Origin: Clostridium pasteurianum DSM 525 = ATCC 6013
GTDB taxonomy: Bacteria; Bacillota; Clostridia; Clostridiales; Clostridiaceae
Direction: 5' to 3'
Assembly: GCF_000807255.1 (NCBI RefSeq)
Contig: NZ_CP009268.1
Span: 2,448,384 to 2,512,383 of the forward strand
DNA: 64,000 bases
This document shows, one piece after another, positions 1 through 64,000 of this stretch. Each line of letters starts with the position of its first letter. The stretch's first letter is position 1. A model generated the notes under the pieces. The model saw only the letters and a list, made by a program, of their open reading frames with translations, made no database searches and had not been told where the DNA came from. The position numbers and the translations under genes were made by a program.

Positions 1-109
1 TATCCTTCAAATTTTTACCTGTAGGAGTTTTAATCCATTCAGATCTTTTAGCAGCTAATGGATAATCATTTTCATAGTCTACTTTTATGTTATTTGTTAT
101 ATCACTCAT
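1..109 (-). CDS. pduE: Diol/glycerol dehydratase small subunit, N-terminal part (gene runs off the left edge)
   Basis: The 36 visible codons start with ATG at 109 and contain the PLAAKRSEWIKTPTGK segment typical of the gamma subunit of coenzyme-B12-dependent diol and glycerol dehydratases. The small subunit completes the alpha2-beta2-gamma2 enzyme that dehydrates 1,2-propanediol to propanal or glycerol to 3-hydroxypropanal. A Shine-Dalgarno AAAGGAGA lies just upstream and overlaps the stop of pduD, so the subunits are probably translated from one message. Whether a reactivase and aldehyde/alcohol dehydrogenases follow cannot be seen. Confidence 0.9.
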   Translation of the reverse strand, partial: MSDITNNIKVDYENDYPLAAKRSEWIKTPTGKNLKD

Positions 110-123
110 TAAAGATTCTCCTT

Positions 124-663
124 TCAGCTAATTATTTCTAATTCTATTGGTTTTGCATTTTGTACAACATGCTTTGTTTCCTTTATGTGCAATAAAGCTG
201 CCTTAGCCTGAAACTTTGGTCTTACCATTTGATCATTTCGTGTAGGTACTGGATTTGGAGATTCTCCTTTTGCATATTTTGCTGCATTTTTACCAATTAA
301 TCTAAAAATATCCAAATCCAATAATGGTGCTTGTGGAAAAAGTTCCAAATTATTAAGGGGTAATAAATCCTTTTGATGAATTACAGTAGTACCTTTAGAT
401 TGAATACCAATACCTATTCCAGAACCACTAAGTACAGCTGCATCATGTGCTATAAAAGAAACATCAGATGTTCTTATTATTCTGACCACACGTGATTTTA
501 AACCTTCTTCTTCAATTCCTGCAATTAACTCTCTCAATATTTTGTCATGAGGTACTCCTACAATGCTCTGATGTTGATATTTCCCAAAAGCAGGTGCAAT
601 TCCAATCACTACTTCATTACTCTGATTTCCCGACAATGCAATATCTTTTTCTTTTAATTCCAT
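124..663 (-). CDS. pduD: Diol/glycerol dehydratase medium subunit (short form)
   Basis: Beta subunit of the B12-dependent diol/glycerol dehydratase; with the alpha subunit it holds adenosylcobalamin. It shows the family segments [51 protein letters not shown] and [14 protein letters not shown] at 663 is preferred because GGAAGGGAG lies 7-8 bases upstream; an earlier in-frame codon at 681 sits inside that ribosome-binding site. At 179 residues it lacks the N-terminal extension of about 40 residues in enterobacterial PduD that is linked to low solubility and microcompartment targeting. It therefore resembles the shorter glycerol dehydratase subunit in length, while its core reads like diol dehydratase. 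It lies 30 bases after pduC and just before pduE. Confidence 0.93.
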
Positions 664-693
664 TTTATAACTCCCTTCCAAGTTAATACTTTT

Positions 694-2358
694 TTACTTT
701 ATATCTTCTGGTTTCATGGCATTAGGAATATTTTTAATTTCATCCCATCTCTCTTTACTCAACCTGTAGCCTGTTCCTGGTCCCATATAATCATTACAAT
801 CATTCACTGCACTAACTACATTAAAATTCTTATCTATTATTGCGGATGTTTGAAGATAATCCCCTGATATTCTTTGTTTAAGCATATTAAGAATATTCTC
901 AGCTATATCATCAAAACCATGCTTACTCAGTGCTTTCACCACATCTATTCCAGTGATTCCTCTATTTATCATTTCCTCTGCAGCTTTAAGATCTTCCACT
1001 ACATTTCTTTCTGGCACATCTTTACTACCATGAGAATAAGTTACTGCTTCTACTTCTTCATCCGTAATAGCTGGAAGTTTTAATCCTTCAAATACAGCTT
1101 GTATTGCTCTAGCAGCCTTATTTCTTATAGTAATTACCTCTTCTTCTGAAACCGGTCTTAATCCGCCATCAACCATAAGATCTCTTTGAATCACATTATA
1201 ATCATCAAAATCTTCAGCATCAAAGTTAGAACCAGCAAACATATTATCATAATTTGGAACTGAACTATATCCTGAAAATATAAAATCTGTTCCAGGTAAC
1301 ATCTGCATAAGCATTCTCGCAGTTCTTCTTATATCTGAATGAGAGAAGGTTTGATCATTTGCAGATGCTACTTCTATATCCAGCATAGTAGTTATAAGAT
1401 TTTCTCCAAGTACTGCTCTTATTCCAGAAGGAAGAGCACCAGTCATTCCAATACAGCTTACTGAACCATTTTGTAAGCCTTGTACTCCTGCGGCTTTAGT
1501 TATATAAATACATCTAGCTTCAAGATAAAGCATTGATTTTCCCTCTGCATATCCCATTAAAGCTTCTGATCCTGATCCCGATGTAAATCTCATCTTTAAT
1601 CCTCTAGATGCGTAGGCTGATGCTAAAAATGCCTTAGACCAAGGAGTATCATCTCCATCTGTAAAAACATTTTCCGTGCCATATACAGAAACAGTCTCAG
1701 CATAACTTGTCAATCCTCTCATTCCAAGTTCCAATTCAGTAGCTTCCTCTATGGCACATTGAGTTAAAACGCCACCTCTGCCTACTTGTGCTCCCACCAA
1801 TAAAGCTAAAGCATTAAAAGGTGCATATCTAACAATTCCCACCGTAGTTTCCTGTTCATCAAATCCTCTTATGGCAGCTTCAGCTGCATCTGCTGCTATC
1901 TGTACTGGATTGTCTTTAAGATTTGTTACATGGCATTGATTAGATGGAGTTTTTCTTGCTCTCATTTTTTGAAGTGCCATCATCATTTCTACAACATTCA
2001 TATTACCTACAACTTCCACAATCTTAGCTGGAGTCATAGCTGTTGTAAGTTCTACAATTGTCTTTCTGTCTACATTAATGTCCACAAGCATTTTTGCCAA
2101 TTTTACTGAATCCATTTTAATAACATCTTCTGCTCTATTTAAATTTATTCCATAATTAGCAATAAATCTATCAATCATATCAAAATCTTCTCGATTTTTA
2201 CCATCCAATTCTATAACTTTTCCCTCTTTAATTTTAATACTAGGCTTTGGATCATTGGGACTACTCATTGCAATTAAACCCTCTTCAGGCCACTCTCCTA
2301 TAAATCCATCCTTATTTACAGGACGCTCTGATAATACTTGAAATCGTTTTGACTTCAT
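694..2358 (-). CDS. pduC: B12-dependent diol/glycerol dehydratase large (catalytic) subunit
   Basis: Alpha subunit forming the TIM barrel in which adenosylcobalamin radical chemistry dehydrates 1,2-diols or glycerol. At 554 residues it has the family's usual length and matches it throughout: SPNDPKPSIKI near the start, NPVQIAADAAEAAIRGFDEQETTVG, YGTENVFTDGDDTPWSK, FTSGSGSEALMGYAEGKSMLYLE, GVQGLQNGSVSCIG and SANDQTFSHSD. The last two carry the Ser and Gln substrate-contact positions known from diol dehydratase structures. The start has AAAGGAGG upstream. It is first in pduC-pduD-pduE; the 294-base upstream region carries tandem repeats that may bind a regulator. Substrate preference (propanediol or glycerol) cannot be decided by eye. 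A glycyl-radical diol dehydratase is excluded. Confidence 0.97.
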   Translation of the reverse strand: MKSKRFQVLSERPVNKDGFIGEWPEEGLIAMSSPNDPKPSIKIKEGKVIELDGKNREDFDMIDRFIANYGINLNRAEDVIKMDSVKLAKMLVDINVDRKTIVELTTAMTPAKIVEVVGNMNVVEMMMALQKMRARKTPSNQCHVTNLKDNPVQIAADAAEAAIRGFDEQETTVGIVRYAPFNALALLVGAQVGRGGVLTQCAIEEATELELGMRGLTSYAETVSVYGTENVFTDGDDTPWSKAFLASAYASRGLKMRFTSGSGSEALMGYAEGKSMLYLEARCIYITKAAGVQGLQNGSVSCIGMTGALPSGIRAVLGENLITTMLDIEVASANDQTFSHSDIRRTARMLMQMLPGTDFIFSGYSSVPNYDNMFAGSNFDAEDFDDYNVIQRDLMVDGGLRPVSEEEVITIRNKAARAIQAVFEGLKLPAITDEEVEAVTYSHGSKDVPERNVVEDLKAAEEMINRGITGIDVVKALSKHGFDDIAENILNMLKQRISGDYLQTSAIIDKNFNVVSAVNDCNDYMGPGTGYRLSKERWDEIKNIPNAMKPEDIK

Positions 2359-2444
2359 ATATAATCCTCCTTTATCAAATCTCTGTTGTTCTTATCTGTC
2401 TTTAATATAATCATAGCCTATATTGTTAAAATATTATCAAATAA

Positions 2445-2486
2445 TTTTGTCTTATTTTTATACTTTTTTGCTTATTATTTATACTT
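2445..2486 (-). repeat. Two tandem 21-bp direct repeats upstream of pduC
   Basis: Copies at 2445-2465 and 2466-2486 both begin TTTTG and end TTTATACTT on the plus strand and differ by two single-base indels. They sit about 90-130 bases upstream of the pduC start. A 21-bp period places both copies on the same helix face, as for AraC-type activators that bind direct repeats. The AT-rich context makes chance similarity possible. Confidence 0.55.
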
Positions 2487-2580
2487 AACTTTACCATTTG
2501 TATTTTTTTGCACTAAATATAATTTGCTATTAACAACATAATTTTACATAAAATATAGCTATTGAAAAGGTTTGTATATT

Positions 2581-2631
2581 AAAAAGTAGGCAATATAATT
2601 AAAATAATTCTAATTATCTTGCCTACTTTTT
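2581..2631 (-). terminator. Terminator hairpin between the kinase gene and the pdu promoter region
   Basis: Inverted repeat with arms AAAAAGTAGGCAA and TTGCCTACTTTTT, extended inward by partly paired ATAATTA/TAATTAT tracts. It lies just downstream of the kinase stop codon and ends in a T-run on the minus strand. The symmetrical A/T ends could also stop transcription from the other direction. Confidence 0.8.
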
Positions 2632-2652
2632 ATAGCATTAGTCTTTAAAAAA

Positions 2653-3885
2653 TTATTTAAATAATACTATTTTTACTTTTGTTCCCTTATTTTTTTTACT
2701 ATTTATGTTAAAATAATATTTATCTCCATAGAAATAATCTATTCTCTGTAATACATTATTAATACCAATTCCATTAGATGCCGTGTTTTGTATATACCTA
2801 CCATTAATATTATTTATTGATTCTAATTTATTTTTATCAATCCCTATTCCATCATCTTTAATAGCTATAACTGTAGAGTTACCTTCTTCATAAATATTAA
2901 TTTCTATTAATCCACCACTTTCCTTTGTCTCTATTCCATGAATAATAGAATTTTCAACAAAGGGTTGTATAATCATAAATGGAACTTTTATGTTTTTACA
3001 GTTTTCTTCTATAGTAATATTAAAATTCAATCTTGAATCAAATCTTATTTTTTGTAAATTTAAATATGACTTCACATAACTAATTTCATCTCCCAGCTGA
3101 GATACTTGATTTGTCTTTCTTAGTGTATATCTGAGAATCTCCGATAAATCACAGACAACTTCTTGAGTTTTAGGGGCTCCTTCAATTAGTGCTAATGCTG
3201 AAATACTATTCAATATATTAAATAAAAAATGAGGATTAATTTGGGATTGTAATGCTTTAAGTTGAGCATCTTTTAGTTCTTTTTCAAGTGCTGTTTTAAT
3301 TCCTTCAGCCTCCATAAATTCTATGTTTTTTTTATTTAGTTCCTGCTGTACTATTTTTAATGCTCCTTGATCTACTATATAGTTACTTATACGAAATAAC
3401 ATTTGTGCTATAGATTTAATCTTATCATAAGGTATAGTTGAAAGTTTCTTATATTGTTCTATAAGTTCTTCTTTTACTTCTACTTTTGTATCTACACTAA
3501 TAATGTTTTTTAATTCTAAAAGCTTGCTTTTTTCAGTTAACACCTGCCCAGCCATCAATGCACCTAAATATTGGCCTTTAAATATAATCGGAACTGCAAA
3601 ATCTATAATATTCATATAACATTTATATATATATGGTATTCCTCTTTTTACTGATTCTAATCCTCCTTTAGAATCACATTCTTGGCATAAAATTCTTGTA
3701 TTATTACCTTTACGGAGAGTTTTACAAAAATCAGTGCATCTGCTATGATTAGTTATTGGTTTCCCTCTATAATCCGTAGTAATAATTGAAATACCCATTG
3801 AATTGGCAATATCATCTTGAATTTTCTGAAATTCTTTAATTTTTATAATATCCTTCAAAAGAAGTTCAGCAGTCATATTTTCCAC
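2653..3885 (-). CDS. Soluble PocR-domain sensor histidine kinase (LytS/YesM type)
   Basis: Predicted cytosolic two-component sensor. Residues 15-165 form a PocR sensory domain with a cysteine cluster (FCKTLRK, LCQEC, YKCYMNIIDFAVPI) and GQYLGALMAGQVL. A coiled-coil linker (about 175-210) leads to the His_kinase domain with QSQINPHFLFN, phospho-acceptor His219. The C-terminal HATPase carries FVENSIIHG, DDGIGI and NGIGINNVLQRI. No membrane segment is visible. PocR-type domains are associated with propanediol/B12 regulation in clostridia, and the gene lies directly upstream of pduC in the same direction, which supports control of the dehydratase. No response regulator is encoded beside it in this window, unlike most LytS- or YesM-type pairs. 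The ligand is unknown. Confidence 0.9.
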   Translation of the reverse strand: MENMTAELLLKDIIKIKEFQKIQDDIANSMGISIITTDYRGKPITNHSRCTDFCKTLRKGNNTRILCQECDSKGGLESVKRGIPYIYKCYMNIIDFAVPIIFKGQYLGALMAGQVLTEKSKLLELKNIISVDTKVEVKEELIEQYKKLSTIPYDKIKSIAQMLFRISNYIVDQGALKIVQQELNKKNIEFMEAEGIKTALEKELKDAQLKALQSQINPHFLFNILNSISALALIEGAPKTQEVVCDLSEILRYTLRKTNQVSQLGDEISYVKSYLNLQKIRFDSRLNFNITIEENCKNIKVPFMIIQPFVENSIIHGIETKESGGLIEINIYEEGNSTVIAIKDDGIGIDKNKLESINNINGRYIQNTASNGIGINNVLQRIDYFYGDKYYFNINSKKNKGTKVKIVLFK

Positions 3886-3977
3886 CCCAAACTATTTTTT
3901 AATCCATTCAATATTATTGTATTATAAAGTTGATTAAATTCATAGATATTATTAATTTGCCAAGATTTTAATATAAA

Positions 3978-4022
3978 AAATAAGTAAGATAATTAGATTA
4001 CCATTAATTATCTTACTTATTT
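3978..4022 (-). terminator. Terminator of the sulfur amino-acid lyase gene
   Basis: Near-perfect inverted repeat with arms of 18 bases (AAATAAGTAAGATAATTA and its complement at 4005-4022) around a 9-base loop, 45 bases after the lyase stop codon on the minus strand. It is AT-rich but long, and ends in T-rich sequence. Confidence 0.75.
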
Positions 4023-4066
4023 CTGTTTAAAATACCCTATAAATTTTTTCTTAAATATTATTACTC

Positions 4067-5248
4067 TTAAGATAATCCACAACTGTCAAAAGCTTGTTTC
4101 AAGTCATTTATAATATCTTCCGGATCTTCAAGTCCTACACTGAATCTAAGATGTCCATCTTTAAACTCCTCAGGATAAAAATGATTTCTTTCATCTGTAG
4201 GTCCAGTATATACAATAAGACTTTCATCATGTCCAATAGACACTGCTGAGATAACAATCTTTAAAGAATTTACAAATTTATTATGTGTTTCTACATCCGC
4301 TTTAAGTCCAAAGGAAATAACTCCTGAAAACATAGTCATCTGTTTTTTTGCAATTTCATGCTGCGGATGACTTTTTAATCCTGGATAGGCAACAAATTTT
4401 ACTGATGGATGAAATTCTAAAAATTCTGCTATTTTAAGAGCACTATCACTATGCTGTTTCATACGTAAAGGTAAAGTAACAACACCACGCATTATTAGCC
4501 AAGCATTAAAAGGGCTTATGGCTCCTCCTACATTTACCATAGCTTCACGTTTAATCTTATCTATAAGTTCTCTATTACCAATTACAGCTCCTCCCATAGC
4601 ATCACCATGTCCATTTATGTACTTTGTTAAACTGTGAACTACAAGGTCTGCCCCCAATTCAAGTGGATGCTGTAAAAAAGGTGATGCAAAAGTACTATCT
4701 ACAGAAAGTAAAGCCCCTATCTCTTTAGCAATTTTTGATATTTCCTCAATATCACTTATCCTTGTAGTAGGATTTCCCGGTGTTTCTATGTGTATAAGTT
4801 TCGTATTTGGCCTTATTGCTTTTTTTATTTCATCTATATTGGCACTATCCACAAGAGTTGCTTCTATACCATATTTTTCAGGTAGATATTCATTTAATAA
4901 TCTATAAACTGCTATATATGATACGTTAGAACAAATAACATGAGAATTTTTATTTAAAAATGTAAAAAATACAGAGGACAGTGCAGCCACACCACTTGCC
5001 AGTACAACACAATCCTCTCCACCTTCTAAGGCCGCCAATCTTTGCTGAAGATAAGTTTGATTAGCAGAAGTATTTCTTGTATAAACTAAATTATTTGGAT
5101 CACTCCAATTGAGAGTTGATGCATCTTCTGGCAATCTATAGCTATTGGCCATAGTAATTGGTCTTCTTATAGCTCCTGTTTCTTTATCTATTTCATTACC
5201 TACATGAACACATTTTGTAATAAATTTAATTTTATCTTCCCTAGGCAC
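4067..5248 (-). CDS. Trans-sulfuration family PLP enzyme (cystathionine/methionine gamma-lyase or synthase-like)
   Basis: Fold-type I PLP enzyme of the Cys/Met metabolism family, acting on gamma-substituted amino acids such as cystathionine, methionine or O-acyl-homoserine. Family signatures are YTRNTSANQTYLQQRLAALEGGE, ETPGNPT, DSTFASP and the PLP-lysine segment HSLTKYINGHGD (Lys near residue 209). GTG at 5248 gives 393 residues, the usual family length, and has a G-rich ribosome-binding site about 5 bases upstream. A longer in-frame version adds a hydrophobic, poorly conserved N-terminus and is less likely. It stands alone between two non-coding stretches. Which reaction it performs cannot be decided from motifs. 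Confidence 0.88.
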   Translation of the reverse strand: MPREDKIKFITKCVHVGNEIDKETGAIRRPITMANSYRLPEDASTLNWSDPNNLVYTRNTSANQTYLQQRLAALEGGEDCVVLASGVAALSSVFFTFLNKNSHVICSNVSYIAVYRLLNEYLPEKYGIEATLVDSANIDEIKKAIRPNTKLIHIETPGNPTTRISDIEEISKIAKEIGALLSVDSTFASPFLQHPLELGADLVVHSLTKYINGHGDAMGGAVIGNRELIDKIKREAMVNVGGAISPFNAWLIMRGVVTLPLRMKQHSDSALKIAEFLEFHPSVKFVAYPGLKSHPQHEIAKKQMTMFSGVISFGLKADVETHNKFVNSLKIVISAVSIGHDESLIVYTGPTDERNHFYPEEFKDGHLRFSVGLEDPEDIINDLKQAFDSCGLS

Positions 5249-5433
5249 AAATACCCCAACCTTTCCTATATGTTTTATAAATATTATATAAAAATTATAA
5301 GTCATTAAAAACAAAATAACAAGCTAGATAGATTCAACTTGTATAATCTTAACAAGTATTTTTTTATCCCATATATTGTTATAGAAAATATATACCTATG
5401 AGGAATAGTTTTAACCTTTATATTATAAATATT

Positions 5434-5508
5434 TAGCTTCTGAGGATTCCAGCTATGTAACTGGTCAAGTACTACATGTAAATGGCGGCGATTATATGAG
5501 TTCATAAT
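5434..5508 (+). pseudogene. C-terminal remnant of a short-chain dehydrogenase/reductase
   Basis: Twenty-four codons followed by TAA read LASEDSSYVTGQVLHVNGG plus a short tail. This is the standard C-terminal end of FabG-like short-chain dehydrogenases, where the segment after the active site ends in GQVLxVdGG. Upstream the frame meets a stop at once and no Rossmann segment is seen, so the rest of the gene is gone. A terminator follows at 5584-5617. It looks like the scar of a deletion or rearrangement beside the accessory pdu region. Confidence 0.75.
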
Positions 5509-5583
5509 TTTTTTGACAAAAATGAATAGTTAACATCTATATGGTAATAATTTAAATGTAGTTTTCATGAAAAATCACTCTTT

Positions 5584-5617
5584 AAAAGACCTGAATTTAA
5601 TTATATTTGGGTCTTTT
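5584..5617 (+). terminator. Terminator after the dehydrogenase remnant
   Basis: Stem AAAAGACC/GGTCTTTT with an 18-base AT-rich loop, followed by a T-run. It lies 75 bases downstream of the remnant's stop codon and was probably that gene's terminator. The rest of 5509-5843 is AT-rich; a weak sigma-A-like promoter (TTGAAT at 5768, TATAGT at 5792, spacing 18) precedes the next gene. Confidence 0.65.
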
Positions 5618-5843
5618 ATTTTTTTAATTAAACAATCATTTTTTATTATTTCATATTTTTATATTATTTTATAGAAAATCCCCTTGAAAACCTGATAAAA
5701 TATAAACATATAATTAGATAATGACAACTATTAAACATACTTTTAAATATATAACTTTTTATATCAATTGAATTAATTTCTATTTTAATCTTATAGTAAA
5801 ACTAAAAAATTATTTATTATAGAAAGATTAGGTGGTGATATAT

Positions 5844-6101
5844 TTGACATTTGATGCTGCAGTAGTAAAAGAAAAAGGCATTACTTTTGCCATAGTTTCA
5901 GTTGACAGTTTTGCTGTTAAAGATGATTTGTCCATAAATTATACTCAAAGAAAATATCAGTTATATTTTCCATTCATTCCTATAATTTTATTCATTAAAG
6001 ACTCAATTAATGATCCTAAGTACTATGGACGAAAAGACATAGTGGAATTGCTTACAGATGTTTCTTACCACCAAATTCCATGGAAAAAATATAAAGTTTA
6101 A
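5844..6101 (+). CDS. Small hypothetical protein
   Basis: Short protein of 85 residues that I do not recognise. A TTG start at 5844 is preferred because AGGTGGTG lies about 6 bases upstream; two GTG codons further up fall within that ribosome-binding site. The protein begins TFDAAVVKEKGITFAIVSVDSF and ends with KDIVELLTDVSYHQIPWKKYKV. A hydrophobic stretch FPFIPIILFI sits in the middle but is too short and proline-rich for a clear membrane helix. A strong terminator directly follows, so it is a complete monocistronic gene with its own likely promoter. No function is proposed. Confidence 0.6.
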   Translation: MTFDAAVVKEKGITFAIVSVDSFAVKDDLSINYTQRKYQLYFPFIPIILFIKDSINDPKYYGRKDIVELLTDVSYHQIPWKKYKV

Positions 6102-6115
6102 TTTTATTAGTAAAA

Positions 6116-6159
6116 GAAGCTATATCTTAATGCATAACCGTACATTAAGATATAGCTTC
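6116..6159 (+). terminator. Strong terminator hairpin
   Basis: Perfect 17-bp stem, GAAGCTATATCTTAATG against its complement at 6143-6159, with a 10-base loop and a T-rich tail. It ends the small plus-strand gene. From here to the rnpB terminator at 6288 no gene is seen. Confidence 0.85.
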
Positions 6160-6287
6160 TTCATTTATTTAAGATAACTTATGTATCAATCTAAATTATT
6201 TTTAATTTCATTTTAAAACTATATGTTTTCACAATAGCTAAGCAAAAAATATTAAAATATGCATAATTATTAATATGGTAAAACAAG

Positions 6288-6312
6288 AACACTAGGCACG
6301 AAACCTAGTGTT
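6288..6312 (-). terminator. rnpB terminator
   Basis: Nine-base-pair stem AACACTAGG/CCTAGTGTT with a 7-base loop (GCACGAA region), followed on the minus strand by TCTTGTTTT. It lies directly downstream of the RNase P RNA. Confidence 0.8.
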
Positions 6313-6317
6313 TAAAG

Positions 6318-6672
6318 TGGACGAGCAACCCTGTAAGCCGAGTTCTGTGTTAGACAATCATCTATCTAGGCCTATTGTCACCATATAGGCTCAAGCGATA
6401 CACCCGAAGACGGAACGGGCAATTCCATTAAGTCTTCCTATTCGATCTTGCTCCAGATGGGGTTTACATAGCCACATAGTTGCCAATGTGCTGGTGAGCT
6501 CTTACCTCGCCTTTCCACCCTTACTAGTATAGCTAAAAGCTACCTTTAGCGGTATATCTCTGTTGCACTTTCCTTAGAGTTGCCTCCACCAGGAGTTACC
6601 TGGCACCCTGCCCTATGGAGCTCGGACTTTCCTCTCCTGCAAAAGCAGCAGCGATTGTCTGGCTTACTCGCG
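6318..6672 (-). ncRNA. rnpB: RNase P catalytic RNA, Firmicutes (B) type
   Basis: The ribozyme that removes 5' leaders from tRNA precursors. On the minus strand it carries the universal core GAGGAAAGTCCGAGCTCC near the 5' end and ACAGAACTCGGCTTAC near the 3' end. The terminal P1-region strands CGAGTAAGCCAGACAATCGC and GACCAACCC-like sequences flank the molecule. About 355 nt is normal for this RNA. A sigma-A promoter is placed so that transcription would start at the 5' end, and a terminator follows. Confidence 0.96.
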
Positions 6673-6678
6673 AATACT

Positions 6679-6707
6679 AGAATATCATATTATTATTATA
6701 AAGTCAA
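6679..6707 (-). promoter_or_regulatory. Sigma-A promoter of rnpB
   Basis: Minus-strand TTGACT (6702-6707) and TATTCT (6679-6684) are separated by 17 bases. The predicted start about 7 bases downstream coincides with the 5' end of the RNase P RNA. Confidence 0.75.
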
Positions 6708-6721
6708 CTTTTTTTTGAATT

Positions 6722-7456
6722 TCATTTAGCTTCTTTAAGCTTTTTTTCATCTTGGTATACTAAAATCCTTCCGCAATTATCACAATAAACTATATTTTGT
6801 CCTTTAGCTATATTATCTAAGGTAACTGACGAAACCTTCATCTTGCAGCCGTCACAAACTTGATTATTCAATTTCACTACTACAACTTTTCTCTTCTCTA
6901 ACATTTTATAAAAAATATTCAATTCCTTTTCTGGAATTATCTTTTTTAATTCTTCTATTCTATTTGTTGAATCCTCTATTTTATTTTTTGCCTCATGCAT
7001 TTTTTCATTAGTTACTTGTTTATAGCTATAGAAGTTATTTTTTGTATTTATTAAATCCATTTTAAGTGATTCTACATCAAGTTTCAATTTTTCTTCTACT
7101 TCCAGGAATTCTATAGCTCTATCTTCTAAATTTCTTAATTTCTCCTTATTTATTTCAATATTATTTTGCAATGCATTTATAGATTTCATATCATTATTGG
7201 AGTTATTATACAAATCATTTTCATTTTTATCAATTTTGTTTTTTAATTCTCTAAGGTCCTTACCTATAGATGTATATTCAACTTTCAAATCTCCAAGAGC
7301 TTTACGTTTTTCATTATATTTTATCTTAATTTTTTCAAATTCCTTCTTCATCTTTTTTAATAAATATAGATGGGATCCATCATTTAAAACTTTTTTACTC
7401 TCTTCGATTTGTTCATAACATCTTTGAAGCTCAAGCAATAATTTTGAATTACTCAT
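6722..7456 (-). CDS. Coiled-coil protein with C-terminal C4 zinc ribbon
   Basis: Member of the widespread zinc-ribbon family with a long N-terminal helical hairpin. Residues 1-180 are charged heptad-rich coiled coil. The C-terminus has two CxxC knuckles, CDGCKM and YCDNCGRIL, about 23 residues apart, that would bind one zinc. ATG at 7456 is preferred because GGAGG lies 10 bases upstream; an ATG at 7465 touches the ribosome-binding site. In Firmicutes this gene usually follows nif3, as here. The biochemical role is not established; nucleic-acid or protein scaffolding is only suggested by the architecture. Confidence 0.85.
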   Translation of the reverse strand: MSNSKLLLELQRCYEQIEESKKVLNDGSHLYLLKKMKKEFEKIKIKYNEKRKALGDLKVEYTSIGKDLRELKNKIDKNENDLYNNSNNDMKSINALQNNIEINKEKLRNLEDRAIEFLEVEEKLKLDVESLKMDLINTKNNFYSYKQVTNEKMHEAKNKIEDSTNRIEELKKIIPEKELNIFYKMLEKRKVVVVKLNNQVCDGCKMKVSSVTLDNIAKGQNIVYCDNCGRILVYQDEKKLKEAK

Positions 7457-7548
7457 GGTAATCATTCCTCCCTGATTCTAAATAAGTAAGGTTATTTTAA
7501 TATCCACTAAAAATAATAAATTACATATTATTTCTATTTATATAAACA

Positions 7549-7591
7549 AAATGAAGTAGAAATAGCTTATTACTATTTCTACTTCATTTTG
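7549..7591 (-). terminator. Terminator overlapping the nif3 stop codon
   Basis: Perfect-looking inverted repeat AAAATGAAGTAGAAATAG with its complement across an 8-base loop. The upstream arm encodes the last residues of Nif3 (lysine-methionine-lysine and the TAG stop), so the terminator stem is built partly from coding sequence. Confidence 0.75.
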
Positions 7592-8394
7592 TATGGATCT
7601 ATTACAACTTCTGATAATAATACAGAATTATCATGTCCCAATCTATCAATTTCATTTTTAAGAATTGATGCTATTTTTTTTAATGCAGTCCATTCTGTTC
7701 CAAAGTGACCTGCGTCAATAACGGATATACCCATTTCTCTATAATCACTAGCATAATGATAGGTCACATCTCCTGTAATTATACAATCTACCCCTAACTT
7801 TCTACTTATATCCATATAGTCAGTTCCACTTCCATTAATCAATGCTATCTTTTCTATAAAATTTTCATCTTCTCCAACATATGTTAAATGAGTAAGATTT
7901 AGCTTTTGCTTTACTAAATTACACAATTCACAAAGCTGAATTTTCTCTTTCAAAATCACAATTCTACCAATTCCAGAATTTCCATCATTAAATCCTTCAA
8001 CCAGTGATGATTCTATAACTGTTGAATTAGAAAATCCTAAAATATCTACTAAAGTATCATTAAGTCCACCCTCTACAGAATCCAGGTTAGTATGACTTGA
8101 ATATAAATTTATATCATCTTTAATCAAATTCATAATTTTTTTCCCAAGGAGAGTTTCTGTAGTTATTGAACTTGGTTTTCTAAAAAGCAAAGGATGATGT
8201 GTAAATATAAAATTACAGTCTTTTTTCTTAGCCTCTTCAATTACAGCTAAAGTACAATCTAATGCAACTAAAACAGAACTTACATTATCTTCTGGATTTC
8301 CAATCATAAGTCCCACATTATCATAACTTTCACTTAATTCTTTAGGTGCAATACTGTTCATAATGGAACAGATATCTTTAACTCTTAAAGACAT
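7579..8394 (-). CDS. Nif3-like dinuclear metal-centre protein (DUF34, YqfO type)
   Basis: Conserved protein with a dimetal site, often annotated as a GTP cyclohydrolase I type 2 homologue; its true reaction is unsettled. Visible metal-ligand motifs are IFTHHPLLFR (HH near residue 66), YSSHTNLD (about 100) and the late GHFGTE. At 271 residues it is the short form, without the PII-like insertion of about 100 residues found in Bacillus YqfO. The start at 8394 lies within the last codons of trmK (10-base overlap), so the two are translationally coupled, an arrangement common in Firmicutes. Confidence 0.9.
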   Translation of the reverse strand: MSLRVKDICSIMNSIAPKELSESYDNVGLMIGNPEDNVSSVLVALDCTLAVIEEAKKKDCNFIFTHHPLLFRKPSSITTETLLGKKIMNLIKDDINLYSSHTNLDSVEGGLNDTLVDILGFSNSTVIESSLVEGFNDGNSGIGRIVILKEKIQLCELCNLVKQKLNLTHLTYVGEDENFIEKIALINGSGTDYMDISRKLGVDCIITGDVTYHYASDYREMGISVIDAGHFGTEWTALKKIASILKNEIDRLGHDNSVLLSEVVIDPYKMK

Positions 8395-9080
8395 TTTAAC
8401 AACTCCTTAAGCTTTACAATCTTTGTTTTTATTTCATTCTTTCTATTCATAGCAAGTCTGCTATTATCAATTATACTACTTAATATTTTATCATATTTTT
8501 CTATTTTAAAAAAGATATAATCTTTTAAAAGATAATGTTTTTTTTGTAGTAATTTTTCACTTATTTCACAATATATTGCATCTATATTTTTATTATTTTT
8601 ACCCTTATGGTAAGAAACTTTTATTATTTCATAGTACTTATTCTCATCTTTACAAAGTTCTTCATCTAGTATATTATGTCCATTCTTTAATATATATTCC
8701 CTAAGTACCTCTGGATTTTGAACGGGTTGCAATATTACATAATTTAATTTTTTAAAAACTTCAATACTTTCTTCTAATATATCCCTTATTAGATTTCCAC
8801 CCATTCCAGCTATAACAGCACAATCTGCTTCTCCAGGAATAATAGTTGTAAGACCTGGTCCCAATCTGCATTGTATGCTATTAGATTTATGAAAAAATTT
8901 GATATTTTTTTTCGCCTTTTCTACAGGACCTTTATTTATATCTGAAGCAATAGCAGTTTTACAAATTTTCTCATCTATCAAATATATTGGTAAATATCCA
9001 TGATCTGTTCCTATATCTGCCATACACTCACATTTATCAACCATATTTGCTATAGTTTTCAACCTATTACTTATATCCAT
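8385..9080 (-). CDS. trmK: tRNA (adenine(22)-N1)-methyltransferase
   Basis: SAM-dependent enzyme that methylates N1 of A22 in tRNA. It has the Rossmann methyltransferase core: CECMADIGTDHGYLPIYL (motif I, about 17-35), AIASDINKGPVEKA (motif II) and CAVIAGMGGNLIRDILEE (motif IV, about 90-110), then YVILQPVQNPEVLREYI, which is diagnostic of the TrmK/YqfN family. A C-terminal coiled-coil helix pair (about 165-231) completes the usual length. It follows rpoD and a PH-like membrane gene and overlaps nif3, matching the Bacillus sigA-yqfN-yqfO order. Confidence 0.93.
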   Translation of the reverse strand: MDISNRLKTIANMVDKCECMADIGTDHGYLPIYLIDEKICKTAIASDINKGPVEKAKKNIKFFHKSNSIQCRLGPGLTTIIPGEADCAVIAGMGGNLIRDILEESIEVFKKLNYVILQPVQNPEVLREYILKNGHNILDEELCKDENKYYEIIKVSYHKGKNNKNIDAIYCEISEKLLQKKHYLLKDYIFFKIEKYDKILSSIIDNSRLAMNRKNEIKTKIVKLKELLKCL

Positions 9081-9119
9081 ATTTGCTCTCCTATGTAAAT
9101 TAATTAAAATAGCTTGTAA

Positions 9120-10010
9120 TCAGATGACCTTTGATAATATTTTTTCTTGAATTAAAAAGAATATTAATGCTATGACAAGAGAAATATATAAATATTTATA
9201 AGATGATTTTTTATGGTGCTTTGCACTAAAATGAGCAGCAAAATACATACATAGTAGTATAGCTGTATTGAAGGCACCATAACTCATTTGTTTAAATAAA
9301 AAGTCTCTGCTTGTACCAATTATAGTAGGTTGAAATTTTATATTAAAACTTAAAGGCATAGATGAAGGAAGTAACCCTTTATAGTAAAGTATAGCTGGTC
9401 TCATTGTAAAAAATACAATTATAAGTACAGATATAATGAGAGGTACAATAAAATGTTTATCTTTATATAAATTTACGGATTTATTTACTTTAGCATACCA
9501 ATCTCCTATAAATATATCCTTTGATATTAAATTCTCTTCGACTCTTTCAAAATTACTTGGGGAAATTCCATATACACCATAGTTATTTTTTAAATAAAAT
9601 ATATTTTTACTTGAAGTTACGTACATATTTACTAATCCTATTTTTTTAAAAAAACATTTTCCTATGACAAAATTCTTCTTACCATAACCACTTAATCTTA
9701 TAGCATTAATATCTCCACCTGATTTAATATACCTTTCCATATCGCTAAAGGGAAGAATAACTTTTTTTATTCCACCAAAAGTAATTATGTAAAAATTATC
9801 TTTATCCATGGCATAATTAAGAGTAGCAAATACAGCTATATGATAAATCTGATATATATTAAAAACAATTAGAAAAGCTCTTAAAAAAATATTTAATACA
9901 TAATCATCTAAATATATAGAACCAAGGATAATAAGGATATCACATAATAAAGTTATAAAAACTATAAATTGAATGCCTTTTTGTCTGTCTAAGGGCTTAA
10001 AGTATTCCAC
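9120..10010 (-). CDS. PH-like-domain membrane protein of unknown function
   Basis: Predicted integral membrane protein of 296 residues. Two membrane helices (about 15-60) precede a domain of about 110 residues beginning FYIITFGGIKKVILPFSDMERY and ending YGISPSNFERVEENL, the pattern of bacterial PH-like domains. Two further helices follow: FIVPLIISVLIIVFF and a C-terminal LYISLVIALIFFLI. A GTG start at 10010 is chosen because GAAGGTGGT lies just upstream; longer in-frame versions begin with poorly supported sequence. It sits between rpoD and trmK, 40 bases from the latter. No substrate or partner can be named. Confidence 0.7.
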   Translation of the reverse strand: MEYFKPLDRQKGIQFIVFITLLCDILIILGSIYLDDYVLNIFLRAFLIVFNIYQIYHIAVFATLNYAMDKDNFYIITFGGIKKVILPFSDMERYIKSGGDINAIRLSGYGKKNFVIGKCFFKKIGLVNMYVTSSKNIFYLKNNYGVYGISPSNFERVEENLISKDIFIGDWYAKVNKSVNLYKDKHFIVPLIISVLIIVFFTMRPAILYYKGLLPSSMPLSFNIKFQPTIIGTSRDFLFKQMSYGAFNTAILLCMYFAAHFSAKHHKKSSYKYLYISLVIALIFFLIQEKILSKVI

Positions 10011-10041
10011 ATTACCACCTTCTCTAAAAATATTATTATAT

Positions 10042-10075
10042 AAAACTGCAACCAATTATAATTGATTGCAGTTTT
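10042..10075 (-). terminator. rpoD terminator
   Basis: Stem AAAACTGCA/TGCAGTTTT extended by ACCAATTATAATTGAT pairing, with a T-run on the minus strand, 10 bases after the rpoD stop. Some read-through into the PH-like gene is likely, as its start is only about 30 bases further. Confidence 0.75.
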
Positions 10076-10085
10076 ATGCAGATTA

Positions 10086-11207
10086 TTAATCCAAATAATC
10101 TTTCAACTTTTTACTTCTGCTTGGATGTCTTAACTTTCTAAGAGCCTTTGCTTCTATTTGTCGTATCCTCTCTCTTGTAACATTGAATTCTTTTCCAACT
10201 TCTTCAAGAGTTCTAGCTCTTCCGTCATCCAATCCAAATCTCAATCTAAGTACTTTTTCTTCACGAGGAGTTAATGTATCAAGTACATTTATAAGCTGTT
10301 CTTTAAGCATTGTAAAAGCTGCTGCTTCTGCTGGTGCCGGTGCCTCATCATCTGGAATAAAATCGCCAAGATGGCTATCTTCTTCTTCACCTATAGGGGT
10401 TTCAAGTGAAACTGGTTCCTGAGCTATTTTCATTATCTCTCTTACTTTATCCACAGGCATTTCCATAATCTTAGCAATTTCTTCTGCCTGAGGTTCTCTA
10501 CCCAGCTCTTGAAGTAATTGTCTTGAAACTCTTATTAACTTATTAATAGTTTCTACCATGTGCACTGGTATTCTTATGGTTCTGGCCTGATCCGCTATAG
10601 CTCTTGTAATGGCCTGCCTAATCCACCAAGTGGCATAAGTACTGAATTTATACCCCTTTCTATAGTCAAATTTTTCTACAGCCTTTATAAGTCCAAGATT
10701 TCCTTCCTGTATTAAATCCAAAAATTGCATTCCCCTGCCCACATATCTCTTTGCTATACTTACCACAAGTCTCAAATTTGCTTCTGCCAGTTTTTTCTTT
10801 GCCACCTGATCTCCATCTTCTATTCTCTGAGCAAGATTAATTTCTTCATCTGGAGCCAATAATGGTACTTTACCAATCTCTTTAAGATACATTCTAACAG
10901 GATCATCTATAGCTATTCCTTCAGGTACAGATAAATCTAATTCCTCTTCTTCAACTTCTATATCCTGAATATCTCCAATAATATCAATACCCATTGTCTC
11001 TAGAACTTCATATACTTTTTCAATTTGTTCTGGACTCAAATCTATATTCTCTAATTCATCCATTATCTCTTTATAAGTTAAATTTCCTTTTTTCCTGCCC
11101 TTATCCACAAGTTTTTTTACAAATTGCATTTTCTCACTTTGAGTTTTTAAATCCGTCTCTTTATTTGTACCTCTAGTTTTAACTTGAACTTGCTTATTTT
11201 CCTTCAT
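10086..11207 (-). CDS. rpoD: Primary RNA polymerase sigma factor (sigma-70/SigA)
   Basis: Housekeeping sigma factor that directs RNA polymerase to TTGACA/TATAAT promoters. At 373 residues it has the Firmicutes length. Region 1.1 is followed by region 1.2 ([16 protein letters not shown], about 102-117). Region 2 carries [28 protein letters not shown] and [22 protein letters not shown] for -10 recognition and melting. Region 4 ends with [33 protein letters not shown], the -35 helix-turn-helix. A segment rich in Ala and Pro ([12 protein letters not shown]) lies in the region 3-4 linker. It directly follows dnaG in the conserved dnaG-rpoD operon. Confidence 0.98.
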
Positions 11208-11228
11208 ATAATTATCCTCCTTTCGTTT

Positions 11229-13001
11229 TTATAGTAAACTATTTATTTCTTCCTGAATATGATTTAGTTCTTTTACCATTTTCAAGGATTTTTCAATCAT
11301 TCCATTTGTCTCATAATATTTTATTTTCTTCATTATTTCTTTTTTTGACTCCTCTAATTTAAATTTTTTTATATTAAATATATAATCATCAATAAGTTCT
11401 TCTATATTACAGTCATTATTAGCAAATTTCTCTTCACAGATATTTATCCATTCAGATGAGCTCTTTGCATCATCGCATTTTATTTCTATAATTTTATTTC
11501 TACTCTCTAGATCTAATAACTTATTTTCAGCTATCAAATTAAAAATCTTTTTATGACTTTCTAAGTTTAAATTGTCGGGATCCAGCTTTTTTACAATATA
11601 ATTATAAGCTTCTTCATTTGAATTCATAAGTTTTAATAGAAGTCTTTCCGCTTTAATATAAGCAGGCTCTAAATATAATTTTTGTCCGTAATCGCCTATA
11701 TTATTCATGTTTTGTAAATAATTAGTGCTTTTATGTCTTTCTTCACTTAAAAGGTCATAAATTGCTTGTTCTTTTATACCTGTTTCTTCTGAAACTCTTT
11801 TAATATAAACATCCTTTTCAATTGGATCAAGATCAATTAAAATATCAGCTATTTTCTTTATATAGGCAGGTATTTCCCTATTGTTTCTAAAATTAACATT
11901 TTCTCCTGCTTTCTTAATTCTGTAATCTATTAGATTCATTGAATTCTTTATAAGTTCTTCAAAAGCTTCTTTCCCATTGTTTCTTATAAATTCGTCAGGA
12001 TCTTTTCCTTTAGGAACTATTAATACTTTTACATTAAGTCCCACATCCCTTAATATTTTCAATCCTCTTAAGGTAGCCTTTTGACCAGCAGTATCTGCAT
12101 CATAGGATATTATTATATTATCAGCATATCTTTTCAAAAGTTTTGCTTGATTTACTGTAAGCGCAGTTCCAAGTGATGCCACAGTGTTATTAATTCCATA
12201 TTGATGTAGAGTTATACAATCCATATATCCCTCAACAATTATAATCGTTCTTTTATTATCATTTTTTAATACAAAGTTCAGTCCATATAGGTTTATTCCT
12301 TTTTTAAACAAGGCAGTTTCTGGCGAATTTAAATATTTTGGTTTTGAATCATCTAAAACCCTTCCTCCAAAGCCAATAACCTTACCTTTATAATCAAATA
12401 CCGGGAACATAACTCTATTTCTAAATCTATCATACTTATTTCCCTTTTCATTTTTTATTATTAATCCAGCATTTAATAGATCTAAATCAGAATAGCCTTT
12501 TCTCTTTAGAAAATTCATTATACCATGCCAATCATCTAATGCATATCCTAATCCAAAACTCCTTATGGTACTCTCTAATATACCTCTATTTATAAAATAA
12601 TTTTTTGCTTTTTTATTTGAGTTTAGATTGGAAAAAAAGAATCTTGCAGCGTCTACATTCAATTTTAAAAGTTTATCATTTGTATCTTTTTTTTTATTGT
12701 TACCCTTTTCTAAATAATCTAAATCCAAATGAATTCTTTCTGCAAGTAGCTTTACTGCATCTATAAATGATAAACTTTTTGTCTTCATGACAAATGTAAT
12801 TACATTACCTGCTTCACCGCATCCAAAACATTTATATATCTGCTTATCTTCGGACACACTAAATGAAGGAGACTTTTCATTATGAAAAGGGCAAAGTCCC
12901 ATATAATTTCTACCACTTTTTTTAAGTTTAACCGTATCAGATATTACATCTACAATATCATTTTCATATTTAATTTTTTCTATAACATCTTCAGGTATCA
13001 C
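11229..13001 (-). CDS. dnaG: DNA primase
   Basis: Synthesises RNA primers at the replication fork. The N-terminal CHC2 zinc finger (CPFHNEKSPSFSV, CFGCGEAGN, residues 38-65) is followed by the RNA polymerase core with the TOPRIM motifs IIIVEGYMDCI and IISYDADTAGQ (about 255-310) and PKGKDPDE. The C-terminal 150 residues form the helicase-binding domain. At 590 residues it is typical. The start is GTG at 13001 with AGGTGGT 8 bases upstream. It forms an operon with rpoD (21-base gap) downstream of a dGTPase-like gene. Confidence 0.97.
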   Translation of the reverse strand: MIPEDVIEKIKYENDIVDVISDTVKLKKSGRNYMGLCPFHNEKSPSFSVSEDKQIYKCFGCGEAGNVITFVMKTKSLSFIDAVKLLAERIHLDLDYLEKGNNKKKDTNDKLLKLNVDAARFFFSNLNSNKKAKNYFINRGILESTIRSFGLGYALDDWHGIMNFLKRKGYSDLDLLNAGLIIKNEKGNKYDRFRNRVMFPVFDYKGKVIGFGGRVLDDSKPKYLNSPETALFKKGINLYGLNFVLKNDNKRTIIIVEGYMDCITLHQYGINNTVASLGTALTVNQAKLLKRYADNIIISYDADTAGQKATLRGLKILRDVGLNVKVLIVPKGKDPDEFIRNNGKEAFEELIKNSMNLIDYRIKKAGENVNFRNNREIPAYIKKIADILIDLDPIEKDVYIKRVSEETGIKEQAIYDLLSEERHKSTNYLQNMNNIGDYGQKLYLEPAYIKAERLLLKLMNSNEEAYNYIVKKLDPDNLNLESHKKIFNLIAENKLLDLESRNKIIEIKCDDAKSSSEWINICEEKFANNDCNIEELIDDYIFNIKKFKLEESKKEIMKKIKYYETNGMIEKSLKMVKELNHIQEEINSLL

Positions 13002-13102
13002 TGGGCAACTACCACCTAACTAATTATTTTAAAGTATCTTTGAGAATAGTTTACCTCCTCATTTCCTAGATATCTAATATCAAACATCTATGTATTTCGA
13101 CA

Positions 13103-13131
13103 AAAATATCAAAATTCCTTTTTATTTTCAA
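13103..13131 (-). promoter_or_regulatory. Candidate sigma-A promoter of dnaG-rpoD
   Basis: Minus-strand TTGAAA (13126-13131) and TATTTT (13103-13108) with 17-base spacing, about 100 bases before the dnaG start. The leader between also contains an orphan GAGGAGG with no normal start codon at the right distance. The remainder of 13002-13199 holds no gene that I can see. Confidence 0.45.
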
Positions 13132-13199
13132 AAATTTATTTAATAGAATATTTATTTTATTATTCTACCCAAAATAAATGATAAATTATTCTAATTATA

Positions 13200-14228
13200 T
13201 TAATAAACTACTAATTTGGGTACATATTTTTCATTAAAAGTCAATAGACAATAATCATCACTCATCCCTGATATATAATCAGCAACTCCCTGATAGAGTC
13301 CTTCTTCCTCTACTATATTTCTATAAAATTTTGGAAGTTCCTTCTGATTCTTTAAAAAATAAAGAAATACCTGTTCCAATATAAACTTAGCTTTATCTCT
13401 TTCAATTTTAAGTTTACTGCCGCTGTATACATTTTTAAACATAAAACTTCTAAGTCCTAAAAGAGCTCTTTCTATATCCCCACTAAGGCTTACTTCTATC
13501 TTATTTTTTTCAATATTTTTAAGAGTATTATATATACAATCTTTTACTAAAGTATTTATTCTATTACTGCAATTAACTCCTAAGACTTCAATATATTCTT
13601 TTGGCAGTTCTTCTTCCCTCAGAACTCCTGCTCTTATAGAATCATCTATATCATGATTTACATAGGCAATTTTGTCACTATATCTAACTACTTGACCTTC
13701 TAAAGTAAAGGCTTTATTCACTTTATCAGATAATCCGCTATGATTAAGTACTCCATCTAAAACCTCTTTAGTTAAATTTAAGCCTTTACCCTGATTTTCA
13801 AGTTTAGTAAGAACTCTTATACTGTTTACATTGTGACTAAATCCTTTTGGAAGCAGTTCATTTAGAACCTCTTCCCCATTATGAGCAAAAGCTACATGCC
13901 CTATATCATGTCCTAATGAAATAGCTTCTATGAGATCTTCATTTAATCCTATGCCTCTGCCTATAGTTCTTGCAATCTGCGATACTTCTACAGTATGAGT
14001 AAGTCTTGTTCTATAATGGTCACCAAATGTTTTTATAAAGACCTGAGTTTTGTGTTTTAATCTTCTGAAGGATTTACTATGAATTATTCTATCCCTGTCA
14101 ACCATGAAGCAAGTTCTTATTTCGTCTAATTCTTCTGCCCTTTGTCTCCCTATTGTATTTAGAGAGATAGTACCATGAGCATTCATTAATTTTTTTTCTT
14201 TTTCCTCAATTATCTCTCTTATATGCAT
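13200..14228 (-). CDS. HD-domain dGTP triphosphohydrolase-like protein
   Basis: Member of the deoxyguanosinetriphosphate triphosphohydrolase family, which removes tripolyphosphate from dNTPs. The metal site is visible as [17 protein letters not shown] (His) and [19 protein letters not shown] (HD, about residues 85-100), and a late [14 protein letters not shown] contributes the final Asp. The N-terminal [27 protein letters not shown] is typical of this family. ATG at 14228 is preferred with AGGTG 6-7 bases upstream over a GTG nine bases earlier. It lies upstream of dnaG-rpoD, an order common in clostridia. Substrate specificity is not shown. Confidence 0.9.
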
Positions 14229-14425
14229 TTTAATCACCTATCCTGTTTATTTTATTCTATAATAATTGCTAAAATTCCTTTTTTATTTTTATAATTTTTT
14301 AATAATATATTCATGAATTATTATTTTATTAATAACCTTTTATTTAAACGTATATTATAAAAATTTTATTAATATTATTATAATGTATAATTCTTTAAAT
14401 ATGCTTCATGTAAGGAGTGTTAGTT

Positions 14426-15478
14426 ATGCCTCAATCGGCTGTAAAATATATTTTATTATCTGAAGATAAATTAAAAAAGTTTATACTAAGTGAATATAAT
14501 TTGGAAAATGCTTATATTAACCAGATTAAATTTAAAGATACCGATAAGCAAAGAGCTGTGTATAAAGTAGAATATAACTCCAAATCTTACTGTTTAAAAA
14601 AAGTCTACTATACCGTAGAAGAACTTCTATTTGTATATTCTAGTATTGAATGGCTCTACCGATTTAATTTAAATGTTCCAAAAATACTTTCTACAAAATC
14701 AGGTGGAAGATTTGTAATTTATAATGATATGATTTTTATATTAACTCCCTGGATAGAAGGTGAAAAATGTAATTATGACAATACTTCTCATATAATCAAG
14801 TCAGCTAAAACTTTGGCCAAGGTCCATAAGTATACAGAAAACTTTTTCCCCATAGAGGGAAGTAACTTAAGGCTTGGGTACGAGAACATATATTCATCTA
14901 TGAATAAGCACTTTCATCAATTACTTAATTACTCAAATTTAGCCTTTGAATATCAGGATATTTTTTCTAATATATTCATTAGTCATTTTGACATATGTAT
15001 TAATCTAGCTAAAATATCTAATGATGTAGCCTCACATATAAATACTAGCAATATGAGAAAATCCCTTTGTCATCTAGACTTCGTAAATAAAAATATAATC
15101 TTCGACAATAAACAAAATGTTTGGATAATTGATTTTGATAAATGCAAACTGGATTATTGTGCTCATGACATTTCATATTTTCTTAGAAGATTTTTAAAAC
15201 GTGAAAATACAAATTGGGATTTAAATCTTCTAATAGATTGTATACATGAATATGAAAAAATTATACCCTTAACTGTAGATGACTATAGATATATTCTATC
15301 TTATATAAGTTTTCCTCAAAAGTATTGGAAACTTTCAAGGGACTATTATAATAACATAGAAAAATGCAACAAATCTTCTTTTATAACATTATTGTCGAAA
15401 ACTGTTAAGCACACCGAAAAACAGTTAGAAATGATATATGGGTTCAAAAATTTTATTGAGGAAAATTACTTATTATAA
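14426..15478 (+). CDS. CotS-family spore coat kinase-like protein
   Basis: Predicted spore-coat-associated protein with an aminoglycoside-phosphotransferase/choline-kinase fold. The N-lobe contains VYKVEYNSKSYCLKKVYY (ATP-binding Lys, about residue 57). The C-lobe carries the Brenner-type motif LCHLDFVNKNIIF and the metal-binding WIIDFDKCKLDYCAHDI, so catalytic residues are intact. ATG at 14426 follows AAGGAG by 9 bases. It is divergent from the dGTPase-like gene and stands alone before a terminator. CotS relatives act in the mother cell during coat assembly; the phosphorylation target is unknown. The 190-base upstream region is extremely AT-rich and I cannot assign a sporulation promoter there. 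Confidence 0.85.
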   Translation: MPQSAVKYILLSEDKLKKFILSEYNLENAYINQIKFKDTDKQRAVYKVEYNSKSYCLKKVYYTVEELLFVYSSIEWLYRFNLNVPKILSTKSGGRFVIYNDMIFILTPWIEGEKCNYDNTSHIIKSAKTLAKVHKYTENFFPIEGSNLRLGYENIYSSMNKHFHQLLNYSNLAFEYQDIFSNIFISHFDICINLAKISNDVASHINTSNMRKSLCHLDFVNKNIIFDNKQNVWIIDFDKCKLDYCAHDISYFLRRFLKRENTNWDLNLLIDCIHEYEKIIPLTVDDYRYILSYISFPQKYWKLSRDYYNNIEKCNKSSFITLLSKTVKHTEKQLEMIYGFKNFIEENYLL

Positions 15479-15506
15479 TATCCTAAAATTTATATAAAAA
15501 ATTTTT

Positions 15507-15555
15507 AAAAGGTGTTTCACAAACTAAAAAAATCATTTGTAAAACACCTTTTTAC
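15507..15555. terminator. Shared terminator between the CotS-like gene and ppdK
   Basis: Stem AAAAGGTGTTT/AAACACCTTTT with a loop containing further CACAAA/TTTGT pairing. T-runs lie on both strands, so it can end both convergent genes. Confidence 0.8.
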
Positions 15556-15612
15556 TTTTAATAATTGTATCTGATTTTTAAATATATAATAATACTAATC
15601 ATAAATATTTTT

Positions 15613-18243
15613 CTATCTTGGATTTTTAACTTGTGCCTGTGCTGCAGCAAGTCTTGCTAAAGGTACTCTAAAAGGTGAACAAGAAACATAGTCTAGCCCT
15701 ACATTATGACAGAACTCCACAGAAGATGGATCTCCCCCATGTTCTCCACATATACCAAGATGTATATCCGGTCTAGTCTTTTTACCAAGTTCCACTGCCA
15801 TTTTTATAAGTTTTCCTACACCGATCTGATCTAATTTTTCAAAAGGATCAAATTCATATATTTTGTTATCGTAATAATAACTTAAAAATTTACCTGCATC
15901 ATCTCTTGAAAATCCAAAAGTCATTTGAGTTAAATCATTTGTACCAAAGGAAAAAAACTCTGCTTCCTTGGCAATTTCATCAGCTGTAAGTGCTGCTCTT
16001 GGTATCTCTATCATAGTTCCCACCTGATATTTAAGCTCTTCACCTGATTTATTAATTATTTCCTCTGCAGTTTTAACTACAATGTCCTTAACAAATTTCA
16101 ATTCTTTTATTTCTCCTACAAGAGGTATCATTATTTCAGGAATTATATTAAGTTTTTTTGTCTTATTAACATAAAGTGCGGCTTCTATAACAGCTCTTGT
16201 TTGCATTTCTGCTATTTCAGGATAGGACACTGAAAGTCGACACCCCCTGTGACCCATCATAGGGTTAAACTCATGAAGCGATGTAATAGTTGCTTTAAGA
16301 TCCTGTAAATCTATATTCATTTCCTTTGATAAATTCTCTATATCCATCTCCTCTGAAGGAAGAAATTCATGTAGTGGCGGATCCAAAAATCTTACGGTTA
16401 CAGGATTTCCTTCCATAGCTTCATATATCCCTATAAAATCTTCCCTTTGCATTGGCAATAACTTATCTAATGCTCTTTTTCTTTGCTCTACAGTAGATGC
16501 TACTATCATTTCTCTCACAGCTGGAATTCTATCTACTTCAAAAAACATATGCTCAGTTCTACAAAGTCCTATACCCTTAGCACCAAATTTTATTGCTTCT
16601 TTAGCATCTTTAGGAGTATCAGCATTAGTTCTAACTTGTAATTTTTTAATTCCATCCGCCCATTTCATAAATATTTCAAAATTGCCACTTACAGCTGGTA
16701 AAGTAGTTTTAACAGCTCCTCCATATACATTTCCCGTACTCCCGTCAAGAGATATATAATCACCTTCAATATATTCTTTCCCTTGAACTTTAAAAACCTT
16801 TTTCTCCTCATCTATACTTATGCTACCACACCCTGCTACACAACAAGTTCCCATCCCTCTAGCAACTACTGCTGCATGAGAAGTCATACCACCTCTTATT
16901 GTAAGTATTCCTTCTGCTGCAACCATTCCTTCAATGTCTTCTGGTGAAGTTTCTAATCTTACAAGTATTACTTTTTCTCCTTTTTCATGATGTTTTTTTG
17001 CTTCCTCTGCAGTGAAATAAACTTTACCACAGGCAGCTCCCGGCGATGCTGGAAGTCCTTTAGCTATAACCTTTGCTTTCTTAATATCCTCTGCATCAAA
17101 AGCGGGATGTAAAAGTGTCTCCAGTTGTCTTGGTTCTACTTTTAAAATGGCCTGTTCTTTAGTAATAGCTCTCTCATTAACCATATCTACTGCTATTTTT
17201 AAAGCAGACTGGGCAGTCCTTTTACCATTTCTTGTCTGTAAAAAATATAGTTTACCCTGCTCGATTGTAAACTCCATATCCTGCATATCTCTATAATGAT
17301 TTTCTAATCTATGAGCAGTATTTATAAACTCCTCATAACATTCTGGTAAATCTTCCTTAAGTTTTGCAATAGGTTCTGGGGTTCTTATTCCTGCAACTAC
17401 ATCTTCTCCTTGAGCATTTATAAGATATTCTCCAAATATTTTATTTTCTCCTGTAGCTGGATTTCGCGTAAAGGCCACTCCTGTACCTGAATTGCTGCCC
17501 ATATTACCAAAAACCATAGCTTGAACGTTTACAGCGGTACCCCATTCTCCTGGTATGTCATTCAATCTCCTATATACTATAGCCCTAGGATTATTCCAAG
17601 ATCTAAATACAGCTGTTATAGACTCTATAAGCTGTTCTTTTGGATTATCGGGAAACGGTTTACCTATTTCCCTTTCATAAAGTTTTTTGAATCCTAAAGC
17701 CAATTTTTTTAAATCGTTTTCATCCAGTTCAATATCATACTTTACTTCTTTTTCTCCTTTAGCTTTGTCAATTAAATCTTCAAATTTCCTCTTTTCTATT
17801 CCCATAACTACATCAGAAAACATTTGTATAAATCTTCTATAGGAATCATATGCAAATCTAGGATTTTTGGTTAAGGCAGCTATTTTTTCTACGGTAACAT
17901 CATTCAATCCCAGATTTAGAATAGTATCCATCATTCCAGGCATAGACACCCTGGCACCAGACCTTACAGAAAGAAGTAATGGATTGTCTGAGATGCCAAA
18001 ATGTTTTCCAGTTATCTTTTCCAAATCTTCTATGGAATTATTTATCTGTTCTATAATATCTTCTGATATTTTTTCCCCATTTTTATAATATTTCAAACAA
18101 GCATCTGTACTAACAGTGAAACCTTGAGGAACTGGTATCCCCAGTCTAGTCATTTCTGCCAAGTTTGCACCTTTTCCTCCTAATAAGTTTCGCATTTTAG
18201 CGTTTCCCTCACTAAAAAGATATACATACTTTTTATTCTCCAT
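15613..18243 (-). CDS. ppdK: Pyruvate, phosphate dikinase
   Basis: Interconverts pyruvate + ATP + phosphate and PEP + AMP + PPi. The N-terminal ATP-grasp domain begins with FSEGNAKMRNLLGGKGANLAEM. The central swivelling domain carries the phospho-histidine segment GGMTSHAAVVARGMG. The C-terminal PEP/pyruvate barrel has GLCRTEHMFF and the catalytic-Cys segment ICGEHGGDPSSVEFC. The length of about 876 residues is standard. ATG at 18243 is preferred over a GTG six bases upstream because of the GGGGG spacing. A CcpN-type regulator lies 50 bases upstream in the same direction, suggesting control by energy or glycolytic state. No dikinase regulatory protein gene is adjacent. Confidence 0.97.
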   Translation of the reverse strand: MENKKYVYLFSEGNAKMRNLLGGKGANLAEMTRLGIPVPQGFTVSTDACLKYYKNGEKISEDIIEQINNSIEDLEKITGKHFGISDNPLLLSVRSGARVSMPGMMDTILNLGLNDVTVEKIAALTKNPRFAYDSYRRFIQMFSDVVMGIEKRKFEDLIDKAKGEKEVKYDIELDENDLKKLALGFKKLYEREIGKPFPDNPKEQLIESITAVFRSWNNPRAIVYRRLNDIPGEWGTAVNVQAMVFGNMGSNSGTGVAFTRNPATGENKIFGEYLINAQGEDVVAGIRTPEPIAKLKEDLPECYEEFINTAHRLENHYRDMQDMEFTIEQGKLYFLQTRNGKRTAQSALKIAVDMVNERAITKEQAILKVEPRQLETLLHPAFDAEDIKKAKVIAKGLPASPGAACGKVYFTAEEAKKHHEKGEKVILVRLETSPEDIEGMVAAEGILTIRGGMTSHAAVVARGMGTCCVAGCGSISIDEEKKVFKVQGKEYIEGDYISLDGSTGNVYGGAVKTTLPAVSGNFEIFMKWADGIKKLQVRTNADTPKDAKEAIKFGAKGIGLCRTEHMFFEVDRIPAVREMIVASTVEQRKRALDKLLPMQREDFIGIYEAMEGNPVTVRFLDPPLHEFLPSEEMDIENLSKEMNIDLQDLKATITSLHEFNPMMGHRGCRLSVSYPEIAEMQTRAVIEAALYVNKTKKLNIIPEIMIPLVGEIKELKFVKDIVVKTAEEIINKSGEELKYQVGTMIEIPRAALTADEIAKEAEFFSFGTNDLTQMTFGFSRDDAGKFLSYYYDNKIYEFDPFEKLDQIGVGKLIKMAVELGKKTRPDIHLGICGEHGGDPSSVEFCHNVGLDYVSCSPFRVPLARLAAAQAQVKNPR

Positions 18244-18299
18244 AGTCACATCCCCCTTTTAAAAAACATTTTATTTATATAATAAATTTAATTAAACTC

Positions 18300-18941
18300 T
18301 TAAACATCGTCACCAAGCTTCACAAATAGTCTTGTAATATTTGTTTTAGATATTTTACCAATAATCTTATAAAGCTCTTTGTTTCCTTCCATAATTTTCT
18401 CTACCACCGGTAAACTATCAACTTCATGTTCTATTATCTTTTTAGCTACTATATATGCTGAATCTTCGGCTTCTACACAAATTATATTAGGCATTCTTGT
18501 CATAATTACACCAACAGGTACTTGATTCATATCAGTACCTCCCATGGCAATTTTCAAAAAATCCTTTCTTGATACAGCTCCTACAAGATAACCTTTATTT
18601 TCAATAAATAATGTCCCCACATCATTTAAAAATAAGTATATAATTGCATCATAAACTTTAGTTTCTTCCTCCATGACTACAGGTTTAGACATTATATCTT
18701 TTGCCTTTATATTTCTTATATAATCATATACTATGCTATTGGATGGTTTTTGAGAATATATATATCCCACTTTAGGCCTTGCCTCCAATATACCAGTCAT
18801 AGTAAGAATTGCAAGGTCAGGTCTTAAAGCAGCTCTTGTAACACTTAATTTTCCCGCCAGTTGTTCACTAGTTATAGGTTGTTTTTCCTTAACTATTTTT
18901 ATTATTTCCTTTTGTCTTGGTGATAATCTAATGAGTAACAC
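18300..18941 (-). CDS. CcpN-type transcriptional regulator (HTH plus two CBS domains)
   Basis: Homologue of the Bacillus repressor of gluconeogenic genes. Residues 6-60 form a winged helix (LSPRQKEIIKIVKEKQPIT, TRAALRPDLAILTMTGILEARPKVGY). Two CBS domains follow (about 80-140, MSKPVVMEEETKVYDAI and DVGTLFIENKGYLVGAVSRKD; about 145-205, IMTRMPNIICVE and DSLPVVE), expected to sense adenine nucleotides or metabolites. GTG at 18941 aligns with the family start although its ribosome-binding site is weak. It precedes ppdK, a sensible target because ppdK makes PEP. A perfect 21-bp inverted repeat upstream may be its operator. Confidence 0.9.
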   Translation of the reverse strand: MLLIRLSPRQKEIIKIVKEKQPITSEQLAGKLSVTRAALRPDLAILTMTGILEARPKVGYIYSQKPSNSIVYDYIRNIKAKDIMSKPVVMEEETKVYDAIIYLFLNDVGTLFIENKGYLVGAVSRKDFLKIAMGGTDMNQVPVGVIMTRMPNIICVEAEDSAYIVAKKIIEHEVDSLPVVEKIMEGNKELYKIIGKISKTNITRLFVKLGDDV

Positions 18942-18960
18942 CCCTTTCTAATTCCTACAA

Positions 18961-19006
18961 TTTTATTATAACATTTAATTACGTCTAATTAAATGTTATA
19001 ATAAAA
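18961..19006. promoter_or_regulatory. Perfect 21-bp inverted repeat upstream of the CcpN-type gene
   Basis: Left arm 18961-18981 and right arm 18986-19006 are exact reverse complements around the spacer CGTC. Each arm contains TTATAACATTTAATTA, and the minus-strand arm supplies a TGTTATAAT -10-like element about 25 bases before the ribosome-binding region. It could be an operator and promoter for autoregulation, or part of a double terminator with the hairpin at 19007-19039. Confidence 0.6.
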
Positions 19007-19039
19007 AATTACCTTATTAAATTAACAAGGTAATTTTTA
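19007..19039 (-). terminator. Terminator of the DUF4342 gene
   Basis: Stem AAATTACCTTATTA with its partner AACAAGGTAATTTTT just after the DUF4342 stop codon on the minus strand. It is directly followed downstream by the long inverted repeat. Confidence 0.6.
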
Positions 19040-19054
19040 TAAGCATTAAAAGCT

Positions 19055-19624
19055 CTATTTATCTTCTTTATTTATATCATCTGTCTTATTCTTATCTACA
19101 TCTTCAAACTTTACAGTATATTGATAAGAGTTACCATCACTATGTTTATCTTCTTTAGAAAATTTATCTTTAACTTCTGCTGCTTTATCTTTAACATTTG
19201 AAACAGCATTTTCTATAATTTTATTAACTACCTCTACACTTCCATCTTCCTTTGTAATTTCTACAGTTACTCTGGTAACTACAGCAGTTAAAAATATTAC
19301 AGCAAGTAAAGTTGGAAGTGCTGCAGCTATTGCAATTCCTGCTGCTACACCTGCATTTACAGGTATATCTACAAGAACTTTTTCATCTTTTTTTACTCTA
19401 ATTCTTGTTACATTTCCTTTTCTTATGGTTTCCTTTATCCATTCAGTAAATTCCTCTTTTGAGGTATAAATTTGTTCCTTTGTAGTTTTTGAGTTTCTTT
19501 CTATATATATTAGTGCATCTACTACATTTCCCTCTGTAGCCTCTAATGCTTCCTTCGCTTCAGTATAGGATACTCCAGTTCTATCTCTTATAATATCAAT
19601 TTTCTCTAATGTTATTTCTGCCAT
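19055..19624 (-). CDS. DUF4342 protein with N-terminal UBA/TS-N-like domain
   Basis: Residues 3-45 (TLEKIDIIRDRTGVSYTEAKEALEATEGNVVDALIYIE) form the three-helix UBA/TS-N fold seen in elongation factor Ts. Residues about 60-135 are a DUF4342 domain with KGNVTRIRVKKDEKVLVDIPV and a hydrophobic stretch AGIAIAAALPTLLAVIFLTAVVTRV that could insert into a membrane. The tail is highly charged and lysine-rich. ATG at 19624 has GAGGAG nine bases upstream. It sits immediately after recO. The function is unknown; the domain pair suggests protein binding at the membrane. Confidence 0.8.
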   Translation of the reverse strand: MAEITLEKIDIIRDRTGVSYTEAKEALEATEGNVVDALIYIERNSKTTKEQIYTSKEEFTEWIKETIRKGNVTRIRVKKDEKVLVDIPVNAGVAAGIAIAAALPTLLAVIFLTAVVTRVTVEITKEDGSVEVVNKIIENAVSNVKDKAAEVKDKFSKEDKHSDGNSYQYTVKFEDVDKNKTDDINKEDK

Positions 19625-19625
19625 A

Positions 19626-20372
19626 TTAATCACTCCTCTTTAGACTATACAGTATTTCTAAACTTTTTGGTTTTCTACCGTAACTTTGTAAAATCAAATC
19701 ACTTAAAACTTTATAGATTTCATCTTTAATTTTGCTGTTAAGATTAACTCTATAAACCTTATCCAAGGGTAATCTAGATAAATAACTCAATACTTTAAAA
19801 GCAGTATAACTTATAATTTTACCATTATCCTTTGTACACTCATTACAAATGCCACCATAATATTGGTAACTAAGATAATTAGAAACTGACAACTTTTTTC
19901 GACATTTTACACAAGAATCTAAATTCAAACCATACCCAGTTAAAGTTAAAAGCTTAATTTCAAAAGTTCTAATTAAGGTTTCAATGTCTCCTACTTTATT
20001 TTTTATAAGATAAAATGCAGTGACAAATTCCCTGAACAATTCTCTATTACTTTCTCCCTCAGTCATTGATAAATCAATTAACTCACAAAGGTATGAAGTA
20101 TAGGTAAGTATATCTAAGTCAGATAAAAATTCTTGAAAAGAATCTATTATTTCACCTTCATTAATACTAAACATACTTTTCCCTTTAAATAAAATATAAT
20201 TTGCAAAACAAAAAATCAACGAAATGGGCATTAATCTACTTCTGCTTTTTTTTGTCCCTCTTGCCATTACTGTTATTTTACCAAATTTTTCTGTAAATAT
20301 CCACAACATTTTGTCATTTTCTTTTATATCCATAGATTTTATAACTACGCCTCTGCTATTAAATATAGACAG
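19626..20372 (-). CDS. recO: DNA repair protein RecO
   Basis: Mediator that loads RecA in the RecFOR pathway. The N-terminal OB fold has GVVIKSMDIKENDKMLWIFTEKFGKITVMARG; the C-terminal part has a zinc-finger set (CVKCRKKL, YQYYGGICNEC). The first ATG (20333) would remove the first OB strand. A CTG at 20372 gives 248 residues, matches the family's N-terminus and has GGGGTGA 4-5 bases upstream, so a CTG start is proposed; it is the next in-frame candidate before a stop. The gene lies between era and the DUF4342 gene, as in the common era-recO pair. Confidence 0.88.
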   Translation of the reverse strand: MSIFNSRGVVIKSMDIKENDKMLWIFTEKFGKITVMARGTKKSRSRLMPISLIFCFANYILFKGKSMFSINEGEIIDSFQEFLSDLDILTYTSYLCELIDLSMTEGESNRELFREFVTAFYLIKNKVGDIETLIRTFEIKLLTLTGYGLNLDSCVKCRKKLSVSNYLSYQYYGGICNECTKDNGKIISYTAFKVLSYLSRLPLDKVYRVNLNSKIKDEIYKVLSDLILQSYGRKPKSLEILYSLKRSD

Positions 20373-20418
20373 AAAATCACCCCATTATTTATATTGTATC
20401 CTCTTTTATAAGAATTAA

Positions 20419-21312
20419 TTATTTTTTTGATTTTTTATATCCCAGTTCATTTAGTAAAAATGGATTATCTCTCCATTCTTTTTTAACTTTAATCCAAATT
20501 TTTAAATCAACTCTTATATTTAAAAATTTTGCTATATCTTCTCTAGAATATTTAGTTATTTTCTTTAGCATGTTGCCTTCTTTACCTATTATAATGCCCT
20601 TATGAGAGTTTTTTTCACAGAATAAAGTAGCTTCTATATTATATCTACCATTAGGCTTTTGCTTCATTGACATTATCTCTACTGCTATACCATGTGGTAC
20701 TTCTTCTGATAGAAGTCTCAATGCTTTTTCTCTTATAATTTCACTTACTACAAATCTCTCTTGCACATCTGTCAACATATCTTCCGGATAATATTGGGGA
20801 CCTTCTGGCATAGCTTCTACCATAATTTCTAAAAGTTTATCTACATTTTTACCTTTTGCTGCAGATATAGGTATGATTTCTTTAAAATTAAATTTTTCAG
20901 AGTAATTCTTTAAGGTTTCTGCGACTCTTTCTTTAGTAGTCTCATCTATTTTATTTACTACAAGAAAAACAGGAATTTTAACTTCCTTAAGCTGCTCTAA
21001 AATAAATTCATCTCCTTTACCCATGGTAACATCAGGGGTAGTAACAAAAACTATTAAATCAACATCTTTAAATGAATCTGTAGCAACTTTTACCATATAT
21101 TCTCCAAGCATGTGTTTAGGTTTATGTATTCCTGGTGTATCTACAAATATAAGCTGAGAATCTTTTCCTGTAAGTATTGTCTGAATATTGTTTCTAGTAG
21201 TTTGAGGTTTACTAGATACTATTGATAACTTTTCCCCCATTATATAATTTAATAAAGTAGATTTTCCAACATTAGGTCTACCTATAATCGTAACAAAACC
21301 TGATTTATACAT
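20419..21312 (-). CDS. era: Ribosome assembly GTPase Era
   Basis: GTPase that binds the 3' end of 16S rRNA and promotes 30S maturation. The G motifs are [11 protein letters not shown] (G1, about 10-20), TTRNN (G2), DTPGIHKP (G3) and NKID (G4, about 120). The C-terminal KH domain carries [20 protein letters not shown]. At 297 residues it is typical. It follows cdd (40-base gap) and precedes recO, part of a run with ybeY that works on 16S rRNA. Confidence 0.97.
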
Positions 21313-21351
21313 ATTTTCTCCTTTTGTTTAATAAAATTTTATTTAAAGTGT

Positions 21352-21747
21352 TCAAATTAAATCTTTTTTTGAAAAAGCTCCTGGAAAAAGTTGACTAAAA
21401 CTCTTTATAATATAATCATTTTCATTTTTAGCTAAAATTATATTTGTATTACCATCAGAAAACTCTTCAATTACTTGTCTGCAAATGCCACAGGGATATG
21501 TATAATTCACAGTGTCTCCCACAATTGCAATAGCCTTAATAATTTTACTTTCCTCAGATACAGCTTTAAATATGGCAGTTCTTTCAGCACAATTTGTTGC
21601 CCCATAAGAAGCATTTTCTATATTACAACCTGAGTATAATTTATCATCATCCATTATTACAGCAGCTCCTACCTTAAATTTTGAATAAGGTGCATAAGCT
21701 TTTTCCCTAGCCTCCATAGCTTTCAAAATTAATTTTTTATAATTCAT
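21352..21747 (-). CDS. cdd: Cytidine deaminase
   Basis: Deaminates cytidine and deoxycytidine to uridine nucleosides for pyrimidine salvage. The zinc site is formed by NCAERTAIF (Cys and catalytic Glu, about residue 53) and PCGICRQVIEEF (about 87-98), and NIENASYGAT is the substrate-contact segment. The 131-residue length is that of the small tetrameric form. Between the dgkA-PAP2 fusion and era, the same order as in Bacillus. Confidence 0.96.
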   Translation of the reverse strand: MNYKKLILKAMEAREKAYAPYSKFKVGAAVIMDDDKLYSGCNIENASYGATNCAERTAIFKAVSEESKIIKAIAIVGDTVNYTYPCGICRQVIEEFSDGNTNIILAKNENDYIIKSFSQLFPGAFSKKDLI

Positions 21748-21768
21748 ATAATTCTCCTATTAAAAATT

Positions 21769-22467
21769 TTATTCAAATAATCTAAATAATAATATAGTTA
21801 ACAAAGTACCAAATATTCCTCCTACCAGTACCTCAAGAATTGAATGTACTTCTGAATCCACTCTGCTTTGAGCCACTATAAAAGCTAAAAAATAACTTAA
21901 TATAATCACTGTAGGCTGTTGAGACATTAATGTAATAGAAGTAGCAATTGCAAAGGCAATAGCACTATGACCACTAGGCATACCTCCTCTTAAAGGAGTA
22001 CCCTCCCCAAATATAGCTTTAATTATCAACGTACTAATAGATACAATTACTAATATAAAGAATATCATATAAGGATTAGAATTTTTTATCTTTGCTATTA
22101 AATTAAAGGATATAGGTTTTAATTTTTCTCCAAATATAATATATCCTACTAGCACAGAATTTATAGCTGTAACTAATACTGCCCCTGCTGCTACATTCTT
22201 TGCTATTTTAGCCAGTGGATGATAATAATTTGCCGACATATCCACTGTACATTCCACTGCTGTATTTACCATTTCAGCACTTATAACCATAGTGATAGTT
22301 ATGGTTATAATGAGCAGTTCTATTTTGCTTAAATCTGTAAAGAAACATGCAGTAAGTACAAGTAATGCACCTATCATCTCTATTCTCATATTTCTTTGAG
22401 TTCTGACAGCATATAGTATTCCATCGATAGCATAATTAAAACTATCAACTACTTTTCTTACTTTCAT
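21769..22467 (-). CDS. Fusion of undecaprenol/diacylglycerol kinase (DgkA type) and PAP2 phosphatase
   Basis: Membrane protein with two domains. Residues 5-115 are a prokaryotic lipid kinase: GILYAVRTQRNMRIEM and the signature AEMVNTAVECTVDM. Residues 125-232 are a PAP2 domain with the phosphatase motif GMPSGHSAIAFAIA and the later AQSRVDSEVHSILEVLVGG (Arg and His catalytic positions). The kinase half would phosphorylate undecaprenol and the PAP2 half dephosphorylate a lipid (pyro)phosphate, both in the lipid-carrier cycle for the cell wall. In Bacillus this position holds a stand-alone dgkA. The two opposing activities in one chain imply regulation or separate faces of the membrane. Confidence 0.9.
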   Translation of the reverse strand: MKVRKVVDSFNYAIDGILYAVRTQRNMRIEMIGALLVLTACFFTDLSKIELLIITITITMVISAEMVNTAVECTVDMSANYYHPLAKIAKNVAAGAVLVTAINSVLVGYIIFGEKLKPISFNLIAKIKNSNPYMIFFILVIVSISTLIIKAIFGEGTPLRGGMPSGHSAIAFAIATSITLMSQQPTVIILSYFLAFIVAQSRVDSEVHSILEVLVGGIFGTLLTILLFRLFE

Positions 22468-22487
22468 AATCAGCCACCCTTTTATGA

Positions 22488-22988
22488 TTATCTATTTATG
22501 TTGAACTTGTTTAATATCTCCTCTTCTCTTCTTCTCATAACCAATTTATCTTCGTCTAAAATATGATCATATCCCATAAGATGGAGTACTGAGTGAACAG
22601 TTAAATATATACATTCTCTTATAAAAGAATGATTAAATTCTATGCTCTGCTTTTTTGCTCTTTCTAGCGATAAAGCTATATCTCCCAGAATAAGCTTTCC
22701 ATTATCTAAAAAAATTTCATCAAATTTATTTTCTCCAAAAACCTGACTATATACTCTTCCTTCAGGGTATTCAAGCATTGGAAAAGATAATACATCTGTC
22801 ACCCTATGAATATCTCTCATTTCACCATTTATTCTTTTAATTTCATCGTTGTCAATTAATATAACTGAAACTTCATAATCTACAGTAACACCTTCTTCTC
22901 TAAGCGCATAGTCTATTATGTCTCTCATTATCTTTTCATCTTCTGAAGAAAATTTTATTTTATCTTGTCTGTTATCAATAAAAATCAT
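22488..22988 (-). CDS. ybeY: rRNA maturation endoribonuclease YbeY
   Basis: Zinc-dependent RNase involved in 16S rRNA 3'-end processing and 70S quality control. The metal motif [11 protein letters not shown] (HxxxHxxxxxH, about residues 132-142) and [11 protein letters not shown] are present. The 166-residue length is usual. It lies between pgpH and dgkA-PAP2 and two genes from era, its functional partner in 30S maturation. Confidence 0.96.
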
Positions 22989-23009
22989 AAACTATCTCCC
23001 TCTGCCTCT

Positions 23010-25064
23010 TCATTTGCGTATTTGAGATTTATCTATAGGGTATTCAATTCTTTGATGATAAATTCCATCTAAAGTCTTTAAAAAAGATTTTCTTATAATA
23101 TCTATATCCTTTAAAGTTAAATCACAATTATCAAGCTGACCTTCATTTAGTCTGGATTTTATTATATTGTTAACCATTTCTTCAATCTTACCCCTTGTAG
23201 GATTAGAAATTGACCTTACAGAAGCTTCTACACTATCTGCCAGCATTATTACTGCATTCTCTTTAGTAGTTGGAATAGGTCCAGGATACTTAAAGCTCTC
23301 TTCACTTATATCCTCTGGCTTTTCACTTAGATTTTTCATAGTTATATAAAAATATTTTACTAAAGTAGTGCCATGGTGCTCTACTATAGTATCCTGTATT
23401 GCTTTTGGTAATTTATATTCCTTAGCTAACTCCAATCCATCTTTTACATGGGATATTATAACTAAAGCACTTAAATTAGGTGATATTTTATCATGAGGAT
23501 TATCATTTCCAATTTGATTTTCTTTGAAAAAATAAGGCCTTATTATCTTTCCGATATCATGATAATAAGCACATACTCTAGTTAATACTGGATTACCTCC
23601 AATGTTTTCCGCTGCTACTTCTGCAATATTTGCTACTAGAATACTATGATGATAGGTCCCTGGTGCTTCCATTAACAATCTTTTCAATAAAGGTTGATTT
23701 GGATTGGACAGTTCTAAAAGCTTAACAGTAGTTACGATATCAAAAGTGCTTTCCAAAAATGGTAGAAACCCAACTGTCAATATAGCTGAAATGCAGGCAC
23801 CCAAAAATGAAAATCCTGTTATCTTTAATACCTCTACAACATTATTACTAATTAAAAATCCCACCGAAAAAGTAATTAATGAATTTATTACAGCTACATA
23901 AATTGATGAATACAATATATCATTTCTCATCTGCATTTTCTTCAGTACAATTACAGGAAGTAGTGCACTGGTTACAGAAATAAGCGTTATCTGTGCATTA
24001 AATTCTACAACTCCACTAATAAGTATACAGTTCAATATACTTATAAATAAAGATACTTTATCATTTATTAAAAGTATCAAAAGCATCGGCATACAAGCTA
24101 AAGGAATTAAAAATGGAGAAATTATGTATATAGATCTAGCTAAAATTAATGAGATTATATTAAGCAAAAATATTAATATTAATTTGCTGTTATCCTTATA
24201 TAAATCTTCATGAAATTTATATAAATAAAATATTTCTATAAATAATACAACTAAAATTAATACTGCAAGGTTAATATACATAAACCAATTAAAATTATTA
24301 TTACTGTTTAAAAGGCCTAAATCCTGCAATATTTGTAATTGTTCTTTAGTTACTGGTTCTCCTTCTTTTACAATAATTTGATCTTTTTTTATTATTACTG
24401 GTGAAACTTTTTTTTCTGCACTATCTCTTATTTCATTGGTTTTATCTTCATCTAAAAAAAGATTCGGCTTTATATAAAAATTAGATATTTCAATTCCTAA
24501 ATCATTTATATTCTTGGTGAATTTAGAATTAGTAAATTGTAAATTTACATAATCTTGAGCCTTTTTAATATCATCACTATTTCCTTCCCTTATATCATTA
24601 GAATATATACCTTTAATACTTTTTATTATTAACGCTCTGAGACTGTCGAATTCATCTTTATTCATAGTAATTAATGTATTAACATCCTGATCAGATAGAT
24701 TATAGACTATAGAATTTCTTATATTAAAAGATTTTTGATTTACATCCACATTGGAATTTCTTATATTATTTATTTTATCAAAATTGTTATTTAAATCTGA
24801 TTCTGAATTTACACCTACTTCTGTCCTTTTATTATATTGCTGACCTACTGAATTTGCTGCTTGTTTTCTTCTAGCATCTGTTGCTAATCTATCTTCTACT
24901 TCTCTTGAAGCTTTTATATCTACCTTTGCTATATCCCCTTCTTTAAGATCATATTTTTGAGTTACAACAGAACTAAGCATAATTAAGTAGATTATAATAA
25001 ATGTAATTATATATATATATATCTTTGAAATACTTTTCTTTTCTATCAAATCTATTACTTTCAT
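23010..25064 (-). CDS. pgpH: Cyclic-di-AMP phosphodiesterase, PgpH family (7TMR-HD)
   Basis: Membrane enzyme that degrades c-di-AMP and so affects osmotic and wall homeostasis. One N-terminal helix (about 15-33) is followed by a large extracytoplasmic 7TMR-HDED domain (about 40-260), then seven helices (about 265-450). The cytosolic HD phosphodiesterase domain shows PGTYHHSILVANIAEVAAE, CAYYHDIGK, ISHVKDGLELA and EHHGT, so all metal ligands appear intact. The 684-residue length is usual. It is the YqfF homologue of the yqf cluster. Confidence 0.95.
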   Translation of the reverse strand: MKVIDLIEKKSISKIYIYIITFIIIYLIMLSSVVTQKYDLKEGDIAKVDIKASREVEDRLATDARRKQAANSVGQQYNKRTEVGVNSESDLNNNFDKINNIRNSNVDVNQKSFNIRNSIVYNLSDQDVNTLITMNKDEFDSLRALIIKSIKGIYSNDIREGNSDDIKKAQDYVNLQFTNSKFTKNINDLGIEISNFYIKPNLFLDEDKTNEIRDSAEKKVSPVIIKKDQIIVKEGEPVTKEQLQILQDLGLLNSNNNFNWFMYINLAVLILVVLFIEIFYLYKFHEDLYKDNSKLILIFLLNIISLILARSIYIISPFLIPLACMPMLLILLINDKVSLFISILNCILISGVVEFNAQITLISVTSALLPVIVLKKMQMRNDILYSSIYVAVINSLITFSVGFLISNNVVEVLKITGFSFLGACISAILTVGFLPFLESTFDIVTTVKLLELSNPNQPLLKRLLMEAPGTYHHSILVANIAEVAAENIGGNPVLTRVCAYYHDIGKIIRPYFFKENQIGNDNPHDKISPNLSALVIISHVKDGLELAKEYKLPKAIQDTIVEHHGTTLVKYFYITMKNLSEKPEDISEESFKYPGPIPTTKENAVIMLADSVEASVRSISNPTRGKIEEMVNNIIKSRLNEGQLDNCDLTLKDIDIIRKSFLKTLDGIYHQRIEYPIDKSQIRK

Positions 25065-25123
25065 AATAATTCACCCTTTTGTTTATCTAAAATATCCTAT
25101 CTTGTGATTTTAAATTTTTCAAA

Positions 25124-26266
25124 CTATTTTGCATCTTCTGCTATATTCTCTTCTGTAGTTACCAGTACTCTTACTCTGCAAGTATTTCCTTCTATGCTGC
25201 TTTCCACCGATTTATCAATAACATCAACAGATTTATCAAAATTCATTAATATATTTTTATATATAGAATCTGCTGTTTTATTTACGAGAACCTTAGGGTC
25301 TTCTTTTATATTTTTTTCCTGAGTTTCATAATACATTTCCTTTTTTATGAAATTATTATTCTCTTCTATTTTATCATACTTAGCAAATTTATTTAAACTA
25401 TTTTTCAAATAAAATTTTTTACCCAATATAGATATATAATAGTTTGCAAACTGATTACCTGTCCTATTTTTTTCCTTTCTCAATAAAGATACAGTTCTTG
25501 TTTCTTCATAATAAATTTTTGCTATAACACTGCCACTAGCATGTACCTCATATTCACTGCCTTCATTCCCTTGCTCGCCTTTAACTATAATCTGCCCTTT
25601 TTTCACTATGTCTCCTGGCTTTACTACTGACGTTCCAGCCTTTGTATATATTCTTACTATCTGTCCATCTTTTTTTGCCATGAGATCACAGGGACTATCA
25701 TCTCTTACAACTTCCGGGGGCGCTTGTCTTTCTGTTGTAGTTACTTTAAGTTTAGACCCTTGAATTCTTACTCTTACCCACATTATATTGTCATTATTAG
25801 TTTTTAATTTCTCCTCTATATCATATACATTTATCTTTTTTTTATTTATTCCAGGAGTTATACCAATATTTTTGAGTTCTTCCCTTATTTCATAAGGTGC
25901 AATATTCTTTTCAGTAGTTATATCAATCCCCCATATATAATTTGACAGGTAGGATATGATTCCTATGAACAAAAACACTCCTATAACCATAGATATTCGC
26001 CTTTTTACTTTTATTTTTAAAAATATCATTCCTCTTCTATTTAGTATTTTTATCTTACTATTTGTCCTAGAAGCTAAATCTTTCACCTTGTAGTAATTAT
26101 TAAAACTTGTATCAAAAGTTATTACATTTATACTATTTCTCTTTATATTACTTATAACTATTCCATGAGACCATAATATATTTATAATTCTCTCTATCTG
26201 TTTAGATTGAAGCTGTACTGTTATAGTTCCGTTTTTATACTCTCTAAAATTAAATTTATTTCCCAT
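25124..26266 (-). CDS. yqfD: Sporulation protein YqfD
   Basis: Sigma-E-type sporulation protein conserved in spore formers. After a cytosolic N-terminal domain (about 1-80), one membrane helix (RISMVIGVFLFIGIISYLSNYIWGI, about 85-105) anchors an extracytoplasmic domain containing NIMWVRVRIQGSKLKVTTTERQ and the strand-rich stretch KPGDIVKKGQIIVKGEQG. ATG at 26266 is preferred with GAGGGGAAG upstream. It begins immediately after yqfC; the pair is co-transcribed and precedes pgpH as in Bacillus. The molecular role is not established. Confidence 0.92.
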   Translation of the reverse strand: MGNKFNFREYKNGTITVQLQSKQIERIINILWSHGIVISNIKRNSINVITFDTSFNNYYKVKDLASRTNSKIKILNRRGMIFLKIKVKRRISMVIGVFLFIGIISYLSNYIWGIDITTEKNIAPYEIREELKNIGITPGINKKKINVYDIEEKLKTNNDNIMWVRVRIQGSKLKVTTTERQAPPEVVRDDSPCDLMAKKDGQIVRIYTKAGTSVVKPGDIVKKGQIIVKGEQGNEGSEYEVHASGSVIAKIYYEETRTVSLLRKEKNRTGNQFANYYISILGKKFYLKNSLNKFAKYDKIEENNNFIKKEMYYETQEKNIKEDPKVLVNKTADSIYKNILMNFDKSVDVIDKSVESSIEGNTCRVRVLVTTEENIAEDAK

Positions 26267-26267
26267 T

Positions 26268-26549
26268 CTACTTCCCCTCATATTCCATAGACTTAAAGAC
26301 ACCACTTAGCACTATAGTAGTACCTGAAATAAATAAAATCTCAAAATTACTTCCTTCTATACCTATATTGCCAAGACTGGATTTTATTCTTATAAAATTA
26401 TCGCTGAACTGCAAAATCCCCTGATGATTCTCAATGGTTATTTCATCGTTGCCAACTATAGTTATCTTCGGTATATTTAAAATCACATCTGCAGGTATAT
26501 CTAATTTTTCCGCCAAATCCTTTTTAACCTTTGAAATTCTATTCTGCAT
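26268..26549 (-). CDS. yqfC: Sporulation protein YqfC
   Basis: Small sporulation-associated protein of 93 residues with LAEKLDIPADVILNIPKITIVGNDEITIENHQGI, typical of the YqfC/YabP-like family. YabP relatives act in coat assembly. It ends one or two bases before the yqfD start. The 110 bases upstream contain the yqeY terminator, so it probably has its own sporulation promoter, which I could not identify with confidence. Confidence 0.9.
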   Translation of the reverse strand: MQNRISKVKKDLAEKLDIPADVILNIPKITIVGNDEITIENHQGILQFSDNFIRIKSSLGNIGIEGSNFEILFISGTTIVLSGVFKSMEYEGK

Positions 26550-26624
26550 ACTCCCATCCTTTAATCCACAAAATGCTCTTATATAAATTTATGAAGGAAA
26601 AATAGATTTAATTACTCAAAAAAA

Positions 26625-26651
26625 TAAAAAGCCCGGTAAAACCGGACTTAA
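26625..26651 (-). terminator. yqeY terminator
   Basis: GC-rich stem AGTCCGGT/ACCGGGCT around TTTA, followed on the minus strand by TTTTTATTTTTTT. It separates the rpsU-yqeY unit from yqfC-yqfD. Confidence 0.9.
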
Positions 26652-26660
26652 CATATTACA

Positions 26661-27107
26661 TTATTTATTTAAATATTCTTTTACTAGGCTGCTCACCTTA
26701 CTATTATCAGCACGTCCCTTAGTTTTAGGAACAATAGCAGCCATAACTTTTCCCATATCTTTTATGCTATTAGCACCAACTTCACTAGCTGCACTTTTTA
26801 TTATATCTTTTATTTCGTCTTCTGTTAACTGCTGAGGAAGGTAACTCATAAGAATTTCAATTTCAGCATTAGCTGTATCAACTAAATCTTGTCGTTTGCC
26901 TTTTTTAAATTCAAGCAAAGCGTCACGTCTTGACTTAACTTCCTTTGCTAAAACTTCAATAATTTCTTCGTCATTTAACTTAACTACTTTAGTCTTTTCA
27001 ATTTGTAAGATAGCAGCCTTGGCCATACTAATTACATTAGCTTTAAATTTATCCTTACCTTTTAAGGCATCTTTCCAATCCTGCTGTAGCTTTTCCTTAA
27101 GGGACAT
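26661..27107 (-). CDS. GatB/YqeY-domain protein
   Basis: Small protein of the YqeY family, related to the tRNA-interacting tail of the amidotransferase subunit GatB. The sequence LKEKLQQDWKDALKGKDKFKANVISMAKAAI and the late DMGKVMAAIVPKTKGRADNSKVSSLVKEYL are diagnostic. ATG at 27107 is selected with AGAAGG upstream; a longer version reads through that site. It follows rpsU by 22 bases, a frequent pairing. The exact function is unknown. Confidence 0.93.
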   Translation of the reverse strand: MSLKEKLQQDWKDALKGKDKFKANVISMAKAAILQIEKTKVVKLNDEEIIEVLAKEVKSRRDALLEFKKGKRQDLVDTANAEIEILMSYLPQQLTEDEIKDIIKSAASEVGANSIKDMGKVMAAIVPKTKGRADNSKVSSLVKEYLNK

Positions 27108-27129
27108 CTGTCTACCTTCTTTCAAAACC

Positions 27130-27306
27130 CTATTTAAACTTTCTTTTCCTAGCAGCTTCTGATTTTTTCTTTCTCTTCACGCTAGGTTTTTCATAATGTT
27201 CTCTCTTTCTTACTTCTGAGAGAACTCCAGCTCTAGCACATTTTCTTTTAAATCTTCTTAGAGCACTTTCTAATGTTTCATTTTCTCCAACCTTAATTTC
27301 TGACAT
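27130..27306 (-). CDS. rpsU: 30S ribosomal protein S21
   Basis: Small basic ribosomal protein of 58 residues that assists translation initiation. The core [38 protein letters not shown] and lysine/arginine-rich tail are diagnostic. ATG at 27306 has GGGAGGGA upstream; an upstream in-frame start is inside this site. It heads the rpsU-yqeY unit. Confidence 0.97.
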
Positions 27307-27470
27307 CTGTATCCCTCCCTCCGCTAGCACAATTCAAATTTTAAATTTAAACTAGCTTCTATATGGGCTAAATAGCACATTTTTTATTATACAACATTAT
27401 AATTATTAATGTCAACAATTTCAAGTATATTAAAATAATTTATATAAAATTTGTTAATAAAGTTTGTTTT

Positions 27471-27815
27471 TTAACCTGGAGGCCAGTTTAACTTTCTTCC
27501 TGCGAGAAAATGAAAATGTATATGACCTACCGTCTGTCCACCATCTTCTCCACAATTTGATACTATTCTATATCCTTTTTCTGATATGCCTAATTGTTTA
27601 GCAATTTTTCCAGCCACAGTATAAATATATCCTATAAGCTTTTCATCATCTTCTTTTAATTCATTTATACTACTTATATGCTTTTTAGGTATAATTAAGA
27701 CATGTACAGGTGCTTCAGGATTTATATCTTTAAAGCTTAGAACTCTATCATCTTCATATACCTTATCACAAGGTATCTCTCCCTTTAATATCTTGCAAAA
27801 TATACAATCTTCCAT
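27471..27815 (-). CDS. HIT family nucleotide hydrolase (HinT-like)
   Basis: Histidine-triad protein that hydrolyses nucleoside phosphoramidates such as AMP-lysine. The N-terminus CIFCKILKGEIPCDKVYED carries the CxxC pair found in many HIT proteins. The active-site triad is GHIHFHFLAGRKL near residues 97-103, followed by NWPPG. The 114-residue length is typical. It lies between mtaB and rpsU, an order common in clostridia. Confidence 0.94.
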   Translation of the reverse strand: MEDCIFCKILKGEIPCDKVYEDDRVLSFKDINPEAPVHVLIIPKKHISSINELKEDDEKLIGYIYTVAGKIAKQLGISEKGYRIVSNCGEDGGQTVGHIHFHFLAGRKLNWPPG

Positions 27816-27929
27816 TTTATCACCTCCCTCTATTTATTTATTCAACAAAATATTCCATTTCCCTTTAGAAAACTTGAAAATTTTTTCTTTTTTCTTAACT
27901 TAAGCTATAAATATTTTAATTTATATATT

Positions 27930-29231
27930 CTATAAAATCTCTCCTATTAAATGCTCATCCTTCATTTTAAGTAATTTTGTTTCTAGAACCTCTGAGCATA
28001 TATTATTATCACATTTAGAAATTACTTTTATGTAATTTGGAGTATAGCCTTCATATAAATTATTAATACCTTTAAAATTATCTTCATAGAGAACCTTCAT
28101 TTTTCTACCAATAAATCTATTAATAAATTCTTTTTCAAGCTTATCATTCAATTCAATTAATGTTTTACTCCTCAATTCCTTTATAGCCCCATCTACCTGC
28201 TCTTTCATTTTAGCAGCTTTAGTTCCTTCCCTTGGACTATATTTGAATATGTGCATTTTTGATAATTTTATTTCACTTAAAAATTTATAAGTACTATCAA
28301 ATTCACTTTCATCTTCTCCTGGGAAACCTACAATTACATCTGTAGTTATAGATACATCTTCAATATTTTCTCTAAGTTCTACTACTATATTTTTATATTC
28401 CTCTGAGGTATATTTTCTATTCATTCTGCGTAGAGTTTCATCACAACCACTTTGAAGAGAAAGATGAAAATGAGGGCATAACTTTTTTAAAGCAGCTATC
28501 TTTTCAATAACTCCTTCTGTGAAAAAGGTAGGATCAATAGAACCAATTCTCACTCTATCAATCCCTTGTATATTCTCTATCTCTTCCAGTAATCTTACAA
28601 GATTCCAATCTCCTTCTATATCTATCCCATAAGAGGCTGTATGTATTCCTGATAAGATAATCTCTTTAAATCCATGATCAGCTAATTTGTTAACCTCCTC
28701 CAGTACTTTTTCTGGATCTTTGCTGCATACACCACCTCTAGCATAGGGAATTAAACAATAAGAACAAAATCTATTACATCCATCCTGTATTTTAAGAAAA
28801 GCTCTAGTTCTATCTTGATATTCCTCTATATTAAGCTCTTCAAAATTCTTATCAGTAAAAATATCATTTACGGCTATAATTTGATTTTTTTCATTTATTG
28901 CTCTATTAACAAAATACACAATTTGACCTTTGTTCTTGGTACCTAAAATAACATCTACTCCATCTATTTGTGATATTTCCTCAGAAGCAATCTGTGAATA
29001 ACAACCTACTACAGCAATTACAGCTTCTGTATTTAATTTTTTAACTTTGCTTATCATCTGCCTTGACTTTCTATCTCCCATATTGGTGACTGTACATGTA
29101 TTTATAACATATACATCTGCTGCATCATTATGGTTTACTACTTTAAAACCTTCTTTTATAAATTTTTCTGCCATAGCCTCAGTTTCATACTGATTTACTC
29201 TACATCCCAATGTTATAAAGGCAACCTTCAT
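27930..29231 (-). CDS. mtaB: tRNA t6A37 methylthiotransferase
   Basis: Radical-SAM enzyme converting t6A to ms2t6A at tRNA position 37. The N-terminal UPF0004 domain has cysteines in FITLGCRVNQYET, INTCTVTN and VVGCYSQ for the second iron-sulfur cluster. The radical-SAM motif CNRFCSYCLIPYARGG lies near residue 152. A C-terminal TRAM domain ends the protein. YqeV-type features, notably the GCRVNQYE start, separate it from MiaB. It overlaps rsmE by 4 bases, so translation is coupled. Confidence 0.95.
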   Translation of the reverse strand: MKVAFITLGCRVNQYETEAMAEKFIKEGFKVVNHNDAADVYVINTCTVTNMGDRKSRQMISKVKKLNTEAVIAVVGCYSQIASEEISQIDGVDVILGTKNKGQIVYFVNRAINEKNQIIAVNDIFTDKNFEELNIEEYQDRTRAFLKIQDGCNRFCSYCLIPYARGGVCSKDPEKVLEEVNKLADHGFKEIILSGIHTASYGIDIEGDWNLVRLLEEIENIQGIDRVRIGSIDPTFFTEGVIEKIAALKKLCPHFHLSLQSGCDETLRRMNRKYTSEEYKNIVVELRENIEDVSITTDVIVGFPGEDESEFDSTYKFLSEIKLSKMHIFKYSPREGTKAAKMKEQVDGAIKELRSKTLIELNDKLEKEFINRFIGRKMKVLYEDNFKGINNLYEGYTPNYIKVISKCDNNICSEVLETKLLKMKDEHLIGEIL

Positions 29232-29983
29232 TGAATTTCCCCTCCAATATCTCCTAACTCATACATAATTAAAGAGGAGCATACAAACCCTGCCGTTTCC
29301 GTCCTCAATATCCTTGGTCCTAAAGTTACTATATATGCACCAACTTCTTCTAAACGCTTTATCTCTTCATCTTCGAAACCGCCTTCCGGACCAACCATTA
29401 TAGCTACGTTGGTTATATATCTGTCTCTTATGTTTGAAATCATATTTTTAATACCATGATTTTTTTCGTTCTCATAGGGAACAACTATTAAGTCAAATTC
29501 TTTCACTTCCTCTAAGAATTCATTAAAATCAATAGTATTTTTAACTTTAGGTATAAGAGTTCTCTTACTCTGTTTACAAGCTTCCAAAGCTATTTTATTC
29601 CATCTATCTATTTTTTTTGATTCACCGAATTCATTTTTTACAACAACTCTTTTCGTTATAACAGGTATTATTGAAATAACTCCAAGTTCTGTAGCTTTTT
29701 GAATTATAAGTTCCATTTTTGAAGCCTTTGGAAGGGCTTGATATAAATGAATCTTTATGCTACTTTCGTTGTCAGCATTAACTTCTTCTATTATATTACA
29801 AATAACAGCAGCCTTATCTATAGACCTTATTTCTGCAACAAATTCTTTTCCTTTATAATTATTTATATTTATCTTGTCTCCGGCTTTGAGTCTTAATACT
29901 TTGTAAATATGCTTAACATCATCTCCTGTAATAGTTGCAATCTTTCCATCCATATTATTTTCAGGCACAAAAAACTTATGCAT
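29228..29983 (-). CDS. rsmE: 16S rRNA (uracil(1498)-N3)-methyltransferase
   Basis: SPOUT-class enzyme methylating U1498 of 16S rRNA. The N-terminal PUA-like domain begins HKFFVPENN and has DDVKHIYKVLRLKAGD. The trefoil-knot domain carries KASKMELIIQKATELGV, RWNKIALEACKQSKR and the SAM-binding VGPEGGFEDEE and LGPRILRTETA. Length of 251 is usual. It lies between prmA and mtaB in a translation-modification cluster. Confidence 0.96.
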   Translation of the reverse strand: MHKFFVPENNMDGKIATITGDDVKHIYKVLRLKAGDKININNYKGKEFVAEIRSIDKAAVICNIIEEVNADNESSIKIHLYQALPKASKMELIIQKATELGVISIIPVITKRVVVKNEFGESKKIDRWNKIALEACKQSKRTLIPKVKNTIDFNEFLEEVKEFDLIVVPYENEKNHGIKNMISNIRDRYITNVAIMVGPEGGFEDEEIKRLEEVGAYIVTLGPRILRTETAGFVCSSLIMYELGDIGGEIQ

Positions 29984-30009
29984 AAAATTCTACACTCTCC
30001 CTGCTGTTA

Positions 30010-30945
30010 TTAAAGCTGAGCCACTATACATATCCATTCACCTTGGTTATTTACTTCAAGTATATCAAATCTATTTTTCTTAAGGGTGGAAATAACTTCT
30101 TCAGCTCTATCTTTTATTATACCAGAGGAAATAAAATATCCTCCCTTTTCCAAAAATTTAGGTACATCTGGAGTCAATAGCATTATTACTTCAGCTATTA
30201 TATTGGCTATCACTATATTAGCTTTGCCTTGAACTACTTCCATAAGATCACCATGTAAAATCTCAATATTACTTAAATCATTATATTTTATATTTTCTCT
30301 TGCTGAATCCACAGCCACAGGATCCAAATCTACACCAGTAACCTTTTTAGTATTTAACTTTGCAGCAGTAATGGCAAGTATTCCAGAACCAGTTCCTATA
30401 TCAAATACAGTATAATCATCTTCCACATATCTTTCCAATGCCTGAACACACATTCTTGTGGTTTCGTGAGTACCTGTTCCAAAAGCCATTCCTGGATCTA
30501 ATTCCACAACAAGTTGATGATCTTTTTTTATGTAATTCTCCCAAATGGGTTTTACTACAACTCTAGCTCCAACCTTTGTTGGTTTATAATACTTCTTCCA
30601 ATTATTTTCCCAATCAGCTTCATTTACTGTATTTACAGTTACAATTCCCGCTCCTTTATCTATACCAAATTCACTTAGATTATTTATAGATTTTTTTATA
30701 TACTCTATGTATTCATTAAAATTTTTGCCTTCCTTATAATACGCCTTTATGGTAGTTCCATCTTTCACTGTCAACAATGTTTCATCAAAATAATCCCAAT
30801 CCCCTGGATGCTTCTTTTTAAATTCTATGTCATTAGGATCTTCGATAGAAACTCCTTTAACATCTGTATTGTATAGTATTCCATTAACAGCTTCTACAGC
30901 TTCGCTACTGGTGATTATACTTACTTCTAACCAATCTTTTTCCAA
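30010..30945 (-). CDS. prmA: Ribosomal protein L11 methyltransferase
   Basis: SAM-dependent methylation of L11 lysines. The N-terminal substrate domain starts [21 protein letters not shown]. The catalytic domain shows [34 protein letters not shown] (motif I, about 175-192), [18 protein letters not shown] and [11 protein letters not shown] (NxxxN motif IV). The 311-residue length is normal. It begins a run with rsmE and mtaB; a 330-base gap upstream holds hairpins but no gene. Confidence 0.96.
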
Positions 30946-31130
30946 AATTTAACTCCTCCATCTATAATTTGTATATTTTAAGCCTTTCTTATTACAATAA
31001 ATATATTAAAATAATATAATTTTCACATAAAATCTATAGTAAATCATATAAGAGAAAATATCAATAGAGTAACAATAAGATATTTAAAATCTATGATTTT
31101 CAATATTATTATAATAAACTTTTTCTTCAT

Positions 31131-31171
31131 TTTTATCAATATGAGAATATAGACTCATATTGATAAAAAAT
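31131..31171. other. Long AT-rich hairpin upstream of prmA
   Basis: Arms TTTTTATCAATATGAG and CTCATATTGATAAAAA are fully complementary around an 8-base loop. It lies in the 30946-31276 gap, directly after the structured terminator of the 64-residue gene. It could be a second terminator; the rest of this gap is AT-rich and no gene is visible. Confidence 0.6.
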
Positions 31172-31176
31172 AAAAA

Positions 31177-31257
31177 GCATTTCGGTATACAAGAAAATTA
31201 AATGAATTTTCTTGCAATTTAGAATCTTAAGATCTCTAAAATATTTACCCGAAATGC
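31177..31257 (-). terminator. Structured terminator with nested hairpins
   Basis: An outer 9-bp stem (GCATTTCGG at 31177-31185 with its complement at 31249-31257) encloses a perfect 10-bp hairpin (31190-31199/31205-31214) and the palindrome ATCTTAAGAT. On the minus strand the outer stem is followed by TTTTTATTTTTT, so it can act as a terminator for the small gene just upstream. Confidence 0.6.
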
Positions 31258-31276
31258 ATAATAATATCAATCTTTT

Positions 31277-31471
31277 TTATTTCATCACACCTGTTTTCAC
31301 TGTTTGTTCATTAATTTTTTTTAGGAGTGCTTTATATTCTCTTATGACTTTTCTTATTTCATCCTCACCATACTGCATTTCATCATTTATATCATATCTT
31401 AGTTCGGCAATTCTATTACTGATAAGATTTCTCAATCTATCAATATCCTTATTTTCAAGATTCATCATCAT
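31277..31471 (-). CDS. Small charged helical protein of unknown function
   Basis: A 64-residue protein with GGAGGG six bases before its ATG and a terminator behind it, so it is probably real. It is almost wholly helical and charged (DIDRLRNLISNRIAELRYDINDE, DEIRKVIREYKALLKKI), fitting a two-helix hairpin. The size and LRNLI...EYK spacing recall Spo0E-like phosphatases, but their SQELD-type motif is absent, so I do not assign it. It lies between dnaJ and prmA, 85 bases downstream of the dnaJ-side chaperone operon. Confidence 0.65.
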   Translation of the reverse strand: MMMNLENKDIDRLRNLISNRIAELRYDINDEMQYGEDEIRKVIREYKALLKKINEQTVKTGVMK

Positions 31472-31578
31472 AAATATCCCTCCTAACTATTTATTAAAAC
31501 TTATTCCTATTATTATTATATCAAAAAAAACGCACAAAATATGTGCGATTTTTAAATTCAACCTATAAAAAATAAAAT

Positions 31579-32724
31579 TTATTTAAATCCATGCTTTAAT
31601 TTATCGTAAAATGAAGACTTTTTACCACTAGTTTCAGATTTTCCACCACTAGCTTCTTCAAACATCTCAAGAGCCTCTTTCTGTTTTTCATTTAACCCCT
31701 TTGGTATATCTACTATGACTCTTACATATTGATCTCCTCTTCCGCTTCCATTAACTCTAGGTACGCCTTTACCTTTAAGTCTAAATCTTGTTCCCGGCTG
31801 AGTACCTGCTGGAACCGCATATTTTACATCTCCGTCTATAGTTGGCACCTTAAGTTCAATTCCCAATGTAGCTTCCACAAAAGATATATGACTATCTATA
31901 AATATATCAAAATTTTGTCTTTTAAAGGTCTTATGAGGCATTACTCTTATATTTATATATAAGTCTCCAGCAGGACCTCCATTTTTTCCGTGTTCTCCAT
32001 GGCCTCTTAATGGTATTACATTTCCAGTATCTACTCCTGCTGGTATCTTTACCGTTATTTTTCTCTTTTTTCTCTGAACACCAGATCCATGACAGGTATG
32101 ACAAGGATCTGAAATTATAGTTCCTTTACCTCCGCATTTATCACAGGTTGTTTCACTAACAAAACTTCCAAGAGGTGTATTCCTTTGAACTCTTATGCGT
32201 CCAGAGCCGTGACATTTATCACAGGTTTTTGGAGAAGTTCCAGGTTTCGCACCAGATCCATGACAGGTATCACAAGTTTCACTTCTAGTAATAGATATTT
32301 CCTTATCTACCCCAAAAACCGCTTCTTCAAAGGTTAAATTTATGGAGTATTCCATATCATTTCCCCTCTGAGGAGCATTAGGCCTTCGTCCTCCCCCTTG
32401 TGAAAATCCACCACCAAAGAATGACCCAAATATATCTCCTAAATCTGAGAAGTCAAAACCTCCTCCATCAAAACCTCCATATCCACCAGCACCTGCTCCA
32501 TTGAAATCAGCTGTTCCAAATTGATCATATTGTGCTCTTTTTTGAGGATCTGATAAAACCTGATAAGCTTCATTTATCTCTTTAAATTTTTCTTCGGCTT
32601 CCTTGTTTCCTTTATTTTTATCAGGATGATATTTTATTGCAAGCTTTCTAAAAGCCTTTTTGATCTCATCCTCACTGGCACCCTTCTGTAAACCAAGTAC
32701 CTCATAAAAATCCTTTTTTGCCAT
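31579..32724 (-). CDS. dnaJ: Chaperone protein DnaJ
   Basis: Hsp40 co-chaperone that delivers clients to DnaK and stimulates its ATPase. The J domain (about 5-70) has KYHPDKN. A glycine/phenylalanine-rich linker (about 75-115) is followed by the zinc domain with four CxxCxGxG repeats ([32 protein letters not shown], about 145-215) and the C-terminal client-binding domains with [16 protein letters not shown]. The 381-residue length is standard. It follows dnaK with a hairpin between them. Confidence 0.98.
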
Positions 32725-32843
32725 TCAATTCACCACCTATATAACAACAAATTGCTTATTTATCTTAAACGTACATTCAGCATTATATAATATTTAAGAA
32801 AACAATGCTACATACAACAACATTTTTAGTCTTTATAACTCAA

Positions 32844-32876
32844 ATATAAGGGAATGGTAAGCCCCTTCCCTTATAT
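32844..32876 (-). terminator. Hairpin between dnaK and dnaJ (attenuator candidate)
   Basis: Stem ATATAAGGGAA/TTCCCTTATAT with an 11-base loop, located after the dnaK stop codon in the 186-base gap before dnaJ. T-rich sequence is limited on the minus strand, so partial termination or mRNA stabilisation are both possible. Confidence 0.55.
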
Positions 32877-32910
32877 ATATTATACTGTGTAGATTATATT
32901 TTTTCTATAA

Positions 32911-34788
<1,878 letters not shown>

Positions 34789-34880
34789 TTAAAAATTTAT
34801 TCTATTTTAAATTAAGTAATATTTCTATTTATAGACATATTTAAAATAAATGACTTATGTGCTATTTATTTTAAACTATC

Positions 34881-35531
34881 TTAATTTGCGACTTTAACCA
34901 TACTGTATCTTATAACTTTATCTGCCTTTTTATATCCTTTTTGAAGTACTTCAGCTATACTGTTTTCTCCAAGGCTTTCATCTTCTATATGCATAACTGC
35001 ATTGTGTACATTTGGGTCAAATTCCCCGCTGGAATCTATTTCTTCTACTCCAAGCTTTGTAAGAGAATCCTTAAACTGTCTCACTGTCATTTCAATTCCC
35101 TTTTTTAAATCTTCCACACTACCATCAATAGAAGAAGCCCTTTCCATATTATCAAGAGCTGGTAATATATCTTTTAGTACATCAGCACAAGCATCTGAAT
35201 ATATTCCCTCTTTTTCCTTAGCTGTCCTGTTTCTGTAGTTTTCATATTCAGCTACAGTTCTTAGAAGTCTTTCTTTAACTGTGTCCAATTCATTTTTTAA
35301 CTTTTCATTTTCATCCTTAAGCTTACTGTTCAATATCTTCATTTCTTCAAGCTCCTTATCTTTAGATGAGGCATCTTCTTGTAACTCTTCAAATTCTTCA
35401 TCTTCAAGTTTTTGCTCATCTTCAAGGATTTCAGATGAATCAGCATTCTGCTTATCTTTCAAAGTTTCATTTACCTCTTCATTCTTCAAGTTTTCATTAG
35501 TCTCTTTGTCAATATTATTAATATCAGACAT
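34881..35531 (-). CDS. grpE: Nucleotide exchange factor GrpE
   Basis: Releases ADP from DnaK. The N-terminal 75 residues are very acidic and coiled-coil forming. The core has LLRTVAEYENYRNRTAKEKE and the C-terminal beta domain ends GYKKADKVIRYSMVKVAN, both GrpE hallmarks. The 216-residue length includes a slightly long acidic extension. It follows hrcA with an 11-base gap. Confidence 0.97.
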   Translation of the reverse strand: MSDINNIDKETNENLKNEEVNETLKDKQNADSSEILEDEQKLEDEEFEELQEDASSKDKELEEMKILNSKLKDENEKLKNELDTVKERLLRTVAEYENYRNRTAKEKEGIYSDACADVLKDILPALDNMERASSIDGSVEDLKKGIEMTVRQFKDSLTKLGVEEIDSSGEFDPNVHNAVMHIEDESLGENSIAEVLQKGYKKADKVIRYSMVKVAN

Positions 35532-35542
35532 TCACTTCACCT

Positions 35543-36586
35543 CTAATCATCATCAAAATAAATCTTATTAATGTTTTTGTTCAATTCTTTTGTTACCTTT
35601 GTTAATATAGAAACAACCTTTGAATAAGGAATTCTGGTTGGGCCTATTACACCTATTGAGCCAAGTTGTCTTTCCCCTAAGCTGTAAACTGCAGATATAA
35701 TACTGCAATCTCTTACACCTGGAATATAATTTTCATGACCAATACGTATAGATATTTTAGATTTATTATCTAAAATATTTTTTATATTACTGACATCATC
35801 TACAAAAGATAAAATCTCTCTAGCTCTTTCTATATCCTTAAATTCAGGATAATCCAATATATTTGTAATTCCTTCAAAATACACTTCTGAATTATTACTT
35901 TTACTATTTAAGCTGTCATATAGATGTGGAATAATTGCATCAAATATATCTTCATAACCATAAAGATCCCTTTTAAGATTATTTATAACTTCAAGATTTA
36001 TCATATTTATACTTAAATCTCTAAGTCTTAAATTTAATAAATTATTTATCTTATTTAGTACTTTATTATCCAGTGGATTTTTAACTTTTATAATATTGTT
36101 CTTTATAAGACCACTGTCAGTTACAATAACTGATACAATACTGAAATTATCTATACCTATAAGTTGTATTGACTTTATTCTGCTTTCTTCCACAGATGGA
36201 GTTTTGACAACACTTATTAATTTTGTAAGCTCTGATAGTAAAACAGTGGCTTGACGTATGAGTCTATCAACTTCAAATAATGCAAAATCAATAAGCTGAC
36301 TCTTTATCATATACTCTTCTTGTGGTGATAATTTTGAAACCTGCATAATTTGATCAACATAAAATCTATAACCTTTATCTGACGGTTTTCTCCCTGAGGA
36401 ACTATGAAGCTGTTCTATATATCCCATATCCTCAAGATCTGCCATTTCATTTCTTATAGTAGCAGAACTTATACCTAAGTCATATTTCTTGGCTATAGTT
36501 CTTGAACCTACTGGCTCTGCTGTATTTATATAATCATTTATTATTGCACTGAGTATCTTTAGTTTTCTACCATCAATCCCATCCAT
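35543..36586 (-). CDS. hrcA: Heat-inducible transcription repressor HrcA
   Basis: Repressor that binds CIRCE and is kept active by GroEL. The N-terminal winged helix includes ILSAIINDYINTAEPVGSRTIAKKYDLGISSATIRNEMADLEDMGYIEQLHSSSGRKP, cited here in overlapping family blocks such as SSATIRNEM and HSSSGR. The GAF-like inserted domain and C-terminal dimerisation part ending RIPYSKVVSILTKVTKEL follow. ATG at 36586 has AGAGGTG seven bases upstream. First gene of its operon, with a CIRCE element 16 bases before the start. Confidence 0.97.
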   Translation of the reverse strand: MDGIDGRKLKILSAIINDYINTAEPVGSRTIAKKYDLGISSATIRNEMADLEDMGYIEQLHSSSGRKPSDKGYRFYVDQIMQVSKLSPQEEYMIKSQLIDFALFEVDRLIRQATVLLSELTKLISVVKTPSVEESRIKSIQLIGIDNFSIVSVIVTDSGLIKNNIIKVKNPLDNKVLNKINNLLNLRLRDLSINMINLEVINNLKRDLYGYEDIFDAIIPHLYDSLNSKSNNSEVYFEGITNILDYPEFKDIERAREILSFVDDVSNIKNILDNKSKISIRIGHENYIPGVRDCSIISAVYSLGERQLGSIGVIGPTRIPYSKVVSILTKVTKELNKNINKIYFDDD

Positions 36587-36602
36587 AATTATCACCTCTT
36601 TA

Positions 36603-36629
36603 TTAGCACTCGTCCGTGTTGAGTGCTAA
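36603..36629. promoter_or_regulatory. CIRCE operator (HrcA-binding site)
   Basis: Exact consensus TTAGCACTC, nine-base spacer, GAGTGCTAA. It lies between the predicted transcription start and the hrcA ribosome-binding site, so HrcA would block its own operon. Confidence 0.97.
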
Positions 36630-36642
36630 TCACTATGTTTTT

Positions 36643-36671
36643 AAAATATCACTGGATAATTTTTTTGTCAA
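36643..36671 (-). promoter_or_regulatory. Sigma-A promoter of the hrcA operon
   Basis: Minus-strand TTGACA (36666-36671) and TATTTT (36643-36648) with a 17-base spacer. The expected start near 36636 lies just upstream of CIRCE. Confidence 0.75.
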
Positions 36672-36814
36672 GTTTTTTATTATAATTAATTGAGATTAAA
36701 TTTAAGCATTTATAAAATTTAACTCCTTAATTCTTAAAATTACTAGATATATTGCCATATCATATTTATATCTAAATAATAGTATACATGTTCGTATAAA
36801 TTATATTCATCAAA

Positions 36815-37933
36815 TTATATATTAATAAAATCACTCAGTATATAATTTGATATTTCCATTCCTCTTGGTGAAAAATACATTCTATCTTCTTCAACAATTA
36901 GCATATGCAGAGATTGATACTTTTCTATAACATCGCTGTAAATAGAAAATATATCCTTTCTAAATCTATTTTTAAATTCTTCTATAGAAATCCCTTTAAT
37001 TTTTCTAAGTCCAAGGAATATGAATTCCTCCATTTCATCTTCTAATGTATTAGTATAATTTTCTACTACTGCAGTATTATCTTCTTTAATCAATTGTATA
37101 TATTTTTTTACATTAGATTCATTTCTATACCTTATTCCATCATAATATGAATGTGCTCCCGAACCTATTCCAATATAATTTTGTAAATTCCAATAGGTAA
37201 GATTATGTTTACATTCTAAACCCTTCTTTGAAAAATTAGAAATTTCGTATTGAAAATATCCATTTTTACTTAAAAACTCTTTTGTAATAGAATACATTTC
37301 ACTTACAACATCCTCATCTGGTAAATCCATTTCATCATATTTATTAAAAAAAGGAGTGCCCTTTTCTAATATAAGACTATAGCAAGATAAATGTTCCGGA
37401 TTTAAATCAACTATAACTTCTAAAGAATGTTTCCACATTTCAACATTCTGTCCAGGAAGACCAAACATCAAATCTATATTTATATTATTAAAACCCATAC
37501 TTCTAGACATATTATAACTATTTAAGAAATCATTATAATTATGTATTCTTCCTAAAGTTTTTAGTAAACTGTCCTGTACTGACTGAAGACCTATACTGAG
37601 TCTATTTACTCCCATATCTTTTAAAACTTTAAGTTTCTCTTTTGTAAATGTTCCAGGATTCCCTTCTATTGTAAATTCTACTTGTTTAGATAAATTTAAA
37701 TTTTTTAAAATTTCTTTTAAATTTTTTAAACATTGTAAATTTAAATAGGTGGGAGTTCCCCCACCTATAAAAATTGTTGATATTTTTTTATCTGCAACTT
37801 TTTTTATTTCTATATTCAATGCTATAATATACTGTTCCATTAAATTTTCATTATTGGCGAAAGAAGGAAAATCACAATATAAACATTTTTGTTTACAGAA
37901 AGGTATATGAATGTATAAGGCGGTTTTTTCCAT
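36815..37933 (-). CDS. hemW: Radical-SAM heme chaperone HemW-like protein
   Basis: Formerly annotated as oxygen-independent coproporphyrinogen III oxidase; HemW relatives bind heme and deliver it to apoproteins. The radical-SAM motif is CKQKCLYCDF (residues 13-22), with the FIGGGTPTYLN and LSIGLQSVQDSLLKTLGRIHNYNDF blocks. The CxxxCxxC is followed by Asp-Phe as in HemW-type proteins. The 372-residue length is typical. It follows lepA, as in Bacillus. Confidence 0.93.
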   Translation of the reverse strand: MEKTALYIHIPFCKQKCLYCDFPSFANNENLMEQYIIALNIEIKKVADKKISTIFIGGGTPTYLNLQCLKNLKEILKNLNLSKQVEFTIEGNPGTFTKEKLKVLKDMGVNRLSIGLQSVQDSLLKTLGRIHNYNDFLNSYNMSRSMGFNNINIDLMFGLPGQNVEMWKHSLEVIVDLNPEHLSCYSLILEKGTPFFNKYDEMDLPDEDVVSEMYSITKEFLSKNGYFQYEISNFSKKGLECKHNLTYWNLQNYIGIGSGAHSYYDGIRYRNESNVKKYIQLIKEDNTAVVENYTNTLEDEMEEFIFLGLRKIKGISIEEFKNRFRKDIFSIYSDVIEKYQSLHMLIVEEDRMYFSPRGMEISNYILSDFINI

Positions 37934-37994
37934 ATTATCTACTCCATTGTAATTTCATTTTTTAATTAATATCAACTTAACTTAATAGCTAATT

Positions 37995-38044
37995 TTATAT
38001 AATTCATCTAAACTTAATTGGAGTACAAACTCCAACTAAGTAAG
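37995..38044 (-). repeat. Dispersed hairpin repeat, copy A
   Basis: On the minus strand CTTACTTAG and a 12-bp hairpin (loop TTGT) are followed by TTAAGTTTAGAT, two variable bases and ATTATATAA. The same flanks occur around a different stem at 50292-50339. It lies after lepA and may double as its terminator. Confidence 0.65.
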
Positions 38045-38077
38045 ATTCATTGATACTCTCATTTTCTTTTAATAATA

Positions 38078-39883
38078 TCAGTCTACTTTTAGTATAGACA
38101 TAAATGCTTCTTGAGGAACTTCCACACTTCCCACCTGTCTCATTCTCTTTTTACCTTCTTTTTGTTTTTCAAGAAGCTTTTTCTTTCTGCTTATATCTCC
38201 ACCATAACATTTAGCAAGTACGTCCTTTCTAAGTGCCTTTACTGTCTCCCTTGCAATAATCTTTGCTCCTACTGCTGCTTGTATAGGTATTTCAAACATC
38301 TGCCTTGGTATTATTTCCTTTAACTTTTCAGCTATACTTCTTCCCCTATTGTAAGCTCTCTCTTCTGGTACAATCATTGAAAGAGCATCTACCACATCTC
38401 CATTTAGCATTATATCCAATTTTACCAATTTAGTTTGAGTGTATCCATCAAGTTCATAATCAAAAGATGCATATCCTCTACTCTTTGATTTTAATACATC
38501 AAAAAAATCGTATATAATTTCATTTAAAGGCATTTTATAGTTTAGCATAACTCTTGTAGTTTCTATATACTGCATATCTATAAAAGTTCCTCTTCTATCC
38601 TGGCAAAGTTCCATAATAGCTCCAACATAATCAGATGGAGTAATTATGGAAGCCTTAACTATAGGCTCTTCCATAAATTTTATCTCAGAAGTCTCTGGTA
38701 AATTTGTTGGATTTGTTATCTCTAAAATAGTATCATCTGTCTTTGTAACTTTATATATTACTGATGGAGCCGTAGTTATAATATCAAGATTAAATTCTCT
38801 TTCTATTCTTTCTTGAATTATTTCCATATGGAGGAGTCCAAGAAAACCGCATCTAAAACCAAATCCCAAGGCTATAGAAGTTTCTGGTTCAAAATTTAAA
38901 GCCGCATCATTTACTTGAAGTTTTTCCAATGCTTCTTTAAGTTCACCATATTTAGCTCCATCCACAGGATAAATACCACTATATACCATAGGTATAGCTG
39001 GTCTATAACCAGGTAATGGCTCTACGGCACCCTTTCCAATCTCAGTCATTGTGTCTCCTACTCTTGCATCTCTTACATTCTTAATTGAAGCTGTTACATA
39101 TCCAACATCTCCTGCCCTAAGTTCTTTTATAGGATAAAAATTAGGTACAAAAACCCCCACCTCTGTAACTTCATACTGCTTCCCTGTAGCCATAAGTTTT
39201 ATTTTGGTTCCAGCTTTTACAATACCGTCTTTAACTCTAATATAGCTTACCACACCTTTATAACTGTCATAATAGGAATCAAATATAAGAGCTTTTAATG
39301 GTGCATCTTCATCTCCGTCGGGAGCTGGTATCTTATCTATTACAGCTTCTAAAACATCTTCCACATTCAACCCTGTTTTAGCTGAAATAAGAGGTGCATC
39401 TGATGCCTCTATTCCAATTACATCTTCTATTTCCTGTTTTATCTCATCTGGTCTTGCACTGGGTAAATCTATTTTGTTTATAACTGGTACCACTTCAAGA
39501 CCATGATCTACAGCTAAATAGCAATTAGCAAGAGTTTGAGCCTGTATCCCTTGAGTGGCATCTACAACTAATATAGCTCCTTCACAGGCAGCAAGGCTTC
39601 TAGATACTTCATAATTAAAATCTACATGTCCTGGAGTATCAATTAAATTCAATATATATTCCTCTCCATTTTCTCTTCTATACACAAGTCTTGCTGCCTG
39701 AGATTTTATAGTTATACCTCTTTCTCTCTCAAGCTCCATATTATCAAGCACTTGCTGTTCCATCTCTCTTTGAGTAAGGGTTCCTGTCTTTTCCAATAAT
39801 CTATCTGCAAGTGTAGATTTTCCGTGATCTATATGAGCAACTATGCAAAAATTTCTTATATTTTGTTCTCTTTTGCTTTGCAT
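38078..39883 (-). CDS. lepA: Elongation factor 4 (LepA)
   Basis: Translational GTPase that acts on stalled or back-translocated ribosomes and in 30S assembly. G motifs: [14 protein letters not shown] (G1), [11 protein letters not shown] (G2), DTPGHVDF (G3), NKIDLP (G4). The LepA-specific C-terminus ends [10 protein letters not shown] with [11 protein letters not shown]-type basic segment. The 601-residue length is standard. Upstream lies an unrecognised gene and spoIIP; downstream hemW. Confidence 0.97.
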
Positions 39884-40043
39884 TAATCAATTACCCCCAT
39901 TTATTTAAAAGTATTTTTCCATAACTATATATATAAAATCAGCTTAAATTATAACACAAATACTTGAGATTATGTCAATAACGAAGGTTTTTATCTTAAT
40001 TTTAATTACTGTAAATAAAATTCTAGTGTTTTATTTCAAATAC

Positions 40044-40619
40044 TTAGAAATCATTTTTCAAGGAGGCTATTATTCTTTCTATGCTCTTAAAAAAATTAGA
40101 AGTATTAAAGTAATCAGTCCTTGGGTAAATTCCTTCTTTAAATGAAGTTATTTGAGATTTAACATTATTGAATTTTTTATCACTATTACCTAAGTTATCC
40201 ATAATATTATTCAATAATTTTGCAAATATATTTGACATATAAGTTATTTCATTTTCTATGCTGCGCATTATGCTGTTATTTAAATATACTTTATAATTTT
40301 TAGTTTCAAATCTTAAATCTAAAGGATTCATACTAAAAAGTATTCTAAATCTTGGTACATATACCTTAAAAACTATATCTGTGTCATCTGATTCATATTT
40401 CTCAGGATTATCCATTTTATCTTCAAGTAAATCTAATTTTTTTTCCATATCATCTAAGTTATATTTATTTATCTTATTTCTATAAGATACTTCTGAGGCT
40501 TTCATATGTATTTCATTAGAATATATATTTCTATTTAAAGCAATATTATTTATGCCCAGTCCAATAACTATTTCCAATATTATTAATAAAATAAAAATAT
40601 AATATATTTTTCTTTTCAT
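40044..40619 (-). CDS. Unrecognised membrane-anchored protein
   Basis: A 191-residue protein that I do not recognise. Residues 5-25 (IYYIFILLIILEIVIGLGINN) form a signal anchor; the rest is extracytoplasmic, mostly helical and lysine-rich, with no cysteines and no repeat. The middle segment FKVYVPRFRILFSMNPLDLRFETKNYKVYL looks strand-forming. The ribosome-binding site AGGAGG lies inside a hairpin 10 bases after spoIIP. Its place between spoIIP and lepA suggests, but does not prove, a sporulation role. Confidence 0.65.
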   Translation of the reverse strand: MKRKIYYIFILLIILEIVIGLGINNIALNRNIYSNEIHMKASEVSYRNKINKYNLDDMEKKLDLLEDKMDNPEKYESDDTDIVFKVYVPRFRILFSMNPLDLRFETKNYKVYLNNSIMRSIENEITYMSNIFAKLLNNIMDNLGNSDKKFNNVKSQITSFKEGIYPRTDYFNTSNFFKSIERIIASLKNDF

Positions 40620-40620
40620 A

Positions 40621-40659
40621 AAAAGAGTACCTCCTGATATTTAAAGGATGTACTCTTTT
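40621..40659 (-). promoter_or_regulatory. Hairpin covering the ribosome-binding site after spoIIP
   Basis: Arms AAAAGAGTAC and GTACTCTTTT are exact complements. The loop-side strand carries CATCC and AGGAGG, and the T-run reaches the ATG of the next gene. It can work as a spoIIP terminator and, if read through, would mask the Shine-Dalgarno of the downstream gene. Confidence 0.6.
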
Positions 40660-40670
40660 ATGGTTTTTAT

Positions 40671-41765
40671 TCATTTTTTTCCATTTAAATATTCTGCAAT
40701 CATTCTTGCTATATACTTTGATGAGGCCTTAGATTCATCAAGGGAATTTGGAGTGGATCCAATTTCCAATAAAAATGCATTATTACTTTTTGCTTGATTA
40801 AAAAAATTCATTCCATAATCATAGTAATATATTCCATTTCCTATAGTCAATCCTGGAAAATTCTTTTTTGCTGTATTGAGCATAGAATTTACAATCAACA
40901 TATTCTTATCAAAATGAGGATTTTTTCTAGCCATTACAAACATTATTTTAGCCACATTTTCTCCATTTATATTGGCAGTAACATTAGCTTTATTGGGATC
41001 CGAATCTCTATGTATATCAATTATCATTTTGAAATCCCCATATTTTTTTAAATATTTATCTAGAGTTTCTCCTGATCTCTGATAACTTTTATTATAAGCT
41101 AAAACATTGTGTATAGTGGTGTCATGTATTACAGAAATACCATAGTTATTAGAGAGCTCTTTAGCAAGTTCATCTCCAACGGCACATACATTTTTCGTAG
41201 GATCAAGATTATCTGGTCCATATTGTCCATAACTTTCAGTGGTATGAGAATGATATATAAGTATTTCCGGCTTTGAATTATCTAAATTCTTCTTTAGTTG
41301 AGGATTATAAATTTGAAAGATCTGCTTAGGTTCATTATTATCTTTATTCACATTGTTGTCTGTACTGGTTTTAGTTATATCACTATCTTTCAAATTAAAA
41401 TCACTTATTCTATTATCAACATTATAAGCTACATAATTATTATCTTCTTTAAAATAAGATATTTCCTTTTTTAAAATTTCGTCAGGACTTCTTAAGTTAA
41501 TTCCTATATAATTTAAAAGTCCACTTTTTAGCGAAAATGTACTTTCTGCCATATCTTCTTCATCAAAATTTGTAACTTTAACTATAGGCATAACATAATT
41601 AACCATCTGCACATAGAACATATTTCCTTTACTGCCAGTTAATCTTTGCTGAGTTTTTTGTAAATTAAAAAAACTAAAGAACATATAAATAGAAAATATC
41701 ATTATAGTAAGACCTAAAATTAATGTAAAACTATTCTTCTCATGGTTTATCCCTTTATTAATCAT
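40671..41765 (-). CDS. spoIIP: Stage II sporulation protein P (peptidoglycan amidase/endopeptidase)
   Basis: Membrane-anchored hydrolase that, with SpoIID and SpoIIM, thins septal peptidoglycan to drive engulfment. Residues 10-30 form a signal anchor (FTLILGLTIMIFSIYMFFSFF). The amidase domain has PEILIYHSHTTESY (zinc His and Glu), FKMIIDIHRDSDP and a late AFLLEIGSTPNSLDES with the catalytic Glu. ATG at 41765 has GGAGG eight bases upstream. It follows gpr after a 290-base non-coding stretch. Confidence 0.93.
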   Translation of the reverse strand: MINKGINHEKNSFTLILGLTIMIFSIYMFFSFFNLQKTQQRLTGSKGNMFYVQMVNYVMPIVKVTNFDEEDMAESTFSLKSGLLNYIGINLRSPDEILKKEISYFKEDNNYVAYNVDNRISDFNLKDSDITKTSTDNNVNKDNNEPKQIFQIYNPQLKKNLDNSKPEILIYHSHTTESYGQYGPDNLDPTKNVCAVGDELAKELSNNYGISVIHDTTIHNVLAYNKSYQRSGETLDKYLKKYGDFKMIIDIHRDSDPNKANVTANINGENVAKIMFVMARKNPHFDKNMLIVNSMLNTAKKNFPGLTIGNGIYYYDYGMNFFNQAKSNNAFLLEIGSTPNSLDESKASSKYIARMIAEYLNGKK

Positions 41766-41833
41766 CCACATTACCTCCCGCTTATAAAAAAGCAAAAGAA
41801 ATAAAAACAACATCCAATTATTTCTTTCACCTG

Positions 41834-41938
41834 ACTAACTTGGCGTAAGTCTCCCACGCACTCTGTGAAAGCGATTCGTACCAAATTAAAATTTGGACTC
41901 TCTGCTTTTCTTCAAGTGGGAGTTCAACGCCAAGTAAG
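41834..41938 (-). repeat. Dispersed hairpin repeat, long copy B
   Basis: A nested palindrome about 100 bases long. Outer arms ACTTGGCG (41838-41845) and CGCCAAGT (41928-41935), then CTCCCAC/GTGGGAG, and an inner CCAAATTAAAATTTGG. On the minus strand it starts CTTACTT, as do copies A and C. It resembles the hairpin ends of IS200/IS605-type elements; no transposase is present. Confidence 0.55.
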
Positions 41939-41958
41939 CCATGCATTTGCAGTTCTAA

Positions 41959-41993
41959 AATTCAGATGGGGTAAAAGAATCCCCACCTGAATT
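41959..41993 (-). terminator. gpr terminator
   Basis: Stem AATTCAGATGGGG with CCCCACCTGAATT (one mismatch) and a 9-base loop, followed on the minus strand by TTTTAG. It lies 65 bases after gpr. Confidence 0.65.
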
Positions 41994-42058
41994 AAGATCT
42001 TGCTTCAATATGCCTTAATTAAACTATATGAGAAATAATATGTATTTATAACTTTTAT

Positions 42059-43030
42059 TTATTGTAAAAATCTATCTATATCTTCTCTACCAAGAGCAGG
42101 TTGAAGAGAAATATTTATTCCATTTGCTATTATTTTCGATATAGAATCTATAACCATATCTACTTCTTTAGGTGTAACCATAAGATTTCCTACATAAGGA
42201 TCTAATATTTCTTTTATCATACTTTGCTTATCATTTTTATCCATAGTTTTAAGCATATTATAAAAATCTCCTCCCTGTTTTGCACTATTAATCATCTGAT
42301 CAATTACCATATCAATAGTATCGTTTGCCATAGTAGCTGCATCTACCACTGTTGGAACGCCTACCGCTATGACCGGTATCCCCAGTGTTCTCTCACTTAT
42401 TTCCATTCTTCTATTTCCAACACCAGATCCCGGTGAAATACCAGTAGTACCAATTTGTATCGTTGAGTTTACCCTTTCCATTTTTCTTGATGCCAAAGCA
42501 TCAATACATATTATTAAATTAGGTTTAATTTTATCTACTACTCCTTTTATTATTTCACTAGTTTCCATACCTGTAATCCCAAGCACTCCTGGTGCCAAAG
42601 CACATACAGGCCTTATTCTCTCATCGATACTATCCGGTACAAGTTCCTTTAAGTGCCTTGTTATCATTATTTTTGAAACAACTTTAGGTCCTAAAGCATC
42701 AGGAGTTATGTTCCAATTACCAAGTCCTACTACCAGTGCCGTCATACTATCTTCCAAATTTACAAGTTTTGAAAGTTCTTCCCCTAGAACTTCGCTTACA
42801 TCATCCATAGCATCAATATCATAGTGAATGAGTCTAGGCATATCTATAGTTATATAAGTTCCTTTAGGTTTACCCATAGCTTTTGCTCCCTCTTCCGTAA
42901 CTACTTTTACATTGGTTATTTTTATTTTACCTTTATTACTGTTTGAAACTTCAACCCCTTGAATCTTTCTGCTATTTTCCTTTTCATATACTTCTTTTGC
43001 CTCTACTGCAAGGTCTGTTCTTATACTCAA
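42059..43030 (-). CDS. gpr: Germination protease (spore protease)
   Basis: Degrades small acid-soluble spore proteins at germination; made as a zymogen that self-cleaves near its N-terminus. The N-terminal SIRTDLAVEAKEVYEKE, TALVVGLGNWNITPDALGPKVV, CIDALASRKMERVNSTIQI and IPVIAVGVPTVVDAATMANDTID are family blocks. TTG at 43030 is preferred: GGGAGTGA lies seven bases upstream and it matches the usual start of the zymogen. It is expected to be made in the forespore (sigma-G); I could not place a promoter. spoIIP follows. Confidence 0.94.
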   Translation of the reverse strand: MSIRTDLAVEAKEVYEKENSRKIQGVEVSNSNKGKIKITNVKVVTEEGAKAMGKPKGTYITIDMPRLIHYDIDAMDDVSEVLGEELSKLVNLEDSMTALVVGLGNWNITPDALGPKVVSKIMITRHLKELVPDSIDERIRPVCALAPGVLGITGMETSEIIKGVVDKIKPNLIICIDALASRKMERVNSTIQIGTTGISPGSGVGNRRMEISERTLGIPVIAVGVPTVVDAATMANDTIDMVIDQMINSAKQGGDFYNMLKTMDKNDKQSMIKEILDPYVGNLMVTPKEVDMVIDSISKIIANGINISLQPALGREDIDRFLQ

Positions 43031-43139
43031 AATAATCACTCCCATTAAATATTTATAAATCTATCTTTCCCATACAAATTTTAACTATTCTTTTTTGTTA
43101 ATTTAACTTACAAAGTTATAAATAACTTCTGATTAATGC

Positions 43140-43168
43140 TTGAAGAATATTTTTTTTAATGTTATAAT
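43140..43168 (+). promoter_or_regulatory. Sigma-A promoter of rpsT
   Basis: TTGAAG (43140-43145) and TATAAT (43163-43168) with 17-base spacing, about 80 bases before the S20 start. The leader contains an AGCTCG/CGAGT pairing that could form a small hairpin. Confidence 0.75.
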
Positions 43169-43248
43169 ATTTTTTGTTAAATATGGAGAAAGCTCGTATA
43201 ATATTCCCCAAAAGCGAGTGTTATAAAAATATAAGGGGGTGAAAATTA

Positions 43249-43515
43249 ATGGCTAACATAAAATCTGCAAAAAAAAGAATTAAAGTTACTCAAACTAAGA
43301 CTCTTAAAAATAAGATGATAAAATCTGCTCTAAAAACTGTTATAAAGAAATTTGAACTAGCAGTTACAGAAAACAAAGCTGAAGAAGCTAAAGCTAATTA
43401 TGTAAAGGTAGTTAAATCTTTAGATATGGCTGTTTCAAAAGGAGTTATTCATAAAAATAAAGCGGCTAGATCTAAATCAAGATTAGCACTAAAATTAAAT
43501 GCTTTAACTGCATAA
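43249..43515 (+). CDS. rpsT: 30S ribosomal protein S20
   Basis: Binds 16S rRNA early in assembly. The sequence begins [21 protein letters not shown] and ends [18 protein letters not shown]; 88 basic residues are usual. AGGGGGTG lies 7 bases before ATG. It is divergent from gpr and convergent with holA, with its own promoter and terminator. Confidence 0.98.
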
Positions 43516-43516
43516 T

Positions 43517-43555
43517 AAATAAACCGGTGTATAAGCACCGGCCTATTTATTTTTT
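43517..43555 (+). terminator. rpsT terminator
   Basis: Stem CCGGTG/CACCGG extended by AATAAA/TTTATT pairing and followed by ATTTTTT. It may also serve holA on the other strand. Confidence 0.85.
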
Positions 43556-43599
43556 GTAAAATTATTATAATGATTTGCTTATTATATCTAATTAATATA

Positions 43600-44628
43600 C
43601 TAAACCATAGCACTTTTTATTATAAGCAATTCTAATTTAACCCTTTCATTACTTCCTTGACTTTTTAGTTCCCTTTCAGTTTCAATACATATTTCTTCTG
43701 ATTTTATTATTTGTTCCAACGTGTATTTTTGACATTGTCTCATCATCTTTTCGCATATAAAGGGATGAAGCCTATATTCTTTAGCTAGCTCCTCCTTTCC
43801 CCTTTTATTCTCCATACCAATTTTTAAATTCATCATAATTCTAAATTGTCTTTCTATCATCGATAAAATATTTGTAGCTTTTTCTCCCTTATAAATAAGC
43901 TCTGATAAAACTTCTATAGCTCTTTCCGGTCTTCTTTGAGATAAAAAATCCACAAGATTAAAAATATCATTATCACTTTTTTGTGGAAGAAGATCTAAAA
44001 TATCTTGTTTTTCAATATTTCTTCCTTCCGTATAACAACAAAGCTTATCTACCTCATTTTTAATTATATCCATATTATTTTCAACTTCACTGCAGAAAAA
44101 ACTTAAATTAGTTCTGTCAATATTTTTCCCTTTCTCATTAAATATTTCCTTTACTTTATTTTGAAGCATAACACCTTTTAATTTAGTAAATTCTACTACA
44201 CAAGCATTTTTATCTAACCGTTTTACTTTACTACTGATTTTTTCCCTATCATTATCAAAAACATAATACATAATTAATATACTTTGTTTTGGGAAATCCT
44301 CACTATACTTTTTTAATTTTTTTAATATGGTATCTCCATTTTTATTTATATGCTTAGTTCTGTCAGAAAGAAAATCTGCCCTATAGACAACTATAACTTT
44401 ATTATCACTCATAAAAGGCAACGTTTCACAGGAATTAATTATTTCTTCATAAGTTACAGCCACTCCATCAAATTCAAAATAATTTAAATCTAAAAAATCA
44501 TTATTTACTGAAAGCTTAACAATTTTTTTAATACTATCTTTTATCATCTGTTCATTATGACCACAAAATATATAAAAATTATCTATTGTCTTTTTTATTC
44601 TACTGTCTAAATCTAAAAAATTAATCAT
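43600..44628 (-). CDS. holA: DNA polymerase III delta subunit
   Basis: Clamp-loader subunit that opens the beta clamp. The N-terminal ATPase-like domain has NFYIFCGHNEQMIKDSIKKI and ETLPFMSDNKVIVVYRADFL. The later VENNMDIIKNEVDKLCCY and IFNLVDFLSQRRPERAIEVLSELI blocks are characteristic. ATG at 44628 with GGAGGATG upstream gives 342 residues, the usual length. It lies directly downstream of comEC, a common Firmicutes order, and is transcribed towards rpsT. Confidence 0.93.
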   Translation of the reverse strand: MINFLDLDSRIKKTIDNFYIFCGHNEQMIKDSIKKIVKLSVNNDFLDLNYFEFDGVAVTYEEIINSCETLPFMSDNKVIVVYRADFLSDRTKHINKNGDTILKKLKKYSEDFPKQSILIMYYVFDNDREKISSKVKRLDKNACVVEFTKLKGVMLQNKVKEIFNEKGKNIDRTNLSFFCSEVENNMDIIKNEVDKLCCYTEGRNIEKQDILDLLPQKSDNDIFNLVDFLSQRRPERAIEVLSELIYKGEKATNILSMIERQFRIMMNLKIGMENKRGKEELAKEYRLHPFICEKMMRQCQKYTLEQIIKSEEICIETERELKSQGSNERVKLELLIIKSAMV

Positions 44629-44678
44629 TTCATCCTCCAATATTACATATTTGCATCTAGACAAAATTCAAAAAATTT

Positions 44679-46460
44679 TTAATCCGTATAAACTATAACT
44701 CTATCTGCAAATATTTGAAAATTAATATTGTTCTTAGGTAAATCAATACTTCTATTTTTTTTATTTATATTGACTTTCATTATATCATAATTTTTATTCA
44801 TCTTCATGGTTTTATACTTTACAGTATCCCCTTTAAAATCAATTAGTGAAATCCTATTATCCTTTTTAATAACTTTTATTATATTATTCTCCTTTCCTTG
44901 ACATTTAGGTATATAAATTAAATACTTAGCTATTGCAATTTTATAATCTTCACTATAATTGCTCATAAAAGTATCTACGCTTAGCATTCCCTGCAATCTA
45001 CTCTTTTCATCTTCATCTTTTATTTCATAATTAGCTATTAAGATATCTTCACCTCTATATCGTACTATAAAACCGCTGCCATTTTTTAAAGCAACATGAT
45101 CTATCTTTGGAAAGAAGTTATATTGATAAATTATTATAGCTAAAAGTAATATTATAGGAGCAAATTTTAATTTTTCATAGCCTTTTTTCATAAGTATATA
45201 ACAGGGATATAAAAATAAAATAAATATTGTATTTATAGTTGATATATATACAATTGGTGGAGATACTTTCATCAGTGATACAGTGCCTCCATTAATTGAC
45301 ATCATTATAATATTGATAAATGCACATACTAGGTTGAAAATAGGCTTTATAAAACTTACAACTAAAGCTATATTTGATAGAATTACAATAATAGAATATA
45401 GTGGAATAATAAATAAATCCCCTAAAAGAAATCCTAAAGCAAAATTTTTAATACTGAATAGAACATAAGGCATAGAAAGAGACTGTGCACTTAAAGTCAA
45501 ACTTATACTTTCATTTAATCTAAGGGGTAGTCTATATAGTACTTTAGATAACTTTTTATAAAATAAAATTATTCCCAATGTTGATAAAAATGAAAGCCCA
45601 AATCCAATATTTATAACATAATAAGGTTTAATCATAAGCAGAATCATAGCAGCTATACTCAATGACGAAAAAGCATCATAATTTTTAGTAAGTTTTTTAG
45701 ATAGCTTTAATACAATTATCATTATAAGTGATCTCAAAGTAGCTGCCTGAGATCCTGTAAATATGGTATATATAATGGAAATAAATATAGATATCTGTAA
45801 ATTTAAAAAGCTTTCCAGCACTTTAAATATTATTGCCATATGAAGACCTGATACACTTATAACGTGTACTATTCCAAGTTTTTTAAAATCATATTTATCC
45901 TCCATAGACAAATAAGAAGTATCACCAAAAGCTACAGACATTATTTTTGCAGTATTTCTTTCTCCAAATTTCCAATAGAATTTATTATATATATTTTTTC
46001 TAAAGGAATACAAATAGGAAATGGTATCTCTCTGTTTGTCTTTAACATATTTAACTTTAAAATCACCTAGACTTCCATTCTCATAATCTATATTTTTTTC
46101 AAATTCTCCAGTGACAGTTATTTTTTCTCCTTGTTGAACATCAAAAATATTTCCACTAATACTTATATTCCTACCTTTATAATTTCCCGTAGCATAAAAT
46201 TTATTTTTTGTAATAATTCTAAAGGTATAACTAGATTTATTGGTTAAATCCAATTTAAAATATAAATTAAAATTTATGAATCCTATTATAAAAAATCCTA
46301 TTACGATAAAACTATACTTTTTTTCACAGCTTAACACTATAATGATAAAAAAAGATGCAGCAATAGCTACATCTAAAAATAAGTTTATTTGTAGAATCAA
46401 AGCACAAATACATCCCATTATCATGGAAATACAAAAATATACAAGAGGCTTATCCATCAT
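44679..46460 (-). CDS. comEC: ComEC/Rec2-type DNA uptake channel without the C-terminal metallo-beta-lactamase domain
   Basis: Polytopic membrane protein of the competence DNA channel. The N-terminal OB-containing region (about 30-150) is followed by the competence domain: FGDTSYLSMEDKYDFKKLGIVHVISVSGLHMAIIF (cited in part as ISVSGLHMAI) and about eight helices (about 190-440). The C-terminal 150 residues are soluble, but no HxHxDH metal motif is present and the whole chain is 593 residues, against more than 700 for full ComEC. It overlaps the 96-residue gene upstream by 4 bases and precedes holA. The truncation may reflect a lineage-specific variant. Confidence 0.85.
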   Translation of the reverse strand: MMDKPLVYFCISMIMGCICALILQINLFLDVAIAASFFIIIVLSCEKKYSFIVIGFFIIGFINFNLYFKLDLTNKSSYTFRIITKNKFYATGNYKGRNISISGNIFDVQQGEKITVTGEFEKNIDYENGSLGDFKVKYVKDKQRDTISYLYSFRKNIYNKFYWKFGERNTAKIMSVAFGDTSYLSMEDKYDFKKLGIVHVISVSGLHMAIIFKVLESFLNLQISIFISIIYTIFTGSQAATLRSLIMIIVLKLSKKLTKNYDAFSSLSIAAMILLMIKPYYVINIGFGLSFLSTLGIILFYKKLSKVLYRLPLRLNESISLTLSAQSLSMPYVLFSIKNFALGFLLGDLFIIPLYSIIVILSNIALVVSFIKPIFNLVCAFINIIMMSINGGTVSLMKVSPPIVYISTINTIFILFLYPCYILMKKGYEKLKFAPIILLLAIIIYQYNFFPKIDHVALKNGSGFIVRYRGEDILIANYEIKDEDEKSRLQGMLSVDTFMSNYSEDYKIAIAKYLIYIPKCQGKENNIIKVIKKDNRISLIDFKGDTVKYKTMKMNKNYDIMKVNINKKNRSIDLPKNNINFQIFADRVIVYTD

Positions 46461-46747
46461 TTTCTTGCCTCATTTAATGAATCTGGAATTTTATATTCCT
46501 CAAGTTTAAAATTCCTATCATAATTAACCGCTACAGTTATTTTCATTATTCCACGAGAATCATCAATACTTATTTCCTTAACTTCAGGTATACCATCTCT
46601 GCCTTTTTCCTTAAAATAATTATCCACCAAATTTTGTGCTGAATCCCTATTTAAATTATCGTACTTAAATAAGAAGTCTTTTTTAGGCATATCTAAATAT
46701 ATAGTATTACTGTCTTCACTAACAGTTTCAAAAATATCTTCCATCAT
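46457..46747 (-). CDS. Small unrecognised protein upstream of comEC
   Basis: 96 residues, acidic, without membrane segments or cysteines. It contains KKDFLFKYDNLNRDSAQNLVDNYFKEKGRDG followed by a strand-forming KEISIDDSRGIMKITVAVNYDRNF. GGAGGTGG lies about 7 bases before the first of two adjacent ATGs (46747). Its end overlaps the comEC start by 4 bases, so the two proteins are translationally coupled and probably work together. I do not recognise the family. Confidence 0.75.
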   Translation of the reverse strand: MMEDIFETVSEDSNTIYLDMPKKDFLFKYDNLNRDSAQNLVDNYFKEKGRDGIPEVKEISIDDSRGIMKITVAVNYDRNFKLEEYKIPDSLNEARK

Positions 46748-46883
46748 AATATCCACCTCCGTGTTATTATCTTATCCAATAACCTAAGGCCTTAAACAAA
46801 ATATATAATATAATATATGTAAAATAACAAATCTCTATTTGTATATATATAATCTATCCATATTAATTATTAAATAAATATAA

Positions 46884-49484
46884 TCATATTATTTCTGTAT
46901 TTTTTTTTGAAATATTTTTGATTAATATAATTAATACATATAAAACTAAACTTCCTACAATAATATTTATATCTTTATTATTTATAAATTTTAAATCAAA
47001 TAAATCTTTAGCAAAATTTGTATATAATATACCACAATTAATTATAATATAAATTAATATTATTCCATTAAAATATAGATTTTTAAACAAATTTCTTTTT
47101 ATTATAAATATTATCTGTAAAAAATACAATATAGATAAAGCCACTGTTTCATAAGCATTACTTTTCATGATTTTAGAAACATAGAATCCTAAGAAGGTTA
47201 TACCACCTAATAAAATGGAATTTAACAATAGATTTTTTCTAACATATGTAAAGGAAACATCATTTATTACATCATCTTCGCTATCTTCAATTTCATAATA
47301 ATCTCTATTTCCATTATTACATGAGAAAAAAATTGCTATAGATAGTAAAAATCCATTAAATATATTATTCCAAAATATATTTTTTAAATTAAAAGGTATA
47401 CCAGAATTAAAAATTACACTTAAAATAAAAATGAGAAATTCACTAAGACTAAATATACATAGACATCTAATAATTTTTCTTATAATGTATATATAATTTT
47501 TGCTGGATTTTATCAAGTCTAATAATTTATTAAAATCCATATTTTCAAAATAAATATCACTAATTTCTTTTATTATATTACTACATTTATTTCCAAAGGA
47601 AATATGTATATTAGCTGTCATAAACGAAGGTAAATCTATAATGGTATTGCCAATTAACATAAGCTTATGATTTAGCTGTATATATTCATTCATTAACTTT
47701 AATTTATTGTAAGCTTTTATTCTTGAAAAAATACTAACTTTTTCTACAGCTCTTTCTATATCTGTTTTATTCATATAATCAATTTCTACATCAGAAACAA
47801 CCATATCTGATGCATTTAATATTCCTATTTTTTTACCAAAAGCCTCAGCACTAAGCTTATTTTCCTCTGTAAAAATTATAGGTTTTATTGTCATTGGTCT
47901 ACATCTTTCAATAGGATTATTTTCAAATTGATTCATTACTGGATTATCAAAAGCAGCTAATCCGGCAAAAACCATATTACTCTCTATATTCTCATTTCTG
48001 CTTGGTTTATAATTAAAATTTCTATAACCAAGAGCCAATACATAAAGACCTTCACTTAATAAACTTATATTAGAATTTTTTATATTCTCAATATCCTCTT
48101 TTGTTATTTCCTTTTCAATACCATTTCTCATAATATGAGTGCATTTTTTTATAATTTCTTTTAAATCTCCTTTTATATAGGCTCTATATTTTTTATCAAC
48201 TTTGTTTATTGTAGTTTTTATTCCGCTTTCTTCTTCATAGGGAAGTTTTAGTAATCTTTTGTGAATTTCATCCAATATACTCTTTTTTATATTATATTTA
48301 TTTCCAAACACTACAAAAGCTTTCTCCATAAGTTCGTCTTTTTCATTGTAGTTACATTCATCTTTTACATCATTACATAGAATCCCTATTTCCAATATTC
48401 TTTTTGTATTATCATTTATAATAAAATTTCTCTCTAAATTATGAATTTCACTTACATCATAAATCTTTTTTAAAATCATTAATTTTTTTGTAACTATTCC
48501 TATTTTATCCATACAAATTACATCTGTATTAGCTATACTTTCAATTTTTTCAATATTATTTAGAAATATTTTTTCTTTTTTTTTCTTTTTTCTAATAATA
48601 AAATACATAAAAATTACTATCAGTATTGAGTAAATAGGAACTAATGTACTAAAAATAGCAGCCGAAATCCCTATGTAATTATTATAATTATCGCCTCTGA
48701 ATCTGCTAATAATAAATATTATTATTAAACCTATAAATCCCATTATAGATAAAATATTTTGTATATTGTATGTATTTTCATAAAAACTACTATTATTCTG
48801 GCAAATATTAATAAGAGGATTAACATATTTGCCTATTTCTGTATTTAGCCCTACTGCTACTACTATGCCTTCCCCACTTCCTCTATGAACTGTAGAAGAT
48901 TTAAATAGTATATTCTTCATCTCAGATTGATTTAAGTCATTTTTATTAATTTTAGCAGAATACTTTTCTACTATATTTTGATCACCTGTAATTGACTCTT
49001 CTCTTACCATTAGTTCATCACAATTAGTTATTCTTACATCTGCTGGTATAATACTTCCTTTTTCATAAGTAATTATATCCCCAACTACTACTTCTGTATT
49101 TTTTATACGAATTAAGTTACCATTTCTTATTACATTACAATATCCAAAATTTAGCTTATGCAACAATATAAAAATTTTCTGGTTTCTATATTTTCTAAAA
49201 ATAATTATAAAAATATTTGTTGAAAGTATAATCAATAAAATTACTGCTGAAATAAAACTACCTATAACAAATTGCACAATAATAGCAATTACCAAATAAA
49301 TTATCCACGGTTTAAATAATTTTTTAGATAAATCTATAAATAATCTATTTTTCTTTAACTTTATTTCATTGGAACCAAAATCCTCTCTATTTTTTAAAAC
49401 TTTGTTATCATCTAAGCCTTTATTACTATCACTTTGAAATAAATTCACTACATCAGTCCATGATAGATTACACCAATCTGTCAT
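46884..49484 (-). CDS. P-type ATPase homologue with altered catalytic motifs (probable pseudoenzyme)
   Basis: 866 residues with the P2-type (calcium-pump-like) layout: cytosolic N-terminus, M1-M2 (about 60-97), actuator domain (100-230), M3-M4 (240-297), phosphorylation/nucleotide domain (300-645) and four to six C-terminal helices. Key motifs are altered: TGES is TGDQ (166-169), the M4 PEGL is VPIYS (282-286), DKTGT is DKIGI (326-330), the TGD hinge is FTEEN (538-542) and GDGxNDAP is GNTIIDLP (612-619). The phospho-Asp (D326) and the nucleotide-site KGD (438-440) remain. Active transport is therefore doubtful. It reads uninterrupted with normal local base use, 136 bases upstream of the comEC pair. 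Confidence 0.85.
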   Translation of the reverse strand: MTDWCNLSWTDVVNLFQSDSNKGLDDNKVLKNREDFGSNEIKLKKNRLFIDLSKKLFKPWIIYLVIAIIVQFVIGSFISAVILLIILSTNIFIIIFRKYRNQKIFILLHKLNFGYCNVIRNGNLIRIKNTEVVVGDIITYEKGSIIPADVRITNCDELMVREESITGDQNIVEKYSAKINKNDLNQSEMKNILFKSSTVHRGSGEGIVVAVGLNTEIGKYVNPLINICQNNSSFYENTYNIQNILSIMGFIGLIIIFIISRFRGDNYNNYIGISAAIFSTLVPIYSILIVIFMYFIIRKKKKKEKIFLNNIEKIESIANTDVICMDKIGIVTKKLMILKKIYDVSEIHNLERNFIINDNTKRILEIGILCNDVKDECNYNEKDELMEKAFVVFGNKYNIKKSILDEIHKRLLKLPYEEESGIKTTINKVDKKYRAYIKGDLKEIIKKCTHIMRNGIEKEITKEDIENIKNSNISLLSEGLYVLALGYRNFNYKPSRNENIESNMVFAGLAAFDNPVMNQFENNPIERCRPMTIKPIIFTEENKLSAEAFGKKIGILNASDMVVSDVEIDYMNKTDIERAVEKVSIFSRIKAYNKLKLMNEYIQLNHKLMLIGNTIIDLPSFMTANIHISFGNKCSNIIKEISDIYFENMDFNKLLDLIKSSKNYIYIIRKIIRCLCIFSLSEFLIFILSVIFNSGIPFNLKNIFWNNIFNGFLLSIAIFFSCNNGNRDYYEIEDSEDDVINDVSFTYVRKNLLLNSILLGGITFLGFYVSKIMKSNAYETVALSILYFLQIIFIIKRNLFKNLYFNGIILIYIIINCGILYTNFAKDLFDLKFINNKDINIIVGSLVLYVLIILIKNISKKNTEII

Positions 49485-49664
49485 AAAAAATTTACCTCCA
49501 TTAATTACTAATATATTTTTATTATACTAAAATATTATATTTTATTAAATATGAAAATTTTTAACTATAAATTTTGAAATCATAGTCACTTTCATAAAAG
49601 ATTTTATATATTAATAAGGAAGGATATTTTATTATTATACTGCAGTACCAATAGGGGTGATTTT

Positions 49665-50177
49665 ATGGATACTTCAAATGTTCCAGTAGATATATTTGAA
49701 AGTCTATATTCAGTTGATCGCCATCGTTTGCGTCACAATTTAAGGGATAAATATACTTTTTTAGGTCAAGGTGCAAGCAGAATGGTCTACCAATTTGATG
49801 AAAACTTTGTAATCAAAATATCTAAAAATAGAACTGGAAAATATCAATCTAGAACTGAAAATTACATTTTTAATAATATTGATGAAAAATATAAAAAATA
49901 TTTTTGTCCTATAGTATGGTATAAGGAAAACATGGTAGTTATGAGAAAAGCTTTACCTTTTACGGAAATGCTTGGAGTAAGACATGGAAACATTTTTGAA
50001 TTCACTAACATTAGGCCAGATAGTGAATTTTTTCAAACTCTAAAAAAAATTGCAAAACATTATGACCTGCTCTATCCAGATGTAAAAACAATTTCCTCTT
50101 GGGGAATATTAGATAAAAAGCCTGTACTAATTGATTATGGTTGTACCAATAGATTATATGACGAATACTTTTATTAA
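49665..50177 (+). CDS. Miniature protein-kinase-fold protein
   Basis: 170 residues. A glycine-rich loop FLGQGASRMVYQF (about 32-44), ATP-site lysine in FVIKISKN (about 51) and a Glu in RTENYIF (about 66) match a kinase N-lobe. The C-lobe is very short; LIDYGCTN (about 156-163) replaces DFG, and the catalytic HxDxxxxN loop is not visible (the place is taken by YPDVKTISSWGILD). This layout resembles phage-type small kinase-like proteins. GGGGTG lies 5 bases before ATG. Partners are unknown. It is divergent from the P-type ATPase gene; the 180 bases between are AT-rich and hold no other gene. Confidence 0.7.
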   Translation: MDTSNVPVDIFESLYSVDRHRLRHNLRDKYTFLGQGASRMVYQFDENFVIKISKNRTGKYQSRTENYIFNNIDEKYKKYFCPIVWYKENMVVMRKALPFTEMLGVRHGNIFEFTNIRPDSEFFQTLKKIAKHYDLLYPDVKTISSWGILDKKPVLIDYGCTNRLYDEYFY

Positions 50178-50291
50178 AATAGTATAGATATCTAAATTCT
50201 TAATTAAACATTGATAATAATCAATAACTTGACTAGGTTATTGTAGAAAAATCTAAATATATTTCAAGTTGTATATCTATACATTAATGCT

Positions 50292-50339
50292 CTTACTTAA
50301 TGGGATTTCATTCCCATTAAGTTTAGATACATTATATAA
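50292..50339 (+). repeat. Dispersed hairpin repeat, copy C
   Basis: CTTACTTAATGGGA, loop TTTCAT, TCCCATTAAG, then TTTAGAT, two variable bases and ATTATATAA. It shares these flanks with copy A on the opposite strand while the stem bases differ in pairs. It sits between two convergent genes. Confidence 0.65.
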
Positions 50340-50344
50340 ACTTT

Positions 50345-51466
50345 CTATATACTTTCATTATCATTAAATTTATTTTCATCCTCTTTAAAAGTTTTTATAA
50401 TATTTAACATTTTTTCTTTGTCATAATTATAATTTGAATCCAATGTCCAAGCTATTATCTGTTGAAAATTATCTTTAGTTTCAAGAATTATATATAGATA
50501 TCTTATTTTTATCTTATTCATATATCCTGTAATTTCAAATTGAATTCCTTTATGATTATTTATTTTTGTATTTTTTGAATTTTCTATTCTAGCGTTATCT
50601 ATACTCTTATGTATATTGCTTTTAATAATATTAGAATATTGTTCTAAAGTAAGTTCCTTTATAATATCTTCCTTGTTTTCAGATATAACGATAATATAGT
50701 TTTTATTTTTTTCATTAGATAACTGAAAAATTGCGTCACTATTGAGTTTTCTATTCTCATCCCACCCCTCTGGTAATGTTATTTCATATTTATCTTTACA
50801 ACCAGTTAAAACTTTATTGCTGCTTATATTTATGTAATCACTACACTTATAAGTAATTAAAATAAAAGTTATACTTATAATAATAGGAATTATCTGCTTT
50901 ACAATAATTTTTTTTATATTTAACTCTTTTGTTAAATTGATAAACTTTATCCAACTATTTAATAATACATTATGGCAAATAACTTCTGTGTAATTCAGTT
51001 CTTCAGAATCTATTTTTTCTTTATTATAATATAACAATTGTAAGTCCTTCATTCTTACTACATAAGTATTAGTAAATACATCTCCAAGTCTCCGCTTATC
51101 TTTCGAAATAAAAATAAATATTACAGACACTAATCCAAAAAGTAAAAAAGGACTAAATTCTAAAATTTTTATAAATGTACGTATTATTCCCTTTAAAAAC
51201 CCAGGCACAGATAAATCCTTATTTAAAACTTTTACACCCATTATAAGCTTTCCCCAAGTATAGCCAGTTAATCCTTCTAAAAGTGAATAGTATATAAGTA
51301 TAACGGAGAAAATTCTTATAATCATCTTAATATTAAGTTCTCCTTCAAATGCCAATTCCAAATATAAAAAAATTACTGCAAAAATTAATATATCAATTAT
51401 CATAGCAAAAAATCTCAATATTAGAATACTAAAATTATATTTGGATACTACATTTTTTATATCCAT
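50345..51466 (-). CDS. RDD-family membrane protein with a C-terminal extracytoplasmic domain
   Basis: Residues 10-140 form an RDD domain: LRFFAMIIDILIFAVIFLYLEL, TGYTWGKLIMGVKVL and RRLGDVFTNTYVV near 130. A fourth helix (about 200-220) leads to a C-terminal domain of about 150 residues starting CKDKYEITLPEGWDENRKL. This begins like the extracytoplasmic folds that often follow a lipid-anchored or membrane segment. RDD proteins are implicated in ion tolerance and protein insertion, but the function here is unknown. The start has GGAGGC upstream. It lies between copy C and comEA. Confidence 0.8.
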   Translation of the reverse strand: MDIKNVVSKYNFSILILRFFAMIIDILIFAVIFLYLELAFEGELNIKMIIRIFSVILIYYSLLEGLTGYTWGKLIMGVKVLNKDLSVPGFLKGIIRTFIKILEFSPFLLFGLVSVIFIFISKDKRRLGDVFTNTYVVRMKDLQLLYYNKEKIDSEELNYTEVICHNVLLNSWIKFINLTKELNIKKIIVKQIIPIIISITFILITYKCSDYINISSNKVLTGCKDKYEITLPEGWDENRKLNSDAIFQLSNEKNKNYIIVISENKEDIIKELTLEQYSNIIKSNIHKSIDNARIENSKNTKINNHKGIQFEITGYMNKIKIRYLYIILETKDNFQQIIAWTLDSNYNYDKEKMLNIIKTFKEDENKFNDNESI

Positions 51467-51558
51467 AATAAAGCCTCCAATTTACTAACTCTCAGCTCAA
51501 CTAACTTTAATAATTTCGTCTTTAATATTTTATGATTTGCTTTTAATTTAAAGAACTG

Positions 51559-52227
51559 TTAATTTATTTCTATATATTCCATAATTTTTTCTGCCCTTTT
51601 TGGCCCTATGGCTTTTTCTAAATCCTTTTGGGAATTTATTCTTCCATTGTTCTTTTCTCTGTATTCAACAATCTTTTTAGATAATCCCTTTGCTATTCCA
51701 GGTATTTTTTTATTTACTATATCCTCTTCTGAAGCAGAATTTATGTCTAATTTTTCATTTTCATTATTAGAGCCTGAATCACCTGAATTATTTAAAGATG
51801 AATTGCTTTCCGATTTATTTATATTTATTCCCTTTAATTTATCTTGCTTTGATTTAATTTCTATATTATCTCCATCCACTACTTTTTTTGCTCCATTAAT
51901 ACTATAGGGTTCTGAGTTTTCTGTAAAACCGCCAGCTAGATCTATTAAATCTTTGATTCTGTCACCACTTTTTAAGGAGTACACTCCTGGATTTTTAATT
52001 TCTCCATAAATTTGTGCTTTTATTTCCTTTTTTCCATCACTATCTTTCGTATTTTGTATTTCATTATTCGCTTCATTATAATTGTTTTCCATATTTTCTT
52101 CTTTATATATAGATATATTATCATTTTTTGAATTTGCCTTTTCATTTTGTAATCTGTATCCAACAAATAGGAATATTAAAAATATAGATAATATTATAAT
52201 AGACCCTAAAAATTTCTTCTTATTCAC
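51559..52227 (-). CDS. comEA: Competence DNA-binding protein ComEA
   Basis: Membrane-anchored receptor for double-stranded DNA during uptake. Signal anchor (about 7-25), a low-complexity Asn/Glu/Ser linker, an SLBB domain (KAQIYGEIKNPGVYSLKSGDRIKDLIDLAGG, about 70-125; cited in part) and a C-terminal helix-hairpin-helix (LDINSASEEDI, KIPGIAKGLSKKIVEYRE, about 158-222). The GTG start has CAGGAGG upstream. It is expected to pass DNA to ComEC, encoded 5 kb away in the same direction rather than in one comE operon. Confidence 0.93.
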   Translation of the reverse strand: MNKKKFLGSIIILSIFLIFLFVGYRLQNEKANSKNDNISIYKEENMENNYNEANNEIQNTKDSDGKKEIKAQIYGEIKNPGVYSLKSGDRIKDLIDLAGGFTENSEPYSINGAKKVVDGDNIEIKSKQDKLKGININKSESNSSLNNSGDSGSNNENEKLDINSASEEDIVNKKIPGIAKGLSKKIVEYREKNNGRINSQKDLEKAIGPKRAEKIMEYIEIN

Positions 52228-52299
52228 TAAAATTACCTCCTGAATAGATTATTAAGATTATTAACAACCTCTAAAAAAATTAGTCATTTTTCAATTATT

Positions 52300-52328
52300 T
52301 TGCCATAACATATTTTTTTTGCTATACT
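52300..52328 (+). promoter_or_regulatory. Candidate promoter of the D-Ala-D-Ala carboxypeptidase gene
   Basis: TTGCCA (52300-52305), 17-base spacer, TATACT (52323-52328), about 30 bases before the start codon. This suggests vegetative sigma-A expression rather than a sporulation-only promoter. Confidence 0.6.
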
Positions 52329-52359
52329 GTTACAAGAAAAATAAATTCGGGAGGTAAGC

Positions 52360-53652
52360 ATGAAAAAGATAATAACAATTGCTGTTACGCTTTTATTATT
52401 AATTGCTAACACAACTTACACTGTTAATGCTGACACACCAGCACCGCCTAATATAAATGGAGATGGTGTGGTTCTAATGGATGCCACAACTGGTGAAATA
52501 TTATATGGAAAGAATATAGATGAGGCCTTCCCCCCTGCTTCTACTACAAAAATAATGACAGCTTTACTTGCTTTAGAAAATTGCAAACTGGATGATGTAG
52601 TTACTGTAAGCAATGATTTTACCAGTAAAGATTTGGAACTATTGGATGGAAACAGAATAAATATAGCAAATGGAGAAAAAATCACCGTAAAAGATTTATT
52701 ATATGCCCTTCTTTTACGTTCTGCTAATGATGCTGCCGTGGCACTAGCAGATCACATAAGTGGTTCTGTTCCTGAATTTGCTAATCTTATGAATAAAAGG
52801 GCAAAAGAACTTGGCTGTACTTCCGCCAGTTTTCAAAATCCAAATGGATTGTATAATCCAAATCATAAGGTTTCAGCTAGAGATTTGGCTATAATTTTAA
52901 GAGAACTTGCATCTCATCCAGAGTTCGGTGAAATTGCCAGTACAATCAGCTATACTATGGCTCCTACAAATAAAACGGATCCCAATTTAACAAAACGTGA
53001 TAGAACTCTTAATAATGAAAATAAACTGCTCTATAAGAATTTTCCTTCATATTATTATGAGGGAACAGAGGGTGGTAAAACAGGTTATACTATACAATCA
53101 CTTCATTCTTACGTGGCCTGTGCCACAAGAGATAATCATAGACTTATAGTAACAATTTTACATAGCAAAGATAAAACTTTTTTTCAGGATACAAGAGCTC
53201 TTTTTGATTATGGATTTCAAAATTTTCAATTAAAAAAAATGTATTCAAAGGGTGACGTAGTAACCTATTTCAAAGAAAGGGATGGAAATAGAATCTCACT
53301 TTTAGCCTCAGAGGATTTTTATTATGTGAATGATACAACTTCCAGTAAAGTGCCTACATTTAAATTTGATGAAACCTCCTTGGAGAATAAATATTTTCAT
53401 AAAGGCGATGTAGTTTCAAATTTAAATATGAAATTAAATTCAGAAAAAATTGGAACTCTAAAACTTGTGAGCAGTTCAGATTATAACCCTAAAACTGCAT
53501 CCATTAACTCCATTTCAAAAAATATTAAAAATAATAAAATTATTTATATAATAGGTTTATTGATAGTTTTATTTTTGTTGAATCTCTATAGAATTAAAAG
53601 AAAATCTGTGCTTCGAAGAAAAAGATATATAAAATACAAAAGATTAAAATAA
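52360..53652 (+). CDS. D-alanyl-D-alanine carboxypeptidase (DacF-like, low-mass PBP)
   Basis: Trims the terminal D-Ala from peptidoglycan stem peptides outside the membrane. Signal peptide (1-24, cleaved near VNADT), then the penicilloyl-serine active site: ASTTKIMTALL (SxxK, about 62), SANDAAV (SxN, about 125) and GKTGYTIQ (KTG, about 230). A C-terminal PBP5-like domain and a final membrane helix with basic tail (about 390-412) anchor it. The family includes forespore DacF and vegetative DacA-like enzymes; a sigma-A-type promoter favours the latter. It has GGGAGG upstream of ATG. Confidence 0.93.
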   Translation: MKKIITIAVTLLLLIANTTYTVNADTPAPPNINGDGVVLMDATTGEILYGKNIDEAFPPASTTKIMTALLALENCKLDDVVTVSNDFTSKDLELLDGNRINIANGEKITVKDLLYALLLRSANDAAVALADHISGSVPEFANLMNKRAKELGCTSASFQNPNGLYNPNHKVSARDLAIILRELASHPEFGEIASTISYTMAPTNKTDPNLTKRDRTLNNENKLLYKNFPSYYYEGTEGGKTGYTIQSLHSYVACATRDNHRLIVTILHSKDKTFFQDTRALFDYGFQNFQLKKMYSKGDVVTYFKERDGNRISLLASEDFYYVNDTTSSKVPTFKFDETSLENKYFHKGDVVSNLNMKLNSEKIGTLKLVSSSDYNPKTASINSISKNIKNNKIIYIIGLLIVLFLLNLYRIKRKSVLRRKRYIKYKRLK

Positions 53653-53697
53653 ATACTGTCTCATAATGTGTATAAGCATTATGAGACAGTATTTTTT
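53652..53697 (+). terminator. Terminator of the carboxypeptidase gene
   Basis: Perfect 17-bp stem (AATACTGTCTCATAATG and its complement at 53677-53693) with an 8-base loop and a T-run. The next 78 bases before the pseudouridine synthase end hold nothing recognisable. Confidence 0.9.
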
Positions 53698-53775
53698 ATT
53701 ACTATAGCAATTTGTAAAGTGCATTTCTAAATTTCAGATAGAGAAAAGAACTCCTTCTAGAATAAGTGACTCTAT

Positions 53776-54666
53776 TTATCTAAGAATTTCTATTAAATTC
53801 TTTATGTCTTCAGGTAAATCTGTTGAAAGCTCTATTATTTTATCAGTCCTTGGATGAGGAAATGTAAGTTTATACGCATGCAAGGCCTGCCTTGCTATAA
53901 TATTATTGTCTTCACCGCCATATAAGGTATCTCCTAAAATTGGATGTCCTATACTGTTTAAATGCACTCTTATCTGATGAGTTCTGCCTGTTTCCAATTG
54001 TAGCTTTACAAGTTCGCCTTGTGCAAAACTCTCCACTACTTCGTAATGAGTAATACTTCTTTGTCCTCTGTCATCTATTACTCTTCTTATATTATTCTCT
54101 TGTTTATATATTGGCAGATCAATAGTTCCATATTTCTCCTTTAAATTACCTTGTACTACAGCTAAATATCCCTTTTTAAAAGTATCTAATTTCATATCCC
54201 TAGCCAATGACATATGGGAAAATTGATTTTTAGCTATTAATATCAATCCAGAAGTATCCATATCAAGTCTGCTTACAAGCCTGACTATACATTTTTCTCC
54301 TCTTTCTTTAAAGTAATATAAAAGCCCATTGGCAAGAGTTCCTTCTGGATAACTTCTAGTAGGATGAACCACAATTCCAGCTGGTTTATTTACAACTATC
54401 AAATCCTGATCCTCATATATTACATCAATATCCATCTTTTCAGGAGTTATATCCTGCTCTTCTTTTCTAAAAGTATCTATTTCAACTCTGTCTTTAAGTC
54501 TAAGTACATAATTCATTTTTACTGCACAATCATTTACGGTTATTCTCTTTTCTATAGCTGCCTTTTTTATAAACCTTGTAGATAAATTTAATTTATGCTT
54601 TAGATATTCCCTTATTTTAATATCTGCATCATCATTTTCTATATAATATGTGAGTTTACTATTCAT
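53776..54666 (-). CDS. RluA-family pseudouridine synthase
   Basis: Isomerises uridines in 23S rRNA (RluD-like) or tRNA. An N-terminal S4 RNA-binding domain (about 10-70, KIREYLKHKLNLSTRFIKKAAI) precedes the catalytic domain with VNKPAGIVVHPT, RLVSRLDMDTSGLILIAKN (catalytic Asp, about 135) and LETGRTHQIRVHLNSIGHPILGDTLYG. 296 residues is usual. Which position it modifies cannot be read from sequence. It ends the minus-strand run; the LCP gene lies 75 bases upstream. Confidence 0.93.
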   Translation of the reverse strand: MNSKLTYYIENDDADIKIREYLKHKLNLSTRFIKKAAIEKRITVNDCAVKMNYVLRLKDRVEIDTFRKEEQDITPEKMDIDVIYEDQDLIVVNKPAGIVVHPTRSYPEGTLANGLLYYFKERGEKCIVRLVSRLDMDTSGLILIAKNQFSHMSLARDMKLDTFKKGYLAVVQGNLKEKYGTIDLPIYKQENNIRRVIDDRGQRSITHYEVVESFAQGELVKLQLETGRTHQIRVHLNSIGHPILGDTLYGGEDNNIIARQALHAYKLTFPHPRTDKIIELSTDLPEDIKNLIEILR

Positions 54667-54740
54667 TTTATATCCTCTTCTATACTACTTATTTAAGGCA
54701 CATTCAAAATATCTGTAGCATCTTTACTTTCTATTTATTT

Positions 54741-56006
54741 TCATATGCCTAAATCATTTCCTAAAATAATTAATACATCATATTTTGAAGTCTTTTGCGG
54801 TACAATTTCATAACTATCAGCTTTTAAACCCTTATTTATACTATTATTTATCTGTATCAACTGGTTTTCATCAGTACCATAAAAAACAACTTTAGTATTT
54901 TCTACTGGTTTTTTTGGTGCATTACCAGTAATTATATTGTTAAATCCATAATCCTTAAACTTTGTCTGATAATTTTTTGCAAGTCCAGCTTTATCCGTTC
55001 CATTTAGTATACTTATTTTTAATATTGAATTATTTATATCCTCAGATTTACTTACCGTTTTAGATGTAGAAAGATTAGCAGCATTACCTGCTGTATCCAA
55101 TAAAAAATAATTTTCATCTTCAATAGAAACTTTTAATCCTTTTGCTGTAGTAAGACTTATATTTTCATTTTTTAAATTACTGAAAATTCGTGCATACTTT
55201 AAAATTTGATTAGGAGTCATATTTGTTTCTAAATGTTTAGAGATCGAAGATATTATAGCAGGATATCTAAAAATAGTAGAAAATTTTCCAAACTTATTTA
55301 TAACTGACTCCATGAGCATCTGCTGATTCTTTATCCTAAGTAAATCATTACCTTCTGAATCTTTATCACTGCTATTTTTAACCCATCTAAAGTATTCTTC
55401 TGCTTTTTCACCATTTAAACGAGTAAGACCCTTATCAAAATTTATATGTAAATTTTGCACATTATCATCATAATTCATGTTCTTATCTATATTTACATCA
55501 ACTCCACCAAGAGAATCAATTACACTTCTAAAAGCATTATAGTCCAATTGAACATAATAATTAATCTTTGTATTCATCAACTCTTCTACATTATTAGTCA
55601 AATACTTAGGACCATTTACAGAATTAGATATATTTATTTTCTGCCTTTTTTCATTTAGTTTAATCATAGTATCTCTTGGAATTGAGATAATTTTTAACTT
55701 TTCATCCTTAGGTTCATAGTGAAGAAGTACTATGGCATTTGCCTTTTTTATATTATTTTTCTTTCCTAACTCCAAGGAATTATTAGAAGCTATATCTACT
55801 CCTGCTACTAATATATTTACAGGCTGCCCCTTCTGTGGTTCTAAATAATTAATATTAATAGCACTGGACTTACTATTAATACTTGATAAATAGAAAACAG
55901 TGAAACATGTAACTCCGACTCCAACACATATAATTAAAGCCAAAGCTATAATTATAACTGTTTTCATCACTTTATTTGATTTTTTTCTTTCCCTTTTTTC
56001 CCCCAT
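54741..56006 (-). CDS. LytR-CpsA-Psr family cell-wall glycopolymer ligase
   Basis: Transfers undecaprenyl-linked glycopolymers such as teichoic acids to peptidoglycan. A basic N-terminus and one signal anchor (IIIALALIICVGVGVTCFTVFYL, about 15-40) precede the LCP domain with NILVAGVD, ISIPRDTM, LGGVDVNID and RWVKNSSDKDSEGNDLLRIKNQQ. A C-terminal LytR_C domain (about 325-415) follows, with ISILNGTDKAGLAKNY. ATG at 56006 is chosen with AGTAGGTG upstream. It follows yqeK by 9 bases. In many clostridia rsfS comes next; here it does not. Confidence 0.92.
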   Translation of the reverse strand: MGEKRERKKSNKVMKTVIIIALALIICVGVGVTCFTVFYLSSINSKSSAININYLEPQKGQPVNILVAGVDIASNNSLELGKKNNIKKANAIVLLHYEPKDEKLKIISIPRDTMIKLNEKRQKINISNSVNGPKYLTNNVEELMNTKINYYVQLDYNAFRSVIDSLGGVDVNIDKNMNYDDNVQNLHINFDKGLTRLNGEKAEEYFRWVKNSSDKDSEGNDLLRIKNQQMLMESVINKFGKFSTIFRYPAIISSISKHLETNMTPNQILKYARIFSNLKNENISLTTAKGLKVSIEDENYFLLDTAGNAANLSTSKTVSKSEDINNSILKISILNGTDKAGLAKNYQTKFKDYGFNNIITGNAPKKPVENTKVVFYGTDENQLIQINNSINKGLKADSYEIVPQKTSKYDVLIILGNDLGI

Positions 56007-56015
56007 TAAATACAC

Positions 56016-56585
56016 CTACTTTTCATTACATATAATATAGTTTCTAGCTTCAACAGTATTCAGATGAATTAAATTTCCTCTTGAAATTACCAATTCTATA
56101 GTATTATTAAACGAAAGCAGCAATCCCTCATTTAAATCTTTATTTACTGTTTCTCTGAGAATATCAACTCCTTGAAAATCTCTCGAAGGTTCTATATAAT
56201 CTGCTAAATAAATTACTTTTTCTAACAAGCTCATGTTTTTTCTACCTGTTGTATGGTATTCAATTGAATTTAATATATCCTCATCCTCCACTCCCATTAG
56301 TTTTTTAGCAATTACAGATGCAGCTGCTCCATGCATAATAGAAGGATTTTTACAGGCTATATAATCTAATTTGTATCCATTTTCAGAACAAATATCCAAT
56401 ATCTTATTCTCATCCATTTGTTTGGCACAATCATGTATTAAACCAGCAATTCTGGCTTTATGGACATCTGCCCCATATTTTTTTGCCAATATTTCTGCAG
56501 TATCCCTTACACCCAAGCTATGTTTTAATCTTCCCTTTGTTAAATTCTTTTTTAGATACTCTTCCATTTCAAATTCATTCCACAT
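56016..56585 (-). CDS. yqeK: YqeK-type HD-domain hydrolase (symmetrical Ap4A hydrolase)
   Basis: HD-domain enzyme that hydrolyses diadenosine tetraphosphate to two ADP in this family. Visible metal motifs: GRLKHSLGVRDTAEI (His near 24), AGLIHDCAKQ (HD near 52) and HGAAASVIAKKL, then EYHTTGRKNMSLLEKVIYLADYIEPSRDF. It overlaps nadD by 11 bases and precedes the LCP gene, the usual Firmicutes arrangement. Confidence 0.94.
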   Translation of the reverse strand: MWNEFEMEEYLKKNLTKGRLKHSLGVRDTAEILAKKYGADVHKARIAGLIHDCAKQMDENKILDICSENGYKLDYIACKNPSIMHGAAASVIAKKLMGVEDEDILNSIEYHTTGRKNMSLLEKVIYLADYIEPSRDFQGVDILRETVNKDLNEGLLLSFNNTIELVISRGNLIHLNTVEARNYIICNEK

Positions 56586-57195
56586 AATACTTCTCTCCCT
56601 GATAAAGTTTTAGTCTATTAATATCCTTCAAAACTGAATTGGGTACTAAATATGATATATTATTACTGCATCTAATTTTTTCTCTTATGTAAGATGCAGA
56701 TATATCCATTAATGGTAAATTTAAAAGTATAATATCTGCGTTATATTTTTTCTGAATTTTTTCTTTTTGATATTCCAGCTCCACCTTTTTATACCCAGCC
56801 CTGCTAAATACTACAAAATGACAAAGTTCTAATATTCTCTTAATATTTTTCCAACTTTCCATTTCAACAAGACAATCAGCTCCGCTTATAAAATACCACT
56901 CAGTATTTGGTTCCTTTTTACTAAGGTATTCTAAAGTAATATAAGTAAAACTTAGATCTTTTTTATTGATTTCATAATCATCTATCTCAAAAATAGCTTC
57001 ATCTTTTATTGCATTTTCAACCATTTTATACCTTATAGATGCATCTGTTACTAGCTTATCTTTTTTATGAGGAGGATTACCTGTGGGTATAAAAACTATT
57101 TTATCTAAATTCAATCTTTCTGCTGCTTCATAAGCAATATTTAAATGTCCATTGTGAAGAGGATCAAAAGTCCCTCCTAAAATGCCTTTTTTCAT
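56575..57195 (-). CDS. nadD: Nicotinate-nucleotide adenylyltransferase
   Basis: Joins nicotinate mononucleotide and ATP to form deamido-NAD. Nucleotidyltransferase motifs: GILGGTFDPLHNGHLNIAYEA (cited in part, HxGH near 18) and the late ISASYIREKIR (SxxxxR). Further family block: FIPTGNPPHKKDK. 206 residues is usual. It overlaps yqeK; 250 bases upstream, with a weak hairpin and no gene, separate it from yhbY. Confidence 0.96.
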   Translation of the reverse strand: MKKGILGGTFDPLHNGHLNIAYEAAERLNLDKIVFIPTGNPPHKKDKLVTDASIRYKMVENAIKDEAIFEIDDYEINKKDLSFTYITLEYLSKKEPNTEWYFISGADCLVEMESWKNIKRILELCHFVVFSRAGYKKVELEYQKEKIQKKYNADIILLNLPLMDISASYIREKIRCSNNISYLVPNSVLKDINRLKLYQGEKYYVE

Positions 57196-57444
57196 TTTAA
57201 TACCTCTTTAATATATCATTAAAATAATGTTTAATTCTTCAATTGTTAAATATAACAAATACATTATATCATATTTATAATATAGATATATGTAATTTAT
57301 TGTAATATTACATTTTCTTCTCATATAATTAATAATAAAAATAGAATTCCAAAAATTAAAGTATAATTACAAACTCTCAATTTCAGAATTCTATTATATA
57401 TAATGCAAAAATATATATGCACTTATGTTATTTATTCAGTATGA

Positions 57445-57738
57445 CTAAACAGGCAATTCTATTTTAGCATTATCTTTAGATCTTCTATATAATACAAATT
57501 TTCTTCCAATTGCCTGAACACCTTCACACTTTAATTTTTTGCAAAGTAAATCACTAGCCTCTCTAGCAGTATAGTCACTGGTTTCCAAGACCGTTATCTT
57601 TATGAGTTCCCTAGCAGTAAGTGCATCATTTATTTGTTTTATAAAAGTTTCTTCTATATCATTTTTACCTATTTGAAAAATAGGCTGAATTTTATTTGCC
57701 AGACCTCTCAAATAACTTCTCTGTTTGCTTGTTATCAT
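57445..57738 (-). CDS. yhbY: YhbY-type CRM-domain ribosome-assembly RNA-binding protein
   Basis: Small RNA-binding protein that associates with pre-50S particles. The single CRM domain shows ITSKQRSYLRGLANKIQPIFQIGKNDI and LIKITVLET; the GxxG-like loop is IGKND. ATG at 57738 with GGAGG upstream gives 97 residues; a longer version reads through that site. It follows obg by 13 bases, so the two assembly factors share a message. Confidence 0.94.
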   Translation of the reverse strand: MITSKQRSYLRGLANKIQPIFQIGKNDIEETFIKQINDALTARELIKITVLETSDYTAREASDLLCKKLKCEGVQAIGRKFVLYRRSKDNAKIELPV

Positions 57739-57751
57739 TTTAAAATTCCTC

Positions 57752-59029
57752 CTACAATAAAAACTCAAATTCAAAGTCATTTAATCTTACTAATTCACCA
57801 TCTTTTATTCCCATGCTGATTAATTCATCAATAATGCCTTTGTTTCTGAGAACCTTGTGAAAATACATAAGCGATTCAGGATCATTAATATTTACACTGT
57901 TAAACAGTCTATCCACAAAAGATCCCTCTATTACATAAGCATCTTCTTCCTTATGAATCTCATAAGTAAATCTCTTTTCCTCTGGGACAAATCTTTCTTC
58001 TTCACTAATTTCAAGTTCAGTAACAGGTATATTAGAGAGCTGTTTTGCAGTTTCTTTTAGCAATTCATCTACCCCTTGCCTTGTAGCTGCTGAAATTTTA
58101 AAAATATTTTTATATCCCATTTCTTCTAATCTCTTTTTAAAATTATTGAAATTTTCATCATCATAAGCTATATCACTTTTATTTGCAGCTATTATCTGAG
58201 GTCTATCCCAAAGCTTCACACTATACTTTTTTAACTCTTCATTAATTTTAATGAAATCTTCTATAGGATCTCTTCCTTCACTGCCAGAGATATCGACTAC
58301 ATGAATAAGGAGTCTGGTTCTTTCAATATGTCTTAAAAATTGCAATCCGAGCCCCACACCTTCTGCAGCTCCTTCAATAATACCTGGAATGTCTGCCATG
58401 ACAAATCCTTGAATTCCAGGTAAACTAACTACACCAAGATTAGGCTTTATAGTTGTAAAGTGATAATTTGCAATTTTAGGCTTTGCCTTTGACACCATAG
58501 AAAGCAAAGTAGATTTACCTACGTTTGGGAATCCTATAAGCCCTACATCGGCTAAAAGTTTAAGTTCTAGAGTTATCCATCTTTCCTCTCCTGGCATACC
58601 AGGCTCTGCAAAGTTTGGTGCCTGTCTTGTAGGAGTACAGAATTTTGCATTTCCCTTTCCTCCCTTACCACCTCTAGCAGCAATAACTTTATCTCCTGCA
58701 TGAGCTAAATCTCCAATAATTTTACCAGTTTCCACATCTTTAATTATTGTACCCATAGGAACTTTTATATAAAGATCCTTTCCATCTTTACCATAGCATT
58801 TTGATCCTGAACCAGGTACTCCAACTTCTGCCACATATTTTCTCTTATAGGTAAAATCTAAAAGAGTGGTCATATTCTGGTCTGCTATAAAGATTACATC
58901 TCCACCATTACCACCGTCGCCTCCATCTGGACCACCTAGTGGTACATATTTTTCTCTTCTAAAAGAAACGGAGCCATTACCTCCATTACCAGATTTTATA
59001 AATATTTTAGCTGTATCAATAAACATCAT
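57752..59029 (-). CDS. obg: Obg GTPase (50S assembly and stress)
   Basis: Essential GTPase in 50S maturation, and in sporulation and stress control in Firmicutes. The N-terminal Obg fold is glycine-rich ([32 protein letters not shown] region, residues 12-45). The G domain has [13 protein letters not shown] (G1, about 164), [17 protein letters not shown] (G3) and ANKSD (G4). The C-terminal OCT domain (about 345-425) is the Firmicutes type. ATG at 59029 has GAAGGTG upstream. It follows rpmA across a terminator-like hairpin. Confidence 0.97.
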
Positions 59030-59054
59030 TTTCACCTTCCTTTTATGGAGTAAA

Positions 59055-59078
59055 AAAGCACCCCTATAAGGGTGCTTT
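59055..59078 (-). terminator. Terminator/attenuator between rpmA and obg
   Basis: Stem AAAGCACCC/GGGTGCTTT with a 6-base loop, followed on the minus strand by a T-run. It probably terminates most ribosomal-protein transcripts while letting some continue into obg. Confidence 0.85.
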
Positions 59079-59081
59079 AAA

Positions 59082-59384
59082 TTATTCAGCTATGCTTTCT
59101 TCTACAACTACAGGATAAACACTTGCTTTTTTCTTGTCTCTGCCAACTCTTTCATATTTAACTACTCCGTCAACTTTAGCAAAAAGAGTATCATCAGATC
59201 CTTTACCTACATTAGTTCCAGGGTGAATCTTTGTTCCTCTCTGTCTAACCAATATATTTCCAGCAAGTACAAATTCTCCATCAGCACTTTTAACTCCAAG
59301 TCTTTTAGACTCACTATCTCTACCGTTTTTTGAACTACCTACTCCTTTTTTATGAGCAAATAGCTGTAGATTCATAACTAACAT
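59082..59384 (-). CDS. rpmA: 50S ribosomal protein L27 with cleavable N-terminal extension
   Basis: L27 reaches the peptidyl-transferase centre. The N-terminus carries the extension [10 protein letters not shown], which in Firmicutes is removed between the FA and HKK by the Prp protease; an extra MLV precedes it in this reading. The body [19 protein letters not shown] and [18 protein letters not shown] is typical. The start at 59384 has AGGAGGTG nine bases upstream. The processing protease is encoded immediately upstream. Confidence 0.97.
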
Positions 59385-59385
59385 T

Positions 59386-59715
59386 CTACTGCACCTCCTC
59401 TATATCTACTCTTATATAGTCACCATAATTAATTTTCATATTCTGAATTCCATATAACATTGTTTTCAGCAATACTTGACATTTTTCTATATTGTCACAG
59501 TTTTGATTTTCTAAATTCAAGTTTAAAAAACCATCACAGATATTTATATCGGCATCTATTCCAATAACTTCTGTAATACCGTTAGCAAAGGTATAAGCTA
59601 AAGCAGATACGGCACTACAAACAATATCGTATCCTTCTTCAGCAAAACCTGCATGCCCCTTTATGTTAAAAGAAACAAGACAATTATGTTTTTTCATAAA
59701 AATAATATCAATCAT
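59386..59715 (-). CDS. prp: Ribosomal-processing cysteine protease Prp
   Basis: Cysteine protease that removes the N-terminal extension of L27. The catalytic histidine is in [12 protein letters not shown] (about residue 22) and the cysteine in [19 protein letters not shown] (about residue 33), the diagnostic GHA...CSAVS pair. 109 residues is the usual size. It lies between rplU and rpmA, the standard rplU-prp-rpmA order, and ends two bases before the L27 start. Confidence 0.96.
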
Positions 59716-59717
59716 GA

Positions 59718-60029
59718 CTATGCTTCAATTTTTTCGATTAAAAGCTTAGTGTAAGGCTGTCTGTGGCCTTGTTTTCTTCTATAGTCCTTTTTACGCTTAT
59801 ATTTGAAAACTATAACCTTCTTAGCCTTTCCCTGTTCTGCTACTTTAGCAACAACCTTAGCGCCTTCAACTACAGGCTTACCTATAACTAATCCATCTTC
59901 TTTTCCAACCGCAAGAACACTTGTCAATTCTACATTAGAATCAACTTCAGCTTCAAGTTTTTCAACGAATATTACGTCTCCCTCTGAAACTTTATATTGT
60001 TTTCCTCCAGTAACTAATACTGCGTACAT
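59718..60029 (-). CDS. rplU: 50S ribosomal protein L21
   Basis: Binds 23S rRNA domain III region. The sequence [25 protein letters not shown] and the C-terminal [29 protein letters not shown] are diagnostic. GAGGAGGTG lies six bases before ATG. It leads the rplU-prp-rpmA operon behind a structured leader. Confidence 0.98.
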
Positions 60030-60108
60030 TAAAACACCTCCTCAAACCAGTCTCGCCAACTCAGGTACAGTAAACTGTTTATACAAAACCTTGTGTGCGC
60101 GGTCTACA
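60030..60108 (-). ncRNA. L21 leader RNA (autoregulatory 5' leader)
   Basis: Between the promoter and the L21 ribosome-binding site the leader contains GGCGAGACTGG and GACCGCGCACACAAGG, sequences typical of the Firmicutes L21 leader, a conserved hairpin thought to bind L21 and control the operon. Family membership is from memory of that motif; a covariance search was not run. Confidence 0.75.
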
Positions 60109-60114
60109 AATGCC

Positions 60115-60143
60115 ATTTTAACACAGATAATAATATTTGTAAA
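60115..60143 (-). promoter_or_regulatory. Sigma-A promoter of rplU
   Basis: Minus-strand TTTACA (60138-60143) and TAAAAT (60115-60120) with 17-base spacing, just after the end of the RNase G gene. Predicted start near 60108 marks the 5' end of the leader. Confidence 0.7.
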
Positions 60144-60148
60144 TAAAT

Positions 60149-61597
60149 TTATCCATATATTCTATATATATTTTTTTCTTCTATTTGACTTTGATAAATT
60201 AAAGGAAAAACTTTATATGTATCAAAAGACTTTATAAACTTTACATAAATATTTTTATCTTCACCTGCTATAGACTTTATGAACTTATCTGTATGATTTA
60301 ATATAATATTTCTATATTCATCATTTACTTCAATATAAATATGTTTATTGAAATTTTCACTTTCACTATCTAATCTGAGTATATTGTTCCTTATTAAATT
60401 AGATAAATAGGATAATTTTAATACTTTTCCATTGCCGTTACAATTGCCGCATCTTTGTTCAATGTAGTCCAATATGGACTTTCCCCTTCTTCTTCTGGCT
60501 ATTTGCACAATATTTAACTCTGTAAAAGGATAGACTATGGTTTTATTTTTATCCTCTTTAAAGCCATTTTCTAAGATATTTAAAATCTTATTTTTCACCT
60601 CATCATCCTCTAAATCTATGAAATCTATAACTATTATGCCACTCAAATTTCTAAGTCTAATTTGCAGAGGAATCTCCCTTGCTGCTTCTATATTTGTAAT
60701 TTCTGCAGTATTTTTAATATTTCTCTGCCTGACATTCTTACCTGAATTTACATCAATAACATACATAGCTTCTGTCTTATCAATTACTATGGAACCACCA
60801 CAGTGAAGTTCTACAGTATTATTTCTGAGCTCTAATATTTTCTTTTCAATACTGTAGTATTCCATAATTGGAATGGAAGAATTATGTCTTTCCAATTTTA
60901 TTTTTATATCTTTTTTATTTTTTATATAATTTTCTATAAAATGAAAATCTTTTTCACTATTTACAATTACTTTTTCTGTATATTCATCTAACAGATCCCT
61001 TAAAACTTTGCCCAAAGCACCATCATCATTATATATGATCTCAGGTTTATTAGATAACTTTGACCTTCTCACAATATCCTGATAAATTTCATACAATCTT
61101 TTAATTTCATCATTTATTTCATCTATAGGTACTTTTTCCGCATTAGTCCTAAGCATCACGCCTGTATTATCAGGTTTTTGTATATTTTTTCTCAGGTAAT
61201 TCTGGACTTCACTATCTACTATTTTTTTTGAAATAGAAATTTCATTATTTAAAGTTTCGATTACAGCATACCTTCCAGGCACAGTTATTTTATTAGTGAG
61301 TTTAGGACCTTTAGATCCCATACTTTCTTTAATGATTTCAACTAAAATTTCCTGACCTTTTTTTATATCTACATTATTAAATTTGGAATCCATATACATA
61401 TAGCCATTTTTGCCACGACCAATATCTATAAAAGCACATTTTATAGCAGGTACAATATTTTTAACTATGCCCTTATAAATTTGACCTGGATATACCTCTG
61501 TACCTTCTTCCTCCATACGACATCCTATAAGTTTATCTTTTTCCGTTATAGCAATTCTCAGTAAGCTATCTTGCCTTTCAACGAATATATTTTTCAA
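60149..61597 (-). CDS. rng: Ribonuclease G/E family endoribonuclease
   Basis: Endoribonuclease acting on single-stranded AU-rich RNA and rRNA precursors. The S1 domain (about 36-110) has QIYKGIVKNIVPAIKCAFIDIG. The catalytic DNase I-like domain carries DVNSGKNVRQ and VIDFIDLEDDEVK with the two metal-binding Asp. The zinc-link RCGNCNGNGKV stabilises the dimer. TTG at 61597 is proposed: AGAGGTG lies six bases upstream and the family's KNIFVERQ start follows. 482 residues is the usual RNase G size. It lies upstream of rplU, the typical clostridial order. Confidence 0.93.
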   Translation of the reverse strand: MKNIFVERQDSLLRIAITEKDKLIGCRMEEEGTEVYPGQIYKGIVKNIVPAIKCAFIDIGRGKNGYMYMDSKFNNVDIKKGQEILVEIIKESMGSKGPKLTNKITVPGRYAVIETLNNEISISKKIVDSEVQNYLRKNIQKPDNTGVMLRTNAEKVPIDEINDEIKRLYEIYQDIVRRSKLSNKPEIIYNDDGALGKVLRDLLDEYTEKVIVNSEKDFHFIENYIKNKKDIKIKLERHNSSIPIMEYYSIEKKILELRNNTVELHCGGSIVIDKTEAMYVIDVNSGKNVRQRNIKNTAEITNIEAAREIPLQIRLRNLSGIIVIDFIDLEDDEVKNKILNILENGFKEDKNKTIVYPFTELNIVQIARRRRGKSILDYIEQRCGNCNGNGKVLKLSYLSNLIRNNILRLDSESENFNKHIYIEVNDEYRNIILNHTDKFIKSIAGEDKNIYVKFIKSFDTYKVFPLIYQSQIEEKNIYRIYG

Positions 61598-61618
61598 CTT
61601 CAGCACCTCTAATAATAT

Positions 61619-62338
61619 TTATTGCTGAAAATACTGCCATAGTGGCACTAATTTCTTATTTTTAATTCCATACATTTCAGTTCTAACCATTTCCGTAAAA
61701 GCCTCTTCATCTACAGCTTTAGTATTTTTCTTTATATATTGTGCCAATAAATCTGCAGATAAATTCTCTCTGCTGCCACAGGAAATTTGTGCATTCATAA
61801 TTAGGTAATTATCTTCTATAGTCAATTTTAAATCTTTAACCATAGGCTTAATATTAACCTCTTTTTCACCACTTTTAGTCTTTTTCACAATATTCCATTC
61901 TTTAGATTTAAGCATATTATCAAGCTCAGAACTAAGATTATCTGTATTTAAATATTTTATTTTTATTATATAACTTGCTCCATCTATAGCTGCCATAGCC
62001 TGAGGAACTTTTTTACCATTTTTATCATAGGGTTCTCTGATACCTACTACTTTTAATAATTTTATATTTTCTGTGGAACTTTCATTAAAGTTTTTTTCTA
62101 TTTCCCTTTCTTCCACCTTTTCCTTAAATTCTATATCCATATAATCTCCTAATGAATACATACCTACAGACAAAGGCTGCGCAATGGACAACTTCATATG
62201 TGGATTAAATCCCCTTGAATAATCTACAGGAAGCGATGCTCTTTTAAAAGTTCTTTGAATAGTTCTCATAATATCCAGATGAGAAACAAATTTTATGTCT
62301 GATCCCTTAGTGAATTTAATTAGATATCGCACCTTCAA
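61619..62338 (-). CDS. Radical-SAM-associated protein, TIGR03936/DUF2344 type
   Basis: Partner protein of TIGR03960-type radical-SAM enzymes. The N-terminus MKVRYLIKFTKGSDIKFVSHLDIMRTIQRTFKRASLPVDYSRGFNPHMKLSIAQPL (cited as FVSHLD and SRGFNPHMKLS) is diagnostic; 239 residues is typical. Its first 23 bases overlap the end of the radical-SAM gene, so translation is coupled, and RNase G follows after 22 bases. The reaction of the pair is not established. Confidence 0.92.
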   Translation of the reverse strand: MKVRYLIKFTKGSDIKFVSHLDIMRTIQRTFKRASLPVDYSRGFNPHMKLSIAQPLSVGMYSLGDYMDIEFKEKVEEREIEKNFNESSTENIKLLKVVGIREPYDKNGKKVPQAMAAIDGASYIIKIKYLNTDNLSSELDNMLKSKEWNIVKKTKSGEKEVNIKPMVKDLKLTIEDNYLIMNAQISCGSRENLSADLLAQYIKKNTKAVDEEAFTEMVRTEMYGIKNKKLVPLWQYFQQ

Positions 62339-64000
62339 AACACTTCCCTTCTTTAAAGTTTACATTTATTCCACAATTCTTACATCCGCCTCTGCAATCA
62401 GGAGTAACTGATGCTATTTTTGCCTTTTCATTTTCTTTAATTAGAAATTCTTTATCTACACCTATATCTATAAAATCCCACGGTAAAACTTCATCATACT
62501 CTCTTTCCCTATAGGCATAAAAATCTCCATCTACATTACACTCTTTTAGTGCTTCCATCCAAAGTTCATAATCAAAGTATTGATCCCAGCCATCAAACTT
62601 TGCTCCTTTTTCAAAAGCTCTTACAAGCACATCACACATTCTCCTGTCTCCTCTGGCAAAGACTGCCTCTAAATAGCTTACAGGAGTTTCGTGCCAATTA
62701 TAAGTTACTCTTCTCTCCATAACCTTTTGTAATTCACCTATTTTTTCTCTTACAGAGTCCATCTTATCCATTGGTGCCCATTGAAAAGGAGTGAAGGGTT
62801 TAGGTACAAATATAGAGGTGCTTGCGGTAACCTTTAATCCCTTTTTTCTCTCTCCCTTTGGAACTTTATAATACTCTTCTACAACTTTTTTAGATAAATA
62901 GGCTATTCCCTTAACATCCTCTATAGTCTCAAAAGGAAGACCTATCATAAAATAAAGTTTAATAGTGGACCATCCAGCTTTAAAAGCACTTCCCACAGAA
63001 TTAATTAGATCCTCTTCTGTTACTCCTTTATTTATTACATCTCTCATTCTCTGAGATCCCGCTTCTGGAGCAAAAGTAAGTCCTGTTTTTCTTACCTTTT
63101 GAATCTCTTTTATCAAATCTACTGAAAAAGAATCTATTCTAAGAGATGGAAGTGATATTCCAACCTTTTCATTTCTGTACTTTTCTATCATAGAATTAAT
63201 TAAACTCTGTATGTCAGAATAATCACAAATACTTAAGGAGGTTAGAGAAATTTCATCATACCCTGTATTTTCAATTAATTTTTCTGATATATCCAATAAT
63301 TTTTCTGATTTTTTCTCCCTTACAGGTCTATAGATCATTCCTGCCTGGCAAAATCTACATCCTCTAGTACATCCTCTAAAAGTTTCAAGCATAATTCTAT
63401 CATGTACAATTTCATTGTAAGGAACAATAAGTTTATCTGGATATTCTACTTCATTTAAATTACTAATTATTCTCTTTTTTATCTTATTAGGCAGATCTTT
63501 ATATTTGGGTCTCAATTCCTCTAGGGTTCCATCCTCATTATAATAAGCTTCATAGAGACTTGGCACATAAGTTCCTTCTATCTTAGCAGCTTCTCTTAAA
63601 AATTCCCTTTTACTCTTACCTTTATATTTTTTATATAAATCCAGTAATTCATTTAGATGTTCTTCTCCCTCTCCAATAGAAAATATATCAGCTATGTCAT
63701 ATAGTGGTTCAGGATTATAAGCACAGGGACCTCCGCATATTACTATAGGGTCTTCTTCCTTTCTCTTTGAGGCTCTTACTTCTATACCAGCCATATCCAG
63801 CATATTTAAAATATTTGTATAACTCATTTCATATTGGAGTGTAAATCCAATAAAATCAAATTCTCTTAAAGAATCCTTTGTTTCAAGAGTATACAATGGT
63901 ATATTATCTTTCCTCATTAACTTTTCCATATCCGGCCAAGGAGCAAAACTTCTCTCGCAATAGGTATCTTCCCTTTTATTTAAAACATGATAAAGTATTT
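62316..64000 (-). CDS. Radical-SAM enzyme with B12-binding-type domain, TIGR03960 (5' end outside the window)
   Basis: The reading frame runs past 63929 to the window edge, so the true start lies outside; the extra codons give LYHVLNKREDTYCERSFAPWPDMEKLM, shown here in part, which is the N-terminal cobalamin-binding-like domain. The radical-SAM motif CTRGCRFCQAGMIYRP follows, with GLTFAPEAGSQRMRDVINKGVTEED and a C-terminal cysteine cluster CRGGCKNCGIN. It pairs with the TIGR03936 protein. Substrate unknown; a role in RNA or cofactor modification is only inferred from the family and RNase G neighbourhood. Confidence 0.93.
   Translation of the reverse strand, partial: ILYHVLNKREDTYCERSFAPWPDMEKLMRKDNIPLYTLETKDSLREFDFIGFTLQYEMSYTNILNMLDMAGIEVRASKRKEEDPIVICGGPCAYNPEPLYDIADIFSIGEGEEHLNELLDLYKKYKGKSKREFLREAAKIEGTYVPSLYEAYYNEDGTLEELRPKYKDLPNKIKKRIISNLNEVEYPDKLIVPYNEIVHDRIMLETFRGCTRGCRFCQAGMIYRPVREKKSEKLLDISEKLIENTGYDEISLTSLSICDYSDIQSLINSMIEKYRNEKVGISLPSLRIDSFSVDLIKEIQKVRKTGLTFAPEAGSQRMRDVINKGVTEEDLINSVGSAFKAGWSTIKLYFMIGLPFETIEDVKGIAYLSKKVVEEYYKVPKGERKKGLKVTASTSIFVPKPFTPFQWAPMDKMDSVREKIGELQKVMERRVTYNWHETPVSYLEAVFARGDRRMCDVLVRAFEKGAKFDGWDQYFDYELWMEALKECNVDGDFYAYREREYDEVLPWDFIDIGVDKEFLIKENEKAKIASVTPDCRGGCKNCGINVNFKEGKCFEGAISN

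Follow-up and report, generated by a model that had tools for sequence, protein, structure and literature searches.

The window, a stretch of 64,000 nucleotides of the Clostridium pasteurianum DSM 525 genome, carries at 46884..49484 on the minus strand an intact frame of 866 codons, preceded by a GGAGG ribosome-binding site 10 nt 5′ of the ATG (49495..49499, minus strand). By sequence, domain and structure-model comparison, the product is a pseudo-P2A-ATPase. Downstream on the same strand lie a gene for a 99-aa protein that matches no family (46457..46756), the gene for a 593-aa ComEC that it overlaps by 4 nt (44679..46460), and holA, which was recognized by domain and family models as encoding DNA polymerase III delta (43600..44664). 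The Competence domain alone was matched in this ComEC, which scores 65.1 bits against the 190-bit cut-off of TIGR00361, and no beta-lactamase-like domain was found in it. The small protein and truncated ComEC that the initial annotation had placed beside the pump are both there, and the ComEC neighbor is a trait of the whole family. Upstream, again on the minus strand, is a ComEA-like protein with SLBB and HhH domains (51559..52227) that falls below the cut-off of NCBIfam comE. Between it and the pseudo-pump is a membrane protein of the RDD type, whose C-terminal part weakly matches PsbP (50345-51466, minus strand). A divergent 170-aa ORF on the plus strand (49665-50177) has no Pfam match; by eye, its start resembles the glycine loop of protein kinases. 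A PADLOC search for defense systems with three window proteins gave no match.

The window protein has the full P2 fold, with A, N and P domains and 10 transmembrane helices as assigned by DSSP on the model, against 9 membrane segments by a hydropathy count. It passes the NCBIfam model of the P-type ATPase superfamily, TIGR01494 (82.5 bits, cut-off 62.3), and scores below the cut-off of each of the 13 other listed NCBIfam models. Within this fold, TGES reads TGDQ (residues 166-169, 48978..48989), the M4 PEGL reads PIYS (residues 283-286, 48627..48638), DKTGT reads DKIGI (residues 326-330, 48495..48509), the TGD hinge reads TEE (residues 539-541, 47862..47870) and GDGxND reads GNTIID (residues 612-617, 47634..47651), all on the minus strand. 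The ion-site acids are also replaced, by I284 in M4 (SERCA E309) and by G711 in M6 (SERCA D800). D326, K327, K594 and D617 are retained, and KGD stands at the KGA position of the nucleotide site (residues 438-440, 48165..48173, minus strand). The protein thus lacks what a functional P2A Ca2+-ATPase requires, namely DKTGT, TGES, TGD, GDGxND and the M4 and M6 acids. The initial annotation had claimed the same motif alterations (giving the M4 motif as VPIYS), the intact frame and the P2 topology, and the sequence and the structure model agree with it on each.

It is useful to set this protein beside its known relatives. Its top match by both sequence and structure is LMCA1 (lmo0841), the P2A Ca2+-ATPase of Listeria, which has the same full-length fold and topology and about 21% identity to it in structural alignments. 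However, LMCA1 has DKTGT, TGD and GDGVND where the window protein has DKIGI, TEE and GNTIID. The window genome, a single contig of 4.35 Mb, encodes at least six other P-type ATPases. These (L002-L007) belong to the same superfamily, at 22-30% identity to the pseudo-pump, yet all six have intact DKTGT, TGD and GDGxND, with PESL for PEGL in L003 and KGS for KGA in L007, and a branch with support 100 sets them apart from the pseudo-pump family. YloB-type sporulation Ca2+ pumps are P2A relatives tied to spore formation, and they are active pumps. One protein, CPR_2026, is tabulated as yloB-like (PMC4433262). A further likeness, by motifs only, is to the mammalian P-type ATPase ERMA (TMEM94), in which DKQGI stands for DKTGT, GSSANL replaces GDGVND and TGES is absent (PMC13322241). 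Unlike the window family, ERMA is eukaryotic, is reported there to transport Mg2+ and has an occluded nucleotide pocket; its D427N mutation abolishes the reported Mg2+ uptake (PMC13322241).

An orthologue search of 206 Clostridiaceae genomes (E ≤ 1e-90) recovered the family in 122 genomes and 29 of 46 genera, and a profile search added 17 hand-picked loci, bringing the set to 139 of 206 genomes and, with genus labels added up, 33 of 46 genera. Eight of the added loci score 632-726 bits and so overlap with unread, probably canonical matches of up to 646 bits; the sole match examined in the 632-646-bit overlap, L013 of genome G003, is canonical, and all eight low-scoring loci have comEC in their flank. 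Since the profile search considered four candidates in each genome, additional divergent copies may exist among the other 67 genomes, in which the gene was not recognized. In an even sample of the order, the top score among the 19 genomes from two other families was 639.6 bits, within the range of canonical paralogues, the matches being unread. The canonical comparison set consists of 11 paralogues from four genomes, all of the window's genus, with L016, L017 and L020-L025 excluded. Open frames in the 139 loci run from 739 to 919 aa, the shortest lying partly at contig ends. Stop codons occur inside the search alignments of the orthologues in G069, G089, G146, G173, G174, G175 and G189, where the alignment probably overruns the gene end.

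The same motif classes are lost across the 139 orthologous loci, so that the window's substitutions recur throughout the family, as the initial annotation had proposed to check. DKTGT, GDGxND and PEGL are intact in none, TGD in 1, TGES in 6, TGE in 95 and KGA in 34; among the 11 canonical paralogues, DKTGT, GDGxND, TGD and TGE are intact in all 11, TGES and KGA in 10 and PEGL in 9. The phospho-Asp (SERCA D351), described earlier as kept, is indeed present in the window as D326, but this does not hold as a family feature, since it is retained in 88 of 139 loci and replaced in 51 (by E in 22, K in 16, N in 8, P in 4 and G in 1). The Lys that follows it (K352) is invariant, whereas Thr is found at the T353 position in 3 loci. 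The hinge Gly has become Glu or Asp in 132 of 139, the D601 position is Asn in 128, and the Mg2+-binding Asp D703 is replaced in 116 and kept in 23. The last acid of GDGxND (D707) survives in 137 loci, as D in 125 and E in 12, and the K684 and T625 positions are kept in 132 and 123, respectively. At the nucleotide-site KGD, also said to be kept, the family has K or R at the K515 position in 120 of 139 loci and Gly in all 139. R560 is an ATP contact in SERCA, and its position holds Arg in just 5 of 139 loci, which weakens the case for nucleotide binding. In the membrane, the M4 E309 position is Glu in 5 loci and the M6 D800 position is acidic in none; the M6 position of SERCA N796 still has Asn in 121, and the M5 E771 position is Glu or Gln in 97. 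D351, D703 and E183 are retained together at a single locus, L123, which is without T353. These substitutions are not random: some positions have settled on a new class of residue, and other positions drift. Taken together, the sequences give good support to the loss of a working P-type cycle.

The gene is under purifying selection. In 15 close pairs, dN/dS of the pseudo-pump ranged from 0.06 to 0.21 with a median of 0.106, far under 1, which points to a maintained gene and not a decaying one. The median for comEC in the same pairs was 0.149, and the pump was the lower of the two in 13 of 15, although a number of the comEC stretches are incomplete and certain pairs have a member in common. The orthologues have therefore lost catalytic residues while selection persists, as expected of a pseudoenzyme. 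A tree built from 46 members of the family, 6 divergent ones and 11 canonical paralogues separates the canonical set by a branch of length 1.17 with SH-aLRT 100; it was made by a quick method, with canonical rows from the window's genus alone and one long branch flagged. The maintained pseudo-pump of the initial annotation is thus borne out by motif loss in the 139 orthologues, by low dN/dS and by the branch that separates the canonical paralogues, and pseudo-pump status is well supported at the level of sequence; ligand, partner and role we infer.

Conservation is concentrated in the cytosolic part of the protein. With domain limits set by us, positions near fixation (≥0.85) number 22 in the A domain, 38 in the N domain, 11 in the second P part and 6 at the N-terminus, with 2 in the first P part, 1 in M5-M10 and none in M1-M4. 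In 13 of the 15 pairs, dN/dS of residues 300-700 was lower than that of the part beyond 700. A family-specific conserved segment, RxFxYxPxxxENIESNxVF (residues 488-506, 47967..48023, minus strand), emerged from the family alignment. Within it, R488, Y492, P494 and E501 stand at a rounded weighted frequency of 1.0, and the 11 canonical paralogues deviate at most of these positions. Fixed in the family and not in the paralogues are R362, R434, E457 and most of R488-V505, just N-terminal to the hinge motif. The near absence of such positions from the membrane, and their abundance in the A and N domains, fit a protein that is anchored by its membrane part and functions through its cytosolic head. 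They also agree with the tentative role of sensor, scaffold or nucleotide-binding regulator put forward in the initial annotation, although any nucleotide binding would be putative.

Neighborhoods were listed for 81 loci, the window and the best 80 of 96 matches. comEC lies downstream in 78 of these and holA in 76, followed by genes that we take, from sequence features, to be rpsT (70, on the opposite strand), gpr (72), spoIIP (64) and lepA (66). The order comEC-holA-rpsT-gpr-spoIIP-lepA is a familiar one in Bacillota. Thus, the synteny is partly ancestral, and the neighbors may be bystanders. Over the full set, comEC is in the flank of 136 of 139 loci; of the three others, L061 and L143 reach a contig end and L267 has holA and a spoVAC/E match. 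Since comEC is present in 200 of 206 genomes, its co-occurrence with the pump is uninformative on any link between them. Upstream in the listed neighborhoods are clusters of spoIIAA/spoIIAB/sigF (30 of 81), spoVAC/E and spoVAD (29) and comEA (24), and Pfam, run on one example per sporulation cluster, returned STAS, HATPase, sigma-70, SpoVAC/SpoVAEB and SpoVAD. A gene with DKTGT lies near the pseudo-pump in one listed neighborhood, that of L189 from Clostridium algidicarnis (1852-4404, plus strand, about 3.6 kb upstream), and the L189 pseudo-pump may be confused with this intact pump in the following figures. The 99-aa cluster occurs in 19 of 81 listed neighborhoods and the 170-aa cluster in 5. 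comEC is directly next to the pump in 53 of the 78 listed loci with both, at a median gap of 42 nt and within 100 nt in 44 of the 53, and the spoVAE-pump gap has a median of 154 nt over 24 loci with the two adjacent. This longer gap does not imply a transcript shared with spoVA.

SpoVAD is found in 138 of 139 pseudo-pump genomes against 57 of the 67 others (Fisher p 6.6e-5, kinship ignored), and 60 of the 139 loci have spoVA genes in the retrieved flank. The spoVA genes of C. beijerinckii are organized as a single operon that is induced after sigG (PMC3395874). A scan with a sigma-F/G consensus, allowing one mismatch, had hits upstream of the gene at 4 of 81 loci (5%, where shuffles gave 8%); these 81 include the L189 intact pump, and one short-flank locus was left out. 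The gpr positive control was weak too, with 11 of 72 (15% against 8% in shuffles). Without an excess over shuffles, the scan does not speak for direct control by sporulation factors. The literature searched yielded no expression data for the pseudo-pump.

How might such a protein be explained? Recent or local decay is ruled out by dN/dS together with motif loss throughout the family. More generally, the idea of a decaying pseudogene draws on the lost motifs and on genomes that lack the gene or show a clean deletion of it, but open frames at all 139 loci, the low median dN/dS and the family-wide shift of several positions to one residue class leave it almost no probability. The P domain could instead have turned into a different HAD-type enzyme, a proposal with which the retained K352, T625 and K684 positions and the surviving final acid in motif IV agree; given that the nucleophile is replaced in 51 loci and the Mg2+ Asp in 116, we consider it highly improbable.

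Continued transport deserves more weight, although we still judge it unlikely. The protein would then carry some substrate, either passively or through a non-canonical cycle, much as has been claimed for human ERMA, for which Mg2+ uptake is reported in spite of similar motif losses (PMC13322241). The window's D326, K327, K594 and D617 and the family's M6 Asn and M5 Glu or Gln agree with such an activity, whereas the loss of the phospho-Asp in 51 loci, the complete loss of the acid at the D800 position and the conservation of the membrane part, the lowest in the protein, speak against it. Alternatively, the protein could be a dead subunit that pairs with one of the cell's active P2 pumps and tunes it. 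There is precedent for inactive paralogues that regulate active ones, the window genome has canonical paralogues in which DKTGT, TGD and GDGVND are unaltered, and at L189 a gene with intact DKTGT is close by. As that is the only such gene in 81 listed neighborhoods, and as P2A pumps are mostly monomeric, we find this pairing very doubtful.

We consider it reasonably probable that the protein no longer pumps and serves, anchored in the membrane, as a sensor or scaffold that acts via its cytosolic head; among candidate partners, ComEC comes first. The protein belongs to an old clostridial family of pseudo-P2A-ATPases that has retained the fold and the ten-helix topology, and in which the motifs for phosphorylation, Mg2+ binding and dephosphorylation and most of the ion site are altered. 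A ligand or partner may bind the head, either in what remains of the phosphate pocket (K327, T539, K594, D617) or at the patch 488-506. The signal would then pass to a membrane neighbor, possibly ComEC, whose gene follows directly downstream, in those spore-forming lineages where both genes survive. The ComEC partnership is the weakest link of this explanation. A more specific version seems rather unlikely to us: a whole bacterial lineage would have converted the calcium-pump scaffold into a ligand-reading, non-pumping receptor that controls an adjacent ComEC channel or another forespore membrane process, which would make it, on a P-type ATPase fold, the bacterial counterpart of the pseudokinases.

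P-type ATPases are textbook pumps, and their defining motifs are thought to be inseparable from the fold. A family without DKTGT or GDGxND under strong purifying selection indicates that the scaffold can be retained for another use. Since the window gene passes the NCBI P-type ATPase model, annotation pipelines will probably label it a pump. We recognized no description of this family in the literature searched, which covered few subscription papers and no supplementary tables.

Finally, the gene has probably been lost more than once. In G003, of the same genus, the pseudo-pump is gone from between the 175-aa and 99-aa genes (L145, about 8010-8420), leaving a 35-aa N-terminal remnant, and comEA, comEC and holA are intact around the deletion. 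The distance between SpoVAD and ComEC matches is 973-985 nt in G021, G022, G035 and G061, against 3,641-3,747 nt in four gene-bearing genomes, and in G021 a spoVAE-sized ORF and the comEC frame stand 35 nt apart. Given such clean losses in several genomes, any role is dispensable. With intact and deleted relatives within one genus, a clear conserved patch and laboratory species among its hosts, the family offers natural test material. In G010, G014, G019, G032 and G045, the same distance is 7.8-11.8 kb. Judged by eye from translations, the slot between spoVAE and comEC in G019 (L278, 2799-9987) is filled by seemingly unrelated genes, among them an ArsR-like regulator and an ABC exporter pair.
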